A stretch of 61,162 bases of DNA from IMG/VR virus record IMGVR_UViG_3300047550_001096, positions 1-61,162 of that record; one strand, written 5' to 3'. This document shows positions 1-61,162 of this stretch, piece by piece; the first letter of the stretch is position 1, and every line of letters starts with the position of its first letter. Under the pieces are notes generated by a model that worked only from the letters and a program-made list of their open reading frames with translations, was not told the origin of the DNA and did no database searches. The stretch comes from a virus. Made by a program: the position numbers and the translations under genes.

Positions 1-1040
1 GTTTCTGCTTCACGATCTTTATTATGTATCATGTAGTAGTTATGATCCATTGAATAAGATAGAGCAGAATATTGGTTATGTAAACATTCTCCAAATTTAA
101 ATATATTTTCACCAACGGGGGTCATTGTTTTAAAACTAGTTCTTAGTTCAATAACATTGCCTCCTTTTTTCATATATAAACAATTAGCAATGCCTGAAGA
201 TGTTACAGATATTAAAGTTTTTACTTCTGTCATAAATTTTATTTGTTCTGCAATAGATTCAAAATCATTTTCTGGAATAACTATCTCAAAACCATTATCT
301 TTTAAAAACTCTTCAAGCATTGTTTCATTTACCATTCTTGGTTTCAATGGATCTTTAACTGGAAAATTAGAATGATCTGGATTTGATTGCCAATAGTTTA
401 TTACGTTTTTATCCTTTTCAGATCTTCCAATATACACTTTTCTAAATGGTTCAATGTCGCTTCCGTAATTATCTTGTATAAATTGATTAAAGTCAAGCAA
501 AGAATTTTCAGTTTGTTTAAGCTGAGAAGAATAATCTTGATATAAAATAAAGTTATTTACTAAAACATAATCATAATTATTTGAATCAATAATCTTATAA
601 TCAATGTTATTTAAATTAAAGAATTTTTCATAAAGATTAACAAAGCTGTTCATTCCATATCTATTTATATTAGCAATATCCAACACCAATTGAACATCTT
701 TATTTGACAATAAATGCTGAATTCTATAAAAACAAATAAAAGAATCAGTAACTACATGAAACATTCCTAAACCAACGGCCATAACTATTTTTTTCTTATC
801 TGATCTTATGTCTATTCCAACTTTGTTTGGTGGAATTTCGCAAGGTCGTTCACATTTATGTTCAGTTGGATTACTATAACCAGAGCAATTCCCAATTACT
901 TGATTGATATGATCATGTCTATAAAAATGTCCAAAGTCTTGAAACAATAAAGCTATATCTTGATCACTAAAATCTTTATCAGTTAAAGTTTCATATTTGT
1001 CATCAGGAAACTCTGTATATAGATCAGTGATCGTAAACAT
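1..1040 (-). CDS. Glycosyltransferase family 61 (DUF563) protein, 3' part outside window
   Basis: The frame opens at the ATG at 1038-1040 and has no stop down to the left edge, so about 346 codons of a longer gene are visible. Around residue 200 there is a VYIGRS segment, followed by an RMVNE motif, a FLKDNGFEIV segment and, near residues 275-300, SSGIANCLYMKKGG then VIELR. This order is characteristic of GT61/DUF563 enzymes, which transfer xylose, GlcNAc or related sugars onto glycans. The substrate cannot be told. Its ATG overlaps the stop codon of the upstream gene by one base (TAATG), so the two are translationally coupled. Together with the plus-strand glycan genes at 53773-55989 it suggests the phage modifies a polysaccharide, either on the host surface or on its own virion (inference). 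Confidence 0.8.
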   Translation of the reverse strand, partial: MFTITDLYTEFPDDKYETLTDKDFSDQDIALLFQDFGHFYRHDHINQVIGNCSGYSNPTEHKCERPCEIPPNKVGIDIRSDKKKIVMAVGLGMFHVVTDSFICFYRIQHLLSNKDVQLVLDIANINRYGMNSFVNLYEKFFNLNNIDYKIIDSNNYDYVLVNNFILYQDYSSQLKQTENSLLDFNQFIQDNYGSDIEPFRKVYIGRSEKDKNVINYWQSNPDHSNFPVKDPLKPRMVNETMLEEFLKDNGFEIVIPENDFESIAEQIKFMTEVKTLISVTSSGIANCLYMKKGGNVIELRTSFKTMTPVGENIFKFGECLHNQYSALSYSMDHNYYMIHNKDREAE

Positions 1041-1291
1041 TAGTTATGACTTCCAACTAATCTATTTTCAATTAGACGATCTCTTTCATCAACTATTTCA
1101 AGCATAAAGGCCATCATTTTAGTATAAGAGTCTGGATTATTCATAATTTTTTCATAATGGTGTCCACAAAACATTAGTTCTCCTGTAGATCCTTTTACTA
1201 ATACATAGGCCTGAGCACTACACCTATCACATCTATCAACTGCTTTTAAAATATACTCTTTAGGACTACTTTCTTCAAGTGTAGTATTCAT
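1040..1291 (-). CDS. DUF7455-type small metal-binding protein
   Basis: This 83-residue protein has the core of a small family common in actinobacteria and their phages: AVDRCDRCSAQAYVLV, a short turn, then FCGHHYEKI. The CxxC pair (residues 21 and 24) and the C-x-HH cluster look like a single zinc site. The molecular function is unknown. No Shine-Dalgarno sequence is present. A TATAAT box at 1298-1303 lies six bases before the ATG, so the mRNA should begin at the start codon. The gene ends in a TAATG overlap with the glycosyltransferase. Confidence 0.8.
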   Translation of the reverse strand: MNTTLEESSPKEYILKAVDRCDRCSAQAYVLVKGSTGELMFCGHHYEKIMNNPDSYTKMMAFMLEIVDERDRLIENRLVGSHN

Positions 1292-1297
1292 ATCTTA

Positions 1298-1303
1298 ATT
1301 ATA
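1298..1303 (-). promoter_or_regulatory. -10 box of a leaderless promoter for the DUF7455 gene
   Basis: On the minus strand TATAAT is followed by TAAGAT and then ATG. The six-base gap places the transcription start on or next to the start codon, the layout of leaderless actinobacterial genes. The box abuts the stop codon of the upstream FmdB-like gene (1305-1307). No good -35 was seen. Confidence 0.6.
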
Positions 1304-1304
1304 T

Positions 1305-1478
1305 CTACTTTCTGTTGTCTGTTGAATAAAAACCACTACCCTTAAATTGTACACCAAATGATCCCCATTGTCTAATCATGTTTGTGTTACAACATGTTGG
1401 CTCTCTATCTTCTCCAAATCCCCTTTCAAATTCTATTTGTGTAGAACATATGCCACACTTATAGTCATATTTTGGCAT
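1305..1478 (-). CDS. FmdB-family zinc ribbon protein
   Basis: A 57-residue gene read directly from the sequence; ATG at 1476-1478, TAG at 1305-1307. It begins MPKYDYKCGIC, continues with an acidic stretch and PTCC, and ends with GVQFKGSGFYSTDNRK. This is the layout of FmdB-type regulatory zinc ribbons (CxxC near the N-terminus, second Cys pair in the middle, a G-x-QFKGSGFYxTD tail). In phages the role is unknown; DNA or RNA binding through the zinc ribbon is a guess. Its start overlaps the endolysin stop by one base (TAATG), so it is co-translated with the endolysin. Confidence 0.85.
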   Translation of the reverse strand: MPKYDYKCGICSTQIEFERGFGEDREPTCCNTNMIRQWGSFGVQFKGSGFYSTDNRK

Positions 1479-2077
1479 TATTTAACCTGTTGTGTTTTTC
1501 CAGCGCCACCTGCAGTTTTCTTTTTAGATGACTTTTTTTCATATGCTGTTTTTGCTGCATCTGCAGTTTTATATACAGCGCCATAGTTTGGTCTGCCCCA
1601 TCCAACAACTGCATTTACTAATCCTTTTCCATTCTTTTTCTCATATGCACGAGTTTTACGAAGAACCATTCCGCCATTTCTTTGATCACCTTTAGGACCA
1701 GATGTGTTTCCTTCAATTGTATCTATTGTTCCATCGCCATTATTTTTTACTACAATTCCTACATGGGATATTCTTGCTACCCCGTCATCTGGAAAATCAA
1801 AGTAAACTATGTCCCCTGGAATTGGATCATCTTTTCTGGCATCAAACCAACGCCCCATTTTTTTAAACGCCTGTGCACCAGCAACTGTAGATACAGTGTT
1901 TGGTATCTTTACTCCAGCCTGGTTAGCACACCACATAACAAAGCTACCACACCATGGTTGAAAATTTACGCCAGTAAACTTTCCATATTTTGTTTCATTA
2001 TCTTTAGGACCTTCAATAGTTCCTACTTCTTTTTTTGCAACTTCAATTAATAAAGCTGCAGTATTTTTTCCTGCCAT
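1478..2077 (-). CDS. CHAP-domain endolysin (peptidoglycan amidase/endopeptidase)
   Basis: A 199-residue cell-wall hydrolase of the CHAP family. The catalytic set is visible: Cys43 in PWCGSFV, His105 in ISHVGIV, and Glu122/Asn124 in TIEGNT. The C-terminus (about 165-199) is Lys/Ala/Gly-rich, perhaps wall-binding. No signal peptide is seen, so release would need a holin, and none was identified. The start at 2075-2077 is chosen because it follows AAAGGAG at six bases. An in-frame ATG at 2093-2095 lies almost on the expected transcription start and has no ribosome site. The gene is led by a TGCTATAAT promoter at 2100-2108. Confidence 0.88.
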   Translation of the reverse strand: MAGKNTAALLIEVAKKEVGTIEGPKDNETKYGKFTGVNFQPWCGSFVMWCANQAGVKIPNTVSTVAGAQAFKKMGRWFDARKDDPIPGDIVYFDFPDDGVARISHVGIVVKNNGDGTIDTIEGNTSGPKGDQRNGGMVLRKTRAYEKKNGKGLVNAVVGWGRPNYGAVYKTADAAKTAYEKKSSKKKTAGGAGKTQQVK

Positions 2078-2099
2078 AATATCTCCTTTAGACATATCA

Positions 2100-2108
2100 A
2101 TTATAGCA
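2100..2108 (-). promoter_or_regulatory. Extended -10 promoter for the endolysin
   Basis: TGCTATAAT on the minus strand, directly after the HNH gene's stop codon. Transcription would start near 2093-2095, giving a short leader that holds the AAAGGAG ribosome site of the endolysin. No convincing -35 is present, as expected for an extended -10 promoter. Confidence 0.6.
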
Positions 2109-2384
2109 TTAAGCTGTCTTTTTGCTTAATCTAAAATGTGTTCTTATTCTATGGCAATTTGCACATACAACTTCACATTTAGCAATCTCTTTTAATATTG
2201 CTTTCCAAGAAAATCCATCATGAATCATTCTTGAAACATTATACTTTTTATCTTTTAAATGATCAAAATCTAAAACAATATGATTTTTAATTCCGCAGTC
2301 CACACATCCACTTGCCTCTTTAATTTCTCTAAGGCGTTTTTTATATTGCTGCTTAGTCTTTTGTGCTAATTCTTTTTCAGTCAT
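2109..2384 (-). CDS. Small HNH-type nuclease-like protein
   Basis: A 91-residue protein with a basic N-terminal helix followed by CVDCGIKN, then LDFDHLKDKK, and CANCHRIRT. The two CxxC pairs and the D-H plus C-H residues match the compact HNH endonuclease fold with a structural zinc. It is free-standing between the heat-shock and endolysin genes. It could act in DNA packaging (HNH proteins often help terminases), as a homing-type nuclease, or against host DNA; nothing here decides. No ribosome site is seen; a TGATATAAT box at 2395-2403 would give a leader of only a few bases. Confidence 0.8.
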   Translation of the reverse strand: MTEKELAQKTKQQYKKRLREIKEASGCVDCGIKNHIVLDFDHLKDKKYNVSRMIHDGFSWKAILKEIAKCEVVCANCHRIRTHFRLSKKTA

Positions 2385-2394
2385 AGCAATTAAT

Positions 2395-2403
2395 ATTATA
2401 TCA
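2395..2403 (-). promoter_or_regulatory. Extended -10 promoter for the HNH gene
   Basis: TGATATAAT on the minus strand, ten bases before the ATG at 2382-2384. The predicted transcript starts about three bases upstream of the start codon, so it is close to leaderless. The upstream arm of the promoter runs into the long inverted repeat at 2417-2491. Confidence 0.55.
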
Positions 2404-2416
2404 AATAATTATTAAG

Positions 2417-2491
2417 CCCCGCATGGGAATTCAAGCACAATGGCCCGATTTATAAAATGGGTAACTAATCCATCCCAAGGCCCATGCGGGG
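2417..2491. repeat. 75-bp element bounded by a perfect 11-bp inverted repeat
   Basis: CCCCGCATGGG (2417-2427) and CCCATGCGGGG (2481-2491) are exact inverted copies, strikingly GC-rich for this genome. On the minus strand the 53-base interior can form a further seven-pair hairpin (CCCATTT with AAATcGGG). It lies between the hsp20 stop and the HNH promoter. A terminator for hsp20 is the simplest reading, since the minus-strand bases after the stem are T-rich (CTTAATAATTATTT). It lacks a clean T-run, so a structured RNA is also possible. Confidence 0.6.
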
Positions 2492-2508
2492 ACTTCTATT
2501 ATATCGCT

Positions 2509-2931
2509 TTACTTGATCTTAATAGTTTTAGGTTTCTTCTCTTCTGGAAGAATCCTATCTACATGAATGTGTAACATGCCATCTTTCATCTCAGCACCAG
2601 TTACTTCCATGTATTCTCCAAGAGCAAATGTACGAGTAAACTTACGAGTTGCAATACCCTTGTGGATAACTTTCTCTTCAGTTTCATCAGTTACAATTTC
2701 ACCCTTAACAATAAGAGTTCCATCTTCAACTTTAACCTCTACATCATCTTTAGAGAAACCAGCAACAGCAACTGATACACGATATGTATCATCATCAATT
2801 TTGACAATATCATAAGGTGGATATGATTGCTTTATTGCATGTGTGTGTATATTATTTAAACGCTCCAATTCACGATTGAAGCCAATAAAAAAAGGATCTT
2901 TGAAAAGATCCATAGCAAATGAACTTACCAT
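2509..2931 (-). CDS. Small heat-shock protein, Hsp20 family
   Basis: A chaperone of the alpha-crystallin type, 140 residues from the chosen start. The N-terminus MDLFKDPFFIGFNRELERL is the IbpA-like leader. The crystallin domain follows from about residue 35: YDIVKIDDDTYRVSVAVAGF, VEVKVEDGTLIVKGE, FTRTFAL, and MKDGMLHIHV. The C-terminal tail lacks a clear I-x-I motif other than IKIK. The start at 2931 has AAAAGGAG six bases upstream; an in-frame ATG at 2958 follows AAAGGGGG that is buried in a hairpin. Such proteins bind unfolded proteins, perhaps virion or host proteins during infection. It has its own promoter (2990-3018). Confidence 0.9.
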   Translation of the reverse strand: MVSSFAMDLFKDPFFIGFNRELERLNNIHTHAIKQSYPPYDIVKIDDDTYRVSVAVAGFSKDDVEVKVEDGTLIVKGEIVTDETEEKVIHKGIATRKFTRTFALGEYMEVTGAEMKDGMLHIHVDRILPEEKKPKTIKIK

Positions 2932-2959
2932 TTTATTCTCCTTTTCAGCGAGTTTCATT

Positions 2960-2986
2960 TATGTACCCCCTTTTGGCAGGTACATA
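2960..2986 (-). promoter_or_regulatory. 5' leader hairpin of the hsp20 mRNA
   Basis: On the minus strand TATGTACC pairs perfectly with GGTACATA, and the stem can extend through CC/GG around an AAAA loop. The predicted transcription start (about 2983-2985) falls in the first arm, so the hairpin would form the very 5' end of the mRNA. It hides the AAAGGGGG ribosome site of the upstream ATG (2958) but leaves AAGGAG of the 2931 start free. Thermosensor, mRNA stabiliser or start selector are all possible. Confidence 0.5.
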
Positions 2987-2989
2987 TTT

Positions 2990-3018
2990 ATTATAGCATA
3001 TAGCTATGCAAGTTTCAA
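2990..3018 (-). promoter_or_regulatory. Promoter for hsp20 (TTGAAA-N17-TGCTATAAT type)
   Basis: The -35 TTGAAA is at 3013-3018 and the -10 TATAAT at 2990-2995, 17 bases apart, with TGC just before the -10. It lies over the last codons of the upstream 66-residue gene. Vegetative sigma factor recognition is expected. Confidence 0.75.
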
Positions 3019-3204
3019 CTTAACACATACCATGCATGGATCTCCACCATCTTCCCATGCCTGAGACTCTTCCTCAGTCATGTATGGGTCTCCATCATGG
3101 GTGCTGCAAAATGGCTCAGTGACCCAACCACGATCAATCCCATTTTGAAGCCATATTTCAAATTCTTTTACTTCTGTATCAATTCTAAATTCTTCATCAA
3201 ACAT
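3004..3204 (-). CDS. Conserved phage hypothetical protein (66 aa)
   Basis: A short acidic protein with a GWVTEPFCSTHDGDPYMTEEE segment split around Cys and His, followed by WEDGGDPCMVCVKL. The pattern resembles small proteins seen in many actinobacteriophages, whose function is unknown. The spaced Cys/His residues (C-x2-H and later C-x2-C) could bind a metal. It is read between the Ntn hydrolase and hsp20 genes, most likely from the promoter at 3763-3791. Confidence 0.65.
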   Translation of the reverse strand: MFDEEFRIDTEVKEFEIWLQNGIDRGWVTEPFCSTHDGDPYMTEEESQAWEDGGDPCMVCVKLKLA

Positions 3205-3219
3205 ATTAAAATTATACCT

Positions 3220-3741
3220 TTATTTGCTCAAAAAGTCAATAGGATACAAACAATGTGGGCTATATAAAATAGCAGCATCTAAAGCTGAAATCAGCCTACG
3301 CTTTGGATCTTTATAGTTTTGGGTAGCATGTAAAGAACCCATTGCGTAGGCCGATCCAGAACCTATGGCAGCAAAATTTGTGTCATAGGAAATCATTGTT
3401 AAATTGACTGATTCGTGTTCATACATTCTGCCTTTAACACATATCAATAATGTTAAATCAGAATCTTTTTCTGCTGGCATACCCCATTTTTCATAAAACT
3501 TTTTAATTTCTTCAAGGAATTTACCACGCATAAATTTATCAATATTGCCCTCTGGCTTTGGGGGTATAAAATTATTTTGAATTATCTGACCTTCAAGAGT
3601 TCCACAATATCCAAATAAATAGTCTCCAGATTTCCATATTTTTGGAATATCTGATTTCATTTGTTGTGATTCATCTACAACGGCTCTTTCACCAGCCATA
3701 TAAGCTTTACCGTCTTTTATTATTGCAGCAATACAAGTCAT
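3220..3741 (-). CDS. Proteasome beta/HslV-like Ntn hydrolase
   Basis: 173 residues starting MTCIAAIIKDGKAYMAGER. After removal of Met1, Thr1 would be the N-terminal nucleophile. In that numbering AG-Glu falls at 16-17 and Lys at 33, exactly where HslV has Asp17 and Lys33. GSGSAYAMGSL (about 127-137) matches the conserved Gly-Ser-Gly turn of the fold. The likely role is a small threonine protease working on phage or host proteins; whether it assembles into rings or needs an ATPase is unknown. No unfoldase was recognised nearby. A near-consensus promoter (3763-3791) drives it, and the ribosome site is AAAGGGG. Confidence 0.8.
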   Translation of the reverse strand: MTCIAAIIKDGKAYMAGERAVVDESQQMKSDIPKIWKSGDYLFGYCGTLEGQIIQNNFIPPKPEGNIDKFMRGKFLEEIKKFYEKWGMPAEKDSDLTLLICVKGRMYEHESVNLTMISYDTNFAAIGSGSAYAMGSLHATQNYKDPKRRLISALDAAILYSPHCLYPIDFLSK

Positions 3742-3762
3742 GCTTACCCCTTTGACTTATAT

Positions 3763-3791
3763 AGTATACCGTAAGATTTAGTGTCTGTCAA
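3763..3791 (-). promoter_or_regulatory. Strong vegetative promoter for the Ntn hydrolase gene
   Basis: TTGACA (3786-3791) and TATACT (3763-3768) are separated by exactly 17 bases, the best sigma-70-type match noticed in the window. Transcription should start near 3756, a short distance before the ATG at 3739-3741. The -35 overlaps the T-rich tail of the terminator at 3800-3821. Confidence 0.8.
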
Positions 3792-3799
3792 AAGAGAAA

Positions 3800-3821
3800 G
3801 GGAGCAGATTTCTCCGCTCCC
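3800..3821 (-). terminator. Rho-independent terminator after the secreted protein gene
   Basis: Minus strand: GGGAGC-type stem (3816-3821 with 3800-3805), then TTTCTCTTTT. It follows the stop codon at 3841-3843 by about twenty bases, after a weaker AT-rich hairpin at 3823-3839. It separates terminase-side transcription from the next promoter. Confidence 0.75.
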
Positions 3822-3840
3822 CATCTCATATATTGAGATT

Positions 3841-4959
3841 TTATGCTACAGGCTTGAACTTATATTTCTTAGCCATAACATTATATTTCTTCTTCAAGGC
3901 AATTAGAGCCTTATTAAGAGAATCAATTTGTGCAGTCAGGCTAGCCATGGCAACCTTAGCATCTGCTAGAGCCTTCTCAGAGTCAGCAAGAGCCTTATCT
4001 GAGGCAACCTTAGCAACTACGGCTTCTGCCTTTAGCTTGGCAATTTCTGCGTTAGCTACTACAAGATCAGAAGCAGCCTTTGCAGCAGCAGTATCAGCAG
4101 CAACCTTATCAGCAGCACGTGCAGCCTTTTCAGCAGCAAGTGCATCTTGTGCAGCCTTCAGTTCTGCCAAGAGATCACGAACTGCAACAGTCTTAATTAC
4201 AAGACCTACAGGCGATGTAAGACCAAGATATGCTGGAGCTACAGTTGCAGTAGCAACTAGCGTAACTGTTCCAGATGCTGGAATTACAATGTCAGTTGAC
4301 TTAGTTCCAATAACTGTTGTAGCAGTTGTTGAACTATCAGTAGTCAATGCAGTTGATGTTGATGTAGTTGTAATAACTTGTAGGTTAATAACAGATCCAC
4401 CCTTTGGATTTCCAAATACGTCAAATCCTGCTACTGTTACCTTTTCATTGGTTCCTGCAGCAGCAGTTGCTGGAGCAGTCAAAGTAATTGAGTTAAGGGC
4501 ACCTGCGGTAGCCTTAAAATAATATGTTGTTGTATTACCAGCAATAGAAACAGATACAGAACCATCAGTTGCTAGAGTTGTAAATACATAAAAATCAAGA
4601 GTTGTTCCTGTACCAGTATTTAGCGAAAGTGATGAAGAACCACTTGAAGCAGTTACTGGAACAGTTGATGTGGCAAGTGCTGAAACAATACGACCATTTG
4701 TTGCTGTAGCTGTTGCTACTGTATTGTTAAGCAAACCACTAATAGAAATTTGCAAAGCATCAGCAGAGTCTACACTGTTATCTGCTGGTACTGGCAATGA
4801 GGCTGGATTAGCAGCCGTTAGCCCTACGCCTGCACCAAGAGATGATCCGCCAACCTTTAGAGTTGCGGTTCCACTTGTTGCATTGGCAGGAATTACTGTC
4901 AATGTGCCCAATGTCATGGTTGCAACCACAGCAAGAGCTACCTTCTTAAATGAATTCAT
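3841..4959 (-). CDS. Secreted Ala/Thr-rich protein with C-terminal coiled coil
   Basis: 372 residues from the ATG at 4957-4959, which follows AAGGAG by five to six bases; an in-frame ATG eight codons upstream lacks such a site. The N-terminus is a signal peptide (MNSFKKVALAVVATMTLG, likely cleavage after ANA near residue 27). Residues about 28-240 are Ser/Thr/Ala/Val-rich, with an Ig-like segment resembling bacterial invasin repeats (VTVAGFDVFGNPKGGSV). Residues about 255-350 form a long Ala/Lys/Glu/Asp coiled coil, ending in a basic tail. It resembles secreted or surface proteins of actinobacterial hosts and may have been acquired from one. Possible roles are host envelope modification, superinfection exclusion or lysis; none is proven. 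Confidence 0.75.
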   Translation of the reverse strand: MNSFKKVALAVVATMTLGTLTVIPANATSGTATLKVGGSSLGAGVGLTAANPASLPVPADNSVDSADALQISISGLLNNTVATATATNGRIVSALATSTVPVTASSGSSSLSLNTGTGTTLDFYVFTTLATDGSVSVSIAGNTTTYYFKATAGALNSITLTAPATAAAGTNEKVTVAGFDVFGNPKGGSVINLQVITTTSTSTALTTDSSTTATTVIGTKSTDIVIPASGTVTLVATATVAPAYLGLTSPVGLVIKTVAVRDLLAELKAAQDALAAEKAARAADKVAADTAAAKAASDLVVANAEIAKLKAEAVVAKVASDKALADSEKALADAKVAMASLTAQIDSLNKALIALKKKYNVMAKKYKFKPVA

Positions 4960-4986
4960 TTTTCTCCTTGTTTGTATATTCATTAT

Positions 4987-6762
4987 TTATATTAATTTAT
5001 ATTCCCCAAGATATTCCTGAACATCGTCAGGAATTTTCTTAGAATCTAATTCTACCATAGCCCTTTGCTTTTCTGCAAGTCGGCTAGCAGAACTCCAAGT
5101 ATGAACGTCTATTTCTATATTAGAATCTCTACTTGTATGTGATATTGCTCCGAATACCGCCCCACAAACGGCATCTGCTAAGTCCTTAGATTTTTTACGT
5201 GGATGATCTACCCTTTTACCATTGTCTGTTATTTTTAATTCTGACATTTCTTCTAGTAAAAGAGGAATCATAGGTATAGCAATTCTTTCTTCATATATCA
5301 TCATTGCTAAATCTTCATAATGTTTTTTAGCAACTGATACGGTATCTGTTCTTATTCCTACCGCCTTTAATTCCTGCTGAATATCAAAGGACTGCCAGCG
5401 GTCAAATGTAACCATACCAATATTGAAACCTTCTCTACGAAGATTAATAATCCAGTTTTTAACTTCAGATAGATTTACTGGACCCTCTACCTTTGGCTCC
5501 CACCAAACAACTGCATCCACAACAACTATAGGAGCAACCTGGTTATAATCTTTAATTACCTGAACATTTACCCATCTTTCAACATGTGCAATTGAAACAG
5601 CACACTTGTCATGTTTTTGTGCAAGGTCAGCGTGGATATAGTAAACTTTTTCTGGATCTGGTTTAAAAGCTGGATCAAATCTTTTATGATTATCAATAGG
5701 GTTCCTAAGAGTCATACATTTTTCTAATTTTTCTTTTTGTTTAAAAAAAGCATCTGAAGAATATGTTGGGGTACATAAGAAACGCATCATTGCATCACCC
5801 ATATCATTTAAAAATGCAATTTTAAAATCATCAATCTTTCTAGTAGGATTTACTTCCCATGTAGGTCTTTTTAGTGCAAACATTTTAGGATATTTATATG
5901 AATTAATATGGTCTTCTTCCCATACTATTTCAAACTCATTATCTGGACCCTCTGGCAATTCTTCATTAATAATAAACTTATGTCGTCTTTCTATTACTTC
6001 TTTATCCATGATTACTTCTTCATACCGTTTTGAAATGAAGTCACCATTATAGCGAGGAAATGATAGTAAAACTATTTTGCCAAGATCTGGAAAACGAGAA
6101 TCTACAGTGCCACGAAACGCTTTATATATGTTATCTGCAGTCTTGCCTTGATCATTTCCTGTTCCCACCTCTGTAGCAAATCCAGAAATTTCATCAAGCA
6201 CTGCCATAAATAAGTTAAGACCCTCATGAGATTCTCGTTCTGAATGACCAGAATATACAGTAATTGATTTATTAAAACCAATAGAGTTTACTTTTGGATC
6301 ATATTTACCTGCAAACCATGGAGATTTTTCAATCTTTGTTTTAAATCCTTTAAAGAAAACATTTTTTGCTTGTTCTGCGTTAATAGCTACGTTAATAATA
6401 TCAATAGCATCTCCAGATGGTTTACCATAATATCTAGCAGGATCTTTTAAACAAAGCAGTTTATAAACAACATATGCACAAGCTACTGTTGATGTAAAAT
6501 CTTTTCCGCTGCCTTTTCCAAGCTGTAAGATAATTTCATTTTTTGTATATTTAGTATAATGTCTTTCTCCAGACTCTGTGCCCATGAACATTTGTAAATC
6601 TTCTTTGCGATAAATCTGACTCATAGCTTCAACAATGTCATACTGTATATTAGACAGTGGTGGCTGTCCTAAATAGTCTGGAGACTCAACAAATGTTTTT
6701 ACATCTACTGGATTCTCTTCAAATGGATTATCCTGAAGTGCTTCAAGAAAATCATTGAACAT
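4987..6762 (-). CDS. terL: Terminase large subunit
   Basis: The DNA-packaging motor, 591 residues from the ATG at 6760-6762 (an in-frame TTG at 6771 is possible, after GAGG). The ATPase part has a Walker A (GKGSGKD, about residue 83) and Walker B followed by the catalytic Glu (AVLDEISGF, about 190). The nuclease part begins near YYIHADLAQKHDKCAV (about 375) and ends with DLADAVCGAVFGA, giving the metal-binding acidic residues of the RNase H fold. It overlaps the small subunit gene by a few bases. It lies far from the portal gene (45859-47505), unlike the usual terminase-portal-capsid order. Confidence 0.93.
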   Translation of the reverse strand: MFNDFLEALQDNPFEENPVDVKTFVESPDYLGQPPLSNIQYDIVEAMSQIYRKEDLQMFMGTESGERHYTKYTKNEIILQLGKGSGKDFTSTVACAYVVYKLLCLKDPARYYGKPSGDAIDIINVAINAEQAKNVFFKGFKTKIEKSPWFAGKYDPKVNSIGFNKSITVYSGHSERESHEGLNLFMAVLDEISGFATEVGTGNDQGKTADNIYKAFRGTVDSRFPDLGKIVLLSFPRYNGDFISKRYEEVIMDKEVIERRHKFIINEELPEGPDNEFEIVWEEDHINSYKYPKMFALKRPTWEVNPTRKIDDFKIAFLNDMGDAMMRFLCTPTYSSDAFFKQKEKLEKCMTLRNPIDNHKRFDPAFKPDPEKVYYIHADLAQKHDKCAVSIAHVERWVNVQVIKDYNQVAPIVVVDAVVWWEPKVEGPVNLSEVKNWIINLRREGFNIGMVTFDRWQSFDIQQELKAVGIRTDTVSVAKKHYEDLAMMIYEERIAIPMIPLLLEEMSELKITDNGKRVDHPRKKSKDLADAVCGAVFGAISHTSRDSNIEIDVHTWSSASRLAEKQRAMVELDSKKIPDDVQEYLGEYKLI

Positions 6763-7291
6763 TGTGGACAACTGTGATTACCTCACCCTCTCTAGCAATT
6801 GTAGATAATCTTTGCATAATTAAATCACGAACTTCTGGATGCGTTGACGCAATGTCACGAAGAATACCAACCAAAACTTCCTGTCTATGTTCAATTTCAA
6901 CCATTTCTTCAGCTAGCTCTTTATTTTCCAATAATCCCGCTTTTTGCAGCATATCAATTCGTCTTGCCTCAATATCCATTACAAGCTTAATTGCTGCAGT
7001 TTTAGCAGGTAGATTAGCGGTAGTTGTAGCATCATCTATAACTTCATATGCTTGTTGAATTAATTTTGTATAGTGTGCATCAGCTCCTACTAATGCGTCT
7101 TTTGCTCTTGCTCTAATAGCATCATTGGCAGATGCCATAGCCTTCCACTCGTTAAGGTGTGCAACAACACGAGTTCTTGGCAATGTAAGTGTCTTAGCAA
7201 TCTTTGTTGGATCATTTCCTTTAAGGTATTCTTCAACAACCTTATTAACCTCATCAAGATGTTTTACAAGTTCAATTTCTGTATCACTCAT
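6752..7291 (-). CDS. terS: Probable terminase small subunit
   Basis: A 179-residue, mostly helical protein immediately upstream of and overlapping terL. Residues about 18-50 form a helix-turn-helix-like segment (VVEEYLKGNDPTKIAKTL then TRVVAHLNEW), as in small terminases that recognise phage DNA. The middle (about 60-150) is helical and could form the oligomer core. Identification rests on position, size and HTH; sequence similarity is less decisive than for the large subunit. Confidence 0.75.
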   Translation of the reverse strand: MSDTEIELVKHLDEVNKVVEEYLKGNDPTKIAKTLTLPRTRVVAHLNEWKAMASANDAIRARAKDALVGADAHYTKLIQQAYEVIDDATTTANLPAKTAAIKLVMDIEARRIDMLQKAGLLENKELAEEMVEIEHRQEVLVGILRDIASTHPEVRDLIMQRLSTIAREGEVITVVHNVQ

Positions 7292-7535
7292 ATTTTCCCT
7301 CTAGTCTATTTATTTCATCTTGAATATAAAACATAGCTTTTTTTAAATCTTCAATATGCTTATCTTCATTTTTTAAACCTGCTCTCCAAAGATATTTGAA
7401 AGCATTTCCAATATTAAAATTACGATGACGAGTAATCTGAATGCACTCTACACCAGATGGATCTGTAGTATAGTGCTCTGGATGATTTACCTGATCAACA
7501 CTAGTAACTAACTTTGTTGATTTATTCTTGTTCAT
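7284..7535 (-). CDS. DUF3310 family protein
   Basis: An 83-residue protein with the complete DUF3310 signature: VNHPEHYT, then GVECIQI, then FNIGNAFKYLWRAG, and EDLKKAMFYIQDEI. The family is widespread in phages, often annotated as a nucleotide kinase-like accessory protein, with no settled function. Several in-frame starts exist. The ATG at 7533-7535 is preferred because GAGG lies six bases upstream. It overlaps the end of the small membrane protein gene and the start of terS, so all are translationally linked. Confidence 0.85.
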   Translation of the reverse strand: MNKNKSTKLVTSVDQVNHPEHYTTDPSGVECIQITRHRNFNIGNAFKYLWRAGLKNEDKHIEDLKKAMFYIQDEINRLEGKYE

Positions 7536-7656
7536 CTTCATCCTCATCAAAAAAATCTATTTCTTCTAATGATTTAGCAAAACTTAAAATGGTATAAGTA
7601 ACACCAATTGAAGATGCTAATAGCAATACTGAAAAAATCTTAGCAAGCTTTTTCAT
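7522..7656 (-). CDS. Small single-span membrane protein (44 aa)
   Basis: A gene read directly from the sequence; ATG at 7654-7656 and TAA at 7522-7524. The protein starts MKKLAKIF, has a hydrophobic stretch at about residues 8-26 (SVLLLASSIGVTYTILSF) and ends in a very acidic tail (DFFDEDEDEQE). It could be a single transmembrane helix with the N-terminus inside, or a signal-anchored small protein. Its ATG overlaps the stop of the HTH gene (ATGA). A holin or membrane-regulator role is conceivable but unsupported. Confidence 0.65.
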   Translation of the reverse strand: MKKLAKIFSVLLLASSIGVTYTILSFAKSLEEIDFFDEDEDEQE

Positions 7657-7808
7657 CGTTTTGACTTCCTTAGTCCAAATTTAGCAAGGTATACATAGAT
7701 TGTCTCCACGCTTACCCCACATTCTTTAGCAATATCCTCTGGACTCTTTTTATCCATATGATAACGCTTTTTAAGCCATACTTCATTTGTATATAGTTTA
7801 CCAGCCAT
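7653..7808 (-). CDS. Small helix-turn-helix DNA-binding protein (51 aa)
   Basis: ATG at 7806-7808 with AAGGAG five bases upstream; TGA at 7653-7655. The sequence TNEVWLKKRYHMDKKSPEDI, then AKECGVSVETIYVYLAKFGL, forms a homeodomain-like HTH (SPEDIAKECGVSVETIYVYL is the core). It is nearly nothing but the DNA-binding unit, as in resolvase C-terminal domains. It probably regulates phage transcription or helps recombination. It is coupled by an ATGA overlap to the membrane protein and follows the RuvC-like gene by two bases. Confidence 0.75.
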   Translation of the reverse strand: MAGKLYTNEVWLKKRYHMDKKSPEDIAKECGVSVETIYVYLAKFGLRKSKR

Positions 7809-7810
7809 GG

Positions 7811-8389
7811 CTACTCCTTGTCAAACTTTACTGCTTTATCCCAGTTATTTATGGCCCAATGACCAATTCCTGCAGCATCCGCTACATCATAATCATCTAT
7901 TTTTTTATCATATGTTATTTCTAGTAGTTTAATAGTTCTTTTTTTCCTAAAGTCACGCTCATATGATTTATACCAAGATAATGATTTACCAGGATTAGCT
8001 GATCTAATTTGTAATTGTTCTTCTTTAGAGAGCTTTTTATTACCTAGATAGTTTTGCCATGTTATTGGCGATACCCTGCCAATTACAGAAATGTTAGCAA
8101 GCCCAGCACCACCAAGAATACCACCTTGAACTAAAGCTAAATCTGCTGCAGTTTTGGGGGAATTCATAAAAACGGTATGCTCAATAACAATAGCATTAAT
8201 CATATTATAATGATCAAACAAGGCTTTTGTTTTAGCAGTAGCGTCTTGAACTTTTTCATAAATATTATTTCCATTAAAAGTAATTTTCCCATACCCAGTC
8301 AAATTCTTATATGTATAAAATGCAAAAGCAAGACTATTTGTACTAGCATCAATGGCACATATATGGCTTGGTTGATCAGTCTTGTTCAT
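7811..8389 (-). CDS. RuvC-like Holliday junction resolvase
   Basis: About 192 residues with the RuvC/RNase H layout: first acidic residue in CAIDASTNSLAF, second in AIVIEHTVF (about 70), and a final DDYDVADAAGIG cluster (about 165). This gives the four-carboxylate active site expected for branch resolution, which phages need before packaging concatemeric DNA. The start is either the ATG at 8387-8389 or a TTG at 8393-8395; AAAGGA lies upstream of both. It overlaps the zinc-finger gene. Confidence 0.82.
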   Translation of the reverse strand: MNKTDQPSHICAIDASTNSLAFAFYTYKNLTGYGKITFNGNNIYEKVQDATAKTKALFDHYNMINAIVIEHTVFMNSPKTAADLALVQGGILGGAGLANISVIGRVSPITWQNYLGNKKLSKEEQLQIRSANPGKSLSWYKSYERDFRKKRTIKLLEITYDKKIDDYDVADAAGIGHWAINNWDKAVKFDKE

Positions 8390-8666
8390 AATCAAAGTAT
8401 CCTTTTACTTCTTTTAAAAGTTTATCTACAGCCTTTTTACTAACATTACAATTTGCACAAAATCCAGAATCATTATATATGGAAAGTTTAGTTCCGCATC
8501 CGCCTAAACAGTTTCTTATTTTACCCTTTCGCTTTTGACGACGAGTTATCTGGTATCTTTCATGAATTTTTTCTCTAGTAGCATCATCTCTACATTTTTG
8601 ACTACAGTAGATTTGATAACTTACTTTAGGCTTAAATCTATTCTCACATCTTTCACATTGCTTCAC
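8376..8666 (-). CDS. Small zinc-finger protein
   Basis: 96 residues with two Cys clusters: CERCENRFKPKV with YCSQKCRDDATREKI in the N-terminal half, and CLGGCGTKL with FCANCNVSK in the C-terminal half. Each could bind one zinc. The first half resembles short zinc fingers found in many actinobacteriophage proteins of unknown role. It lies between the Cas4-like and RuvC-like genes with overlaps on both sides, which suggests a part in DNA transactions. Confidence 0.7.
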   Translation of the reverse strand: MKQCERCENRFKPKVSYQIYCSQKCRDDATREKIHERYQITRRQKRKGKIRNCLGGCGTKLSIYNDSGFCANCNVSKKAVDKLLKEVKGYFDYEQD

Positions 8667-9486
8667 TTAATGCCTCCAGAGGTGCTATCTTAATTACCCC
8701 TGGCTCTGCTATTGCACATGCATTTTTTAAAGGACAACCCTTACATATTTTAGAGTTTGACCTATAGTTTTTTTGAGGAATGGTTTTGTCTTTCCATGCC
8801 TTGCGAACAGTGCGGAGCCATTCAAAAGTATTCTTTATCCAAGCAATATATACATCATTTACCTGAATAGGAAAAACCAGAAGCTCATGATTATTTTTAT
8901 TTTCATATATCATTACACCTTTTGGCTTATCAAGAATTTTCATATAAATAAGTAATTGCATTAGGTGTCCAATTTTAGGTTTGCCTAATGTTTTAAAATA
9001 TTCAAAGGCATCGCTTGGCATAGTTTTAATTTCGCCAACTATTTCTTCGCCTTCCCATTTAATCATTGCATCGCCGTAACCATATATTGGTGGATCATTG
9101 TTTATAACTTTAAACTCTGTTGTATAAACAGTTTCTCCAGCCTTCTTTGTCTCTTCTTCATCAATATATGGAACAGCAATTTCTGCATCAAGCATAGCTT
9201 GCTGAATTCTATCGTGAGATTTTGTTCCAGAAGTCATATTTGCTACACCATAAGGAGTATCGTTAGGCTCAAAAACATTGCCTTCAAAAGCTAAATACCA
9301 ATATCTAGCACACTCTCCATGACTCCAAACTAATGTGGATGGGGCAAAAGTTTTTTTAACTTGATGTTTTGGCACCCTTTTTACAACATATCCAGAATTA
9401 ATTTTATCTATTAAAGCCTGCGTATCTAGTATTTGTAAGCCATTGTCTGGCTTAAACATAATCTGTTTTAGTAAATTTTTTGTCAT
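8653..9486 (-). CDS. Cas4/RecB-like PD-(D/E)xK exonuclease with iron-sulphur Cys
   Basis: 277 residues. The nuclease core reads GYGDAMIKWEGEEIVGEIKTM (Asp and E-x-K, split near residues 137-157), followed by GHLMQLLIYMK, a QxxxY motif. One Cys at CARYW (about 59) and a C-terminal CKGCPLKNAC (about 249-258) match the four-cysteine iron-sulphur cluster of Cas4/AddB-type enzymes. Likely a 5'-3' or end-processing exonuclease for recombination. There is no CRISPR array in the window, so adaptation is not implied. It has its own TGGTATAAT promoter (9503-9511) and AAAAAGGAAACC ribosome site. Confidence 0.85.
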   Translation of the reverse strand: MTKNLLKQIMFKPDNGLQILDTQALIDKINSGYVVKRVPKHQVKKTFAPSTLVWSHGECARYWYLAFEGNVFEPNDTPYGVANMTSGTKSHDRIQQAMLDAEIAVPYIDEEETKKAGETVYTTEFKVINNDPPIYGYGDAMIKWEGEEIVGEIKTMPSDAFEYFKTLGKPKIGHLMQLLIYMKILDKPKGVMIYENKNNHELLVFPIQVNDVYIAWIKNTFEWLRTVRKAWKDKTIPQKNYRSNSKICKGCPLKNACAIAEPGVIKIAPLEALSEAM

Positions 9487-9502
9487 GGTTTCCTTTTTAT
9501 AT

Positions 9503-9511
9503 ATTATACCA
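9503..9511 (-). promoter_or_regulatory. Extended -10 promoter for the Cas4-like gene
   Basis: TGGTATAAT on the minus strand in the gap before the ATG at 9484-9486. A TTGAAA lies 19 bases further upstream, a loose -35. Confidence 0.55.
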
Positions 9512-9512
9512 G

Positions 9513-9833
9513 TTACCGCATTATATATTTCAATGCAGATACTAGATCATTAATTGCTTCCGCTGCAGTATAGTAAATATTTTTTTTGTTTCTATCACTC
9601 TTATCTACATTTGTCATCCATGTAGCCTTAAAAGCCATTTTTGCTGCTATTGCCTGTAGTCTAACTATTTCTACCGTTGCAACATTAAGAGGTATATCAG
9701 GCTTAATAATAATTTTAGCAATAAAGGTTAATGCAGTTGTTAACTCCTCATCTTGCATATAGTCGGCTATTTCTGATAGCCCATTTACCATCTCAATGGT
9801 AGTTTTATTCCCATGCTGATCTTTTTGTTCCAT
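9513..9833 (-). CDS. Hypothetical protein (106 aa)
   Basis: Not recognised. The predicted protein is helical: residues 1-35 are polar, then LTTALTFIAKIIIKPDIPLN, a second helical part containing IVRLQAIAAKMAFKATW, and a C-terminal helix ending LVSALKYIMR. No metal or catalytic motif is seen. A GGGAGG ribosome site lies inside the end of the upstream gene, nine bases before the ATG. It sits in the recombination cluster between the Cas4-like and Hjc-like genes. Confidence 0.7.
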   Translation of the reverse strand: MEQKDQHGNKTTIEMVNGLSEIADYMQDEELTTALTFIAKIIIKPDIPLNVATVEIVRLQAIAAKMAFKATWMTNVDKSDRNKKNIYYTAAEAINDLVSALKYIMR

Positions 9834-10128
9834 TATTTTTTGCCTCCCATGTTAACTGATCAAGTAAATCAAATTCAATAATAGCAAGTCTAACCTTTTT
9901 ATTACCTTCACCAAGTATTACAACTATCGCTGGCGATTTATCTGTGCCAGCTTTTATTGAGTCGGTTACTGCCTTTGCCCATACTTCTTGATTAATAGTA
10001 AAAGATTTTGCAGACTCTTTAAAATCAACAATAAAATCACGCCATGTAGCATCTCCCTTTTTGGTATTTCTACCAGAGTTTTTATGCTGCTTGGCACCTA
10101 TCCTTTTACTTTCGTTTTTCTCGCTCAT
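9805..10128 (-). CDS. Possible Holliday junction resolvase/PD-(D/E)xK-like protein
   Basis: 107 residues. After a basic start (KRIGAKQHKNSGRNTKKGDATW) comes RDFIVDFKESAKSF, in which the D-(I/V)-D-x-K pattern and the following basic patch resemble the core of Hjc-type or VRR-type nucleases. The end, VRLAIIEFDLL, is a beta strand pair typical of that fold. The catalytic set is short and the assignment is tentative. Its position beside RuvC-like, Cas4-like and RecA-like genes agrees with a DNA-processing role. Confidence 0.55.
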   Translation of the reverse strand: MSEKNESKRIGAKQHKNSGRNTKKGDATWRDFIVDFKESAKSFTINQEVWAKAVTDSIKAGTDKSPAIVVILGEGNKKVRLAIIEFDLLDQLTWEAKNNGTKRSAWE

Positions 10129-10291
10129 AATCCCTCTTTGTTTTAACTAATGCTGCTTTTGATAAATGTTTTTTACTACACATCCAAGTAAGTTCTAATG
10201 TTTCTCTCCATAATCTTAATGATAGAACTTCTTCCTTACAAGTATGACATGGAAATTTACCATTGTAAACAGAAAATTTTGGTTCAGCCAT
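10106..10291 (-). CDS. Small Cys/His protein (61 aa)
   Basis: 61 residues with FPCHTCKEEVLSLRLW and a later WMCSKKHLSKAAL, which gives CxxC plus CxxxH, a likely single zinc site. The C-terminal end is strongly basic (KTKRDYEREKRK) and could bind nucleic acid. It overlaps both the RecA-like gene and the Hjc-like gene by a few codons. Confidence 0.65.
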   Translation of the reverse strand: MAEPKFSVYNGKFPCHTCKEEVLSLRLWRETLELTWMCSKKHLSKAALVKTKRDYEREKRK

Positions 10292-11300
10292 TTGATAGCT
10301 TGTTCCTTAATGATTCTTGTAGATCTAAATCTTCTTTTACTCTATTAATTAATCCATCCCTACCCTGGACTTTAGTGCCATCTTCTAGCTGATACCATGC
10401 TCCAGTTCTTGCTATATACCCAGCCAATTCAGCGGTATCAACAAGATCGCCAATAGTATCAACGCCAAGACTATCACCTCTAAAATAGAAATCATATTCG
10501 CCATTTTGGAAGGCAGGCGAAGTTTTAGAGAATTGTAATTCCCAACGAACTTTGCGACCAATTTTTTCTTCAATAAGTTTATCTCCAACATTAATTTTTC
10601 CTTTGATTGCTTGATTGTCTGACTCTGATGAAAATAGTTTTATCACCGTAGAGGAATAAAATTTAGTAGCCTGACCACCCGTAGGCTGCTGGCTAGTATA
10701 CATAGCACTGATATTATTACGAGACTGGCTTATAAGAATAAGCAAAGTAGGTTTTACTTTATTATTTGCATAGTTAAGCATCTTCCAAGCATTACTAAAA
10801 TCTCTTGATTCTGCACCAATTTGTTTAGTATTTTCAAGCTGTTTAAGTTCATCAGAATCTTTTTCAAAATAAATAGCTGGAAGTAAAGATGTAATACTAT
10901 CAACAACAATAATATCAACTCCAGCTTCCATTAGGTTTACACCTATATCAACCATTTCATTTATAGTTCTTGCCTGAGAAACAATTAATTTTGATGTATC
11001 AACACCAAGTTTTTCTGCCCAAGTTTTATCATATGACATTTCTGCATCAATCCATGCACAGATCTTGCCTTCTTTTTGTGCTAATGCAATTGTTTGAAGG
11101 CACATAGAGGACTTAGCGCTTGACTTACTTCCCCAAATTAATACTTGACGACCATACGGTAGTCCACCATTAAGGGCACGATTAAGACCAAAGCTTGGTG
11201 TTTCTGCATATTGAGTTTCTGGAACAGAATCACCAGACATAACGCTTTTACGTAATTTTGGATTTAGTTGTGATAATACATCTTCTATAGTTACAGTCAT
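10284..11300 (-). CDS. recA: RecA-like recombinase
   Basis: 338 residues of RecA/UvsX type, the strand-exchange ATPase. Walker A is GSKSSAKSS (about 57-65), where the second invariant Gly is replaced by Ala; Walker B is VDIIVVDSITSL (about 128-139). The DNA-binding loop region contains TSQQPTGGQATKFYSS with the allosteric Gln of ISQSRNN just before it. The C-terminal lobe is shortened compared with host RecA. It lies directly after the MazG-like gene with a one-base overlap. It likely supports recombination-dependent replication and repair. Confidence 0.92.
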   Translation of the reverse strand: MTVTIEDVLSQLNPKLRKSVMSGDSVPETQYAETPSFGLNRALNGGLPYGRQVLIWGSKSSAKSSMCLQTIALAQKEGKICAWIDAEMSYDKTWAEKLGVDTSKLIVSQARTINEMVDIGVNLMEAGVDIIVVDSITSLLPAIYFEKDSDELKQLENTKQIGAESRDFSNAWKMLNYANNKVKPTLLILISQSRNNISAMYTSQQPTGGQATKFYSSTVIKLFSSESDNQAIKGKINVGDKLIEEKIGRKVRWELQFSKTSPAFQNGEYDFYFRGDSLGVDTIGDLVDTAELAGYIARTGAWYQLEDGTKVQGRDGLINRVKEDLDLQESLRNKLSNG

Positions 11301-11617
11301 TAGAATCTTACTCCATGTTTTTCTGGTCTAGTTTTGTTATATCCCATTTTATGCTGTAAGGCATAGTCTAAGGATACTGTTGTATATCCATGTTGAACTA
11401 ACCCATCATAAAGATCTAAAGTTCTAATAAGTATATCTGCAGTTTCCAAAGCAACTTCTTGTTCGCCCTTATCTTTACGTATTGCTTCCATTAATTCTGT
11501 TACCTCAGAAACAATCATCATGCATTGCTTTGCAATAAAAATATCATCAACCTCTTCAGGCCAAAATCCTTTTTCTTTTGCTACACTATGTAATTCCATT
11601 GCTAAATCATCCAACAT
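11300..11617 (-). CDS. MazG-like nucleotide pyrophosphohydrolase
   Basis: 105 residues with the MazG/all-alpha NTP pyrophosphohydrolase motifs: MIVSEVTELMEAIRKDKG, then ALETADILIRTLDL. The E-x-x-E and later E-x-x-D pair hold the magnesium ion. The enzyme would split (d)NTPs or alarmone-related nucleotides to the monophosphate and pyrophosphate. Phage MazG proteins are thought to adjust nucleotide pools or lower alarmone levels. It overlaps the DNA polymerase gene by eleven bases and the RecA-like gene by one. Confidence 0.85.
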   Translation of the reverse strand: MLDDLAMELHSVAKEKGFWPEEVDDIFIAKQCMMIVSEVTELMEAIRKDKGEQEVALETADILIRTLDLYDGLVQHGYTTVSLDYALQHKMGYNKTRPEKHGVRF

Positions 11618-14600
11618 TTGCTACATCCTCCATTATTACTGTTCCATCTTTTGTTTTACTAAAGGTAAATCTATATATATTTCCTGGCTCTACATTCATA
11701 TATGCTTTTGGAAATGCTGTCGGAAATACAGTAACGGCATGTAATTCACGACCTGCATCTGCAAGCGTTAATGATGCCATTTTCTTACCAGCTTTTGTTG
11801 TTCTTGGTTTAAAAGAAACAACAAACATTTCATCATCTTTGTATGGCAACATTTTATAATTTAAAAACTTTACTAGTGGATCTTTGGATTCTTTTATTTC
11901 ATCAACAGGAACTGCAGATACAACCCTATTATCATTTGCAAGAATAATATAAGAACGACCAGCTTCAACAGTGGTATTTTCTTCATCAAATATTCCCACG
12001 CTTCCAGTTTTATCTAGCAACTCTACTCTTGACCACCCTTTAGATCTCTTAATTGATTTTACCATACCCATCAAAATGAACGCACCCTTTTCTTCATATT
12101 CTTCAATATCATTAATATATGCATAATAGTGCTGTGGTATTGAAATATTAAATTCAGGAAGATTTAGATACTCGTATAGATTTTCTTTAACCTTAACCTG
12201 ATCTGTTGGGTTGTCTTGGAATGTAAGTGCACCAATAGCATTCATTGCTTGAAGTGCACGACTATTTACTCCGTTTCCTTTTGTAAAAGTAAACTCTTCA
12301 ACCTCTTTATACGAATTGAAAGGTCTTGCGCTAATATATCTTTCCCCAATTTTTTCGGAGATGAATTTAATTGCGCTAAGACCAAATCTAATTCCCTTAC
12401 CTTCAATTTTAAAATCAATATCAGAATCGTTAATGTGCGGTAATTTAATTGATATCCCCATTCGCTTTGCTTCAATAAGGTATTCAGTTCTAGCATCTTT
12501 GTCCTTTTCATTTTTTAATAGTGCAAACATAAACTCAATTGGATAATAATATTTTAACCACGCCGTCCAATACGAGAGCGTAGAATAAGCAACCGCATGA
12601 CTCTTGTTGAACGAATATCCCGCATGCGCTTCAAAGTCATGCCATAAATCAAGAGCATCGTTAGGAGCAATATACTGAGAAGCCCCTTTAATAAACTTAT
12701 CTTTGAATACATCAAATTCCTTTGCATCTTTTTTCTTTCCAATAATTTTACGTACTTTATCTGCTTCAGCCATAGTCATATTACCTAGCTGTACGCAAGC
12801 CTGCATAACTTGCTCCTGATACAAAATACATCCATATGTTTCTTCTGTAAATGGCTTTAATATTTGATGTAAGTAATCAATATTTTGACGACCATGTTTA
12901 CGAGCAATATAGTCTTTTCCAATTGTATTCATAGCACCTGGACGAACTAAAGCATTTGATGCTGCTAGTTCAGCAAGATTTTTAACACCCATTTTTACCA
13001 ATAGGTTTGTATATGGCGTTGCTTCACATTGGAAAACACCTTTTGTGTATCCATCAGAAAGCATTTGATAAACATTTTTATCATCCATATCAATATTCAA
13101 TAGATCTATTTTTTTGCCATATCTATCTTCAACAATATCAAGAGTATCTTTAAGAACACTAAGGGTTTTTAATCCAAGAGCGTCTATTTTAATTAGCCCT
13201 ATTCTCTCAGCTTCTTCCATATCTACCGCCACAACTGGGATACGATCATCAGCCCCTGTCACATTACGAGTTTCCATAGGAGCATACTTAAATATAGGCT
13301 CCTTGCTTGTTACAACACCAGCAGCATGAATACCAGTACCACGAATACGCCCACGCAACTGCTCTCCATACATCACAACTTCTGGATATTTCTCACGAAA
13401 CCAAGCAGAATTTTTTGAAGTACAAAAATCATCCCAAGTATCAACAGTCTTTAATACTTTGTTTACATCTGGCAATGGAATATTAAGTGCACGAGCAACA
13501 TCTCTTACAACACCTTTATCTTTAAATTCTAAGAATGTTGCAATAGAAGCAACGTGGCGATACTGTCTAACAAGATAATCTTTAACCTCATCACGACGAG
13601 AGTCTTGAATATCTGTATCAATATCTGGAAAGTCATTACGCTCTGGATTAATAAATCGGAAAAACAAAAGACCATGTTGAATTGGATCAATATCAGTAAT
13701 GCCTATTAGATAACACAGCAATGAACCAGCTGAAGATCCACGACCTGGACCTACCATGATTCCTTCTTTCTTTGCCCAGTTAATCATATTTCGTACTACA
13801 AGAAAGTATGGTCCAAAGTTCTTTTCGCCAATAATATTTAATTCTTCTTCAAGTCTTACTTCATAAATATCATTTCCAAGCCATGAAGATGTTAAATGTT
13901 TTTCTTCTAATGATTCCCATGCTAATTTGCGTAACTCTTCCATAGGATTTCTATATTGAACTGGTAGTAAATTAAGTCCAGATTTAATATCATAATCCTC
14001 TATCTTATTAAAGATATCCATAGTGCTAGCAAACATTTCTTCATTTTCTATACCCTGCTTTGCCATAGAAGATTTCATCTCTTCATATGAAAGAAGATGG
14101 ATATCAAATGAGCGGAAAGACATTTGACGATCTGCGCCATATAGATAATCTAGGCGCTCCATTATATCTTTATACTTTTTTGACTTATCATATGTAACAT
14201 CTTTTTGTAATTTTGCATGAGTATTTAGAATAAGCATCAACTCTTGAATCTCTTTTTGAGTTGTATCGGAATGATGACAATCTGGAGTAACAACTACCCT
14301 TACATCCATAGATTTAGCTAATTCAATTAATCCTTTATTTACATTCTCAGGATTATGTGGCATTACTTCAATATAATAATCATCTTTAAAGGTATCTTTA
14401 AACCATTTAATATGTTTCTTAGCAATAGCAAGTTCATCTAATTCTACCGCCTTTGCAACCCATCCACTCAAACATGCGGAGGTTACAATAAGGCCCTCTT
14501 TATATTTTTCTAGTGTTGCAAAATCAAATCTTGGCTTACTAAAAAATCCATCAGTCCAAGCAATTTCATTAATCTTATTAAGATTTTCTAAACCTTGTTG

Positions 14601-14897
14601 GTTTTTGGCAAGAAGGACTATATGATGATAATTTTGATCAAGAGGATCAGTGCGGTCTGCCTTTGCTCTCTTGTCAGCCATATCGCTTGTCATATAGCCT
14701 TCTATGCCTAATATGGGCTTAATGCCAGCCTCTTTAGCAATACGGTACATCTCACGGTGCCCAGACAGGGTTCCGTGGTCTGTAATGGCAATTCCTGGCA
14801 TTCCAAGTTCAACTGCCCTATTTACATATTCCTGCGGAGTAGCCACACCGTCCATTAGAGAATAATGGGTGTGGACATGAAGCCCAATATAATTCAT
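11607..14897 (-). CDS. dnaE: DNA polymerase III alpha subunit, DnaE-type
   Basis: 1096 residues of a C-family replicative polymerase. The N-terminal PHP domain has HVHTHYSLMDG and ITDHGTLSG with later VTPDCHHSD, so its metal site looks intact. The palm shows GPGRGSSAGSLLCYLIG (about 370-390) and PDIDTDIQD (about 410), the catalytic aspartates. A helix-hairpin-helix part and an OB fold follow (about 830-1096, FILMGMVKSIKRSKG). It is slightly shorter than host DnaE. With DnaB, DnaG and SSB upstream, the phage encodes its own replisome core; no sliding clamp was seen. Confidence 0.95.
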   Translation of the reverse strand: MNYIGLHVHTHYSLMDGVATPQEYVNRAVELGMPGIAITDHGTLSGHREMYRIAKEAGIKPILGIEGYMTSDMADKRAKADRTDPLDQNYHHIVLLAKNQQGLENLNKINEIAWTDGFFSKPRFDFATLEKYKEGLIVTSACLSGWVAKAVELDELAIAKKHIKWFKDTFKDDYYIEVMPHNPENVNKGLIELAKSMDVRVVVTPDCHHSDTTQKEIQELMLILNTHAKLQKDVTYDKSKKYKDIMERLDYLYGADRQMSFRSFDIHLLSYEEMKSSMAKQGIENEEMFASTMDIFNKIEDYDIKSGLNLLPVQYRNPMEELRKLAWESLEEKHLTSSWLGNDIYEVRLEEELNIIGEKNFGPYFLVVRNMINWAKKEGIMVGPGRGSSAGSLLCYLIGITDIDPIQHGLLFFRFINPERNDFPDIDTDIQDSRRDEVKDYLVRQYRHVASIATFLEFKDKGVVRDVARALNIPLPDVNKVLKTVDTWDDFCTSKNSAWFREKYPEVVMYGEQLRGRIRGTGIHAAGVVTSKEPIFKYAPMETRNVTGADDRIPVVAVDMEEAERIGLIKIDALGLKTLSVLKDTLDIVEDRYGKKIDLLNIDMDDKNVYQMLSDGYTKGVFQCEATPYTNLLVKMGVKNLAELAASNALVRPGAMNTIGKDYIARKHGRQNIDYLHQILKPFTEETYGCILYQEQVMQACVQLGNMTMAEADKVRKIIGKKKDAKEFDVFKDKFIKGASQYIAPNDALDLWHDFEAHAGYSFNKSHAVAYSTLSYWTAWLKYYYPIEFMFALLKNEKDKDARTEYLIEAKRMGISIKLPHINDSDIDFKIEGKGIRFGLSAIKFISEKIGERYISARPFNSYKEVEEFTFTKGNGVNSRALQAMNAIGALTFQDNPTDQVKVKENLYEYLNLPEFNISIPQHYYAYINDIEEYEEKGAFILMGMVKSIKRSKGWSRVELLDKTGSVGIFDEENTTVEAGRSYIILANDNRVVSAVPVDEIKESKDPLVKFLNYKMLPYKDDEMFVVSFKPRTTKAGKKMASLTLADAGRELHAVTVFPTAFPKAYMNVEPGNIYRFTFSKTKDGTVIMEDVANVG

Positions 14898-14900
14898 TGA

Positions 14901-15554
14901 TTACCAGTCAATGTTTGTTGAAGTTACAGATGGAGTATCAAATCCAAAATAAAATGCTTCTTGTTCTGGATACGGCACCTCACGAACTACTTTTTCTAGA
15001 TTAAAGAATTCTTTACTATCCCACTTAAATGGTTCAGAATCTGGTGTGGATGGAATAAGGGTATAGTTTGTTTCTGTTCCCTGTCCATTACGCTTTAGCT
15101 TCCATACCAAATTTGAAATGCTACCAGTCTCTAGTGCATATTCACGAATTGTATTAAATGCAGACTGCTTGCTAATTCCTTGTGACCATACTGCAACATA
15201 TGGATCTTCTGTACCATCATCTACTAGTACATTTGTATAGAAACGAAGACGTGCCCTCCAACCGCTTTTTGGTTCTTTACGTGCCATTTCACAACCAAAG
15301 CAACGGCCCTCAGTCTCTTGTGTACAAGCTGCTTTACGCTTGTAGTCTTTAGGATTTGTATGCTCTGATACTACAACAGCAAGACCACGATCTTCACTAT
15401 AATTTGCTGAGTCTGAGTCTAATTCATTTACAAAACGAATTTTTGCTGCTTGTCCGTCAGCTAGTTTTACCCAACGGATTTTTGTTCCAGTGTTTTCATA
15501 TTTTGGCTTTTCAACTAATGCGTTGATGTTTTTAAGCCCTTTTACTATTGTCAT
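14901..15554 (-). CDS. Single-stranded DNA-binding protein (gp32-like)
   Basis: 217 residues. The middle holds a Cys cluster, ACTQETEGRCFGCEMARKEP (about 77-96), next to WRARLRFYTNVLVDD, an OB-fold-like strand set. That combination of an OB fold with a zinc-like loop is typical of phage ssDNA-binding proteins of gp32 style. The C-terminal end is acidic only in part. It lies between primase and polymerase genes. A clear promoter (15580-15609) and an AAGGAG ribosome site five bases before the ATG indicate strong expression, as expected for a protein needed in large amounts. Confidence 0.75.
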   Translation of the reverse strand: MTIVKGLKNINALVEKPKYENTGTKIRWVKLADGQAAKIRFVNELDSDSANYSEDRGLAVVVSEHTNPKDYKRKAACTQETEGRCFGCEMARKEPKSGWRARLRFYTNVLVDDGTEDPYVAVWSQGISKQSAFNTIREYALETGSISNLVWKLKRNGQGTETNYTLIPSTPDSEPFKWDSKEFFNLEKVVREVPYPEQEAFYFGFDTPSVTSTNIDW

Positions 15555-15577
15555 TTTTTCTCCTTATATAAGTTTTT

Positions 15578-16501
15578 CTATTTTAGCATAGCAATGATAG
15601 AGTTGTCAAATGAGTATTCAAGTTGTCTAATAGCATCATCATTCATATCGCCAATGTCTTTATATTGTTTATCTAATTTGATTACTGTTATTAGTGACCC
15701 TAATTTCTCAGTTAGGCGGTCAGCCATAATTGAGCCTGCTTCATCATTATCTGCTACAAGTACAACATTGTTGAAGTACTTTTCTAATAGTTTCATCTGA
15801 CTTGATGAAACATTAGCACCCAGCGTAGCTACTGCTGGGAATCCTACTTGATCCAATCTGATTGCATCAAAAGATGATTCAACAACATATACAACCTTTG
15901 ATGATTTTATTCTATGTAGATTAAATAATATTTTACTCTTTGGTAGTCCTGGAGTATTTTTAAATTCTTTTCCTTCTATTGTTCTTGCAACAAATCCTAT
16001 TGTCATACCGTCTGGAGATTGCATTGGAATAACAACAGAGTCTTGCTTTTCTGAGTATCCTAAATCAAATTTAATTATAGACTCTTTTGTAATTCTTCTT
16101 CCTTCAAAATATGATATAGCACGTGGAGATTCTATTGCCTGCTTGTTAAGTCTTTTTATAAGTAGCTCATCATACTGAACAAAATCAGGGGCAGCATAAA
16201 GAGCTTTGTTAACTACCGCTTCAAGATCAGTCTCAATCTCTTTGCTTTTAATATATCTAATAGATTCAAAATATGTTCTGCCTGTAGTATGCATAATTAA
16301 CTCTGTTAGATTTTTTGTTGTTTGACAACCAAAACAAAAAAACAGTCCAGATTCTTTTGATACTTCTCCAGCAGGTGTGCGATTATTATTATGATATGGA
16401 CAAAATATGATATAGTCAGTTCCGTATTCTGCTTCTACATCTATTCCTGCGCCTGTTAATACTCTGTGTATTTGCTGTGTTGTATATATATCTTTAAACA
16501 T
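15578..16501 (-). CDS. dnaG: DNA primase, DnaG-type
   Basis: 307 residues from the ATG at 16499-16501 (a TTG at 16543 is in frame but less likely). The zinc-binding CHC2 domain reads CPYHNNNRTP and FFCFGCQ (about 35-60). The TOPRIM catalytic core has VVYVVESSFDAIRLDQ and VVLVADNDEAGS (about 200-255). There is no C-terminal helicase-binding domain, so it is shorter than host DnaG. It overlaps the DnaB stop by eight bases. It makes RNA primers for the phage replisome. Confidence 0.92.
   Translation of the reverse strand: MFKDIYTTQQIHRVLTGAGIDVEAEYGTDYIIFCPYHNNNRTPAGEVSKESGLFFCFGCQTTKNLTELIMHTTGRTYFESIRYIKSKEIETDLEAVVNKALYAAPDFVQYDELLIKRLNKQAIESPRAISYFEGRRITKESIIKFDLGYSEKQDSVVIPMQSPDGMTIGFVARTIEGKEFKNTPGLPKSKILFNLHRIKSSKVVYVVESSFDAIRLDQVGFPAVATLGANVSSSQMKLLEKYFNNVVLVADNDEAGSIMADRLTEKLGSLITVIKLDKQYKDIGDMNDDAIRQLEYSFDNSIIAMLK
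15580..15609 (-). promoter_or_regulatory. Promoter for the ssDNA-binding protein gene
   Basis: TTGACA (15604-15609) and TAAAAT (15580-15585), 18 bases apart, with TGC before the -10. It lies in the last codons of the primase gene and would raise SSB and polymerase expression above that of the upstream operon. Confidence 0.7.
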
Positions 16502-17720
16502 TTTTATCTTCGTAATCTTTGTATTTGTAATATCCTTTGTCAAAGTCTGCTTGTATTAAAAAGTCTCCCATAAATCCGTTACGATTTTTTCTAAATGCAC
16601 ATTCAATTATATCACTATTGGTTGCCCTGCCTAATGCCAAAACCCAGTCAGCATCATAGGCAATTTGTCTTGACCAAGCAGTTTGACCTAGAGTTGGAAC
16701 AGTGCTCATATTAGTAACATCATCTGGAGTAGCAGACGAAATTGCAATAATAGGAACCTCTTCACTAATTGACATAAGTTTTAACTCACGAGAAAGATTC
16801 TTCATACGTACAGTTTCATTATCAGACTTTTGGTTTGGTGCCATTAGTTGTAGATAATCTACTACAACAAAGTCTGGGCGGTACTGATCAATCTTTCCAC
16901 GAATAACTGATGGATTAATTTCTCCACCACTATCATTTGAAATAATATGAAAAGGTGGCTTTCCAACAATTCTACTTTCATGCCATTTCTTTAACATATC
17001 TATTTCAATATCACCATTTGATATTTTACGATGTGACCATAAACCTTCGCCCATAATTGCAAATACACGATTACGAACTTCTGTCTCTGACATTTCTAAG
17101 CTTATGATCATTGGTGTCTTGCCCTGTTTCCATGCTTGTACAGCAAAGTAAAGAGCAAGCCAGGATTTGCCAATACCTGGATATGCCAGGAAGATACCTA
17201 GTTGACCTGGCATAATTCCTGAAGGAAGGTAATTGTCAAACCCTGGCAAGCCTGTTTTAATTCCAATCTTACCAAGTTCTTGTTGCTTTTTTACATTTTC
17301 AAAATATGCAATAGCAGAGTCTATATCTGTTGCATCAATATCACGAATAGCAGATGTATTCTTTTTTAGTTCTGATGTTTTTGTAATTAATTGCTCTAAA
17401 GCTTTTACTCCCTGACCACCCTGAACCTCTGTAGCAGCATTGCGAATAATATCTTTGAGGCTATCGTTTAGATAGTCTGACTGTAATTCTTCTAAGTGAT
17501 GTTTTGTAGTTCCAACACCCTGTACTGGAACAAAGTCTCTAAATTTTTCTACGACCAAGGTAACTGGAGGCACTGTTCCATTTGTTTCTGCATAACGCTT
17601 AATAAAATTCCATACATCATTATGTGTTCTAAGAATGCCATCTATATTGGCCTGTAATAAAACATGTACTTGTTTATCCTCAAGTACCGCAGATATAACT
17701 TTTGCCTCTGTATTACTCAC
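16494..17720 (-). CDS. dnaB: Replicative DNA helicase, DnaB-type
   Basis: 408 residues. An N-terminal helical domain (about 1-150) precedes the RecA-like motor: GLPGFDNYLPSGI, Walker A AYPGIGKSW (about 184), IISLEMSETEVRNR, and Walker B DFVVVDYLQLM. The last part has TAWSRQIAYDADWVLALGR, the C-terminal motif of DnaB. It overlaps the primase and the upstream 102-residue gene, so the helicase-primase pair is cotranslated. It unwinds DNA at the phage fork. Confidence 0.94.
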   Translation of the reverse strand: MSNTEAKVISAVLEDKQVHVLLQANIDGILRTHNDVWNFIKRYAETNGTVPPVTLVVEKFRDFVPVQGVGTTKHHLEELQSDYLNDSLKDIIRNAATEVQGGQGVKALEQLITKTSELKKNTSAIRDIDATDIDSAIAYFENVKKQQELGKIGIKTGLPGFDNYLPSGIMPGQLGIFLAYPGIGKSWLALYFAVQAWKQGKTPMIISLEMSETEVRNRVFAIMGEGLWSHRKISNGDIEIDMLKKWHESRIVGKPPFHIISNDSGGEINPSVIRGKIDQYRPDFVVVDYLQLMAPNQKSDNETVRMKNLSRELKLMSISEEVPIIAISSATPDDVTNMSTVPTLGQTAWSRQIAYDADWVLALGRATNSDIIECAFRKNRNGFMGDFLIQADFDKGYYKYKDYEDKNV

Positions 17721-18021
17721 TTAACCACTTCCTAGCCAACTTTCTACGCTCTTGTCTTTCTTTAATATCTTCCTGTATAGCATTTTTGCTATTAAAAAGT
17801 TCATGTGCCTTATATGCAAAGATGCTCCACGATGGTGTTGTTGATATACTAAAATAAAAATCTAATAAATCATAACATACTGGAAGCCCATATGACTCAA
17901 CGAGTGCATCAGCAGCCCATTGTTCAACATTTAAATTGAGATTAGACTTTTGCTCGTATCTCTGCAAATGAAGCTTATTGTAGCGACTGAGCAAAGCCAT
18001 ACGGTCTTTGCGGTCTGCCAT
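17713..18021 (-). CDS. Hypothetical protein, possible helicase accessory
   Basis: 102 residues, not matched to a known family. It begins with a basic helix (MADRKDRMALLSRYNKLHLQ), has VEQWAADALVESYGLPVCYDLLDFYF in the middle and ends ERQERRKLARKWLSE. The same length and position (directly before DnaB, eight-base overlap) are used by helicase-loading proteins in other phages, but no loader motif is visible, so the role is inference from context. Confidence 0.7.
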   Translation of the reverse strand: MADRKDRMALLSRYNKLHLQRYEQKSNLNLNVEQWAADALVESYGLPVCYDLLDFYFSISTTPSWSIFAYKAHELFNSKNAIQEDIKERQERRKLARKWLSE

Positions 18022-18023
18022 AA

Positions 18024-18251
18024 TTACTCCTCAGCGATCTCTGATTTTGCTTCTTGAACCTTTTCAACAACCTTAGCTTCAACAAAATCGTATACACGAT
18101 TCATTGCATCGTTTGTTGTTTCTCCATCACGAACATGATCTACAATTCCAAGATCAACTCTCAAAGATTGAAAGTTACCTAGATTAAGTGTATATCCAAG
18201 TGTTACAGATACCTTTGTTTCATTTCTTTCTTCCACCACTGCCTCCTTCAT
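18024..18251 (-). CDS. Conserved phage hypothetical protein (75 aa)
   Basis: A 75-residue acidic protein. The core, KVSVTLGYTLNLGNFQSLRV, followed by DLGIVDHVRDGETT, and a C-terminal helix (RVYDFVEAKVVEKVQEAKSE), looks like small proteins conserved next to replication genes in many actinobacteriophages. Function is unknown. It lies three bases after the next gene and two before the 102-residue gene. Confidence 0.7.
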   Translation of the reverse strand: MKEAVVEERNETKVSVTLGYTLNLGNFQSLRVDLGIVDHVRDGETTNDAMNRVYDFVEAKVVEKVQEAKSEIAEE

Positions 18252-18254
18252 AGG

Positions 18255-18800
18255 CTAATTAATGCTCTCTCCCCAAACAGGTATAAACCTGCCGTCTTCA
18301 GTTTTTGTATAAATTAGTATACCACTGCCAGTTCTCCTTGTCAACTCTTGGCTTGTAGGAGTTAAATTATTTGTTATTAAATTATCTTTTCTTGGTTTAC
18401 CAATATGTATACTTGCCAGTATATCACGTATCTCTTTTACTTGCGATTCGGAATAATATGCTCTTATTTGCCATTCTCTTGTACCGCCAACTTGTGCGCC
18501 CATAGGTGGAGGAATGACTCCTCGTTTAATTAGTGATGGAAAATATTTACGATGCCTATTGACAAGTTTTGAAGTTTCTGATACAGTATATGCTTTTTCT
18601 CTATGTTTTCTAAAATCAGAACGCAAGCATGTTTCTAATCTATCTTTTGTAATATTATAAACAGTTACCATACCAGTTGATCTTGAACTATGGTGAAATC
18701 TAACTAAGTCACCATTTAAAAACCAAATTTTTTTATTACCAGATATTATAGGCTGGTTATTGTAGTCTTTGCTCTCAAGTTTTCTTGGTCCAAAAGCCAT
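18255..18800 (-). CDS. Helix-turn-helix protein
   Basis: 181 residues. The N-terminal part (about 1-65) contains a compact beta region (WFLNGDLVRFHHSSRSTGMV). The middle (about 68-130) reads YTVSETSKLVNRHRKYFPSL, IKRGVIPPPMGAQ, and REWQIRAYYSESQVKEI, the plan of a MerR/excisionase-type winged HTH. The end is unstructured. It probably binds DNA as a regulator or excisionase-like protein; no integrase is present in the window. A strong GGAGG site lies four bases before the ATG, inside the 3' end of the upstream gene. Confidence 0.65.
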   Translation of the reverse strand: MAFGPRKLESKDYNNQPIISGNKKIWFLNGDLVRFHHSSRSTGMVTVYNITKDRLETCLRSDFRKHREKAYTVSETSKLVNRHRKYFPSLIKRGVIPPPMGAQVGGTREWQIRAYYSESQVKEIRDILASIHIGKPRKDNLITNNLTPTSQELTRRTGSGILIYTKTEDGRFIPVWGESIN

Positions 18801-18937
18801 AAACCCTCCAAACTCTCAGAAGGTGGATGATAAAAAGTTCTTGATCCACACTGAATACAATATGTTTCTAGATGCATGATTGTTGAATATTGTCTATCAA
18901 CAAACATTCTACCCCTACACTTTTTACAATTTAGCAC
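18746..18937 (-). CDS. Zinc-ribbon protein (63 aa)
   Basis: 63 residues with CKKCRGRMFVDRQ and YCIQCGSRTFYHPP, two CxxC knuckles about 24 residues apart, so a single zinc ribbon. It ends in SESLEGLWLL and a short basic tail. It overlaps the start of the HTH gene by 55 bases. Function unknown; DNA or protein binding is possible. It lies at the boundary between the structural and replication modules. Confidence 0.7.
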   Translation of the reverse strand: MLNCKKCRGRMFVDRQYSTIMHLETYCIQCGSRTFYHPPSESLEGLWLLDQENLRAKTTITSL

Positions 18938-18948
18938 AGTTAGCCTTC

Positions 18949-19392
18949 TTAGTTTGGTATACCAATAGCAATTAGGTTAACTGCTAAAGACAAATCTCCC
19001 GATGCATTAAACCTTACAATACCGTCAATCTTTGATGTTGTAACGCTTCTTAAAATAACTGTAACATTTTGTCCTGCTGGTGTACCGCCAATATTAACAG
19101 CAGTTGCTGTAACAATTGGGGCATATTTAAAATCAGATGGAAAGTCATAGGAGAATGTTTTATCATTTCCAGCGCTTACAGTAGAGTTGTTAGCAACCTG
19201 TACATATCCTCCAATAACACGCATATCTGATGTTTTAATATTTTGCTTTCCTGCGCTAACAGTTTCAATGCTAGCGTAGTTAAAGGTAGCCGAAGATACC
19301 TGTGTAGCTATATTATTTATACTTTCAGCTAGCTGATAGATATATGTAACATCTAAAGGCTGACCTCGTTCTGGTAGTGGTACTATTGCCAT
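18949..19392 (-). CDS. Tail-associated protein, possible H-type lectin fold
   Basis: 147 residues. After an N-terminal helical part (MAIVPLPERGQPLDVTYIYQ and LAESINNIATQ) comes an all-beta domain with FSYDFPSDFKYAPIVTATAV and NVTVILRSVTTSKIDGIVRF. The spacing of strands and the aromatic/proline at the start resemble the H-type lectin domain used in carbohydrate binding and in phage fibre tips. It follows the propeller fibre gene, so a receptor-binding accessory is likely. Upstream are an A/T-only TATAAT region and an AAAGGAG ribosome site. Confidence 0.6.
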   Translation of the reverse strand: MAIVPLPERGQPLDVTYIYQLAESINNIATQVSSATFNYASIETVSAGKQNIKTSDMRVIGGYVQVANNSTVSAGNDKTFSYDFPSDFKYAPIVTATAVNIGGTPAGQNVTVILRSVTTSKIDGIVRFNASGDLSLAVNLIAIGIPN

Positions 19393-19427
19393 TTTTCTCC
19401 TTTATTATATTATACTATATATAATGC

Positions 19428-21290
19428 CTATGCCGTTAAATTTGACGACAATATTTTTGCTACAGATGCTCCACTAAACATATAGAATTTTCCATTATTA
19501 TATACACCTGAATACCATGGATTGTTTAGTCCACCAATAGCATTTGTTGTATTAAAGTCTGATGGATTCATTTGTATTGAACTCCAGGTTGATCCATTTG
19601 TTGAAAATGCACAAGATATAGACAATTCTTCACTAACTGTTACTTCTGCTTGTGACATAATTAAAAATTTCCCGTCTCCAAATGCTATAGCTCCACGATT
19701 ATTCCATTCTCCAAAATATCCAAATGAATAATAGTTTGTTTCATCATATATATTTTGGAATGTAAATGGATTTTCAATAACTGTCCAAGTGTCTCCATCT
19801 GCTGATGTAGCAAACTCAGAGTGCCCTATCATTAAAAATATACCATTACCAAAAATAATTCTTGGACATGAATATATTTCATTTGTATCACCACTAACAC
19901 TTCCTGTTAATGGGGAATTAAATGCTGTCCAATTTATTGCATCAGTAGATTTTAAACATGAATTAAAACCACGAGATACTGCAATAAAAACTCCATTGCC
20001 ATAAGCAACAGCATTTGGAAAAGCAGCATAAGCATTAGGATCTGGGTACGATAAAGAAGTTGACAATGTCCAGGTGTCGCCGTCTGCTGAATATGCAACA
20101 CACTCATTATTTGAAGATTTATTTACTGCTACAAAATTGCTACCTCCATATGTAATGGATCCCCAGTTAATTCCAGGATATATGCTATATATACTAGAAG
20201 AATCGCTCCAAGTTTCTCCATCTGCAGAATATCCACCTCCATATTTAGCAACAGCAGCAAAAGTTCCAGATCCATTAACTACAGACTGCCATCCATAACC
20301 AGGAAATCCTGGACCATAAGCTGGAACTGTTCCGTTAGTCCAATTTTCTCCATCTGTTGATACTATGCAATAGCTATCGCCATTATTTGCATTTCCAAGC
20401 AGAACAAATTTATTTTCTGCATATGTTGAATACCATCCCTCAAAAACATCATTATTCCCAGAAGTATCTACTGGTAAAGATCCTATTGTCCAAGGACTCC
20501 ATTGTGCATATAAAGTAAATCCATCAGCAACAACAACTTCGTCTCCAGGAAAATAAGTTGTACCAGTGCCATCAGAAGATGTATTCCAACTTAAAAATGT
20601 ATAATCTGTTTTAACTAGTGTATCTCCTGAAGGAATAATTATTGTTGAACCAGCTAGTGCTATATCTGATGATGGTGTAGATCCAGATGTATTTCCATTT
20701 CCATTAAATTGTATTGTATAGTTGGCTGCTCCAGATATAGATTGATATAATTTTAATAATGGTGAACCTGGATCTCCTGGTATACCTTCTCCTCTTTGAA
20801 TTGGATAACCAGCAGCGTAAACCTCTACGCTAAATCTATCTGGAGGAAGTGGCTGGACCTCTTCATTTTTTACATAAAAAGCTGGTACTGGAAAAGAAGA
20901 TGTATTATTTGGAATTCTACCTTTATAAGACCATTCCCCATTTGGATCATCAACTCTATCCCATTTTATCCAAAGATCATATTGCTTAATTTCATTAACA
21001 GTAGAATTTCTTATATATATCCCAGGTGGGGATACTTGCTCTAAAGTTATATTTGTATTATTTTTATAATAACTAAATGTATTTGTAGTAACAGATATAA
21101 TTTCATATGTACCGTCAAATATAGCGTCTACATCCTGAATAGTTACCCAGTCTCCCTTAGCCATATAGTGAGCACCAGATGTAGTTAATGTAGCTAAATT
21201 AGATGTAAGTTCTTTATTTATAATATCAGTTACGCTATCAGCGTTTTTTAAAACTATTGAAGGATCCCAGCTTATATTAATAATTGGCAT
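19428..21290 (-). CDS. Receptor-binding tail protein with Asp-box propeller
   Basis: 620 residues. Residues about 1-190 form tail-attachment regions. Residues about 195-265 are a Listeria-Bacteroides (InlB B-type) repeat: YTIQFNGNGNTSGSTP to FTLYAQWSP. Residues about 270-615 carry six Asp-box motifs, including STDGENW, SADGETW, SADGDTW (twice), STDAINW and STNGSTW, at roughly 45-65 residue spacing. Repeats of this type build a beta propeller that binds sugars or cell-surface proteins. The gene probably encodes a fibre that recognises the host surface. No catalytic residues of a sialidase were seen. Confidence 0.8.
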   Translation of the reverse strand: MPIINISWDPSIVLKNADSVTDIINKELTSNLATLTTSGAHYMAKGDWVTIQDVDAIFDGTYEIISVTTNTFSYYKNNTNITLEQVSPPGIYIRNSTVNEIKQYDLWIKWDRVDDPNGEWSYKGRIPNNTSSFPVPAFYVKNEEVQPLPPDRFSVEVYAAGYPIQRGEGIPGDPGSPLLKLYQSISGAANYTIQFNGNGNTSGSTPSSDIALAGSTIIIPSGDTLVKTDYTFLSWNTSSDGTGTTYFPGDEVVVADGFTLYAQWSPWTIGSLPVDTSGNNDVFEGWYSTYAENKFVLLGNANNGDSYCIVSTDGENWTNGTVPAYGPGFPGYGWQSVVNGSGTFAAVAKYGGGYSADGETWSDSSSIYSIYPGINWGSITYGGSNFVAVNKSSNNECVAYSADGDTWTLSTSLSYPDPNAYAAFPNAVAYGNGVFIAVSRGFNSCLKSTDAINWTAFNSPLTGSVSGDTNEIYSCPRIIFGNGIFLMIGHSEFATSADGDTWTVIENPFTFQNIYDETNYYSFGYFGEWNNRGAIAFGDGKFLIMSQAEVTVSEELSISCAFSTNGSTWSSIQMNPSDFNTTNAIGGLNNPWYSGVYNNGKFYMFSGASVAKILSSNLTA

Positions 21291-21298
21291 TTATAATC

Positions 21299-21496
21299 CT
21301 ATGTTAATACTATTTCTATATTTCCAGAAGCAAAAGTATAAGCTGGTATTAGTGTATATATTGGAGACCAATGAGACAATCTATTTTTATCTTCAGATAC
21401 AAACCTATAACGAAGAATAAATGCTTGATTATTAATATTTAATGGAGGTAATTCTGAAGCTGGAACTCTAAGTTTTTTAACAACTTCATCTGCCAT
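21299..21496 (-). CDS. Small tail-region protein (65 aa)
   Basis: 65 residues, with MADEVVKKLRVPASELPPLN and FILRYRFVSEDKNRLSHWSP, and a C-terminal beta stretch (YTFASGNIEIVLT). It resembles one Ig/fibronectin-like beta sandwich half and is flanked by tail genes, overlapping the next one by a base. Likely a small virion component or adaptor. Not assigned to a family. Confidence 0.6.
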   Translation of the reverse strand: MADEVVKKLRVPASELPPLNINNQAFILRYRFVSEDKNRLSHWSPIYTLIPAYTFASGNIEIVLT

Positions 21497-22662
21497 TATG
21501 AAACTCCTATGTTAAATCTAAACTCAATATAATTATTAGTATTTGGGTTTTTTATAATTGTTGTAGCATCATCATTTTTAATAACAGAATATCCAGTAAG
21601 ACCGTATAATGAATTGGTTTTAGCAATATTTTCTAATCTTAAAGCATCAAACGCTATATAATATTGATCTGACGGAGATCCAGCATCTATAATTGATGCA
21701 TATATTTTTACAACTGTTACAGAGTTCCAAGTAAATCCTTGTGTTTGATATAAATTTTGTAATTGTGTTGTTGCAATATAATATCTATTATTAGCAAAAT
21801 CATATGTTCCACCAGTACCGTCTCCATTTTCCATATTTATTTCAAACCTTGCAAACTCACCAACGCTTTGTTCATCTGTTGATGCAAAGTCAACTAATAT
21901 TTTTACTGTTTCTGGTACGCTTATTGAATCTCCATCTTTACTAATAAGAGAAAAAGCCAATCTTAATTCATCTATTGGAGAATTTTTTGATAGATCTATA
22001 TTTGGTGAGGTTAGATGTATGTGATTTGAAGGAACTCCAACAGAAACATCTTCTATTAAAAAGTGTCCTTGAGAAGGTCCAGGATTTGTATCTACTACTA
22101 GGTTAGCATCATCTCCTCTAACCAATATCATATTATTTAAAAATCTACAACGTTCATATCTATCTGCACGGCTTGGATTAAAGAATATTAAGTTGTCTGC
22201 ATTAGTCTGAAACACTTTGTTGGTTGTTGCAATTACATTATCCCCAAGAGGATCATCTAATGGTTCTGGTATTGATGGTATTGCTACCGCCGTTGTTTCT
22301 GTATGGTATTGCCAGTTTTCTCCCTGAGTAAATGCCAGTAATGTTTTGCTATCATATGCGCCAGCAGACGGATTGGACCCAGCTGAATATATTCCTATTT
22401 CTGTTATTTCATATCTTTCTTCTGTAGGCATCTGTGCCGTAAAAACTATTTTCTCTATTCCTGCATCATTCACAAATCCACGTGATGAAATAGGAATTCT
22501 AAACATTTCAAAGTCAAGATTTTCTTTATTTGAGTAATCTCCATATGGCTCTATGGTGGGTAATGGTTTTGGTCCACAGCCTACGGCTATATAGGAAGCA
22601 TAAGCGGGAGCCTGACCAAGCAGGTATTTACCAATTATATTTTTACCAGTATTCGTAATCAT
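21496..22662 (-). CDS. Minor tail/baseplate protein
   Basis: 388 residues. The N-terminus MITNTGKNIIGKYLLGQ followed by YASYIAVGCGPKPL resembles tail fibre attachment domains. It continues with mostly beta structure (ISSRGFVNDAGIEKIVFTAQ, YEITEIGIYSAG), then a jelly-roll-like carbohydrate-binding type region (about 150-385). It sits between the fibre and the proline-rich tail protein and is expected in the tail tip. It overlaps the next gene by four bases (ATGA). Confidence 0.65.
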   Translation of the reverse strand: MITNTGKNIIGKYLLGQAPAYASYIAVGCGPKPLPTIEPYGDYSNKENLDFEMFRIPISSRGFVNDAGIEKIVFTAQMPTEERYEITEIGIYSAGSNPSAGAYDSKTLLAFTQGENWQYHTETTAVAIPSIPEPLDDPLGDNVIATTNKVFQTNADNLIFFNPSRADRYERCRFLNNMILVRGDDANLVVDTNPGPSQGHFLIEDVSVGVPSNHIHLTSPNIDLSKNSPIDELRLAFSLISKDGDSISVPETVKILVDFASTDEQSVGEFARFEINMENGDGTGGTYDFANNRYYIATTQLQNLYQTQGFTWNSVTVVKIYASIIDAGSPSDQYYIAFDALRLENIAKTNSLYGLTGYSVIKNDDATTIIKNPNTNNYIEFRFNIGVS

Positions 22663-23648
22663 AGTTCTACCTCATATATTGTACCATTTATCATAATCTG
22701 TAGCTCTATTTGCTCATCTGCTGCAAGGTTAATAGCCTCTATAACTAAGTCTCCATTATAATCTATATATACATTTGAATCTGATGGACCTGTAGGATTA
22801 GAAGGAATTTTTTGTTCAAATTTAATAGGAAAATTTTCAAAGTATTTATCAGATGTATTTCTTACAATAAGGATATTATTAGGATTATACTCTTGATAAA
22901 CTTGACTTAAATTTTTAATTGGTTGATATATAACAGGTTGACCATTAATAGTATCATTTCTTGCAATGTTTATTAACTCTTCCCCGCCAATATCTTCAAA
23001 TATTAAATCTGCCATAATTTCTACAGGCAAAGCATCCTCTTGATCAAACAAAATGCTATCTATAGATGCGCTTTTAACAGGAACAGGTGGTGGTGGAGGC
23101 GGTGGTGGAGGAGGAGTTGGTGGTTGAGTATATCCACCTCCAGTATATCCACCTCCAGTAAATCCACCTCCAGTAAATCCAGTGGATCCGCCACTTATTC
23201 CTGCAAGATTTGGGAATCTAACTAAAACCCATCGTCCGCTATAATTTGTAGAGGTTGATCCAACATCAGTTCTCCAAACATATTCATATATATAGTTTGC
23301 ATCTGGAGGTGGTGGGGTAGGCTTAATGCCTTGTGCTACGACTATTTGAGCATTATATGCTGCAGTTCTTAATTCAGATCTTTCTGCAACACTAAGAGAA
23401 TACCAAGCATCAGTTCCGTATATTGCTAAATATGAATCTATAAGTTCTTTTGCGCCAACAATTTCTTCATTTGCTGCATTAATAGCATCATTCATTGCTT
23501 TAATAAGATCACTATCTGTAGATGCTGTACTAGTATTTGCTGTGCTAGTATTTGTTTCTCCAGTTATCCCTGTATCTAATAAATTATTGAGATCAATATT
23601 TGCATCTGGATCTCCGCCACCATCAATAAGTTGATTAGTATATATCAC
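22659..23648 (-). CDS. Tail protein with Gly-repeat and polyproline hinge
   Basis: About 329 residues from the GTG at 23646-23648, just after GAGGTG; a GTG at 23660 is in frame but within the ribosome site. The N-terminal part (about 1-110) is helical, then comes a glycine-rich run of GFTGGG/GYTGGG units (about 155-180), a run of ten prolines (about 188), and a beta-rich C-terminus. The Gly/Pro section looks like a flexible or rigid spacer between two tail-tip domains. It overlaps the next gene, so both are translated together. Confidence 0.65.
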   Translation of the reverse strand: MIYTNQLIDGGGDPDANIDLNNLLDTGITGETNTSTANTSTASTDSDLIKAMNDAINAANEEIVGAKELIDSYLAIYGTDAWYSLSVAERSELRTAAYNAQIVVAQGIKPTPPPPDANYIYEYVWRTDVGSTSTNYSGRWVLVRFPNLAGISGGSTGFTGGGFTGGGYTGGGYTQPPTPPPPPPPPPPVPVKSASIDSILFDQEDALPVEIMADLIFEDIGGEELINIARNDTINGQPVIYQPIKNLSQVYQEYNPNNILIVRNTSDKYFENFPIKFEQKIPSNPTGPSDSNVYIDYNGDLVIEAINLAADEQIELQIMINGTIYEVEL

Positions 23649-23649
23649 T

Positions 23650-26600
23650 TTACACCTCACTCAAAAACAGTGTCATTTTAGGACCTTCCAAAGATCTTGC
23701 ATACTCCATATTATATACTATAAACCTAGTTGTGTCTGGAACTACCAAATCTAATCCATCTTCATTTTTATAGTTAATAGTTACTATATCTCCAAGCTGT
23801 ATTGTTGGAATTGCAAAAAGATCAATACCTATTGATTTTTTAGGCACCATTGTTTTATCAATTAGCCATCCCATTAAAGCATCTGCATCATCTTGTGTCT
23901 GTATATAAATACTATCTAAAGAAAACTCACTAGTTCCATAATTTAATCTACTTAATCTAATTTTGTCATACTTTTCTTTTTCTACTAGTGGAGATGTAAT
24001 CAGAGAACTTCCTTGTAACTCAGGGTCTGAGAAGCTGCTCTTTTTATTAAAATATTGATCTACCGTTAGTTCGTATGAAGTATCTTGTGTAAAGGTTACT
24101 CCCTGTATTCTTAAATAATTTCCAGTTGTTTCATCTAAGTTTAAAGCTGTATCTGTAGCATTAAATATTAAAAATTCTGCGCCATATGAATCAGCTTGGA
24201 ATCCAGAAACGGTGTATCCTTTAATTCTATTAAAAGTAGGAGATAGTTTTGCATATAAGGCTGGATATGATCTATCATATTTAATATCAAAATAAGAACA
24301 TTCACGCATGATTGTTCCAAACTCATCAAAATAAATATTATATTTTGGTGGTTGTTGTGCACTTATTCCAGATAGGTATGTTGACTGAACAACACCACTC
24401 ATTGCATATTTTCTAAATGATTCATTAACATTTATTTCATTACTTCCCCAACGCTCATCATTTTTATAATAAGTTTTAGATTCCTGAGTTCTACCAAATA
24501 CATCTGATATAACTGGAGAAACTGTTGCTACAGTATTTTGTGAATAGTTTGCAGCAATTGCATATATATGTTCAAACATACATCTTGAAGATCCACGAAC
24601 AAATAAAGCCATGTTATTATAAATTGGAAGTGGATCCGTATCATCTACTACCTGAATTAATTTATTATTTAAATATAAAAAGAATCTTCGTGTTGATCCA
24701 ACATCTTCGTATTCTACTGATAAATCATATACTGTTGGTTTTTCTTCACCAACAAACCTATACTGTCCAGTAAACCTTCCATCATCAACAATTATATTGG
24801 CAAGTCCGCCCCATAATTTAATTGGAATTGCTTCATTGTTTGATTGATTCTTTTTAATTTTATAAAATACAACGTTATTGATTTGAATTGTTCCCTGACC
24901 AGTTTGATCTAAGTTTAAATATGAGTCAATATTAGTTTCTGTTAGTGCTGTTATTTCAAAATAATATCCATTATTTGTTTCTGGATTTAATAAAACAGCA
25001 AGACCACCAGACCCTCCACCTATGCTAATATTTTTATCAGGTGATGACCCAGTAACTTGATAATACGGTGTACTGCCTATTGGCGTTTGAACTCTGTTCT
25101 CATCAGTCTCTATCTTGCCAATTATTCTCATTCTTGTACCAAAAGTTTTATATGCATTATTTAAAGATTTATAAACATAAGAAACAAAATTTAGTGGATT
25201 AGTATTTGTTTTAAAAGATGGTCCATTCATTACTAATGCAGAAGATTGAACCGTTGCTGTTTGTGTTGACTTTAATTTATTAACATCTCCATCAGACAAA
25301 TAACTTGTTGCCATAAAGTTTTTAATAATTCCATTACGTGTCATTTCTTTTGCTGTGGCTGGATCTGTTGCTGCGTCTCCAGCATATCCTATTGTTGTTG
25401 CTGGAAGCTTAGAAAAATTAACTGTTGTGCCAGAAAGTGGTACTGTTGGAGCAACATCTATTGTTACAGAATATAATTTTGTTACTGGATCTGGTATTGT
25501 ATTAATAGCAGTAACTGTTGTAGTACCACCCAATTCTCCTGGGCCTGCTACTATCTTAACGTACTGTCCTATTTCAAGACCTGCAATATCTAACATAGTT
25601 AAAATTGCTCCACTTGAGGATACTCCAGTTATATTAAAATCTAAATTAAACTTAGTATAAAACAATAGATCTGATCTCATTGTACATCCTCGTACATAAC
25701 TATTATTAGACCAATAATCATTTAAGCCAGCTGAATGATTAACAACTGGTGTTCCAAACTGTCCACGACCATGCTTTTCAACAGCTCCTGACTGAAGTCT
25801 ATCAATTCCATCAACTGTTTCATAGAAAGGTACAGAGTAAATTCTTACCAATCCAGTTGGATATATCTTTCCATTAAATGGAAGAGAAGCAAAGTATTTT
25901 TGATATTCTTGATTGCTACTAATCCAAACATTGCCAGTGCCAGTAATATTAAATTGTGCAGCATCATATCTTATTACTTCTCCGTTTGCATAAAAATATC
26001 CATTATATCTAGTAAGCCAATATACGTTTTCTCCAAGATCAATAACATTATTTTTAACTACTCCATTTTCTACAAAAGGAACAGCATTAGTTAAATCCGA
26101 ATTAATTGGCATCGCACCTAACACATAATTGCCCTGCTGTGCAGCAACCTCATTTATTGTTTTTGTATATTCCGTTCCTGAAACTTCCCATAAAAGTGCT
26201 GGCTTATATATCCAAGTTTTTTCTGCATCTACCATCAAGGCTTGTCGTAAATTACCATAAGACCTTTGAATATATCTAGTTGTAAAATTAATTCTTCCAT
26301 CATTATAAACTTTTTTATCTTGAGATGCGATAGATAAAATATTTGGAATATTATTAGAAGGATTATTTTCTACTACTCCAGTATCTGATTGATTATTGTT
26401 TCCTAATAAAACAAAATCTATGGGCCTATCTCCCTCCCCTGGCAATAAATAGTTTTTACTCATCACAACAAAATTATTATATTCATCAAAGAACATTGCA
26501 GACTGAGTTGCTAAGGCTAGTTGGTTAAGAACCTGTGCTACGTTTTGATCTGGAGCAACAAAGAAGTATGGAATAATTGGATCTAATTCTACTACCTGTA

Positions 26601-28299
26601 ATAGTCCTTGGTTGGTTAATCTTTTAAATGTATAATTAGAAAAACCGATATAGTCTAACAAAGTTGAAACCGCCATACTTAAAGATGTATTAGTCATTAA
26701 TAATCTTGGAGCTGGCATTGATTCTAAAAAGAAATAAAAATCTCTAAGGCTTATTGCAAGTGTTCCAGCAGTAAAGTCTGCCTGTGGAAAACCATTTGAG
26801 TACAAAGTTTTAATTGGTACATAATAATCAAATCCACTTACATTTATAATTATTTCATAAAAATTAAACTTAATATTTTTATCTACATATTTAGATATTA
26901 TGCTATTAGTATTATTTTGATTAAACGCTTGATCATCATCAAAAATCTGTATTTCTCCATTTGATGCCAATAGTTGTCCAACTGGCAATGAAGAAGATGA
27001 TAAGTCAGACAATATCTTAGTAATTCTATAGTCAACAACTTTATCGGATATGTTTGCTATTAGTCTTGGAGAAAACTCAATAAGATCAAAGCATGAATTA
27101 ATTTTATTCATAGTATCTACTACTATACGAATACCACGAATATATTCAAATTCTCTATATACCGTTTTTGGAGTAGGAGCATCAATACCACCAAGTACAC
27201 CTGGACCAGCCTGCTCACTTATAAATTTTTTAGGAGAAGTAAAGTCTGTTACATAATTTGTGTTTCTATTGATTTCTCCTTCAACAAGAGACCACCCATA
27301 TGTTGGTATAAAAGACTCATAGGTATCTCCGTTCCATATATAAAATGCTCCAACATCATTTTCATTATCTATCACTAAGTATGAATAACCTATTATAGAT
27401 GATTCTGGTAAAAGAGTAGTTGACGATAGAGTTTCAGCAAATACAAATATATTTTCATATTGTTCTGGAATTATTAAACCATATTGAAGTTCTACATATC
27501 CATCTGATTCAATAATAGGGGTTCCATCTGATCTAGTTGTGTTCTCATTAAAAGAATATAAATCGGACCAAGTATTGTTAACTAACTTTTGAATTTTCCA
27601 TCTTGATGGAGTAGTCTTATTTTGATTACCAAATAATGGATCTGCAATTTGACCACTCTGAGTGCTAAATGGTCCAAGATCAACAGATCCTATATTTGTT
27701 TGCATTTTAACTACAAGTCTATTTGTTGGAACATTTTCTTTATATACTACAAAAGGAACAGCATCATCTATATAATATAAATCATTAACTATGTTTTTAG
27801 CTATGCCACGTTCAACATTGTTTTCAGTTCTATATGAACTCCAATACTTAAATTGATCGTACCTAGAAGGCATATAATATCTAGGTCGTTCTGATATTCT
27901 TTCTCCAGAATTTGCTAAAAACTTTCCATCTAAATATAAGGCTTTATTAATTCCAGAGCGAGGTCTAAATGGTTTTGTACAGTCATCTAAAGAATATAGT
28001 AGTTTATTTTTTTCTTTAGGAAGTGTAAATAACTGTGGAGTATTTTCATCAGTAACTCCTCCAACTATTGTAACATCGGCGTCTGTTCCACCAGTATAAT
28101 AGTTACCAATATCTAATGGATCAAATGATTGTGGAAGATTATAATATATAGAACTCTGAGTAGTTGGTCGGTATCTATAGTTGCCAAGTTTATATATATT
28201 ATCTGGTATATTCATATTCCATTCTGCAAGAACTAAAGAATTTAATCTAACAGTTGCAGAAGTTTCAAAATGGGTTTTCAATGCTTCACTAATAAACAT
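23650..28299 (-). CDS. Large tail hub/baseplate protein (1549 aa)
   Basis: 1549 residues following the distal tail protein gene without a gap. Order after tape measure and distal tail gene, together with size, points to the tail-tip hub (Tal/gp27 type) that starts host contact. Residues about 430-700 contain the conserved-looking hub core (LPVGQLLASNGEIQIFDDD, VAQVLNQLALATQSAMFFDE). Residues about 1120-1270 form a concanavalin-like lectin segment (YYFEITALTETN and YRFVGEEKPTVYDLSVEYED). The end (about 1430-1549) has strands typical of hub C-termini (IQLGDIVTINYKNEDG). No lysozyme or peptidase motif was recognised. Confidence 0.75.
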   Translation of the reverse strand: MFISEALKTHFETSATVRLNSLVLAEWNMNIPDNIYKLGNYRYRPTTQSSIYYNLPQSFDPLDIGNYYTGGTDADVTIVGGVTDENTPQLFTLPKEKNKLLYSLDDCTKPFRPRSGINKALYLDGKFLANSGERISERPRYYMPSRYDQFKYWSSYRTENNVERGIAKNIVNDLYYIDDAVPFVVYKENVPTNRLVVKMQTNIGSVDLGPFSTQSGQIADPLFGNQNKTTPSRWKIQKLVNNTWSDLYSFNENTTRSDGTPIIESDGYVELQYGLIIPEQYENIFVFAETLSSTTLLPESSIIGYSYLVIDNENDVGAFYIWNGDTYESFIPTYGWSLVEGEINRNTNYVTDFTSPKKFISEQAGPGVLGGIDAPTPKTVYREFEYIRGIRIVVDTMNKINSCFDLIEFSPRLIANISDKVVDYRITKILSDLSSSSLPVGQLLASNGEIQIFDDDQAFNQNNTNSIISKYVDKNIKFNFYEIIINVSGFDYYVPIKTLYSNGFPQADFTAGTLAISLRDFYFFLESMPAPRLLMTNTSLSMAVSTLLDYIGFSNYTFKRLTNQGLLQVVELDPIIPYFFVAPDQNVAQVLNQLALATQSAMFFDEYNNFVVMSKNYLLPGEGDRPIDFVLLGNNNQSDTGVVENNPSNNIPNILSIASQDKKVYNDGRINFTTRYIQRSYGNLRQALMVDAEKTWIYKPALLWEVSGTEYTKTINEVAAQQGNYVLGAMPINSDLTNAVPFVENGVVKNNVIDLGENVYWLTRYNGYFYANGEVIRYDAAQFNITGTGNVWISSNQEYQKYFASLPFNGKIYPTGLVRIYSVPFYETVDGIDRLQSGAVEKHGRGQFGTPVVNHSAGLNDYWSNNSYVRGCTMRSDLLFYTKFNLDFNITGVSSSGAILTMLDIAGLEIGQYVKIVAGPGELGGTTTVTAINTIPDPVTKLYSVTIDVAPTVPLSGTTVNFSKLPATTIGYAGDAATDPATAKEMTRNGIIKNFMATSYLSDGDVNKLKSTQTATVQSSALVMNGPSFKTNTNPLNFVSYVYKSLNNAYKTFGTRMRIIGKIETDENRVQTPIGSTPYYQVTGSSPDKNISIGGGSGGLAVLLNPETNNGYYFEITALTETNIDSYLNLDQTGQGTIQINNVVFYKIKKNQSNNEAIPIKLWGGLANIIVDDGRFTGQYRFVGEEKPTVYDLSVEYEDVGSTRRFFLYLNNKLIQVVDDTDPLPIYNNMALFVRGSSRCMFEHIYAIAANYSQNTVATVSPVISDVFGRTQESKTYYKNDERWGSNEINVNESFRKYAMSGVVQSTYLSGISAQQPPKYNIYFDEFGTIMRECSYFDIKYDRSYPALYAKLSPTFNRIKGYTVSGFQADSYGAEFLIFNATDTALNLDETTGNYLRIQGVTFTQDTSYELTVDQYFNKKSSFSDPELQGSSLITSPLVEKEKYDKIRLSRLNYGTSEFSLDSIYIQTQDDADALMGWLIDKTMVPKKSIGIDLFAIPTIQLGDIVTINYKNEDGLDLVVPDTTRFIVYNMEYARSLEGPKMTLFLSEV

Positions 28300-28938
28300 T
28301 TAAACCTCTTCCAGAGATACCGTTATATTCCAAAAGTCAAAGTTGCTACCGCCCCTTTTTACAACAGAATAATTAAAGTCAGCAAAATATACTTGAATAA
28401 TTTGGCTATACTTATTTAAATTTTCGTATGCACTGTTAGTTGTACCAAAGTTAGAGTATTTATCGTATGAAAGATACATCCAAAATGGTCCTTTATGATT
28501 TTCATACCAATCTAATATTTGAACTCCTCCTGCGCCACCGTCTGCAGTATATTCTTCATTGCTTTTATTAAAATATTGAGATTTACCTTCTTCATCAAAT
28601 TCAGCATTTTCAAAATAAGATCTTGATGGTAAATTATTCCATGCCCAAGATATTGTTAATTTATCTGCAATATGATAAGATCTCATTCTTCCATTTATTG
28701 TTCTTTGACGCTGTTCTAACCTCTGTGTTTGAAAATTAATTTCTCCTCTATTGTGGTCAGACAATATTAAAAATTGATTAGTCAATATCGGATCTGTATT
28801 TTCTGGAATTGCAGCGCCTATTTCATACCCATTTGGAACATAAAATCCATCTGTTAGTGTCCCTGAATTTTCAGACCAGAGAACTGCTTGAGGTCTTTGG
28901 TACCTTTTTCTTCCAAGCATGTACGCCGATGTTGTCAT
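28300..28938 (-). CDS. Distal tail-like protein
   Basis: 212 residues directly after the tape measure gene (one-base TAATG overlap). Beta-rich with YHIADKLTISWAWNNLPSRS and PFWMYLSYDKYSNFG, and a C-terminal IIQVYFADFNYSVVKRGG. Position and size fit the distal tail protein that links tube and tip. Sequence resemblance to known Dit proteins is not obvious, so the call rests on gene order. Confidence 0.6.
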   Translation of the reverse strand: MTTSAYMLGRKRYQRPQAVLWSENSGTLTDGFYVPNGYEIGAAIPENTDPILTNQFLILSDHNRGEINFQTQRLEQRQRTINGRMRSYHIADKLTISWAWNNLPSRSYFENAEFDEEGKSQYFNKSNEEYTADGGAGGVQILDWYENHKGPFWMYLSYDKYSNFGTTNSAYENLNKYSQIIQVYFADFNYSVVKRGGSNFDFWNITVSLEEV

Positions 28939-31900
28939 TATGACCTTATGCTCCTAATTCTTTGAGAGTCTGCATATTTAATTTCATCTATTACGGCCCT
29001 AGCAATTGATTGTGCATCAACTGAGGTTCCTGCAACATTTACTCCAACACTATAATTATACACGTTGTTGCTGCTGTTTGTTATAGGTGATGTATTTATA
29101 GCAGTATTTGATATAGTAGTTGGAGAAAGAGTAGAATATTTTGGTTCAACAAATGTAGTATTGGCCATTGGTAACTGTACCATTGTTCTTGGCTTCATAT
29201 CTTTTGCCATGGCGCTTACAGCTCCGCCAATGCCACCCTTACCTTTATCTAAACCTCTTACAACCTGTCCAAAATTATTTTTAAACGATGTTGGCATATT
29301 TCTATTTGTTGCTACTGATCCACCATCGCTGAAATTCTTAGAAAGTATTGATGGGAACTTACTATTATTAATAGCATTTAATAATGGATAAAATTCTTTA
29401 GATGCTGCTTTATTAATTACAAATTCCCCTGGAGTTAGCATTGCTGGGACGGTATCTGATCCAATTGGCTTATATGAAATTAATTTTCCATTATTATAAT
29501 ATGAAGCTTTACCACCATAATTAAAGTTCTTTATCTTTCCACCATACATACTTCCAGGGACAGCGCCAATTCCTGGTCCCTGATTTAAATACTTATATTC
29601 AACTTCTATTACGTGTCTAGTTGTTACAGTTGTATCCCATGATTGTATTTCTTTTGTAATTGCAGATACCGCTGCAAATGCGGCCTCTAATTCTCCAGCT
29701 AATGTTGCTACTATACCTTGAATTGTAGTGATAGTATTTGTAAATACACTACCCTGTGAAACCAGAGAAGTAAAGGCTTTGTCAGTTCTTTCTGTATCTG
29801 TTGCAATATTTTCTAATGGGGTTTCTAGGCCAGCTATTGCATCTTTGAATGCCTGCACTTGTGGGGTAAGGGTATCAAATAGGGCAGAAAGTTCTTGTAT
29901 TGTAGTTAATATTGTTTCTGCATCTTCTCTTATTAAATCCCAATTTTCTACAATTTCTTCTACATCTTCTCTAATCTCTTCAAAATAATCTCTAACAAAT
30001 CTCATTTTTTCTTCAAAAAACTTTATTTCTATGTTTAGTTCTTTAAACATTACAGTAATTGGCTTTTTGTCTCCAGTTAGCGATGCTGGCCGTTTAAACT
30101 CTTCTGGTCTTCCTTGTGGGAATCTTGCTTGTATTGTTTCTAAGAATTGAGCTTTTCTGTCAACGTTTGCATCGCTGCCTCCTGGCATAGCATTATATTC
30201 AGCCATTAATTTATCATATTCTGCAATTAAAGCCTTACGATCTTGTTGCATTTTATCTAGTTGTTTTTCATCTATTGGATCTAGTACTCCAGTATCAATA
30301 GCAACTTTTGCACTCATATTTAATAGCTGTACAGAGTCACTAACTTTCTTTAAAGCATCATCCATTGATAATACAGCAGCTGCTGTTTTCTTCAATGTCT
30401 GCTTATATTTGTCTAGCGCTATCTGTGCCTTTTCCCATTCAAGTTTTCTTTTCTCAATGGCATCAAGCTCTTTCTTCAAAAGATCTTCTTCTGCTTTCAA
30501 CCTGTCTTCTAAATCCTTTAATCTTTTTTCTGCATCAGCAAGTTCTTCTTTTCGTAGTCTATCTATCTCTACTTCATGTTCTCTTATTGCAAGAGTTGCT
30601 TGCTCTCTTAATTCTTGTCTACGATATAGGTCATCTTCAAGTTTAAGAATTTCTGCTTGATTAATCTTTCTTTGTTGCTCAAGATCAAATATCTTTTGGC
30701 TAATCTTAAATTGCTCTTCTTCAATCTGCCTTCTTGTCATACCGCTTGAAGAGCGAAGATTTTCAATTTCAGCTTTACGAGATGCAGCTAAAACATCTCC
30801 AGCTGTTCTTGATGCTGCATCTGCAGCTTGAGCCCTCATATCCTGTGCAAGCTTTGCAGCAGCAGAAATATCTCCCTGTGTTAATGCATCAGCCAATCCA
30901 ATTTGAGACTTCTGCTGATTAATAATATCCTGATTAATTTGTGATATTTTATTAAGAGCTTCTTCTTGTTTGTCATACTTTTCATTAATTGCTTCAGCAG
31001 CTTTATCCATTATTGCAAGATCATTTGAAAGAACAGACGATCTATCTTGTAATGCAGATATTGGTCTGTCAAACTGTTCTTCAATTACTCTTTGTGCATC
31101 ACTTATACGCTCTCTTAAGTCTTCAAGTACATAGTCTCCAAATTGTGGATCATATTTGATCTTAAGATTAATGTCATCAATCTTGTCTTGTTCAGCCTGA
31201 ATTTTTTCATTAATTCTATTGACAGCATCACGGGCACCTTCAATATCTATCTTTAGCTGGAATGTTCTAAGATCAAATGCATTCTGCAATTCTCTTGCTT
31301 GCAAGTCTAATGCAGCAAGGTTTTCATCAATTTGTTCTTGTAATAGATCTGTTTGTGATTTTGTTTTTTGAGCAACTACATCAAGAAGATCTAGGTATCT
31401 TTGTGTTTTACTAATAATATCATCAATGCCTTGACCAGTAACTACTGCATTTACAAAGTTTTGATTTTTTAATACTTCTAAAATGACCTTTTGCTCTACT
31501 TGTTTTTTAGCCAAAATATCATATGCTTCAACCTGTGATTCAAGATTATCAATTTGCTTATCTAAAGATACTAAAGATTCTTCAGACTTTAGTCTTATAG
31601 TCTTTAAAATTTCAGCATTGAGATCTTTTCTTTCCGATACTGAAATACTTAAAAATCCTTGGTCAGCAATCATTCCAGCCATAGTAGCGTCTGAAAGAAT
31701 TCTCTCTATTTCAAGCTGAGAATATTTAGCATCTTTTAATATCTTATAGGCTGTTACTTGATTTTGAATTTCTTTATTTTCTTGCTTAGTCCTATCAATT
31801 AACTCTCCAGCAGTAAGAGTTCTTAGGGCAGCATTAATTTTAAGGAAGTCATCTTTAAGACCAGTAATTCTTCCCTTTTTACCAAGGGTAAATAATTGTT

Positions 31901-34900
31901 TTGACCACAGATTAAACTGCTCTGGATCCATACCCTTTAGTATTCCAATAAAATCTTCATTTAATACAATACCTGCTTTTTTAGCTGCAGCCCTTATTTG
32001 ATCAATAGCCCCAGCTTGTTCTGCAAGCATTGGATTAACATTATCTTTTGTTCCATAAAACTTTCTAATTTCTGAAAGAGCCTTTGTTGCATCTAGACTG
32101 CTTTCTTTAACAAGTTTTAGTCTTTGTGCAATGTCTTCTAGCCAAGAAGTATCTCTCTTTGTTTTTCCTGCTCCACTATCGCTACCGTTTCCATTTTTCT
32201 CTGTTCCAGAAAGTGCAGTTCCAAAAATTTGAGTTAAAGCAGCTTCTTCGGCCTTTTTCTTTATGTCTGGATTTGCTGCTGCAAATGCATCAAGGGTAGA
32301 TTTTGTTACTCTTCTTGCTGTTGGATTTGTTTTTTTATAGGCTGCAGCAATCTCTCTTTGAACAATGGTATCAAACGACTCTGATGTTTTTAATGTAGAT
32401 AGAGTAATCATTGCTTGGAACTGTAATTGTTTAGGAAGCTTAGATAAAATATCCCATTGTTTAATAGCATTATCTAATGTAAGATTTGTTCCCTTACCAA
32501 TATCTTCTTGAACCTTTGTTAAAGCCTCCAGAGTAATTTGGCCATCTGGGAACTTTTTCTTTAAATCTCCAACTTCTTTACCAAGCTTCATTAATTTAGG
32601 AAGAGCATCTGGATTAGTTTCTAGATCAATACTAATTCCAATAAACTCTGGTATTTTAATTATTTCTTCTAATCCAGCTAGAGTTGCGTCTGCCTGTGCT
32701 TTATTTTTACTTGCTATATCAACAACTAGATCTTTTTTATTTTTTTCTCCAGGTATTAGAGTTAATACGGTGCTTAATCTTTGTAGTCCTTCTGTTCCTT
32801 GGGTTTTTACTATAGTATCTATTGTTTTCTTTGGTGGCATACCCGCTTTTGTTAGTGTAGAGAGAAGAACTGATGCTTCGTTTGGAGTTAAAACATCAGA
32901 TGTTACTAAAGTAGATATTTTAATAGTAAGTTTATCGTCTTTCATTTTATCAAGTGTATCTTGCAAAACTGATGCTTCTGCTGCAAGGCCAGCATTATCT
33001 TTAAACTTTTCTTTCATGCCGACTCTAAAGGCTTCCATATATTTATCACGAACAGCACCACGTCCAGATCCAAGTGGACTTATTCTTTCAAATAATGATT
33101 GTCCAGAAATTTTATCAAGATTTCCAGCTGCATCAGACAGCATCTTGGCTTGTGCCTGTCTAATATCTCTTAATCCGCCCTGTCTTTTTTCTTCTAGCCC
33201 TGCAATTTGATCATCTATATCTGATCTTTCTTTTTCAGTTTTTGCAATCTTTTTCTTCAATTCAAGATTATTAATAGCAGAATCAAATTGAGCGTTAAGC
33301 GCATCAATTCCTTGTTGTGATGCTGCTAAGTTTTGTGTAACAATTCCTTGTAGTTGTCCTGCTGCTTTTCCAACAGCAGCTTTTTCTTTACCCTTTTGCC
33401 AAGACCTTAAAGCAGCCTCAACACCACCAAAAATTATAGTTCCTAAAGCAGCACTTATTAAAGCTGGAACGCCTGCAACTCCGCCAGTTCCAACTGCTGC
33501 TGCAGCAGAGCCAGCCTGAATTGCAACTCTTGCTCCTTTAGCAACGTTTAATGCAGTTTTAAGTTTTCCAGCACCTGAAGCTGCTTTTAACTCTGTTGAT
33601 GCTGATAATGCGCTTTTAATACTTTGTGCTGTTTGCATTGCATTATATGATCTCATGCCAGCATATATTCCTAATCCAGCAGCTGGTATTGCAGCACCAC
33701 CAAGTTGTAATGCCTCTGAACGATTAATACCTCTTTGCTGCATGCCAACCATATTAAGATTCTTTATGGCTGCTTCCTGCATTCTTTGACCACTTGCAAT
33801 TAACTCTACCTGAACTTTAAGAGGATCATTAACAAGATTTTCTCCATTTGGACCAAGCAATTGTATTAATCTACCACGCACATCTAATTCTAGTCTTGCA
33901 TCTTTAAGATCTCTTGTAAGTGCAACTGCTATTGATTCTGCCTGTGCTGCATCTAATATTCCCTGAGATACTGCTGTAGCAAGTTGATTTGATAATGATT
34001 CTGCTGCTGTGCCTGCACCAAATGTTGACATTGTTTGATTAAAACTTGCTGCAAGAGATTTTCCAAAATCAGAATTACGAATTATATTTTGACCAAACTC
34101 CATACTAACTGGAGTTATTTCAGTAGTTCTTCCAGCTCTTTGTGCTGCTGCAACTTGTGTAATTGATACTTTTCCAGTTATTGATCCAAGCTCTTCAAGT
34201 CTCTTTGTTGTCATAGTCATAGACTCAGCTTGCTTTTGTCCTTCAACTATATTATTTTTAATAGTAGATGCTTGAGCTTTAAATACCGCAATAAGTCCAA
34301 CTGCGGTTGCAGCTAACATTTTTAATGGACTATTGAGCATAGGCAATAACATTGTTAACATAGAAATCATCATAATGAGATCCATGCTTTTTGCTATTGC
34401 ACTATCTGGGTTCTTTTGAGCATACATTCCAGCAGCCATGGGAGCTGCCATTCCAACCATTTGAAGTGGCATTGCTCTTTGTGTAAAATTCATTCTATTT
34501 AATTGACGCATATTGGTGCGCTCTGCTGGAGTAGCTAGTCTTTGTTGCCCAGTTGCTTCATCTGTTACTGTATTAGCAACTCCACCGTAACCACGAAGGA
34601 ATCCAGTAAATCCTCTTGTCTTATCTTTTCCTAAAGCCTCTGATGCATTATTTGCTGCAATATCTGTACCCTTAAATGAATTAGCAAGTTTTGTGGTAAC
34701 TTTTCTTAATGTACTCATTGAAGCTGCAGCAGCTTTAGTTTCTTTTTCAATACTAGATTTATTTGGTATAAATAATCCAGAGGGGGTTTGCCTATATCCA
34801 GCTGGATCATTTCCTTCAATAAAACCAGGAACTCTATCTGACATTATTGAACTAATTAATGGTGCATATTTAGCACTTTGTCTTGCTGGAATTACCGCTT

Positions 34901-37900
34901 CTCCTGGTGAAAGCATTGCAGGTTGAATATCTCCTGCACCTCTTGGACCAGGTACTGAAAGAATTCCACCTGCTAAACCAAGAATATCTTTGTCAACAAA
35001 TTTAAACTCATCATAATAAGTGTTTGGTTGTCTATTAACTCTATACCTTAGTGCTTCTCTTAATGCCAACTGAGAATCTGAAATATTTGTTAAGCTATCT
35101 AGTTGTCTTATAATTTGCAGTGCCTGTTGTGAATTAACTGGATGTGCTCCACTTACTCCATTAATAGATGTTCCTCTTAATCCTAAATTTAACCAGCTCC
35201 AGTCTCTTGCTATTTTTTCTTCTGTCCAAGAAGCCTTTCCTCTTTTTTTGCCAACTGGAGTAAGATGACTTGGGGTATCTTTTTTATCCCAGTTTAGCCT
35301 AGAAGATATTCCAGGGCGCAACCTTTCTAAGTTATTTTGAAGTATTGCTTTTTCTTCATTTTCATAATAACTCATAAGACGTATTGCATTAGGATTATTT
35401 CTACTTAAAATCTCTTTCCATCTTTTTTCTGCAACACTTTGTTTTCCAACTCTATTTTTAAGAGTGTCCCATTTTTGAAGTCTTCCATATATATCGCTAA
35501 GTCTGGTTATTTTTCTACCTTGAAGTTCTGGACTTCTAACTTTTAATAAATAGTATAACTTTCCTTCAGTTGTATTTTCCCAAGATTCACCTTTGCGTGT
35601 ACTAGTTCTTCCATGCTTTGCTGTTCTTGTTGGATCACCCATTGTTAAAAATCGTTCATTTTTTTGCAAAGCAATTTTTAAATCTTTTTTAGATGCTTTT
35701 GGAATTGAAAAAGAAACGTCTTTTAATTGAATTATTAAATCATCACCTTGTTCTCTATATAGTATATTTGATAAACCTTTTGCTTCTGTCCCAAATAATG
35801 ATTTAAATCCAGCAGCAGACCTTCCAGGCACTGATACTGGCAATAAAGGCGTCTTTCTTGATCCACCAGTTGCCTGCACCGTACTACGTGCAGCACCAAA
35901 CATTAAATCATCAAAATTAGTTGCAAATGATGTTCTTGCAAATGGATTTATACCAGTTGCAAATCCTGGCACCTTATCCTGAATAATTTGACTAATAAAT
36001 CCTGAATACTTTTGTGACTGTTTTGCTGGAATAACTGCTTCTCCAGGAGAAAGCATTGATGGCACAACATCTCCAGCTCCTCTTGGACCAGGAACTGATG
36101 TAGTTCCATCTGCAAACCTCTTTGGAGCTTTCCCTCTTCCAGGAAGGAATAGTCCTGGGTTATTAGCAGCGAATCCTCCCATTGCAACATTTGCTTGAGA
36201 ATATGTTCCGATCAAAGAACTAAGAGCTGCCTGCTCAAGTCTATATGCAGCAGAAAGTTGTTCATGCTTTGAATATAAAGCATTAGTAATAGATACGTTT
36301 TCTAATTCTTCCTGTGTTAGATATTGTGTTTTTAATGCAACGTCAGACGATCCATAAGCTAGCTGCTGGTATCCCTTACGAAGCATATTAACGCCCTTTA
36401 AGGAGTTAGCTACAGCGTTTGCTATTAAACCAAAAGTCATTAAGAAAATTGGACCAATACCGCCAACAACACCAATTATAATAGCAATAGCTTTTTTAAT
36501 ACCATCTGGCAAATTATTAAACTTCTCCGCTATTTTTCCAATATATTCTAGTACTGGAGTTAATATTTCAGCAAAAAGTTTTCCAATCGGAGCTATGGCA
36601 ACTTTTAATTTTTCAATTGATGCAGCAAGCTTATTCATTGGAGAATCTGCTTGAATTTTTAACTCTCGCTTACTCAAAATTGCAAGTTCTTCAGCAGATG
36701 CATTTGTTAGCTGCAAAACACGTGCAGCCTGCGTTCCTTCTTTTCCAATATTATTTAATAATGCAGAAATTCTAGCAAACTGATATTTTCCAAATATCTT
36801 TTCAATTATTTGTGTTCTTTGCAAATCTGTTAATGGTTGTAGTGATTTTGCAAAAGCTGTTACTATGTTTCTTAAATTACCCTGATTTTCTTGAATTATA
36901 CCCTTTAAGTTTATACCAAGATCTGATGCTGCAGCAGCTGCTGCTTTACTTGGATTAATTAATGATGCAAGTCCAGACTTTAGTGCGTTTGCACCTTGTG
37001 CAGCACTAATACCACCTTCTTGCATTGCAGCCATAAAATAAGCAAGATCTTTAACATCTCCACCAAGTTGTTGAATAACTGGTGCTACTCTTGGTACTGC
37101 TTCAGTTAAATCTTCTAGCGCTACAACTGTTTGGTTTTCTACTGCGTTTAAGAAATCAATAGTGCCAGATAGTTGACTCTCGTCAATCTGAAATGCATTT
37201 CGTAAAGCAATTGTTGTTTCAAGAGCTTTTTCTTGTGTTACTCCACCAAGTACTGCTAATTTGTTTGTTTGCTCTACAAGATTTTCAAGACCTTTGCCAC
37301 TAAAACCAGCAGCTGCTGCATCTGCAGCGGTCTTAATAGTATCTGCTACCTTTAATCCATATTTTGTATATTCATCACCAAGTTCACGAATATTTTTTAA
37401 TGCTTGATCAGTTGCCCCCTGATCTGTAAAAATATCTCCATAAACCTTTTTGAATCTAATTACTTGTGTTTCAATTTCTTTGAATGTTCTAATTGCCTGT
37501 GTTCCAAATATTGCTAATGGTATAGTAAAACCAACCATAAGCTGACGACCAGCCCATTGTGTATTTTTACCAAAATTTAAAAGTTTTGTTGCTCCATCAT
37601 CCATCAACTTATTAAATATTTGTTGACGTTGAGTTGCTAGCATTAATTGAGTTGTTACATCTCTATAATTTAATGCTTTTGGAGTAAATTTAAGTGCATT
37701 CATTGCACCCTGAGCATCACGGCCTAGCTGTACATATTGTTGCTGTAGAGTCTTTACTCTTTTATCTACTAACTTACTTACTGTGTCAAATTCATTACCA
37801 AATACCCTGCCAAAAGTACGAGTAGATGCAACACCATATCTAAAATATTCCTTAAGAGATAATTTTGATTTATCTAGAGCAGTAGCAAATTGTTCTGTTG

Positions 37901-38120
37901 CCGTCTTCATTCTAGTCATGGACGCTGTCCACTGACCAGTTGCGTTTACATTATGAAGTAGTGATTGTGCATACTTAGACTGAGCCTGAGTAGCAGTTTT
38001 TGTTCCAACAATAAGAGCACGGTTAAGGGCAGTAATTTCTTTTTCCAAGGCACGAAGTTGTGCCATAGCCTGAGACGTATCAATATTTATAAAAATATTG
38101 CTATTTGTATCTCCTGCCAT
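28938..38120 (-). CDS. Tape measure protein (3060 aa)
   Basis: 3060 residues, the largest gene. The N-terminal part (about 1-240) is coiled coil leading to the phage minor-tail domain (GRQLMVGFTIPLAIFGTQAI). Hydrophobic segments lie near 553, 1225-1290 and 1480-1560. Residues about 2270-2640 are a long coiled coil. A motif of the form GD-(V/I/T)-xPxMLxPGE-(A/F)-VI occurs three times (about 690, 1075 and 2893), each after a Gly/Pro stretch. By the usual rule of about 1.5 angstrom per residue the tail would be near 460 nm. The C-terminal part ends with beta strands that join the tip. Confidence 0.95.
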   Translation of the reverse strand: MAGDTNSNIFINIDTSQAMAQLRALEKEITALNRALIVGTKTATQAQSKYAQSLLHNVNATGQWTASMTRMKTATEQFATALDKSKLSLKEYFRYGVASTRTFGRVFGNEFDTVSKLVDKRVKTLQQQYVQLGRDAQGAMNALKFTPKALNYRDVTTQLMLATQRQQIFNKLMDDGATKLLNFGKNTQWAGRQLMVGFTIPLAIFGTQAIRTFKEIETQVIRFKKVYGDIFTDQGATDQALKNIRELGDEYTKYGLKVADTIKTAADAAAAGFSGKGLENLVEQTNKLAVLGGVTQEKALETTIALRNAFQIDESQLSGTIDFLNAVENQTVVALEDLTEAVPRVAPVIQQLGGDVKDLAYFMAAMQEGGISAAQGANALKSGLASLINPSKAAAAAASDLGINLKGIIQENQGNLRNIVTAFAKSLQPLTDLQRTQIIEKIFGKYQFARISALLNNIGKEGTQAARVLQLTNASAEELAILSKRELKIQADSPMNKLAASIEKLKVAIAPIGKLFAEILTPVLEYIGKIAEKFNNLPDGIKKAIAIIIGVVGGIGPIFLMTFGLIANAVANSLKGVNMLRKGYQQLAYGSSDVALKTQYLTQEELENVSITNALYSKHEQLSAAYRLEQAALSSLIGTYSQANVAMGGFAANNPGLFLPGRGKAPKRFADGTTSVPGPRGAGDVVPSMLSPGEAVIPAKQSQKYSGFISQIIQDKVPGFATGINPFARTSFATNFDDLMFGAARSTVQATGGSRKTPLLPVSVPGRSAAGFKSLFGTEAKGLSNILYREQGDDLIIQLKDVSFSIPKASKKDLKIALQKNERFLTMGDPTRTAKHGRTSTRKGESWENTTEGKLYYLLKVRSPELQGRKITRLSDIYGRLQKWDTLKNRVGKQSVAEKRWKEILSRNNPNAIRLMSYYENEEKAILQNNLERLRPGISSRLNWDKKDTPSHLTPVGKKRGKASWTEEKIARDWSWLNLGLRGTSINGVSGAHPVNSQQALQIIRQLDSLTNISDSQLALREALRYRVNRQPNTYYDEFKFVDKDILGLAGGILSVPGPRGAGDIQPAMLSPGEAVIPARQSAKYAPLISSIMSDRVPGFIEGNDPAGYRQTPSGLFIPNKSSIEKETKAAAASMSTLRKVTTKLANSFKGTDIAANNASEALGKDKTRGFTGFLRGYGGVANTVTDEATGQQRLATPAERTNMRQLNRMNFTQRAMPLQMVGMAAPMAAGMYAQKNPDSAIAKSMDLIMMISMLTMLLPMLNSPLKMLAATAVGLIAVFKAQASTIKNNIVEGQKQAESMTMTTKRLEELGSITGKVSITQVAAAQRAGRTTEITPVSMEFGQNIIRNSDFGKSLAASFNQTMSTFGAGTAAESLSNQLATAVSQGILDAAQAESIAVALTRDLKDARLELDVRGRLIQLLGPNGENLVNDPLKVQVELIASGQRMQEAAIKNLNMVGMQQRGINRSEALQLGGAAIPAAGLGIYAGMRSYNAMQTAQSIKSALSASTELKAASGAGKLKTALNVAKGARVAIQAGSAAAAVGTGGVAGVPALISAALGTIIFGGVEAALRSWQKGKEKAAVGKAAGQLQGIVTQNLAASQQGIDALNAQFDSAINNLELKKKIAKTEKERSDIDDQIAGLEEKRQGGLRDIRQAQAKMLSDAAGNLDKISGQSLFERISPLGSGRGAVRDKYMEAFRVGMKEKFKDNAGLAAEASVLQDTLDKMKDDKLTIKISTLVTSDVLTPNEASVLLSTLTKAGMPPKKTIDTIVKTQGTEGLQRLSTVLTLIPGEKNKKDLVVDIASKNKAQADATLAGLEEIIKIPEFIGISIDLETNPDALPKLMKLGKEVGDLKKKFPDGQITLEALTKVQEDIGKGTNLTLDNAIKQWDILSKLPKQLQFQAMITLSTLKTSESFDTIVQREIAAAYKKTNPTARRVTKSTLDAFAAANPDIKKKAEEAALTQIFGTALSGTEKNGNGSDSGAGKTKRDTSWLEDIAQRLKLVKESSLDATKALSEIRKFYGTKDNVNPMLAEQAGAIDQIRAAAKKAGIVLNEDFIGILKGMDPEQFNLWSKQLFTLGKKGRITGLKDDFLKINAALRTLTAGELIDRTKQENKEIQNQVTAYKILKDAKYSQLEIERILSDATMAGMIADQGFLSISVSERKDLNAEILKTIRLKSEESLVSLDKQIDNLESQVEAYDILAKKQVEQKVILEVLKNQNFVNAVVTGQGIDDIISKTQRYLDLLDVVAQKTKSQTDLLQEQIDENLAALDLQARELQNAFDLRTFQLKIDIEGARDAVNRINEKIQAEQDKIDDINLKIKYDPQFGDYVLEDLRERISDAQRVIEEQFDRPISALQDRSSVLSNDLAIMDKAAEAINEKYDKQEEALNKISQINQDIINQQKSQIGLADALTQGDISAAAKLAQDMRAQAADAASRTAGDVLAASRKAEIENLRSSSGMTRRQIEEEQFKISQKIFDLEQQRKINQAEILKLEDDLYRRQELREQATLAIREHEVEIDRLRKEELADAEKRLKDLEDRLKAEEDLLKKELDAIEKRKLEWEKAQIALDKYKQTLKKTAAAVLSMDDALKKVSDSVQLLNMSAKVAIDTGVLDPIDEKQLDKMQQDRKALIAEYDKLMAEYNAMPGGSDANVDRKAQFLETIQARFPQGRPEEFKRPASLTGDKKPITVMFKELNIEIKFFEEKMRFVRDYFEEIREDVEEIVENWDLIREDAETILTTIQELSALFDTLTPQVQAFKDAIAGLETPLENIATDTERTDKAFTSLVSQGSVFTNTITTIQGIVATLAGELEAAFAAVSAITKEIQSWDTTVTTRHVIEVEYKYLNQGPGIGAVPGSMYGGKIKNFNYGGKASYYNNGKLISYKPIGSDTVPAMLTPGEFVINKAASKEFYPLLNAINNSKFPSILSKNFSDGGSVATNRNMPTSFKNNFGQVVRGLDKGKGGIGGAVSAMAKDMKPRTMVQLPMANTTFVEPKYSTLSPTTISNTAINTSPITNSSNNVYNYSVGVNVAGTSVDAQSIARAVIDEIKYADSQRIRSIRS

Positions 38121-38145
38121 TAACCGTTACTCCTATATTAATTTA

Positions 38146-38472
38146 TTAGTCTTGTGACGCTAGAGCAAGAAGAGCTGATTCTGAAAGGTTAATTCCAGAT
38201 GCAGCCTCAATGATTGAATAAACTGTAGGAAGATCAATAAGTTCTTCTAGTTTTTCAACACTGTCCCCAAGCTCTGGCTTATACTGTTGCATTGCAATCT
38301 GAACACATTCAATCAAAAGCGTCATAGACTTGTCATTATCATCTTGGACTGCTGTTAGTCCTTCAAACTTCTTCATAAACTGACGAAGAAGAGAGATTTT
38401 TAGTGGTCTAACTTTGATTTTTGTGCCATCAATTAGAGAAATTTCTTTCTCTTCATGCACGGATGTAGCCAT
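38146..38472 (-). CDS. Tail assembly chaperone, short form
   Basis: 108 residues. It contains EISLIDGTKIKVRPLKISLL, RQFMKKFEGL, and DLPTVYSIIEAASGI, clearly homologous to the N-terminal domain of the long paralogue just upstream (38516-39244). Together they occupy the place of the G and G-T proteins that coat the tape measure during tail assembly. Here the short form has its own start (SD GGAGG) and its own TGCTATAAT promoter. No slippery sequence toward a downstream frame was seen. Confidence 0.8.
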   Translation of the reverse strand: MATSVHEEKEISLIDGTKIKVRPLKISLLRQFMKKFEGLTAVQDDNDKSMTLLIECVQIAMQQYKPELGDSVEKLEELIDLPTVYSIIEAASGINLSESALLALASQD

Positions 38473-38498
38473 TACTCCTCCTTAATTAAGTTATGTCA

Positions 38499-38507
38499 AT
38501 TATAGCA
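38499..38507 (-). promoter_or_regulatory. Extended -10 promoter for the short tail chaperone
   Basis: TGCTATAAT on the minus strand in the gap between the two paralogous chaperone genes. It would also add transcripts over the tape measure gene. Confidence 0.55.
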
Positions 38508-38515
38508 TAAAGGCT

Positions 38516-39244
38516 TTATTTTTTCATAAGGCTAGGATCTCTTAAATCTGTGTAATCTAAGCCCATTCCTATACCAAATCCAGATTTTCTTGCATTTTGT
38601 CCTTGAAGCGCCAGCACGTCATTGCTGTCTGTTGCCTTGCCTTTACTAAATACCCTGGCCTTCATATCTTCCCATTCTTTTTGACCTTTTACCTTACCGC
38701 CAGAGTTTGCCTTATCTGCATCTATATCAATACCCTGAATGGCTGCTAAAAATTTCTTTTCTTGATAATCTAGTTCTCTTAATGATGATAATGTTGCCAA
38801 TAATTCTGGCATAGAAAGATTTTCCTCTAGCTCTTTATAATCTTTCCATATGCCTATTAAAAATACTTCTGATTCTAATTTTGCTAAATCTAGGCTATCC
38901 CAATTACTTCCACCTTCTTTTGAGTTTGCCTGTTCTTTAATTGACTCTTCAGAATCTTTTTCTATTTTAATACTTCCTGCTATATTTACTATTTTATATA
39001 CCGTTGGCAAATCAACTTGATCTTCAAATTCTGCTAATGTTTTTATTTTAGGATAATATTGTTGCATAGCAAGAAATCCACACTTTGATAGCAATGTAAG
39101 AGATTCCTCATCATCTTTAGCATTTTTTATTTTATTAAATACCGTCATAAAATAACGCAAGTATTTAATTTTCAATGGATAGATTTCTATTCTTGTTCCA
39201 TTTAATAAATAAATAACATCTGTTTTATATACTGCCGTTGCCAT
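38516..39244 (-). CDS. Tail assembly chaperone, long form
   Basis: 242 residues. Residues 1-105 parallel the short chaperone (VIYLLNGTRIEIYPLKIKYL and VDLPTVYKIV). The remaining 135 residues are extra, acidic-helical (NWDSLDLAKLESEVFLIGIW, SSLRELDYQEKKFLAAIQG) and end in a G/K-rich tail. This is the layout of a G-T fusion encoded as a separate gene. It follows the major tail gene after a terminator. The ATG lies seven bases after a TGATAGAAT box (39252-39260) without a ribosome site, so it looks leaderless. Confidence 0.8.
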   Translation of the reverse strand: MATAVYKTDVIYLLNGTRIEIYPLKIKYLRYFMTVFNKIKNAKDDEESLTLLSKCGFLAMQQYYPKIKTLAEFEDQVDLPTVYKIVNIAGSIKIEKDSEESIKEQANSKEGGSNWDSLDLAKLESEVFLIGIWKDYKELEENLSMPELLATLSSLRELDYQEKKFLAAIQGIDIDADKANSGGKVKGQKEWEDMKARVFSKGKATDSNDVLALQGQNARKSGFGIGMGLDYTDLRDPSLMKK

Positions 39245-39251
39245 TTTATCT

Positions 39252-39260
39252 ATTCTATCA
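39252..39260 (-). promoter_or_regulatory. Probable leaderless promoter of the long tail chaperone
   Basis: TGATAGAAT on the minus strand, seven bases before the ATG at 39242-39244, and directly after the T-rich tail of the terminator at 39271-39289. Confidence 0.5.
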
Positions 39261-39270
39261 TAACAACAAA

Positions 39271-39289
39271 GCCCACCGCTAGGGTGGGC
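39271..39289 (-). terminator. Terminator after the major tail protein gene
   Basis: Minus strand: GCCCACC-CTAGC-GGTGGGC, a perfect seven-pair GC-rich stem, followed by TTTGTTGTTA. It comes after the stop codon of the major tail gene by about twenty bases. It would keep tube protein mRNA abundant compared with the tail chaperones. Confidence 0.75.
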
Positions 39290-39311
39290 CTGTTGCTAAT
39301 CTAGTTAAAGA

Positions 39312-39965
39312 TTATGCTGATGCTGGGGTCCAAGTACGATCTATGATCTTACCATATGATCCAGAAACGTCTTCAGGTAGAAGACGGAAAGAAACTTCAA
39401 ACATTGAAGCCTCATCACGCTTTGCAGATACTGTTACGTTCTCAATTGAGAGCGCACGGTATGCAGCGTAAACACGCTCTACATATGCAGAGTCTGCACA
39501 GTCTCCTGTGCCAGGTCCAACTGCAACAATACCACGCTCAACTGGGCACTCACCAATATCTCCTGCGGAGAGATTTAGTGCTTGTCCTGCTGAAGTAGCT
39601 TTATCTACTTCTGGGTCTAGTTGATCGTCGTTGTAAGCAAGAGCCAAGAGAAGATTCTCAAGAGTAGCTTCAGCAAAAGCGGTTGCAAGATTTACCTGCA
39701 TTCCTTGCTTATACAATTTAGCAACGTCAAGAATTTGGTCAACCTGTACTTCACCGAAGTCTGGCTGGAACTGCAATTCAAGACCGTTCATTGTATAACC
39801 AACATTTTTAAAATCTTCATCAACTGGTGATGTTGAAAGTGTGTCTTTGTAAGACTCATCAGTTTCAAAGCCAGGTAGTGAAGCCTCATCTAGTGTGCCG
39901 TTAGCTACGAAAAGAGCTGCTGCACCAACGATGATGTTTGTTGACGTACCACGAGTGTATGCCAT
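39312..39965 (-). CDS. Major tail tube protein
   Basis: 217 residues. It starts MAYTRGTSTNIIVGAAALFV and continues with a beta-rich domain including GYTMNGLELQFQPDFGEVQV and a C-terminal FEVSFRLLPEDV, as in lambda-type tube proteins. It lies just before the tail chaperones and tape measure, as expected. A TGATATACT promoter (40028-40036), a GAGGTGA ribosome site and a downstream terminator show it is a high-copy product. Confidence 0.85.
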   Translation of the reverse strand: MAYTRGTSTNIIVGAAALFVANGTLDEASLPGFETDESYKDTLSTSPVDEDFKNVGYTMNGLELQFQPDFGEVQVDQILDVAKLYKQGMQVNLATAFAEATLENLLLALAYNDDQLDPEVDKATSAGQALNLSAGDIGECPVERGIVAVGPGTGDCADSAYVERVYAAYRALSIENVTVSAKRDEASMFEVSFRLLPEDVSGSYGKIIDRTWTPASA

Positions 39966-40027
39966 TATTATTTCACCTCTACTTTCAATAGAATATATAT
40001 TAAGTTTTGGCGGGTTTCCTCAAGGCA

Positions 40028-40036
40028 AGTATATCA
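40028..40036 (-). promoter_or_regulatory. Extended -10 promoter for the major tail protein
   Basis: TGATATACT on the minus strand just after the end of the upstream connector gene. It leaves a leader of about 55-60 bases before the ATG at 39963-39965. Confidence 0.55.
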
Positions 40037-40041
40037 GCCTT

Positions 40042-40659
40042 TTAAACGATTTCTTTTTCAGCCAAATGCTCTGGTTGCCAGTCTGAATACATCACTTTAT
40101 CTGTATTACCCGTCCTGTTTGATGGATCTATAGGGGTTTGATGATAGTCAAACTCTACAATAAGTTTGTTTCCGCCATAGGTTCTTACTGAGCCAAAATC
40201 AAGTATATCTCTTGTTTCTTCTAACTGGTATACCTTAAAGTTATGAAAGTAAAAAATATTATCTATTAGATTTGGTGTTTGGGAGGTTCCAAGATTGATT
40301 CTTCTATTTGCACACCAGTTATTGAGCTCTTCTGCAGACTCATCAAATCTATCTAAAAGTCTGTAAACTATCTCAGTCACCTGTATCATATTTGGTATAG
40401 TGTTTTGTTCTGTAGCATAAAAATAGTAAAACATCTGTTCACATTTTATATGTGGAAAAGGTTTTTTGTTTATTTTAAAAAGTCTATCGTATGTAGACAT
40501 TACGCCTTCATTTGACGGAAAGCTTTGTGTTAGTGCATCTATGGTTGATGGAACAGATGGGAAAAAAGGAATTGAACTAAATCCAAAACTAGATAGCTTA
40601 TATTGTAAATATTTGTTTACCCAAACTATTGGAGTATTTAGTGGTGTGTCATTTGCCAT
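40042..40659 (-). CDS. Probable tail terminator/tail completion protein
   Basis: 205 residues in the neck region. It begins with TPIVWVNKYLQYKLSSFGF and IPFFPSVPSTIDAL, with KCEQMFYYFYATEQNTIPNM and VTEIVYRLLDRFDES in the middle. Position before the major tail protein and after the HK97 gp10-like gene fits the tail terminator, but sequence motifs are not diagnostic. One-base overlap with the next upstream gene. Confidence 0.6.
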   Translation of the reverse strand: MANDTPLNTPIVWVNKYLQYKLSSFGFSSIPFFPSVPSTIDALTQSFPSNEGVMSTYDRLFKINKKPFPHIKCEQMFYYFYATEQNTIPNMIQVTEIVYRLLDRFDESAEELNNWCANRRINLGTSQTPNLIDNIFYFHNFKVYQLEETRDILDFGSVRTYGGNKLIVEFDYHQTPIDPSNRTGNTDKVMYSDWQPEHLAEKEIV

Positions 40660-41336
40660 TATTGTATTACTCCTGCATTTGCTATCCAGGCATATCCTGT
40701 TGATATACCTTTTGCTCTTCCGCTCTTTTTACCAAACGAAAGATTCTTTTTATATAATACTGGATTATTTAAATAATTTAAAATTCCACTTGATCTCATA
40801 AAAGCTTGAGAAAAATAGTTATTGAAAAATAAATCTATTGTTTTTTCAAAAGATCCTTGAGTTCTTGTTCCTCCAGGGCTGTCTACGAGTACTGGGGACT
40901 TTGTAAATACAGTTTCACCATTGTCTTCAAAAACTAAAACATCTGAATTAACTGGTTCTATTCTTACTGAAATTCCTTCTTCCATAATTCTTGCTTTATC
41001 ATAAAATGGAACCCTTGAACCATCCTTAATAGTTGAAGATTGTCTAAAGTTTGTATAAAAAGAAAGTCCATTATTGCTAATAGTATATTTTATATCAAAA
41101 AGTCTTGCAGATGGACTTCCAGTTTTATACCATTCATAAACATGGTGTAAAGCTTCTGGGTCCATCTTTGCGCTAGTATCAACAAACTTACCTAGTAGTT
41201 CGGAAAGCAACTCTCCCATATTTCTAAAAAATACGCTTTTCCCTTTTTGTACTCCTTCTAAAAATCCAAAAGAATATTCAACAATATTTTTCATATCTTT
41301 TCTAAACTGATTACTATTTATACTAAGTTTAATCAT
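40659..41336 (-). CDS. Neck/head-tail joining protein
   Basis: 225 residues with an N-terminal helix (RKDMKNIVEYSFGFLEG), beta strands (FDIKYTISNNGLSFYTNFRQ), and a basic C-terminus. It overlaps the flanking connector genes by one to four bases. By order it corresponds to the gp10-like neck protein of siphophages. A TPGGTRTQGSF-like loop (actually SPGGTRTQGSFE) is notable but not family-defining. Confidence 0.55.
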   Translation of the reverse strand: MIKLSINSNQFRKDMKNIVEYSFGFLEGVQKGKSVFFRNMGELLSELLGKFVDTSAKMDPEALHHVYEWYKTGSPSARLFDIKYTISNNGLSFYTNFRQSSTIKDGSRVPFYDKARIMEEGISVRIEPVNSDVLVFEDNGETVFTKSPVLVDSPGGTRTQGSFEKTIDLFFNNYFSQAFMRSSGILNYLNNPVLYKKNLSFGKKSGRAKGISTGYAWIANAGVIQ

Positions 41337-41779
41337 AGATCTGACGCCTGATTCTCTGATCTTCGTATTACTAATTTATAATGTTCTACACCGCCGAATG
41401 GCCCAACTATTGGCTCATTAGAGGCTAACTCAAAAAGAGTAGATTTTCCAGATCTTGGTCCAGATGTTTCTAAATATACTAGGGTGTTATCTGCTGTTCT
41501 AATATTTGCTATTACAATATTAACCATTGCTTCTTTATTTTCTTTTGAACTAATTCTTATATCGTCTTTAGTTCTACCAAGAAGAGTTAACTCAGTATTA
41601 ATTTTCATATTTGGTTTTACTTCTTCTTCCCATGCAGTTCCAGCAGTAGCAAAATTACAAAGAATAGTTCTATCAAATACCCACTGTTTATTTAAATTTC
41701 CATATGCCCCTTGCTCAACTATTGGATAATATATATCAGCTTTCAATGGAAAAATAAAGTCTGGGGTATCGCATAACAC
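41333..41779 (-). CDS. Head closure-like protein
   Basis: 148 residues, beta-barrel pattern: FIFPLKADIYYPIVEQGAYG, then NTELTLLGRTKDDIRIS, then GGVEHYKLVIRRSENQ. The IYYP segment followed by W at residue 33 and a final YKL-x-IRR strand match head-closure/stopper proteins. It lies between the adaptor and neck genes, which supports that role. Confidence 0.65.
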   Translation of the reverse strand: MLCDTPDFIFPLKADIYYPIVEQGAYGNLNKQWVFDRTILCNFATAGTAWEEEVKPNMKINTELTLLGRTKDDIRISSKENKEAMVNIVIANIRTADNTLVYLETSGPRSGKSTLFELASNEPIVGPFGGVEHYKLVIRRSENQASDL

Positions 41780-42690
41780 TATAATAATCCAATCTTTGTA
41801 ATACTCTTTAGATATTTACTAAGTATTTTATCCACAATCATATTACCAGTTCCGTCTAGAACAGATTTATCAAATTGAATCTTATACTGATCAGTGCTAT
41901 AAGATGTTACATATCTCTTGTAGTAATCAAGCTTTCCACATTTAAGATCTTCAATTAATAGTTTTGTTGCATATTCAATATCTGGTGGAATAGCTTTATA
42001 TCCAACATCTAAAACAAATAAGAAATCACATAAAACTGGGAATGTGCCAGATCTCATTCCTGTACTTGCAATATCTCCTGCTGCTGGCTGTAATCCAAGT
42101 GGCTGAGATTGTAGTCTATCAAATGGTCCATCTTCAATACGAATAATTGCTGTATTATCAAGAGTAATTGTATATGTTTCTTTATTATCTTCTGGATTTT
42201 CTGCATCAACATCAAATATTAATTCATTATCACGATATACCTTTAGTACCTTATTAACATCTTCCCATATTGGAAAATAATCTGATCCAGTACCGTTTGT
42301 TTCAACTATATGTTTATTATTATAAAATCCTTCACTAACAACTGAGTCTATAATCCCTCTAGCAACAAGCTCAAGCATTTTATATTCTTGTATTTCAGAC
42401 GCTGTGGTACCTAAATTTCTATAATCAATATATGGTCTAATAATGTCTAAATTGCTATCTAAAACAATAGTTCCGCTAGTATCTAAAATTCTAAAAAGAA
42501 ATATTCTGTCAAACTGTGCTTTTGCTTGTGTAATTGTATATGTTATTTTAGAACTAGAATCTGACGTTACATCTTGTGTTTCAACAGAGTGATCAACAAG
42601 ATCTTCAATATATAGTTGATATTCCGTATTAGGACTTGGAACATCCCACTTTGTTTCTATTGGATATGGGGGTAATCGTAATACTTCCAT
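41779..42690 (-). CDS. Head-tail adaptor-like protein
   Basis: 303 residues. The N-terminal half is beta-rich (YQLYIEDLVDHSVETQDV and TQAKAQFDRIFLFRILDTSG). The second half has helices (IQEYKMLELVARGIIDSVV and DIEYATKLLIEDLKCGKLDY) like the helical adaptor proteins that extend the portal. It is larger than usual adaptors, so two functions may be fused. Identification is by order and fold pattern. Confidence 0.6.
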   Translation of the reverse strand: MEVLRLPPYPIETKWDVPSPNTEYQLYIEDLVDHSVETQDVTSDSSSKITYTITQAKAQFDRIFLFRILDTSGTIVLDSNLDIIRPYIDYRNLGTTASEIQEYKMLELVARGIIDSVVSEGFYNNKHIVETNGTGSDYFPIWEDVNKVLKVYRDNELIFDVDAENPEDNKETYTITLDNTAIIRIEDGPFDRLQSQPLGLQPAAGDIASTGMRSGTFPVLCDFLFVLDVGYKAIPPDIEYATKLLIEDLKCGKLDYYKRYVTSYSTDQYKIQFDKSVLDGTGNMIVDKILSKYLKSITKIGLL

Positions 42691-43046
42691 TAAATTTTAC
42701 CGTAATGTTTGGCTACCTCTTGAGGCGTCGCTTCACGAACATTCTTGCGAGTAAGCCACTTAACGGATTCCTCCTTTGTGACAATGTTATATCCTTTTTC
42801 AAGGGTCCCCACGCCATTCCAATGAATATTGCCTATTGAAAAAAGAGCTACTTTTTCTTTTGGCTTTTTAGTTTCTTTTTCTTTTGCCTTTGCTTCTTCA
42901 GTTGGAACAAAAGGCAGAATAGCTTCTAGTATTTCTATTTTTGTATTTGCGCCTAATAGATCAATGTTATTTTTCTTTGCATATGATTTTAATTGTGGAA
43001 CAGTCTTTTTATTAAACTGTTCAACTACTTCTTTTGTTGTTGCCAT
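42690..43046 (-). CDS. SAP-like domain protein
   Basis: 118 residues from the ATG at 43044-43046, five bases after GGAGG. Residues about 12-45 read TVPQLKSYAKKNNIDLLGAN then TKIEILEAIL, a SAP/LEM-like helical DNA-binding motif. A Lys/Glu-rich linker follows, then a C-terminal beta part (SIGNIHWNGVGTLEKGYNIV). In head gene clusters such proteins may bind DNA near the portal or form a head decoration; here the role is unproven. Led by a TGATATAAT promoter (43063-43071). Confidence 0.65.
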   Translation of the reverse strand: MATTKEVVEQFNKKTVPQLKSYAKKNNIDLLGANTKIEILEAILPFVPTEEAKAKEKETKKPKEKVALFSIGNIHWNGVGTLEKGYNIVTKEESVKWLTRKNVREATPQEVAKHYGKI

Positions 43047-43062
43047 TATATCCTCCACTGCT

Positions 43063-43071
43063 ATTATATCA
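43063..43071 (-). promoter_or_regulatory. Extended -10 promoter before the SAP-like gene
   Basis: TGATATAAT on the minus strand, 16 bases before the ATG at 43044-43046. It also covers the end of the upstream 70-residue gene. Confidence 0.5.
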
Positions 43072-43077
43072 GAATTG

Positions 43078-43290
43078 CTATTTATAAAGACTTTGTGGTT
43101 TTTTAACTCCCGCTGGAGTTCCACTCATTATTATATTTTCACCAAAGTTTGCTGTAGGAATACAACCCATGGCAAATCTTTGTGTAATTATTCCATTTGG
43201 TCCACTTATTACAGTGCCAATGCCACCCGCAGCAATTGCACCTTGTCCACCATGTTGGTGTTGAACTGTTGGATTTCCTGGATATGACAT
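43078..43290 (-). CDS. Small protein sharing the N-terminal motif of the capsid protein
   Basis: 70 residues. The start, SYPGNPTVQHQHGGQGAIAA, followed by GGIGTVISGP, closely parallels the first 40 residues of the major capsid protein. The rest (TQRFAMGCIPTANFGENIIM) is unrelated. It might be a capsid decoration or a minor capsid variant that uses the same docking motif. SD AGGAG is six bases from the ATG. Function unknown. Confidence 0.7.
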   Translation of the reverse strand: MSYPGNPTVQHQHGGQGAIAAGGIGTVISGPNGIITQRFAMGCIPTANFGENIIMSGTPAGVKKPQSLYK

Positions 43291-43307
43291 TTGTTCTCCT
43301 AATGACT

Positions 43308-43335
43308 AAGGAGGACAGTTTTACCTGCCCTCCTT
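43308..43335 (-). repeat. Hairpin downstream of the capsid gene
   Basis: AAGGAGG and CCTCCTT (43329-43335 with 43308-43314 on the minus strand) pair perfectly around a loop that can add three to four more pairs (CAG/CTG). No T-run follows, so it may be a processing or stability hairpin and not a true terminator. Confidence 0.5.
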
Positions 43336-43354
43336 ATCATTTAGTTTTTACAAA

Positions 43355-44494
43355 CTATGCGGTTGGGTCAACTGCTGCATCCGCATAAGCGACTGCATCA
43401 AGCTCTTCCCATTGAATACCAAAGCGTACAAATACTGTGTACTCAATTGTATCCTTCTTTGGCTTGTACTCACGGTTTACCGTGATATCACGCTGGAAGC
43501 CCCATACACGGTTAGCAGGGAATGTTAGATCAACATAATCTGCTGGGTAGTAAGGAACTTCTTGTACATCAATTCCAAGGACACGTGTAGTACGTGCTCC
43601 TCCGAATGTCTGTGCAGCACCATCAAGATATGCTTGACGGTTCTGTGCTGTACCAGCAACACGTGGTGCAAATGCTTCTGCAATTGCATCAGCAAGTGTA
43701 CCGTTATTCTTTACGATACCCTGGAATGCATCAGTACCAGCATAGAACTTAAGATTGGTCTTAAGTGCACGATACTTACGTGGCATTGCTAGGATAATAT
43801 CCTGCATTACCTCTGTTGTCCAGTTATCATCAGTAACGGTAACGGCTGCTTCATGAGCATCGCCAGTTGTCGTAACTTTGTGTACGAAACCTTCCATGAT
43901 TGAAAGGAAGTCGCCAGTTGAACCATCGCCATTAATAGCAAGGTCTTCAATATCATTAGCAAATGCATTGGTCATCAAGCGAACTAGATGATCTTCCAAC
44001 GCACCTCCTTCAATATTGTCTTCTAGTGCTTCAGTTGAAACTTCCCAGTCAAGACGAATCTTTTTGGTAGTAAGTTCAACCTTAGTAAATGTAGCACCTG
44101 CGTTTGTATAATCAGAGCTTGCTTGTGCAGCAGCACGGATTACACGCTCACCAACGTTAACTTTCTCAAGTTCCATGGTGTTTGCTCGCATTGTAACTCT
44201 ACGACCATCTTTGGCGAGAACTGTTGCATCCCACACGTAGTCGATGAAGCGGCGAGCCTGCTCTGGAAGGAGGATACCACCTGGTGCGCCAGTAGGATTT
44301 ACTGCGTTTGGACCAGTTGTAACACCCCATTCAGGTGTAGCGATATTACCCAATTGTGCACCAATATCAGATGTGGTTGGGCTTGTAGCCGTTGCACCTC
44401 CGATATCACCAGATGCGAATGCACCATCTCCACCATGCTGATGTGAGACTGTTGGTGCTCCTGGATAATTCTTTACGATTTCTTGTTCCGACAT
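43355..44494 (-). CDS. Major capsid protein, HK97 fold
   Basis: 379 residues from the ATG at 44492-44494, placed seven bases after AGGAGGT, the strongest ribosome site in the window. The N-terminal 60 residues contain NYPGAPTVSHQHGGDGAFAS. The body has FIDYVWDATVLAKDGRRVTM, VELTTKKIRLDWEVSTEALE, and LEDHLVRLMTNAFANDIEDL, typical of HK97-like shells, and ends with PYYPADYVDLTFPANRVWGF plus a C-terminal P-domain strand. It follows the protease/scaffold gene, as expected. Confidence 0.9.
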   Translation of the reverse strand: MSEQEIVKNYPGAPTVSHQHGGDGAFASGDIGGATATSPTTSDIGAQLGNIATPEWGVTTGPNAVNPTGAPGGILLPEQARRFIDYVWDATVLAKDGRRVTMRANTMELEKVNVGERVIRAAAQASSDYTNAGATFTKVELTTKKIRLDWEVSTEALEDNIEGGALEDHLVRLMTNAFANDIEDLAINGDGSTGDFLSIMEGFVHKVTTTGDAHEAAVTVTDDNWTTEVMQDIILAMPRKYRALKTNLKFYAGTDAFQGIVKNNGTLADAIAEAFAPRVAGTAQNRQAYLDGAAQTFGGARTTRVLGIDVQEVPYYPADYVDLTFPANRVWGFQRDITVNREYKPKKDTIEYTVFVRFGIQWEELDAVAYADAAVDPTA

Positions 44495-44522
44495 ATTGTT
44501 CACCTCCTAGTGAATTTGTACC

Positions 44523-45077
44523 TTAATTAAATAGGTCGGCATTTGTGAGGAAACGTCCGCCCCATAGGGATTTTTGAACCTGTTTTACAACAGGCTCCTG
44601 CACGATCTCGCCTAGATCGCCAGACTTGCGGAAAGCTGTATCTTTTTCAACAAGATCAACTCGCTTTCCAAACTCATTAAAAGTACCCTTTACTTGGCTT
44701 ACCTCACTTGCTACAGACTTTACTTCGCCTGTAACTGTTTCAAGGGACTTTGTGATTGCATCAACATTAGTCTGTAAAGACTTAACTGTTTCAGCAAGAT
44801 TGCTCAAGGCATTAGTTAGAGATTCTTTAATTTCAGTAACAGACTTAGCAATATCTGCAGCTGTATCAACAACTGCATCAACTGACTTTTCTGCTACATC
44901 TTCAACAGCAGGAGTTTCTGCTGGTGTCTCTTCTGCTGGCTCTGATGCAGGAGCTTCCTCTGCAGGAACTTCTGCTGGAGCCTCTACTGGAGCCTCTGGA
45001 GCAACCTCAACATTGTCAACTACTTCTGGTGTATCTGCAACTGGTGCATCTACAACTTCTGTTGTTTCTTCTGTCAT
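44523..45077 (-). CDS. Nested scaffold protein from an internal start
   Basis: An in-frame ATG at 45075-45077 (codon 248 of the protease gene) follows AAAGGAGG (45086-45093) by eight bases. It would give a 184-residue scaffold (MTEETTEVVDAP..., the Pro/Ala/Glu region and coiled coil) without the protease. The same arrangement makes lambda Nu3 inside gene C. Expression from this start is inferred from the ribosome site, which is better than that of the full-length gene. Confidence 0.65.
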   Translation of the reverse strand: MTEETTEVVDAPVADTPEVVDNVEVAPEAPVEAPAEVPAEEAPASEPAEETPAETPAVEDVAEKSVDAVVDTAADIAKSVTEIKESLTNALSNLAETVKSLQTNVDAITKSLETVTGEVKSVASEVSQVKGTFNEFGKRVDLVEKDTAFRKSGDLGEIVQEPVVKQVQKSLWGGRFLTNADLFN

Positions 45078-45818
45078 AGGATTTTCCTCCTTTGTCATCT
45101 TAATTGTTCTAATGCCTTTTGCACTATCAACTAAGAACTTTACTGTTTCTGTGTCATTAATATCTTCTACGAATCCAATATTTTTCATCGTACCACTGCA
45201 AGATGGGCAACTTTCTTCTGACTCTTTAGAAAGTCTAACTATGTCGTCAGTATTGCACCAGTAAACAGTATCAATAACAGCTTTAGCAAGATATCCGCTA
45301 ATCTGTCCTTTCTCAATTGAAATGACATTTGCGAATTGATTTGCTGGATTATCAACTAATGATAACTCGTGTAAATCATATTCTTTAATTATGCGAATTG
45401 ATTTATCAATTTTTTCATCATATGTATCATCAGACTTTGTAATATTTCCACCAATTGAAAAACCAGTTAGTGTACCGTCAAGAACTTTTTCCCAAGTATC
45501 TTGAGCCCCCTTTGATACATAAGCTGAAACATAAACACCACTATAGAATTTTTTTGCCTTTGGATCAAAATAACGGTCTTCTTTAAAAGATACAACTTTG
45601 CCAACAGCATTTGGTTGATGCATTTCACGAAGATTTCCACGAAACCTCTTAAATGCATCTATACTTGCTTCAGTTGTGACAATATCGTTTTGCTTGTCTA
45701 CATTGTCTAATGTAGCAAATCCAGATACGATACGACGCTCTTTGTCTACTTTTCCAATAGGCATAGAGAAGCGAACATTGTCGCCATCGGTTGTCCATTG
45801 CGCTTTATTTATGGTCAT
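44523..45818 (-). CDS. Prohead protease fused to scaffold domain
   Basis: 431 residues. Residues about 15-175 are the XkdF/HK97-type serine protease: His67 in LREMHQPNAVG and Ser121 in LTGFSIGGN. Residues about 186-215 insert a short Cys cluster (WCNTDDI with CPSCSGTM). Residues 248-340 are Pro/Glu/Ala/Val-rich and disordered, and 340-400 form the coiled coil of a scaffold (TEIKESLTNALSNLAETVKS). The end (LWGGRFLTNADLFN) resembles a capsid-docking tail. An in-frame internal start at 45077 likely makes the scaffold part alone. The TATAAT box at 45828-45833 lies nine bases before the ATG. Confidence 0.85.
   Translation of the reverse strand: MTINKAQWTTDGDNVRFSMPIGKVDKERRIVSGFATLDNVDKQNDIVTTEASIDAFKRFRGNLREMHQPNAVGKVVSFKEDRYFDPKAKKFYSGVYVSAYVSKGAQDTWEKVLDGTLTGFSIGGNITKSDDTYDEKIDKSIRIIKEYDLHELSLVDNPANQFANVISIEKGQISGYLAKAVIDTVYWCNTDDIVRLSKESEESCPSCSGTMKNIGFVEDINDTETVKFLVDSAKGIRTIKMTKEENPMTEETTEVVDAPVADTPEVVDNVEVAPEAPVEAPAEVPAEEAPASEPAEETPAETPAVEDVAEKSVDAVVDTAADIAKSVTEIKESLTNALSNLAETVKSLQTNVDAITKSLETVTGEVKSVASEVSQVKGTFNEFGKRVDLVEKDTAFRKSGDLGEIVQEPVVKQVQKSLWGGRFLTNADLFN
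45086..45093 (-). promoter_or_regulatory. Internal ribosome binding site for the nested scaffold
   Basis: AAAGGAGG on the minus strand within the protease coding frame, eight bases before an in-frame ATG. The full-length protease start has no ribosome site. Confidence 0.65.
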
Positions 45819-45827
45819 GGCAGATTA

Positions 45828-45836
45828 ATTATATCA
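45828..45836 (-). promoter_or_regulatory. Nearly leaderless promoter of the protease/scaffold gene
   Basis: TGATATAAT on the minus strand, nine bases before the ATG at 45816-45818. TTGAGA lies 19 bases upstream as a loose -35. The predicted mRNA starts one to three bases before the start codon. Confidence 0.55.
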
Positions 45837-45858
45837 TTCCTTTATAATGATTTCTCAA

Positions 45859-47505
45859 CTATTGAGAAGATCTTCCTTCTCCTTGTGGATTTCTTCCAGA
45901 AATAGTAGAAGGTGAATCTGAGTTATTATTTGTTCTTTGTGCGTCTCTTTCCCTATTACCCGCCACATTAGCCCTAGCGTCTGTAGCCTGTCTTGGAGAC
46001 ATAACAAATGGCATATTACCATCACCGTCTGGTCTTGGAGGAAGGTCAATAATTTCACGAGCCTCGTCAGGTGTCATAACCTGTGTTTTTACGTATCTTT
46101 CAAGAATTTGAGACTGTGCTATTTCGTCAGTTAAAGTCATTTCATTAAACTTTAATTCAAGAACATCTGTCTTTTCTTTAATTATTTTATTGACAATTTT
46201 CTCTAACTGAGCCTGTGCTGGACGTGCAACCTGTTCCTTAAATGTTCTATCCTGAGACATTGCAGCAGCAATAGCAGCAGAGTCTGATCCACCAAGCTTT
46301 GATATTGGAACTTGATGTGCAACTAAAATATCATCACGATTTTGTTTACGATATTCTTTAAACGATGCTTCCTGAACAGCAGTTTCAACAGGTTCCATAT
46401 TAAACTCAACTTTATTATTATCTGTATCACCAGGAAGCGGAATATATAGAGTTCTATGATTTTGACCCTTTAGGCCAGTTTGCAAAAATCTAAACATTTT
46501 ATCTTCTGCTTCAGCAGAAAGCTTTGCACCTTTTACTGTAATTATATATCTTGGAGCACCTTTGTTTGAAAAATATTCAATGTTGTATTGTGCAGCAAGT
46601 GAATCACCAATTAATGAAGATACAGCAGAAACAATATCTGGAACACCATAATATGTATTTAGTGGAGAATATTCTTTAAGATGAATTATCTCATTAGGTC
46701 TTCCATCTACTGTTATTGGGTTTTGATTTTTTGCCCCAAAATTTCTAAAATAAACAACTTTTTGTCCAATAATCTGAACAAAACCATCACGAAGACGACG
46801 AACACGAATAGTAGGAGCAGGTATATGTCCAACATATCCAATCTCTCCACTAACAGTTCTTCCTATTTCAATAAATCCGTTTCCAGTTGATTGAAGATCT
46901 GTATAAACTTTTTCCATAGTTGTTGTAAAAGAATCATCATCATTTAATGACTCTAGCCAATCACGCATTTGTAACTTCATTCTTTCAATGCGATTACGTG
47001 CACGATCAACAGCGCCTTCGTCTTCACTATTTTCAAATTTTAACATTGTGCGATCTGTAATATCAAAACGGTATCCAAGACCAACAACATTTTCTACCTT
47101 TGCGTCAATAGCAGCATGATTTGCAAATGACGTATCGTAATAACTTGCTAATTCATAAAGATTATATGGAGGTGTAATAACATCAAACAATCCATAGCCA
47201 TTTCTATAAACAGAACCAGTGCTAATTTGTTTTGATCCAGTACCGTCTTGTCCTGTTGGAATAGCTCCTGCATTTTCTAAGTATGCGTTTGTTGGTTCAA
47301 CATTACTATAACCATATACTTTAGATACGCTTCTAGTAGTTCTTCGTTTAAAGTTTTGATCTAGTCCAGAAAAGTCTTTAAGCAAATTCCAATCTTTATT
47401 AAATGGATCTTGATGTTTAAAAATATTATCTGGCTCTTCTTGTGTTCTTAAGCTAGCCTGTATATAATCGTATTCTTTACTCAATTTCGTATGCCTCTCT
47501 ACCAT
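45859..47505 (-). CDS. Portal protein
   Basis: About 548 residues (or 541 from a TTG at 47484 that lies after AGAGAGG). The portal core is visible: VIDAKVENVVGLGYRFDIT-type crown entry, MEKVYTDLQSTGNGFIEIGR, PNEIIHLKEYSPLNTYYGVP, DSLAAQYNIEYFSNKGAPRY, and LVAHQVPISKLGG-like stem residues. The C-terminal end (from about 490) is Asn/Ser/Arg-rich and disordered. It forms the twelve-subunit ring through which DNA is packaged. It overlaps the upstream 132-residue gene. Confidence 0.85.
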   Translation of the reverse strand: MVERHTKLSKEYDYIQASLRTQEEPDNIFKHQDPFNKDWNLLKDFSGLDQNFKRRTTRSVSKVYGYSNVEPTNAYLENAGAIPTGQDGTGSKQISTGSVYRNGYGLFDVITPPYNLYELASYYDTSFANHAAIDAKVENVVGLGYRFDITDRTMLKFENSEDEGAVDRARNRIERMKLQMRDWLESLNDDDSFTTTMEKVYTDLQSTGNGFIEIGRTVSGEIGYVGHIPAPTIRVRRLRDGFVQIIGQKVVYFRNFGAKNQNPITVDGRPNEIIHLKEYSPLNTYYGVPDIVSAVSSLIGDSLAAQYNIEYFSNKGAPRYIITVKGAKLSAEAEDKMFRFLQTGLKGQNHRTLYIPLPGDTDNNKVEFNMEPVETAVQEASFKEYRKQNRDDILVAHQVPISKLGGSDSAAIAAAMSQDRTFKEQVARPAQAQLEKIVNKIIKEKTDVLELKFNEMTLTDEIAQSQILERYVKTQVMTPDEAREIIDLPPRPDGDGNMPFVMSPRQATDARANVAGNRERDAQRTNNNSDSPSTISGRNPQGEGRSSQ

Positions 47506-47875
47506 GTTTATTTAAAGTTTGTTGTGCAGCATGCCATGCACCAAGATCGTTCATTGAAGGAATGAGTCCCTGCTTCATACGATCTAATTGTTCAGAATAT
47601 TCTTCGTCAGTAATCCTTGTAAGGCCAGGAACAAATACTGCCTCTCCATCTCCATCATCTCCGTAGTATCTTGCTGCATCTTTAAGTTTAGCTATTTGAG
47701 CAATATCTCCACGTGTAGACTCAATATTTAATACATTACCTTCACCGTCTGTAAACCATTTTCCATTTGATTTTTTATAAACGTAAAGTCCCCAATTATA
47801 TTTTTTTTCAATAACCTGACGACGCACATTTCCTACAATGGGTTTACCAGTTTTTGGATTAATTAAAGGATTCAT
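47477..47875 (-). CDS. Hypothetical protein upstream of portal (132 aa)
   Basis: 132 residues, not recognised. It begins MNPLINPKTGKPIVGNVRRQ and contains WGLYVYKKSNGKWFTDGEGN and a conserved-looking acidic end (MKQGLIPSMNDLGAWHAAQQ). The W/Y-rich centre suggests a small beta domain. Overlap with the portal gene and position in the head cluster suggest a packaging or capsid accessory. Confidence 0.65.
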   Translation of the reverse strand: MNPLINPKTGKPIVGNVRRQVIEKKYNWGLYVYKKSNGKWFTDGEGNVLNIESTRGDIAQIAKLKDAARYYGDDGDGEAVFVPGLTRITDEEYSEQLDRMKQGLIPSMNDLGAWHAAQQTLNKHGREAYEIE

Positions 47876-47893
47876 GTACTAAAGTATACCAGA

Positions 47894-50800
47894 TTATACT
47901 GGTGTTCCTACCTTTGTTTCCCAAACAATGTCAATATATGCGCTAAGATTGCTAGAAGATACCTCTATACCCTGATTATCATCAACAATAACCTTGTTTG
48001 TTCCTATATATGTTTCATATATTATTGAAGGATCAACTCCATAAATATCTGTAGAGCCAATTATTAATACATCTTCCCAGTCAGTAGTACCCTGGTTCCA
48101 ACTATCCCAGGTAAAGTCTGTTATTCCCTCAGAAAGTACGTCTGCCCAAGGTCTTGTTAAGACTCCCTGTATTTGTTGAAGATTATTTGCCTGATAAAAT
48201 GCAACATTATTAAATACTAGTGGACCATTTAGATTTATTTCTCCAATAAATGCATCAAAGTCTAAAGCTGGAGCAAATTTTATTCCAAGAGCACCCCATT
48301 CTTTAGTTGTTATAAAAGGTTCTCTCACTGGATTACCATTCCAATAATAAGATATTCCCTTATATTCTTCGCCAGTTTTTGTGCTTATGGCATATATTTT
48401 TGCCCTGTTACTTGCTGTTCCTATTGACTGCATATAAAACTTTATTACATCTCGTTTTGTTGATATTTCAAATACTTTAACTGGGTTAGCACTAATTGTA
48501 TTTAAATTACTTTTAATCCACATTTGAACTGCACTTATTTTATAGTCTTCAACTAGGTTAGTATTTATTGGAACAGCAATACCTCTATTTATTGATGGAG
48601 AAATAACTCCCCTAACTTCTATTCCAGAAGTATTGGTTAGATATAAGTATGGTGTACTTCCTTTATAAATGCTATATGGATTTTTTGATTTATAATCATA
48701 ATATATACCGACTTTTTTATATGGATAAACATCTATACCAAATCGTGTTCCAACTGGATTAAAATCAACACTATTAAAAGCTTGTGATGCTATTTGTAAT
48801 TTTTTAATTGCAATTGGTTTTGAAAGTATTCCTTTTACTTTAAACTCTAAACTATATACCATTGCTATTTCGTTAAAGTCTACAGTTTTATCTGGATAAA
48901 TTAGTGTATTATCTAACACTTCAAATCTTGTAATATCCCAGTCAGTGTACTCACTAACATCAAGAACCTTGCCTTCTTTTGCTGGAACATTTATACTAAA
49001 ATAATCTTTTGGTGCATTTGCTCCTTCATCAATATATTGAAATGTTACATAACTACGAACCGACGCATCTTGTGTATCATACTCTAAAAATGATATACTC
49101 TTTTGTGACATTTCTTGATAAGAGTTCCATCCAGTTAATAAGTAATCATCTAATTCTTCATATGTTAGCTGTACAGGAGTAGAATATTCATCTTTTAACT
49201 CGTCGTATGTCCATGTTTGAATATCTCCACCTTGTACTAATTTATTAGATGGTGGATAAGATATATTATACTGTAAAAAGTCTAGATCATAATAGCTATC
49301 TCCAGTTTCTGTTTTTATAAATTGTCCAAAATAAGAAAGTGGCATATAGTCTTGCCAATATCCTGCTACTGATATATCTAAAAAGTAGTTAGAGTAAGAT
49401 TCCATTGGAATCAAGGTATAGCTAGCAACATGGTTTAATAATGTTAATGCGTTTGTTGGCTCATCATATCCACTTGCATATGGATCATCAATTATAACTA
49501 TTCCATTTTCTTCAAAGCTATTTTTTATTTCATTAGAATTATATACAGTACATAATCCAAATGAATAAATTCTTCCAGTAAATTGATTACTTAAATATCC
49601 GTCTCCTCCAACATATATACCCATACCATTCAAATTACCAAAAAATGCTAAAAGGTTTCCGCCAAAAAAATCAACTAGCTGATCTATTTTAATTCCTACT
49701 GCAAATTTTTCATTAGAAAGTATTAGATTGGTTACATGTAAAAGACTTGTTATTCCATTATAAGTAAAATAATATCTTATTTCGTCTGAGTTTCTTTCTA
49801 TTGTAAAAGAATTTCCTGTAATAGAGTTATAAATTTTTATTAATATTTCTGATGATAGTAAGTTATCTGTTGAAAATACTCCATATACTGCATTTACTTT
49901 TGATGATAAAAGATTAAATTTTTGAAAATTAAAATAACAAAGATCTAAATCCCAAAAACTATTTGGTCTAAATGAAATAAATTTATAGTCTGGATCATCT
50001 TGTATATCTTTATTATCTAAATAAAGATCATTTATGTCTCTATTATTAATAAAAATATTTGGTAAAGAATAGCTTGGAGTTGTAATAGATGATGGTGTGG
50101 CAACTAAGTTGTCAAATGTTGCCTGTTGCCATTTTGCAAAATCTGGATAATTATAGTTAGCAGTATAGTCTGCAAATGGATAGTCTATAAATGCTTCTGT
50201 GCCATCATAGGAAGAATTTATTGACTCTGGAGAAATAACTGCTTGTCCATAAACAAATCTTCTTTTAGCTACATTAACTGGAACTGAATAAGGATATATC
50301 GCAACGCAATCTATTTCAAATGGCGACACATCTTCATATGCATAAAAACCAAGCCAGTCCTGTTTTGTTCCAGACTCATTAAATTGAGAAGGAAGATCTA
50401 AAGTATCTGTGTCTATTACCATTGATATAGCCTGAGAACCATTAATAAATACACTAGCAGAGTTTTGAATAACTTTAACCTGTATTAGCATTGGTCTTGA
50501 CCATTCACCAACAAAATATGATGAGAATGATTTGCCAATTGATAAAGTTAAAAATCCTCCTTCTACATATAATCCGTCTGTTGATGTTATAGGACCAAAT
50601 ATTCTTTTTGCTTCATATGTATTTACATCAATACGTGCCCAAAACTCTACGGTATAGTCTTTAAACTGACCAACTTTATTTAAAAATCCTTTTCCTGGAA
50701 CTATTAAAGAAGGATCTCCATTGTTTTGTTTTAACTTAGTTATATTAGATGCACCAAAAACAATTGGAATTCCAGTATTGTTTGATAACATGTAATTATC

Positions 50801-51508
50801 TTTAACTAGATAATACCCTGGATCTTGAGCTAATCCATAGGAGTCTGCTAAAATACAATCAAAACCAGATATTGGAACATCTGCTGGTAAACTCTGTTTT
50901 ACAGCACCTAAAGATACTGCATTAAAATTTTCTGATAATTGTCCTACAGTTATTCCATTGATATAAAATTGATAGTCAGATGATGATGCTCCGCCATCTT
51001 CATAAAAGAATTTTATTAAAACTCTTAAAGATGTATTATCAGCTGGCACTTCAAATGTTCCTGAAATAAAACTCCAAATATTAAAAGAAGTTGTCTCAAA
51101 CTCTTTAAACTGCTGTATATTATTTGACGTTAAAATATCTGTATATTCAAAACCTATTGCTACCTTAGTTATATATGGACTGTTAGAATAAAAATATGCA
51201 CCAATACAAAATGTTTCTATATCTGGATCTAGGGAAGCAAAATTAACTATGTCTGGACTTGTACATAAAAGTGATGTTGGAGATACTGGAACATCTGCTT
51301 CTATAAGACTAATATTGCTATTTGGAAATGGTTGTTTTTCAATATTTGGCGATGCTAAAGCTGTTGCATTTAATAGTGTCCATCCAGTGATATCTCTATC
51401 TGACTCTTGTATTAGACTTAAATATGATATTTCATCGTCCAGCGCCCACATTGATGTTGGGTGCTCTGCAAATATCTTTTCTGCATACAAGTTAGATGGG
51501 GTGGCCAT
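47894..51508 (-). CDS. Large LamG/lectin-type structural protein (1204 aa)
   Basis: 1204 residues. It begins NLYAEKIFAEHPTSMWALDD, followed by three or more concanavalin-like beta domains (for example FNIWSFISGTFEVPADNTSL, VEFWARIDVNTYEAKRIFG, and LVQGGDIQTWTYDELKDEY later). Such domains bind sugars and are common in phage fibres and capsid decorations. It stands between the portal cluster and the reductase gene, an unusual place for a tail protein, so it might be a capsid fibre. Led by a TGCTATAAT promoter and TAGGAG ribosome site. Confidence 0.75.
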   Translation of the reverse strand: MATPSNLYAEKIFAEHPTSMWALDDEISYLSLIQESDRDITGWTLLNATALASPNIEKQPFPNSNISLIEADVPVSPTSLLCTSPDIVNFASLDPDIETFCIGAYFYSNSPYITKVAIGFEYTDILTSNNIQQFKEFETTSFNIWSFISGTFEVPADNTSLRVLIKFFYEDGGASSSDYQFYINGITVGQLSENFNAVSLGAVKQSLPADVPISGFDCILADSYGLAQDPGYYLVKDNYMLSNNTGIPIVFGASNITKLKQNNGDPSLIVPGKGFLNKVGQFKDYTVEFWARIDVNTYEAKRIFGPITSTDGLYVEGGFLTLSIGKSFSSYFVGEWSRPMLIQVKVIQNSASVFINGSQAISMVIDTDTLDLPSQFNESGTKQDWLGFYAYEDVSPFEIDCVAIYPYSVPVNVAKRRFVYGQAVISPESINSSYDGTEAFIDYPFADYTANYNYPDFAKWQQATFDNLVATPSSITTPSYSLPNIFINNRDINDLYLDNKDIQDDPDYKFISFRPNSFWDLDLCYFNFQKFNLLSSKVNAVYGVFSTDNLLSSEILIKIYNSITGNSFTIERNSDEIRYYFTYNGITSLLHVTNLILSNEKFAVGIKIDQLVDFFGGNLLAFFGNLNGMGIYVGGDGYLSNQFTGRIYSFGLCTVYNSNEIKNSFEENGIVIIDDPYASGYDEPTNALTLLNHVASYTLIPMESYSNYFLDISVAGYWQDYMPLSYFGQFIKTETGDSYYDLDFLQYNISYPPSNKLVQGGDIQTWTYDELKDEYSTPVQLTYEELDDYLLTGWNSYQEMSQKSISFLEYDTQDASVRSYVTFQYIDEGANAPKDYFSINVPAKEGKVLDVSEYTDWDITRFEVLDNTLIYPDKTVDFNEIAMVYSLEFKVKGILSKPIAIKKLQIASQAFNSVDFNPVGTRFGIDVYPYKKVGIYYDYKSKNPYSIYKGSTPYLYLTNTSGIEVRGVISPSINRGIAVPINTNLVEDYKISAVQMWIKSNLNTISANPVKVFEISTKRDVIKFYMQSIGTASNRAKIYAISTKTGEEYKGISYYWNGNPVREPFITTKEWGALGIKFAPALDFDAFIGEINLNGPLVFNNVAFYQANNLQQIQGVLTRPWADVLSEGITDFTWDSWNQGTTDWEDVLIIGSTDIYGVDPSIIYETYIGTNKVIVDDNQGIEVSSSNLSAYIDIVWETKVGTPV

Positions 51509-51524
51509 ATTATCTCCTACCCCA

Positions 51525-51533
51525 ATTATAGCA
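51525..51533 (-). promoter_or_regulatory. Extended -10 promoter for the LamG-type protein
   Basis: TGCTATAAT on the minus strand just before the gene, between the reductase stop and the ATG at 51506-51508. Confidence 0.55.
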
Positions 51534-51534
51534 G

Positions 51535-53565
51535 TTAAGACATTTTAATTTCACAAGAGTCGGTGGTGCAATATGCCTCTCCCATAGCCTCTAAATTATT
51601 AGCCCCATCATAAATTGCAGCCCAATTAATCTTTTTAATTTGCCCAATATATGACTCATATTCCTCTTTTGTAATTTGAGTATATGGTTGTTGAGGATAG
51701 GTATGATTTCCCATTGGTAAGAATGACACTGCTTTTAACTGCCCTTCGTACATATGGAGAGCAGATGCAATATGCTTTGATTCAGACTCTTTATCAAATG
51801 AAAGAGTAACAGAAACACCATTGTCTGACCAATATTTTTGAGCAGTAGCAGCAAGTGCTATTTTTTCAAATAATGTTACATCTTTTTCAGAACGAGCATG
51901 GCCAGAATGTACTGGGAAATATACAACTTGTGTATTTGCTGATACTAAATCTTTTTCAACTTTATACCCCGCTGCTTTGAACAAATGAATCATTGGATCT
52001 GTTTCTCCAAAGCGGATTGCACGAAGGAAATATTCTCCTCCTGGTGCCCAGTGAACTCCTGGAGTTGCTCCAGAAAGAATTGAAACAGAGCCAGAAGGTT
52101 TTACAGTTGTGACACGAATTGATTCACGAACACACAACCATTCTGAATATTTGTGATCATAGGCACGAATTGTTTTATATCCTTCATCCATCCATTCACG
52201 AACTGCAGGCAAACCTTTTTGATCTGCAAATGATGCAATTCCAGTTAGTGATGTTCCAATACGACGATTACGCTGCATAATTCCATTTGTTTGTTGCCAA
52301 TGTGTTGGAATAAGAGTAACTGTCTTTCCATATAAATATGCAAATTTTAAAGTACGCAAAAAATCTTCTTTAGAATCGTGACGATTTAAATGAACCTCTA
52401 CAAGTGTACATAGTTCGTATGATTCTAATGGTTGTTCTGCACAAGGATTAAATCCCATAACACGATAATCTTTTCCATCTGCTGGATCTGCAAGACGACC
52501 ATAGTTGCGAGCAACATCAAGCCAAATAAAACCAGGTTCTCCGTTATTTGCAATTAAATCAACATAGTCTTCATATTTTGTTCCTACATTTGCTGATATT
52601 GAATTATTACTCATCCATGCCCAACCTGGTTTTTCTGGATCATACGAATTTCTATCTGGAAAAACCTCTGGGTTTTTAAGATTAATAAAATCATCATCTC
52701 CAGCTGCTCCAAGTGCAAGAGTTGCAGAACGTCGTACATTACCAGCAACAACGCATGTTCCAATTAAATTTACAATATCAACAATTGCACGAGAATCTAG
52801 TTTTTCTCCTGCTCTCCCGCCAATAACTGTACGAATACGATTATGTAAATCAATCAATGGTTGTGGGCCAGATGCGACTCCTCCAAATCCTTTAATAGGA
52901 GCGCCTAATGGACGAATTAGGGAATAATCAAATTCTTGAATTGCTTGATTAGGACGAAGGAATGAATTAATTAGCATTCTTACAGACTCAACCCATCCCT
53001 CACGAGTATCAGGAATTTCATAAGTTACTGAGGGTTCTGTAGGGGAATAAATAGGAAATTCTTTTTCTGCTCCCACAGTATCAAATCCAACACCAATACC
53101 AAGCATCAGTGCATCCATCACCCAAGCAAATAAGGCACCTGGATCATTTTTGTCTAAATCTTTAGTTGAGACCATAGCACAATTTTGAAGTGCTGCTGAG
53201 TTGCGCTTCTCCATAGTCATAGGAGTTCCAAACGCCCACATACCACGTCCTGGAGGAGTCCACTTTAAATTAAACATACGGTCAAAAGCTTCTTGGGCAG
53301 ATTTTTGGGCCTTATTATCATTCCAAGGCAGGCGATTTTCTTTAGCATGATTTTTCTGCACTGAGTACATTCCCTCAATTACACGACGGCAAACTTCATA
53401 CCATCGCTCCTTTGTGCCATCATCTTTCATTCTTGAATATGTGCGAATAAATGTTATTTCTCCAAGGGAGTTGTTGCCTGCATCTGAAAACCCAAATGGT
53501 GGCTCAGTGCTTTTATATTTATTCACAAACTCATCTAGTAAACGGAATGAAAAGATATCTGACAT
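51535..53565 (-). CDS. nrdJ: Class II adenosylcobalamin-dependent ribonucleotide reductase
   Basis: 676 residues of the monomeric RTPR type. The radical and thiyl site is at FNPCAEQPLE (about 370-379), where Asn, Cys and Glu line the active site. A second active-site Cys lies at LQNCAMVSTKDL (about 128), and a C-terminal CTTDSC (Cys666 and Cys671, a CxxxxC pair) is the reductant shuttle, as in the Lactobacillus enzyme. It converts ribonucleoside triphosphates to deoxy forms using B12 from the host. The ribosome site is weak. Expression is probably controlled by inverted repeats at 53604-53620 and 53641-53653 flanking its promoter. Confidence 0.93.
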   Translation of the reverse strand: MSDIFSFRLLDEFVNKYKSTEPPFGFSDAGNNSLGEITFIRTYSRMKDDGTKERWYEVCRRVIEGMYSVQKNHAKENRLPWNDNKAQKSAQEAFDRMFNLKWTPPGRGMWAFGTPMTMEKRNSAALQNCAMVSTKDLDKNDPGALFAWVMDALMLGIGVGFDTVGAEKEFPIYSPTEPSVTYEIPDTREGWVESVRMLINSFLRPNQAIQEFDYSLIRPLGAPIKGFGGVASGPQPLIDLHNRIRTVIGGRAGEKLDSRAIVDIVNLIGTCVVAGNVRRSATLALGAAGDDDFINLKNPEVFPDRNSYDPEKPGWAWMSNNSISANVGTKYEDYVDLIANNGEPGFIWLDVARNYGRLADPADGKDYRVMGFNPCAEQPLESYELCTLVEVHLNRHDSKEDFLRTLKFAYLYGKTVTLIPTHWQQTNGIMQRNRRIGTSLTGIASFADQKGLPAVREWMDEGYKTIRAYDHKYSEWLCVRESIRVTTVKPSGSVSILSGATPGVHWAPGGEYFLRAIRFGETDPMIHLFKAAGYKVEKDLVSANTQVVYFPVHSGHARSEKDVTLFEKIALAATAQKYWSDNGVSVTLSFDKESESKHIASALHMYEGQLKAVSFLPMGNHTYPQQPYTQITKEEYESYIGQIKKINWAAIYDGANNLEAMGEAYCTTDSCEIKMS

Positions 53566-53603
53566 TTAATTTTCTGCCTTTCAAGTAAAAAATATTATGA
53601 GAG

Positions 53604-53620
53604 CTTTGCAATTTGCAAAG
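53604..53620. promoter_or_regulatory. Inverted repeat 1, putative operator
   Basis: CTTTGCAATTTGCAAAG, eight perfect pairs around one base. It lies immediately downstream of the predicted reductase transcription start, a position where a bound repressor would block transcription. Confidence 0.55.
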
Positions 53621-53628
53621 TACTCCTT

Positions 53629-53637
53629 AGTATATCA
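53629..53637 (-). promoter_or_regulatory. Extended -10 promoter for the ribonucleotide reductase
   Basis: TGATATACT on the minus strand. The transcript would start near 53622 and carry a leader of about 57 bases. Inverted repeats sit on both sides of it. Confidence 0.55.
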
Positions 53638-53640
53638 TGG

Positions 53641-53653
53641 CTTTGTAACAAAG
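53641..53653. promoter_or_regulatory. Inverted repeat 2, putative operator
   Basis: CTTTGTAACAAAG, six perfect pairs around one base, just upstream of the reductase -10. It shares the CTTTG/CAAAG half-sites of repeat 1. The two centres are 35 bases apart. Confidence 0.5.
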
Positions 53654-53707
53654 ACCAAGCTCAATTATAACAATTTTATAAACTATAAAGGTTTAGTATA
53701 GGATAGT

Positions 53708-53726
53708 ACTTTTATATTATAAAAGT
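53708..53726. promoter_or_regulatory. Inverted repeat 3, AT-rich
   Basis: ACTTTTATATTATAAAAGT, nine perfect pairs around one base, upstream of the plus-strand promoter. It keeps the CTTT...AAAG outer bases of the other two repeats. Confidence 0.45.
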
Positions 53727-53737
53727 TCTTATATATT

Positions 53738-53766
53738 TTGTAGTATAGAGCTTTGTCTGGTATACT
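53738..53766 (+). promoter_or_regulatory. Leaderless plus-strand promoter for the glycan trio
   Basis: TTGTAG (53738-53743), 17 bases, TATACT (53761-53766) preceded by TGG, then six bases and GTG at 53773. The transcript should begin on the start codon. A CTTTGT half-site (53751-53756) lies in the spacer, so the regulator of the reductase may act here too. Confidence 0.6.
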
Positions 53767-53772
53767 TTTGTT

Positions 53773-54780
53773 GTGGGTAATTTAGTAGAGAAATCAGTGG
53801 AATATGGCGGTAAGTTAGTACCGCTTGTAATTGAAAAAGGATTACATTCTGGAACTGGGTTAATGAATCCTTCCGTATTTATAGATGATGATGGGGATAT
53901 CTTAGTCAATTTGAGGCATATAAACTATACCCTTTGCCATTCAGAAAATACTCAAAGATTTCCAAATAGGTGGGGACCACTATCTTATCTACATCCAGAA
54001 AAAGATCAGACTCTAAGAACTGAAAATTATATATGTAGACTTGATGAAAACCTTTCAATTTCTGAATATTGTCATGTTGAAATGTTAGATCTTCATACCC
54101 CTATTTGGGAATTTATTGGTCTTGAAGATGCTCGTTTGGTCAAATGGGACAATAAATATTTTCTAGTTGGAGTCCGTAGAGACACTACTACAAATGGTCA
54201 AGGTCGTATGGAATATACACATATTGACCTTGATAAAAATAACTGGACTGCCAAAGAAACTAAAAGAGTAAGAATTCCTGCACCAATATCAGATACTTCT
54301 TATTGTGAAAAAAATTGGGTACCAGTTTTAGATAAACCATATCATTTTATTAAATGGTCATATCCTGTTGAAGTAGTAAAAGCTAATTCAGAGGCACCAG
54401 AGTGCGAACAGGTTTCATTAAGAAATGGTGTTATGCCACCAACTGATCAACGTGGTGGATCTCATTTAGTTCGTTGGGGTAATATGTATATATCTATATC
54501 TCATGAGGTTGATTTATTTAAAAATTATTTAGGACAAAAAGATGCATATTATCGCCATAGGCTTTTAGTTTGGGATGATCAATTAAATCTTGTTGGTTTT
54601 TCAAAAAAGTTTTCATTTTTAGATGCAAGAATTGAATTTGTTGCTGGAGCAGCAGTACACAATGGTGATTTACTTATTACTTTTGGATTTCAAGATAATG
54701 CTGCTTTTATTCTTCGTACCCCTAAAATGGTAGTTGAAGACTTAATCCTGGAGGCTTTAAATTATGAACAAAACAATTGA
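53773..54780 (+). CDS. GH130-like five-bladed propeller protein (glycan phosphorylase family)
   Basis: 335 residues from a GTG start, supported by the leaderless promoter. The signatures GLMNPSVFIDDDGD (about 29-43), WEFIGLEDARLVKWDNKYFL (about 115-135), WVPVLDKPYHFIKW and FVAGAAVHNGDLLITFGFQD match the beta-propeller of family 130 mannoside/glycoside phosphorylases and hydrolases. The enzyme would split or remodel glycosidic bonds; substrate unknown. It begins a three-gene operon with a TPR protein and an FkbM methyltransferase, the only plus-strand genes of the window. Confidence 0.75.
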   Translation: MGNLVEKSVEYGGKLVPLVIEKGLHSGTGLMNPSVFIDDDGDILVNLRHINYTLCHSENTQRFPNRWGPLSYLHPEKDQTLRTENYICRLDENLSISEYCHVEMLDLHTPIWEFIGLEDARLVKWDNKYFLVGVRRDTTTNGQGRMEYTHIDLDKNNWTAKETKRVRIPAPISDTSYCEKNWVPVLDKPYHFIKWSYPVEVVKANSEAPECEQVSLRNGVMPPTDQRGGSHLVRWGNMYISISHEVDLFKNYLGQKDAYYRHRLLVWDDQLNLVGFSKKFSFLDARIEFVAGAAVHNGDLLITFGFQDNAAFILRTPKMVVEDLILEALNYEQNN

Positions 54781-55324
54781 AGATCTTGTAGTTGATTTAT
54801 CAACTGATCCATTTAATCCAGATATAAATTTTCAATGTGCTATTGAATATGAAAAATTAAATCAAACAGCCTCTGCAGTTTCTTTTTATTTACGTGCTGC
54901 AGAATTTGGTATTGATACTCATAAAGACATTGTATATACATCACTGCTTAAAATAGCAGAATGTTTTCAAACACAAAAAGATAGACAGTGGAATGTAACA
55001 AACTATATTCTTCATGCAGTTTCATATATGCCAGAAAGACCAGAGGCGTACTTCTTAATGTCTCAATATTATGAAAGAGAAGGAGCTTGGTTAGAATGCT
55101 ATGTATGGGCACAAATGGGTATAAATGCTAATCATAGTCTTGAGAAGCTTCCTCTATATGTTGGTTATGATGGTTTCTATTGTCTTGAATTTGAAAAAGC
55201 AGTATCTGGTTGGTGGATAGGCCAAAGAAATGAAAGCAAGATGTTGTTTAATAAGATATTAGAAATAGAATCAATTACAGACATATATAGAGAAGCAATT
55301 AAGTTTAACCTAGAAAAGATTTAA
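54764..55324 (+). CDS. Tetratricopeptide-repeat-like protein
   Basis: 186 residues of antiparallel helices: FNPDINFQCAIEYEKLNQTA, AVSFYLRAAEFGIDTHKD, IAECFQTQKDR, AYFLMSQYYEREGAWLECYV, and a C-terminal pair. These are TPR units, often linked to glycosyltransferases in bacterial and phage glycan clusters. It probably scaffolds the flanking enzymes. It overlaps the propeller gene by seventeen bases and has a GGAGG site nine bases upstream. Confidence 0.7.
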   Translation: MNKTIEDLVVDLSTDPFNPDINFQCAIEYEKLNQTASAVSFYLRAAEFGIDTHKDIVYTSLLKIAECFQTQKDRQWNVTNYILHAVSYMPERPEAYFLMSQYYEREGAWLECYVWAQMGINANHSLEKLPLYVGYDGFYCLEFEKAVSGWWIGQRNESKMLFNKILEIESITDIYREAIKFNLEKI

Positions 55325-55326
55325 TC

Positions 55327-55989
55327 ATGTTATTATTTGATATAGGGGCTAATAGAGGAGATGCTGTACTTGTAGGGTTAAATAAAGGATATAAAGTAGT
55401 TGCATTAGAGCCTGCTCCACATATATATAAAGAACTAGTAAAAAATTTTATTTATAATCCAAACGTAGTACCATTAAAGTTTGCAGTATCAGATAGTAAT
55501 AATCAAACAATAGAATTTTATGAAGCTGATGAAGATGGTTTATCTACTATAAATAAAGAATGGCTTACTTCAGATACCATGCCATATAAGGGTAAAAATT
55601 TTAGAACTATTCAAGCTACAACAATAACAGTTGATTCTTTAGTAGATATTTATGGAATACCAGACTTAATTAAAATTGATGTTGAAGGTGCAGAATGGTC
55701 TGTATTTCGTGGAATAACTAAAAAATATAAAACATTAACTTTTGAATGGACCAATGTTACTATTGGAGAACATCAATCTCAAATAGAATATTTAAAAAAT
55801 CTTGGATATACAGAAATAGGTCCTCAGTTTATTGAACACCATTTACAAGAACCAAAAGAATGGTTCAATATTAATGATCAAAGATTAGATGACTGGATAA
55901 TTGCTAATAAAGATAAATGGGAAGAAAAAGATTGGAAAGAGTCTGGACTTAGACCAACTGCAGATGTTGGAATGTGTTGGATTAAATAA
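55327..55989 (+). CDS. FkbM-family SAM-dependent methyltransferase
   Basis: 220 residues. The SAM-binding motif [20 protein letters not shown] stands at the N-terminus, followed by [52 protein letters not shown] and [12 protein letters not shown], the hallmark of FkbM O-methyltransferases. It would methylate a sugar or glycan end, a common way of masking surface polymers. It starts almost at the SAM motif, so it is short for the family. Its last eight bases overlap the convergent collagen-like gene. Confidence 0.85.
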
Positions 55990-56563
55990 TATCTCCCGTA
56001 ACATACCAAACTTCATTTTCTGCTTTAATTAAAGTTAACATACTATATTGAACACGAGTTTTTGGAGCATTAGATGTTGCTGCAGCTGATGCAATTGTAG
56101 TTGTTGCTGGTGTTACAGCATTAATTGTTATCTGTCCTGCTCCAATTTGAACAACATTTATAGCATCGCCTATAGCAAAAGCAACATTTGAATTTGTTGG
56201 AACGCTAAATGTTTGAGCTGATCCGCTATTTCCACGAACTAAGTTATCTTTGTCTGTTAAAACAAAAGTATATGTTGCTCCAGTTTGAGTAGTTACAGCA
56301 TCTACACCTGTTGGTCCTGGTATTCCCTGTATACCCTGAGTTCCTTGTGTTCCTGTGGTTCCTTGAGAACCTGTAGTGCCTTGTGAACCTGTAGTTCCTT
56401 GTGTGCCTGTTATTCCTTGTATTCCTTGAGCACCTGTAGCCCCTGTAACACCTTGAATTGTAGTAGGAACTATAGCCCAAACTGTTCCAGTCCATTGTCT
56501 TGTAATTCCATCAACTGTAAACTGTTGATTTACAGATGGATTATCTGGAAAATTTGCTGGCAT
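55982..56563 (-). CDS. Short collagen-like tail fibre protein
   Basis: 193 residues. The N-terminal part (about 1-32, ending in an [13 protein letters not shown] segment) attaches to the virion. Residues about 36-87 form Gly-x-y repeats (G-T/S-x such as GTTGSQ units and [10 protein letters not shown]). Residues about 90-193 form a beta-rich tip ([31 protein letters not shown]). It has an AGGAGG ribosome site. It ends convergent with the FkbM gene. A receptor-binding fibre or tip is likely. Confidence 0.75.
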
Positions 56564-56573
56564 GTCCTACCTC

Positions 56574-57203
56574 CTAATCTATTATATATCCGTACTCTGT
56601 ATCTAAAAATATTAAATTCTGTGGTGTTTCTAAATATGTAGGGCTAGTTGTTCCAGATGTATTAAAGGTTATTGTATATGATGTTCCCATACCTTGTGTA
56701 GCAACATTCCATGCCTCTAATACCAAAAAGTCTCCAGCTTGTGCAGTAACTGCAGATCCTGAAAATGTAACTGTCTGTAGTGTATTTGCAAACTCTACAC
56801 CTATTGTTGTAGCAGAATCTCTAATAAATCCAACGACTGCATTTGTAGATGGTCTATATACATAAACTACTGGGGATAAAAATGCGTTTGCAGCAGCATT
56901 TGATTCATCTGCTAAGTATGCAATTGTCCATGTATTTGCAGAGATTGTTTGTGCTGCTAATTGACTAGAGGAAAACCTTGCTATTACTGCAGATTGCTGT
57001 GTAGATACAGCTGCACTTGAGTATGTTAAAGCAGTTCCCGCTCCAGATGTAGCATTTACTAAAATCATTTCTTGTGACTCATTAAAATCTCCACCATCTG
57101 TTCCAACTGGAAGTGCTGTTGATTTATCTCCAGCAGTTGGAAAATTTTGAGGCTCTCCTGCTGCACCAGCTGTTAAACTTCTAAAAAATAATCTAGTTGC
57201 CAT
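56574..57203 (-). CDS. Tail/fibre accessory protein
   Basis: 209 residues. It begins MATRLFFRSLTAGAAGEPQN and is rich in small residues with beta strands (NTWTIAYLADESNAAANAFL, VVYVYRPSTNAVVGFIRD, YTITFNTSGTTSPTYLETPQ). No known domain was recognised. It overlaps the Cys-motif gene by eleven bases and is embedded in the fibre cluster, so a virion role is likely. Confidence 0.6.
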   Translation of the reverse strand: MATRLFFRSLTAGAAGEPQNFPTAGDKSTALPVGTDGGDFNESQEMILVNATSGAGTALTYSSAAVSTQQSAVIARFSSSQLAAQTISANTWTIAYLADESNAAANAFLSPVVYVYRPSTNAVVGFIRDSATTIGVEFANTLQTVTFSGSAVTAQAGDFLVLEAWNVATQGMGTSYTITFNTSGTTSPTYLETPQNLIFLDTEYGYIID

Positions 57204-57552
57204 TTATCCAAACACCTTCAAGAGTGCATATTTCATTTTCATTGATAAAATCTGGCGTCATTGGTATATCTTTACGATTTTCAAATCCTTCTTCTATACA
57301 TGCCCCAGCATTTCCTGGTTCTGCAGACCATATTAATTTTCTTGTCCAAATCTCTTCTGTTCCATCTGTAAAAATTCTTCTATTTTCTTCAATTACTGTG
57401 GAAGGTATTTGTAATGGCTTGTTTTCACATAATCCACATGCTATACATTTTCCATATACCCGCCATTTTTTACCATCAGTATTCTCATATTCTGTATACT
57501 CTTCTGTCTTATCAGTAATTACTGTTGTAGGATCTTCTGTATATTCAATCAT
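57193..57552 (-). CDS. Virion-associated protein with CxxCxxC motif (119 aa)
   Basis: 119 residues. Cys36, Cys39 and Cys42 are arranged as CIACGLC, like an iron-sulphur or zinc loop, with Cys85 and Cys109 more distal (GNAGACIEEGF and NEICTLEGVW). W-rich beta strands lie between. Such a cluster is unusual among phage tail genes. It may be structural zinc or Fe-S binding, or a disulphide-linked fold in the particle. No clear family was recognised. Confidence 0.55.
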   Translation of the reverse strand: MIEYTEDPTTVITDKTEEYTEYENTDGKKWRVYGKCIACGLCENKPLQIPSTVIEENRRIFTDGTEEIWTRKLIWSAEPGNAGACIEEGFENRKDIPMTPDFINENEICTLEGVWINGN

Positions 57553-57553
57553 A

Positions 57554-58924
57554 TTAAACCTTTGATACTGATAGTGAAATAGTTGCTTTTGTAACAGATG
57601 TTACGCTATCAACGTTAAATGCAAGAATATCTCCAGAAGATATTGATGTAGTCCAACCAGTTAAGGTTGAACTTTGACCCTTAGTAGCAGTAGTTGTTAA
57701 TGGTTTTGCAGAACCAGTAATTGTATCTGCTACAGTTGGAGGGTAGTTAGCATAAGTATCTTTCCAAATATCAATAGTAATAGAACCAGATACATCATTT
57801 AATACTGTCCACTTTGTAATAGTACATCCAAATGGTATTTCTAAATATCCTTTAAGACCTGTTGTAATTACAGATCCGCCACCATCAATAATAAATGTAA
57901 TAGTTCCATCTGCTACACCTCTTGTACCTTGAATACCAGTTGTGCCTTGTAATCCTTGTAATCCCGTAGTTCCTTGAGTTCCAGTTGAACCCTGTGTACC
58001 AGTTGTGCCTTGTGAACCAGTTGTACCTTGTGGTCCTTGTGTTCCTTGAATACCAGCAACGCTAAATGTCCAGGCTGCAAAAGTACCAGATCCACCGAAA
58101 ACATCAGCGTTAATCGTAATGCTTGTATCTGCAGTAATTGATGTAATAGAACCTTCAACATAGTTAGATGGTGTTGCTGTATTTGCTGCACGAACACGCT
58201 CTCCTAACTGAAATGCACCAGTATTTGAAACTGTAAATGTTTTAGAGCCTGTTCCAATAGCAACAGATGTTGATGATGTAACTCCTAAAAATGAACGACC
58301 TTGGATTCCTTGAGTACCCTGAGTTCCAGTAGAACCCTGAGTTCCTGTAGTTCCTTGAATACCTTGATCCCCAGTTCTAGAAAAAACTACTGATAATGAT
58401 CCAGTATTAGTAGGAAGTGATCCAGAAACATATGAAACTGGTATCTTATAATATCCAGTAGCTCCACCAGTTGGAGTTACTGCTCCAGTAACTGTAAAAA
58501 CATTGAATGTAGTAGAGCCAACACTAGTTCCTAGCAAATATATTGTTCCACGAGTTGCAGTAGTTGTTGAATCATCCCAAGTATCATACCAACCAGTTTG
58601 TGTATTTCCTAAAGAATCAAGATTATCTATATATATAAAACTAACAGAAGACATTGTTCCACTGTTATATCTAATTATTCCATTTCCAGGATCTGAATCA
58701 GTAGTTGTAGTACTAAATGCATATGGGACACCACCGCTACCGCTTGGTCCAACTGTCCCTTGAATACCAGATGCATAGGCTAAAGAATTCCAGCTAGTAG
58801 ACCCATTTCCTACTTTAAATTTACCAGTATCTGTTTCATATCCTGGTTCTCCAGCAGCCAATAATGTATTAGCAGCTGTCCATTGTGCTGCTGTACCTCG
58901 TCTATACTGAATTTGAATTGGCAT
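57554..58924 (-). CDS. Collagen-like tail fibre protein with Mtd-type N-terminus
   Basis: 456 residues. The start, MPIQIQYRRGTAAQWTAANT, then AAGEPGYETDTGKFKVGNGS, is the phage fibre attachment domain found with tropism determinants. Two collagen-like Gly-x-y blocks (about 180-205 and 285-330) flank beta domains (about 60-180 and 210-280). The tip, FIIDGGGSVITTGLKGYLEI, follows. A module in it is paralogous to one in the next fibre gene. The ribosome site is GAGGAG. Confidence 0.8.
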   Translation of the reverse strand: MPIQIQYRRGTAAQWTAANTLLAAGEPGYETDTGKFKVGNGSTSWNSLAYASGIQGTVGPSGSGGVPYAFSTTTTDSDPGNGIIRYNSGTMSSVSFIYIDNLDSLGNTQTGWYDTWDDSTTTATRGTIYLLGTSVGSTTFNVFTVTGAVTPTGGATGYYKIPVSYVSGSLPTNTGSLSVVFSRTGDQGIQGTTGTQGSTGTQGTQGIQGRSFLGVTSSTSVAIGTGSKTFTVSNTGAFQLGERVRAANTATPSNYVEGSITSITADTSITINADVFGGSGTFAAWTFSVAGIQGTQGPQGTTGSQGTTGTQGSTGTQGTTGLQGLQGTTGIQGTRGVADGTITFIIDGGGSVITTGLKGYLEIPFGCTITKWTVLNDVSGSITIDIWKDTYANYPPTVADTITGSAKPLTTTATKGQSSTLTGWTTSISSGDILAFNVDSVTSVTKATISLSVSKV

Positions 58925-58941
58925 TTTTTCTCCTCAACCTA

Positions 58942-61162
58942 TTATACAGTACCTGCATCAATTAGTGACATACCGCCATAATCTGAGTCTGGCGCTCCAC
59001 CATCAAGATTTCCCAAAGTATGAATAGCATTTCCTTGTTCAACCCAGAAATTATCATAATATAAAAATGTTTTAGTAGTATCTGATTCAAACCAAACAGT
59101 TCCTTGTACTGGAGATGAAGGTGGAGTATCTGATACAGTTAGACTTGATCCGCCACTTCCAGAAATACCTTGAGTACCCTGTGATCCAGTTGTTCCCTGT
59201 ATACCAGTTGTACCTTGTGTTCCAGTTCCAGTTAGCCCTTGTGAACCAGTTGTGCCTTGAGAACCTGTTGTACCCTGTGAACCTGTGGATCCCTGTGTTC
59301 CAGTGGTTCCCTGTGAACCCTGTGTTCCAGTTGTTCCTTGGCTTCCTGTAAATCCTTGTGTACCAGTTGAACCCTGTGAACCTGTTGTTCCCTGTGAACC
59401 AGTTGTGCCCTGAGAGCCAGTTGTTCCTTGTGAACCAGTTGTACCTTGAGAGCCAGTCGCACCTTGTGTTCCAGTTGTACCTTGTGAACCTGTGGATCCC
59501 TGTATTCCAGTAGTTCCCTGTGAACCTTGTGTTCCAGTTGTTCCTTGGCTTCCTGTAAATCCTTGTGTACCAGTTGTTCCTTGAGAACCAGTTGCTCCTT
59601 GTGAACCAGTTGTGCCCTGAGAACCAGTTGTTCCTTGAGAACCAGTTGCTCCTTGTGAACCAGTTGTGCCCTGTGCACCTGTAGTACCTTGTGCACCTGT
59701 AGTACCTTGTGCACCTGTAGTACCTTGAGAACCTGTAGTGCCTTGAGAACCTGTAGTGCCTTGAGAACCTGTAGTGCCCTGTATTCCACGTTCACCAGCT
59801 ATTGAAAATGTCCAAGCAGTAAATGTTCCTGATCCACCTGTTAAATCAACATTTACTGTAATACTTGTATTTGCTGTTAATGCAGTAATTTGACCTTCCA
59901 TATAATTGGCAGGAGTACCTGTATTAATTACACGAACACGTTCTCCAATTACATATGCACCTGTTAATGATGTATTAAATACTTTAGATCCAGTACCAAT
60001 AGCTATTGATGTAGTTGATGTGACACCAGAATAACCTGTTCCTTGTATACCCTGCGTTCCTTGTGAACCTGTTGTTCCCTGTGAACCAGTTGTGCCCTGA
60101 GAGCCAGTTGTTCCTTGAGAACCAGTTGTGCCTTGTGAACCAGTTGCACCCTGTGTTCCAGTTGTGCCTTGTGAACCAGTTGCACCCTGTGTTCCAGTGG
60201 TTCCTTGTGAACCCTGTGTTCCAGTTGTTCCTTGGCTTCCTGTAAATCCTTGTGTACCAGTTGAACCCTGTGAACCTGTTGTTCCCTGTGAACCAGTTGT
60301 GCCCTGAGAGCCAGTTGTTCCTTGTGAACCAGTTGTACCTTGAGAGCCAGTTGAACCCTGTGAGCCTGTTGTTCCCTGTGAGCCAGTTGCACCTTGAGAG
60401 CCAGTTGTTCCTTGTGGTCCAGTTGTTCCTTGAATTCCTGTTGTACCTTGAGATCCAGTTGATCCTTGTGCACCTGTATCACCTTTATCACCAACACGAG
60501 CTAAGGTCATTGCACATAATGTGTTATTTGAAAAACTTGAAACTGTACCAGAAACATATGCTACTGGAACTGTATACCATGTTCCATTATCAGTATGTGT
60601 TCCAACTATTTGATAAAAAACATAATTATCTGTATTATTATGATCAGATAATCTAAATGTTCCTTTTATAGTAGAAGTTGAATCGTCAATTGTTTCTAAT
60701 GCTGCAGAAACATTTGCATTATTTGCATCTATATCATCTATATAAAGCTGTGTAGCTGTTGTTAATGTATTATTAAATCTTATATACCCGCTTCCAGGGT
60801 CTGATGCTGTAGTGGTTGTACTATAGTTATAATCGTATGTTTCACCACCAAAATTACCAGTAGGTCCTTGTATTCCTTGTGAACCTGTTGTTCCCTGTCT
60901 TCCTTGTACTCCTTGTGCGCCAGTTGTACCTTGAGAACCAGTTGTACCTTGAGAACCTGTAGAACCTTGAGAACCTGTAGCACCTTGTGAACCTGTAGCA
61001 CCAGTTGTGCCCTGTGCACCAGTTGTACCCTGTGCACCAGTTGTACCTTGTGAACCAGTTGTACCTTGTGCTCCAGTTGTACCCTGTGCACCTACTGTGC
61101 CTTGTGTGCCAGTTGTGCCTTGTGTACCTTGAGATCCAACTGTTCCTTGTGTACCAACACTA
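58942..61162 (-). CDS. Long collagen-like tail fibre protein, 5' end outside window
   Basis: The frame is open from its stop at 58942 to the right edge with no break, so at least 740 residues are visible and the start lies outside. Gly-x-y blocks ([18 protein letters not shown] units) alternate with globular beta modules (VTSTTSIAIGTGSKVFNTSL and a second one around 60530-60860) that are paralogous to parts of the 57554-58924 fibre. The C-terminal tip reads SSLTVSDTPPSSPVQGTVWF, then WVEQGNAIHTLGN. It should form long trimeric collagen-like rods. DNA repeats inside are listed separately. Confidence 0.8.
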   Translation of the reverse strand, partial: SVGTQGTVGSQGTQGTTGTQGTVGAQGTTGAQGTTGSQGTTGAQGTTGAQGTTGATGSQGATGSQGSTGSQGTTGSQGTTGAQGVQGRQGTTGSQGIQGPTGNFGGETYDYNYSTTTTASDPGSGYIRFNNTLTTATQLYIDDIDANNANVSAALETIDDSTSTIKGTFRLSDHNNTDNYVFYQIVGTHTDNGTWYTVPVAYVSGTVSSFSNNTLCAMTLARVGDKGDTGAQGSTGSQGTTGIQGTTGPQGTTGSQGATGSQGTTGSQGSTGSQGTTGSQGTTGSQGTTGSQGTTGSQGSTGTQGFTGSQGTTGTQGSQGTTGTQGATGSQGTTGTQGATGSQGTTGSQGTTGSQGTTGSQGTTGSQGTQGIQGTGYSGVTSTTSIAIGTGSKVFNTSLTGAYVIGERVRVINTGTPANYMEGQITALTANTSITVNVDLTGGSGTFTAWTFSIAGERGIQGTTGSQGTTGSQGTTGSQGTTGAQGTTGAQGTTGAQGTTGSQGATGSQGTTGSQGTTGSQGATGSQGTTGTQGFTGSQGTTGTQGSQGTTGIQGSTGSQGTTGTQGATGSQGTTGSQGTTGSQGTTGSQGTTGSQGSTGTQGFTGSQGTTGTQGSQGTTGTQGSTGSQGTTGSQGTTGSQGLTGTGTQGTTGIQGTTGSQGTQGISGSGGSSLTVSDTPPSSPVQGTVWFESDTTKTFLYYDNFWVEQGNAIHTLGNLDGGAPDSDYGGMSLIDAGTV
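59291..59457. repeat. Direct repeat copy 1 in the fibre gene
   Basis: Nearly identical to 60185-60351 (one difference, at 59311 against 60205); 59312-59457 is exactly repeated. The offset is 894 bases, a multiple of three, so the reading frame is kept. Confidence 0.85.
60185..60351. repeat. Direct repeat copy 2 in the fibre gene
   Basis: Second copy of the 167-base repeat in the collagen-like gene. Shorter versions of the same core also occur near 59521-59580. Recombination between copies would remove or add whole collagen blocks. Confidence 0.85.

What the first reader, a model, noticed from the sequence alone, without database searches (positions are those of the whole stretch)
38146..39244. 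Tail assembly chaperones as two paralogous genes and not a frameshift pair
Most long-tailed phages make G and G-T proteins by programmed frameshifting. Here the short (108 aa) and long (242 aa) forms are separate genes whose N-terminal domains are clearly related, each with its own promoter-like -10 box. The long one appears leaderless. This may be a solution to producing the two forms at set ratios without a slippery site.
Basis: partly seen in the sequence, partly recalled or inferred. Interest (0 to 1): 0.7.

Follow-up and report, generated by a model that had tools for sequence, protein, structure and literature searches.

The report
Tail chaperone pair without ribosomal frameshifting
In a large group of environmental tailed phages, the short and long forms of the tail-building chaperone, which related phages make from one gene by a ribosomal slip, come from two neighbouring duplicate genes with their own start signals, so a recoding trick seems to have been replaced by gene duplication.

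Summary
Between the major tail and tape-measure genes lie a long gene (G fused in frame to T, 242 aa) and a short G paralogue (108 aa; 41% identity over 100 aa). It is not peculiar to this genome: 261 of 327 fetched loci (overlapping; 169 distinct long genes) have it, 57 have one G gene with T in the -1 frame, none has both. All 44 distinct frameshift loci carry a slippery-type heptamer at the same place; the fused genes have fewer than chance there. Long and short copies form two clades: one old duplication, in a lineage whose sisters still frameshift. The start signals are conserved too: a terminator after the major tail gene (135/142), an extended -10 box 5-9 nt before the long ATG (140/142) with no Shine-Dalgarno, and TGNTATAAT (142/142) plus a strong Shine-Dalgarno (141/142) before the short gene. 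So the two forms are most likely made by separate initiation. The ratio, the transcript starts and the binding roles are inferred, not measured. T4-like phages already offer a two-gene, no-frameshift precedent, so this is a new variant of a known kind; the reconstructable switch from recoding to duplication is the interesting part.

The parts
39312..39965 (-). major tail protein gene (upstream neighbour)
   Evidence: PHROG 2175 E=1.8e-31; the matching gene is annotated 'major tail protein' in Streptomyces phage relatives
39269..39291 (-). intrinsic-type terminator hairpin between the major tail gene and the long chaperone gene
   Evidence: the same kind of hairpin plus T tract in 135/142 distinct relatives, 1/142 after dinucleotide shuffling
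39252..39260 (-). extended -10 box TGATAGAAT, 7 nt before the long gene's ATG (predicted leaderless start)
   Evidence: TGNTANNNT 5-9 nt before ATG in 140/142 distinct loci; shuffles 1.2%
38516..39244 (-). long chaperone gene: G domain (about residues 1-97) fused in frame to T domain (about 113-242); 242 aa
   Evidence: no conserved slip heptamer
38499..38507 (-). extended -10 box TGCTATAAT of the short gene
   Evidence: TGNTATAAT in 142/142 distinct loci, about 25 nt before ATG; shuffles 0.6%
38477..38483 (-). Shine-Dalgarno AAGGAGG of the short gene
   Evidence: anti-SD pairing energy mean -9.8 kcal/mol for short genes, -1.85 for long genes; SD motif 141/142 against 0/142
38146..38472 (-). 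short chaperone gene, G domain only; 108 aa
   Evidence: dN/dS 0.074
28938..38120 (-). tape measure protein gene, 3060 aa, downstream neighbour with a Shine-Dalgarno but no extended -10 box of its own
   Evidence: TIGR01760 E=7e-34; start region

Best explanation
The locus encodes the two tail assembly chaperones of a long-tailed phage, the G form and the G-T form, as separate genes. An ancestor had one promoter, one G gene and a -1 slip into T, as its relatives still do. The gene with its promoter and leader was duplicated. One copy became the long gene: G was joined in frame to T and the leader was lost, so that the -10 box now sits directly before the ATG. The other copy lost T and kept the promoter and Shine-Dalgarno leader: the short gene. 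The long gene is transcribed from a leaderless promoter behind the terminator of the major tail gene; the short gene and the tape measure gene are transcribed from the stronger-looking TGNTATAAT promoter and also from any transcript that runs on from the long gene. Thus short G should exceed G-T, and the ratio is set by two promoters and two kinds of translation start in place of a slip frequency. Shown by sequence: homology, gene order, single G and T in relatives, absence of a conserved slip site, conserved signals, selection on both genes. Inferred: that the duplication was a single event, the actual transcript starts, the ratio, and the binding roles (G to tape measure, T to tail tube).
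For: Gene order and paralogy. 261 of 327 fetched loci 'G=T then G', 57 'G / T in -1 frame', 4 cut by a contig end, none with both forms. Frameshifters have exactly one G and one T match in 15 phage or viral records searched whole, 4 of them complete Streptomyces phage genomes. All 44 distinct frameshift loci carry CCCGGAA (17), CCCAAAT (14), CCCAAAC (10) or GGGAAAC (3) at one conserved place; long genes show no such site (22/169, codon shuffles 44, range 30-52). G tree: 46 long copies one clade and 46 short copies one clade, both 100/95, frameshifters L296, L299, L306, L312 next to the short clade; the tape-measure tree puts all duplicated loci on one side (support 64). Signals. Selection: short 0.074, long G 0.112, long T 0.057. 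Leaders of frameshifters L312 and L325 (TGNTATAAT, then SD) resemble the short gene's leader. Fold of the long model: HK97 tail assembly chaperone 2ob9 ranks first, weakly (Z 4.7); the short model matches viral 'tail assembly chaperone' A0A6J5QVP5, E=4.7e-7.
Against: No expression data. Leaderless starts need not be weak: in mycobacteria a leaderless reporter was translated as well as, or better than, an SD reporter (PMC8485053), so a low G-T share cannot be read off the leader alone. The T-domain and major-tail trees need 3 changes of state, though a single clade is not rejected (p-AU 0.21 and 0.39), so more than one origin or recombination is possible. The match to a solved chaperone is weak.
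Confidence: 0.82

Rival explanations
1. Frameshifting persists: the long gene still slips, ending early to give a G form (dnaX-like), and the short gene is a helper or redundant copy.
For: 22 of 169 distinct long genes have some XXXYYYZ heptamer in the junction.
Against: That is half of what codon shuffling gives (44, range 30-52), with no shared position or sequence, whereas all 44 distinct frameshift relatives have one at a fixed place. The short gene is kept in every locus where the contig reaches it.
Confidence: 0.05
2. The two genes have diverged in role: the long protein carries T but its G domain no longer joins the G oligomer; the short protein acts alone on the tape measure protein.
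For: The long G domain varies more than the short one (mean pairwise identity 54% against 70%; dN/dS 0.112 against 0.074) and sits on a long branch.
Against: Both keep the same core pattern of the G domain and neither occurs without the other in uncut loci.
Confidence: 0.2
3. The promoter-like boxes are only sequence bias of an AT-rich genome; all genes are read from one upstream promoter and the ratio is set by ribosome-binding strength alone.
For: A simple promoter scan of the region finds 46 sites, mean 36.5 in shuffles, so single matches mean little.
Against: Position and letters of both boxes are kept in 140-142 of 142 distinct loci against about 1% in shuffles; a terminator stands between the major tail gene and the long gene; TGNTATAAT occurs 10 times on the minus strand and once on the plus strand of the window, mostly just upstream of genes.
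Confidence: 0.07

Closest known systems
Tail assembly chaperones of Stanwilliamsviridae (Streptomyces phages Coruscant, MulchMansion, Wakanda, Faust)
   Same: Homologous G and T domains, same place between major tail and tape measure genes, terminator and extended -10 promoter upstream
   Different: One G gene with a Shine-Dalgarno leader; T in the -1 frame after a conserved slip heptamer; no second G gene anywhere in the four complete genomes
Tail assembly chaperones of T4-like phages (Vladimirov, Gautam and Davidson 2022, Virology 566:9-15)
   Same: One short gene and one longer fusion gene, no frameshift, as summarised in PMC10885494
   Different: Read only at second hand. No significant similarity to T4 gp26 or gp51 found. 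If those are the pair (inferred: they are related to each other, E=2e-6), in T4 they lie on opposite strands, not in tandem with a conserved promoter set
Phage lambda G / G-T
   Same: Short G and long G-T forms needed together; ratio about 30:1 (PMC5009743)
   Different: Made by a -1 slip within one gene
Microbacterium phages of several cluster EA subclusters
   Same: [quoted passage not shown] PMC11659878)
   Different: Not compared here; whether they are a short gene plus a fused long paralogue is not stated

Membership tests
Long-tailed phage tail assembly chaperones (G/G-T kind) | Genes lie between the major tail protein and the tape measure protein | tested here: met
Long-tailed phage tail assembly chaperones (G/G-T kind) | A short form and a longer form sharing the N-terminal domain | tested here: met
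Long-tailed phage tail assembly chaperones (G/G-T kind) | Fold like that of a solved chaperone (HK97, 2ob9) | tested here: inconclusive
   2ob9 ranks first among re-aligned chains but at Z 4.7, rmsd 5.1, 88 residues
Long-tailed phage tail assembly chaperones (G/G-T kind) | G binds tape measure protein, T binds tail tube protein | not testable with these tools
   needs binding assays
Frameshift-expressed G/G-T chaperones | Conserved slip heptamer with T in another frame | tested here: not met
   T is in frame with G in all loci of this group; no conserved heptamer
Two-gene chaperones as in T4-like phages | Separate short gene and in-frame long fusion gene | tested here: met
   definition from PMC10885494
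Two-gene chaperones as in T4-like phages | Sequence homology to the T4-like proteins | tested here: inconclusive
   no significant profile match to T4 gp26 or gp51 with single T4 sequences; weak PHROG 150 match only (E=0.03)
Leaderless genes | -10 box a few bases before the start codon and no Shine-Dalgarno | tested here: met
   TANNNT centred 7-12 bp before transcript starts in M. tuberculosis (PMC3898074)
Leaderless genes | Transcript starts at the start codon | not testable with these tools
   needs transcript start mapping

The most novel reading that the evidence does not exclude
A programmed frameshift was replaced, once and long ago in a large lineage of environmental phages, by duplication plus a fixed pair of unlike start signals (leaderless for the long form, Shine-Dalgarno for the short), so that the crucial chaperone ratio is set by promoter strength and by the host's balance of leaderless and leadered translation.
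Probability: 0.45. Interest if true: 0.68.

Novelty: new variant of a known kind. Interest (0 to 1): 0.56.

Why it matters
Frameshifted tail chaperones are a textbook case of recoding kept across most long-tailed phages. Here is a clade that gave it up while its nearest relatives kept it, with the before and after states readable in sequence: the slip site, the duplicated leader, the in-frame fusion. It suggests that what is conserved is the need for two forms in a ratio, not the slip itself, and it gives a natural test of whether that ratio can be set by transcription and translation start. It also warns annotators: a missing slip site need not mean that a chaperone was missed.

Tried and rejected
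Pfam, NCBIfam and PDB sequence searches name neither protein. Foldseek against the PDB gave nothing below E=0.8. Profile comparison with T4 gp26 and gp51 gave nothing. The two loci with three G hits (L060, L173, the same contig) are a short gene broken by a frame change, probably a sequence error, not a third copy. The four loci with a long gene alone end at the contig edge. A host could not be named: no tRNA; the only hit in cellular genomes was a frameshift-type relative in a contig binned as a cyanobacterium, probably a phage contig. Trees of the T domain and the major tail protein alone do not settle one versus several origins. Papers on a leaderless or paralogous tail chaperone in actinophages were not found; only open-access text was searchable, and the T4 paper itself could not be read.

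Full report
What is there. On the minus strand, between a major tail protein gene (39965-39312) and a 3060-aa tape measure gene (38120-28938), lie a 242-aa ORF (39244-38516) and a 108-aa ORF (38472-38146). The first 100 residues are 41% identical, E=1e-24. PHROG 10504 matches the short protein and the N-terminus of the long one; PHROG 10474 matches only the C-terminal half of the long one. The record is a 61,162-base virus contig with two copies of the G domain in all.

Relatives. tblastn against annotated phages found about 130 records, nearly all Streptomyces phages, one place each; four that were inspected belong to Stanwilliamsviridae. There G and T are separate ORFs, T in the -1 frame. 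In IMG/VR, close relatives of the window have the window's arrangement. Adding searches with the T domain gave 327 loci in all (some overlap): 259 'G=T G', 2 more with a broken short gene, 57 'G / T(-1)', 4 'G=T' cut by a contig end, and a few uninformative ones. No locus has both arrangements and no uncut locus has an in-frame G-T without a separate G. Sixteen frameshift-type records searched whole hold one G and one T match each (one is a bacterial bin, the other 15 phage or viral records).

Slip sites. In all 44 distinct frameshift loci a heptamer of the slippery kind sits at the same place, at Leu-Asn-Asp-Pro or its equivalent: CCCGGAA 17, CCCAAAT 14, CCCAAAC 10, GGGAAAC 3. CCCGGAA is not a strict XXXYYYZ; it is counted because of its fixed position. 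In 169 distinct long genes, 22 have any strict heptamer in the 105-nt junction, 44 expected from codon shuffles (30-52 in 20 runs). The slip was lost, not moved.

History. In a tree of G domains the 46 long copies form one clade and the 46 short copies another (both 100/95), with frameshifters L296, L299, L306 and L312 next to the short clade. That is the pattern of one duplication followed by long coexistence. The tape measure tree puts all duplicated loci on one side (support 64). The T-domain and major tail trees need three changes, but one clade is not rejected (p-AU 0.21 and 0.39). The short proteins end much as the unshifted G of the frameshifters does (LSESALLALASQD beside LNDPNLLAAAAEALGKN), while the long protein's linker lines up with the shifted product. 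Both genes are under purifying selection: median dN/dS 0.074 short, 0.112 long G, 0.057 long T.

Start signals. Of 142 distinct duplicated loci, 135 have a terminator hairpin with a T tract between the major tail gene and the long gene (1 after shuffling); 140 have TGNTANNNT ending 5-9 nt before the long ATG (1.2% in shuffles); 142 have TGNTATAAT upstream of the short ATG, mostly 23-28 nt away (0.6% in shuffles). A Shine-Dalgarno motif is present before 141 short genes and 0 long genes; mean pairing energy is -9.8 against -1.85 kcal/mol, the latter weaker than shuffled sequence. The frameshifters have one such promoter, with a leader and Shine-Dalgarno, before G; those of L312 and L325 look like the short gene's. 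So the short gene seems to have kept the old leader and the long gene to have lost it. In M. tuberculosis a TANNNT box centred 7-12 bp upstream marks most transcript starts, and the extended form goes with stronger transcription (PMC3898074), which fits a leaderless reading here; the host, however, is not known to be an actinobacterium, although the named relatives infect Streptomyces. Several other genes of this phage look leaderless as well, so the device is not reserved for the chaperone.

How it works. In lambda G and G-T are needed at about 30:1, G binding the tape measure protein and T the tail tube protein (PMC5009743). Here the two forms would be made by separate starts. The short gene has the consensus -10 box, a strong ribosome-binding site, and run-on transcription from the long gene, with no terminator between them, so short should exceed long. 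That is inference. A leaderless start is weak in E. coli but not in mycobacteria (PMC8485053), so promoter strength may matter more than the leader.

Membership and novelty. By place, domain make-up and paralogy these are tail assembly chaperones; the fold match to HK97 chaperone 2ob9 is first in rank but weak (Z 4.7), and the short model matches a viral protein named tail assembly chaperone (models). The slip, a usual feature, was tested and is absent. T4-like phages are reported to have a short gene and a long fusion gene without frameshifting (Vladimirov et al. 2022, through PMC10885494), and some Microbacterium phages to express two ORFs separately (PMC7302621). The principle is thus known; what is new here, as far as could be searched, is this clade, the frameshifting sisters that let the switch be followed, and the conserved unlike pair of start signals. 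No annotated phage record matched by either protein holds two places.

Limits. No expression data; the host is unknown; locus counts include several fetched from the same contigs, which is why distinct sequences are used for the statistics; searches returned the best 80 loci each, so the share of duplicated to frameshift loci is not a population estimate; the loci are related by descent, so the conservation counts are not independent events, although G domains of the long genes fall to 33% identity between representatives.

Noticed in passing
window starts at 45818, 47875, 53773, 2384, 1291, 3204: Several other genes look leaderless too (-10 box 5-9 nt before the start, weak or no Shine-Dalgarno), e.g. 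45818-44523 with TGATATAAT; leaderless starts seem a general device of this phage.
   Followed up: partly
window, minus strand: 53672, 51533, 45836, 43071, 38507, 16614, 9511, 2998, 2403, 2108; plus strand: 20743: TGNTATAAT occurs 10 times on the minus strand and once on the plus strand, mostly just upstream of genes: likely a promoter class of this phage.
   Followed up: partly
window 55982-56563 and 57554-58924: Structural-type proteins with collagen-like repeats, the second with an Mtd N-terminal domain (major tropism determinant); a diversity-generating retroelement was not looked for.
   Followed up: no
window 51535-53565: A B12-dependent ribonucleotide reductase-like gene.
   Followed up: no
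L060 and L173 (one contig), short gene: The short gene is broken into two frames, probably a sequence error; the only such contig seen.
   Followed up: partly
L246 4678-5294: A contig binned as a cyanobacterial genome carries a frameshift-type relative with CCCAAAC; likely a phage contig, its host doubtful.
   Followed up: partly
window 28938-38120: Tape measure protein of 3060 aa with a repeated motif like SVPGPRGAGDVxPSMLSPGEAVIPA; a very long tail is expected.
   Followed up: no
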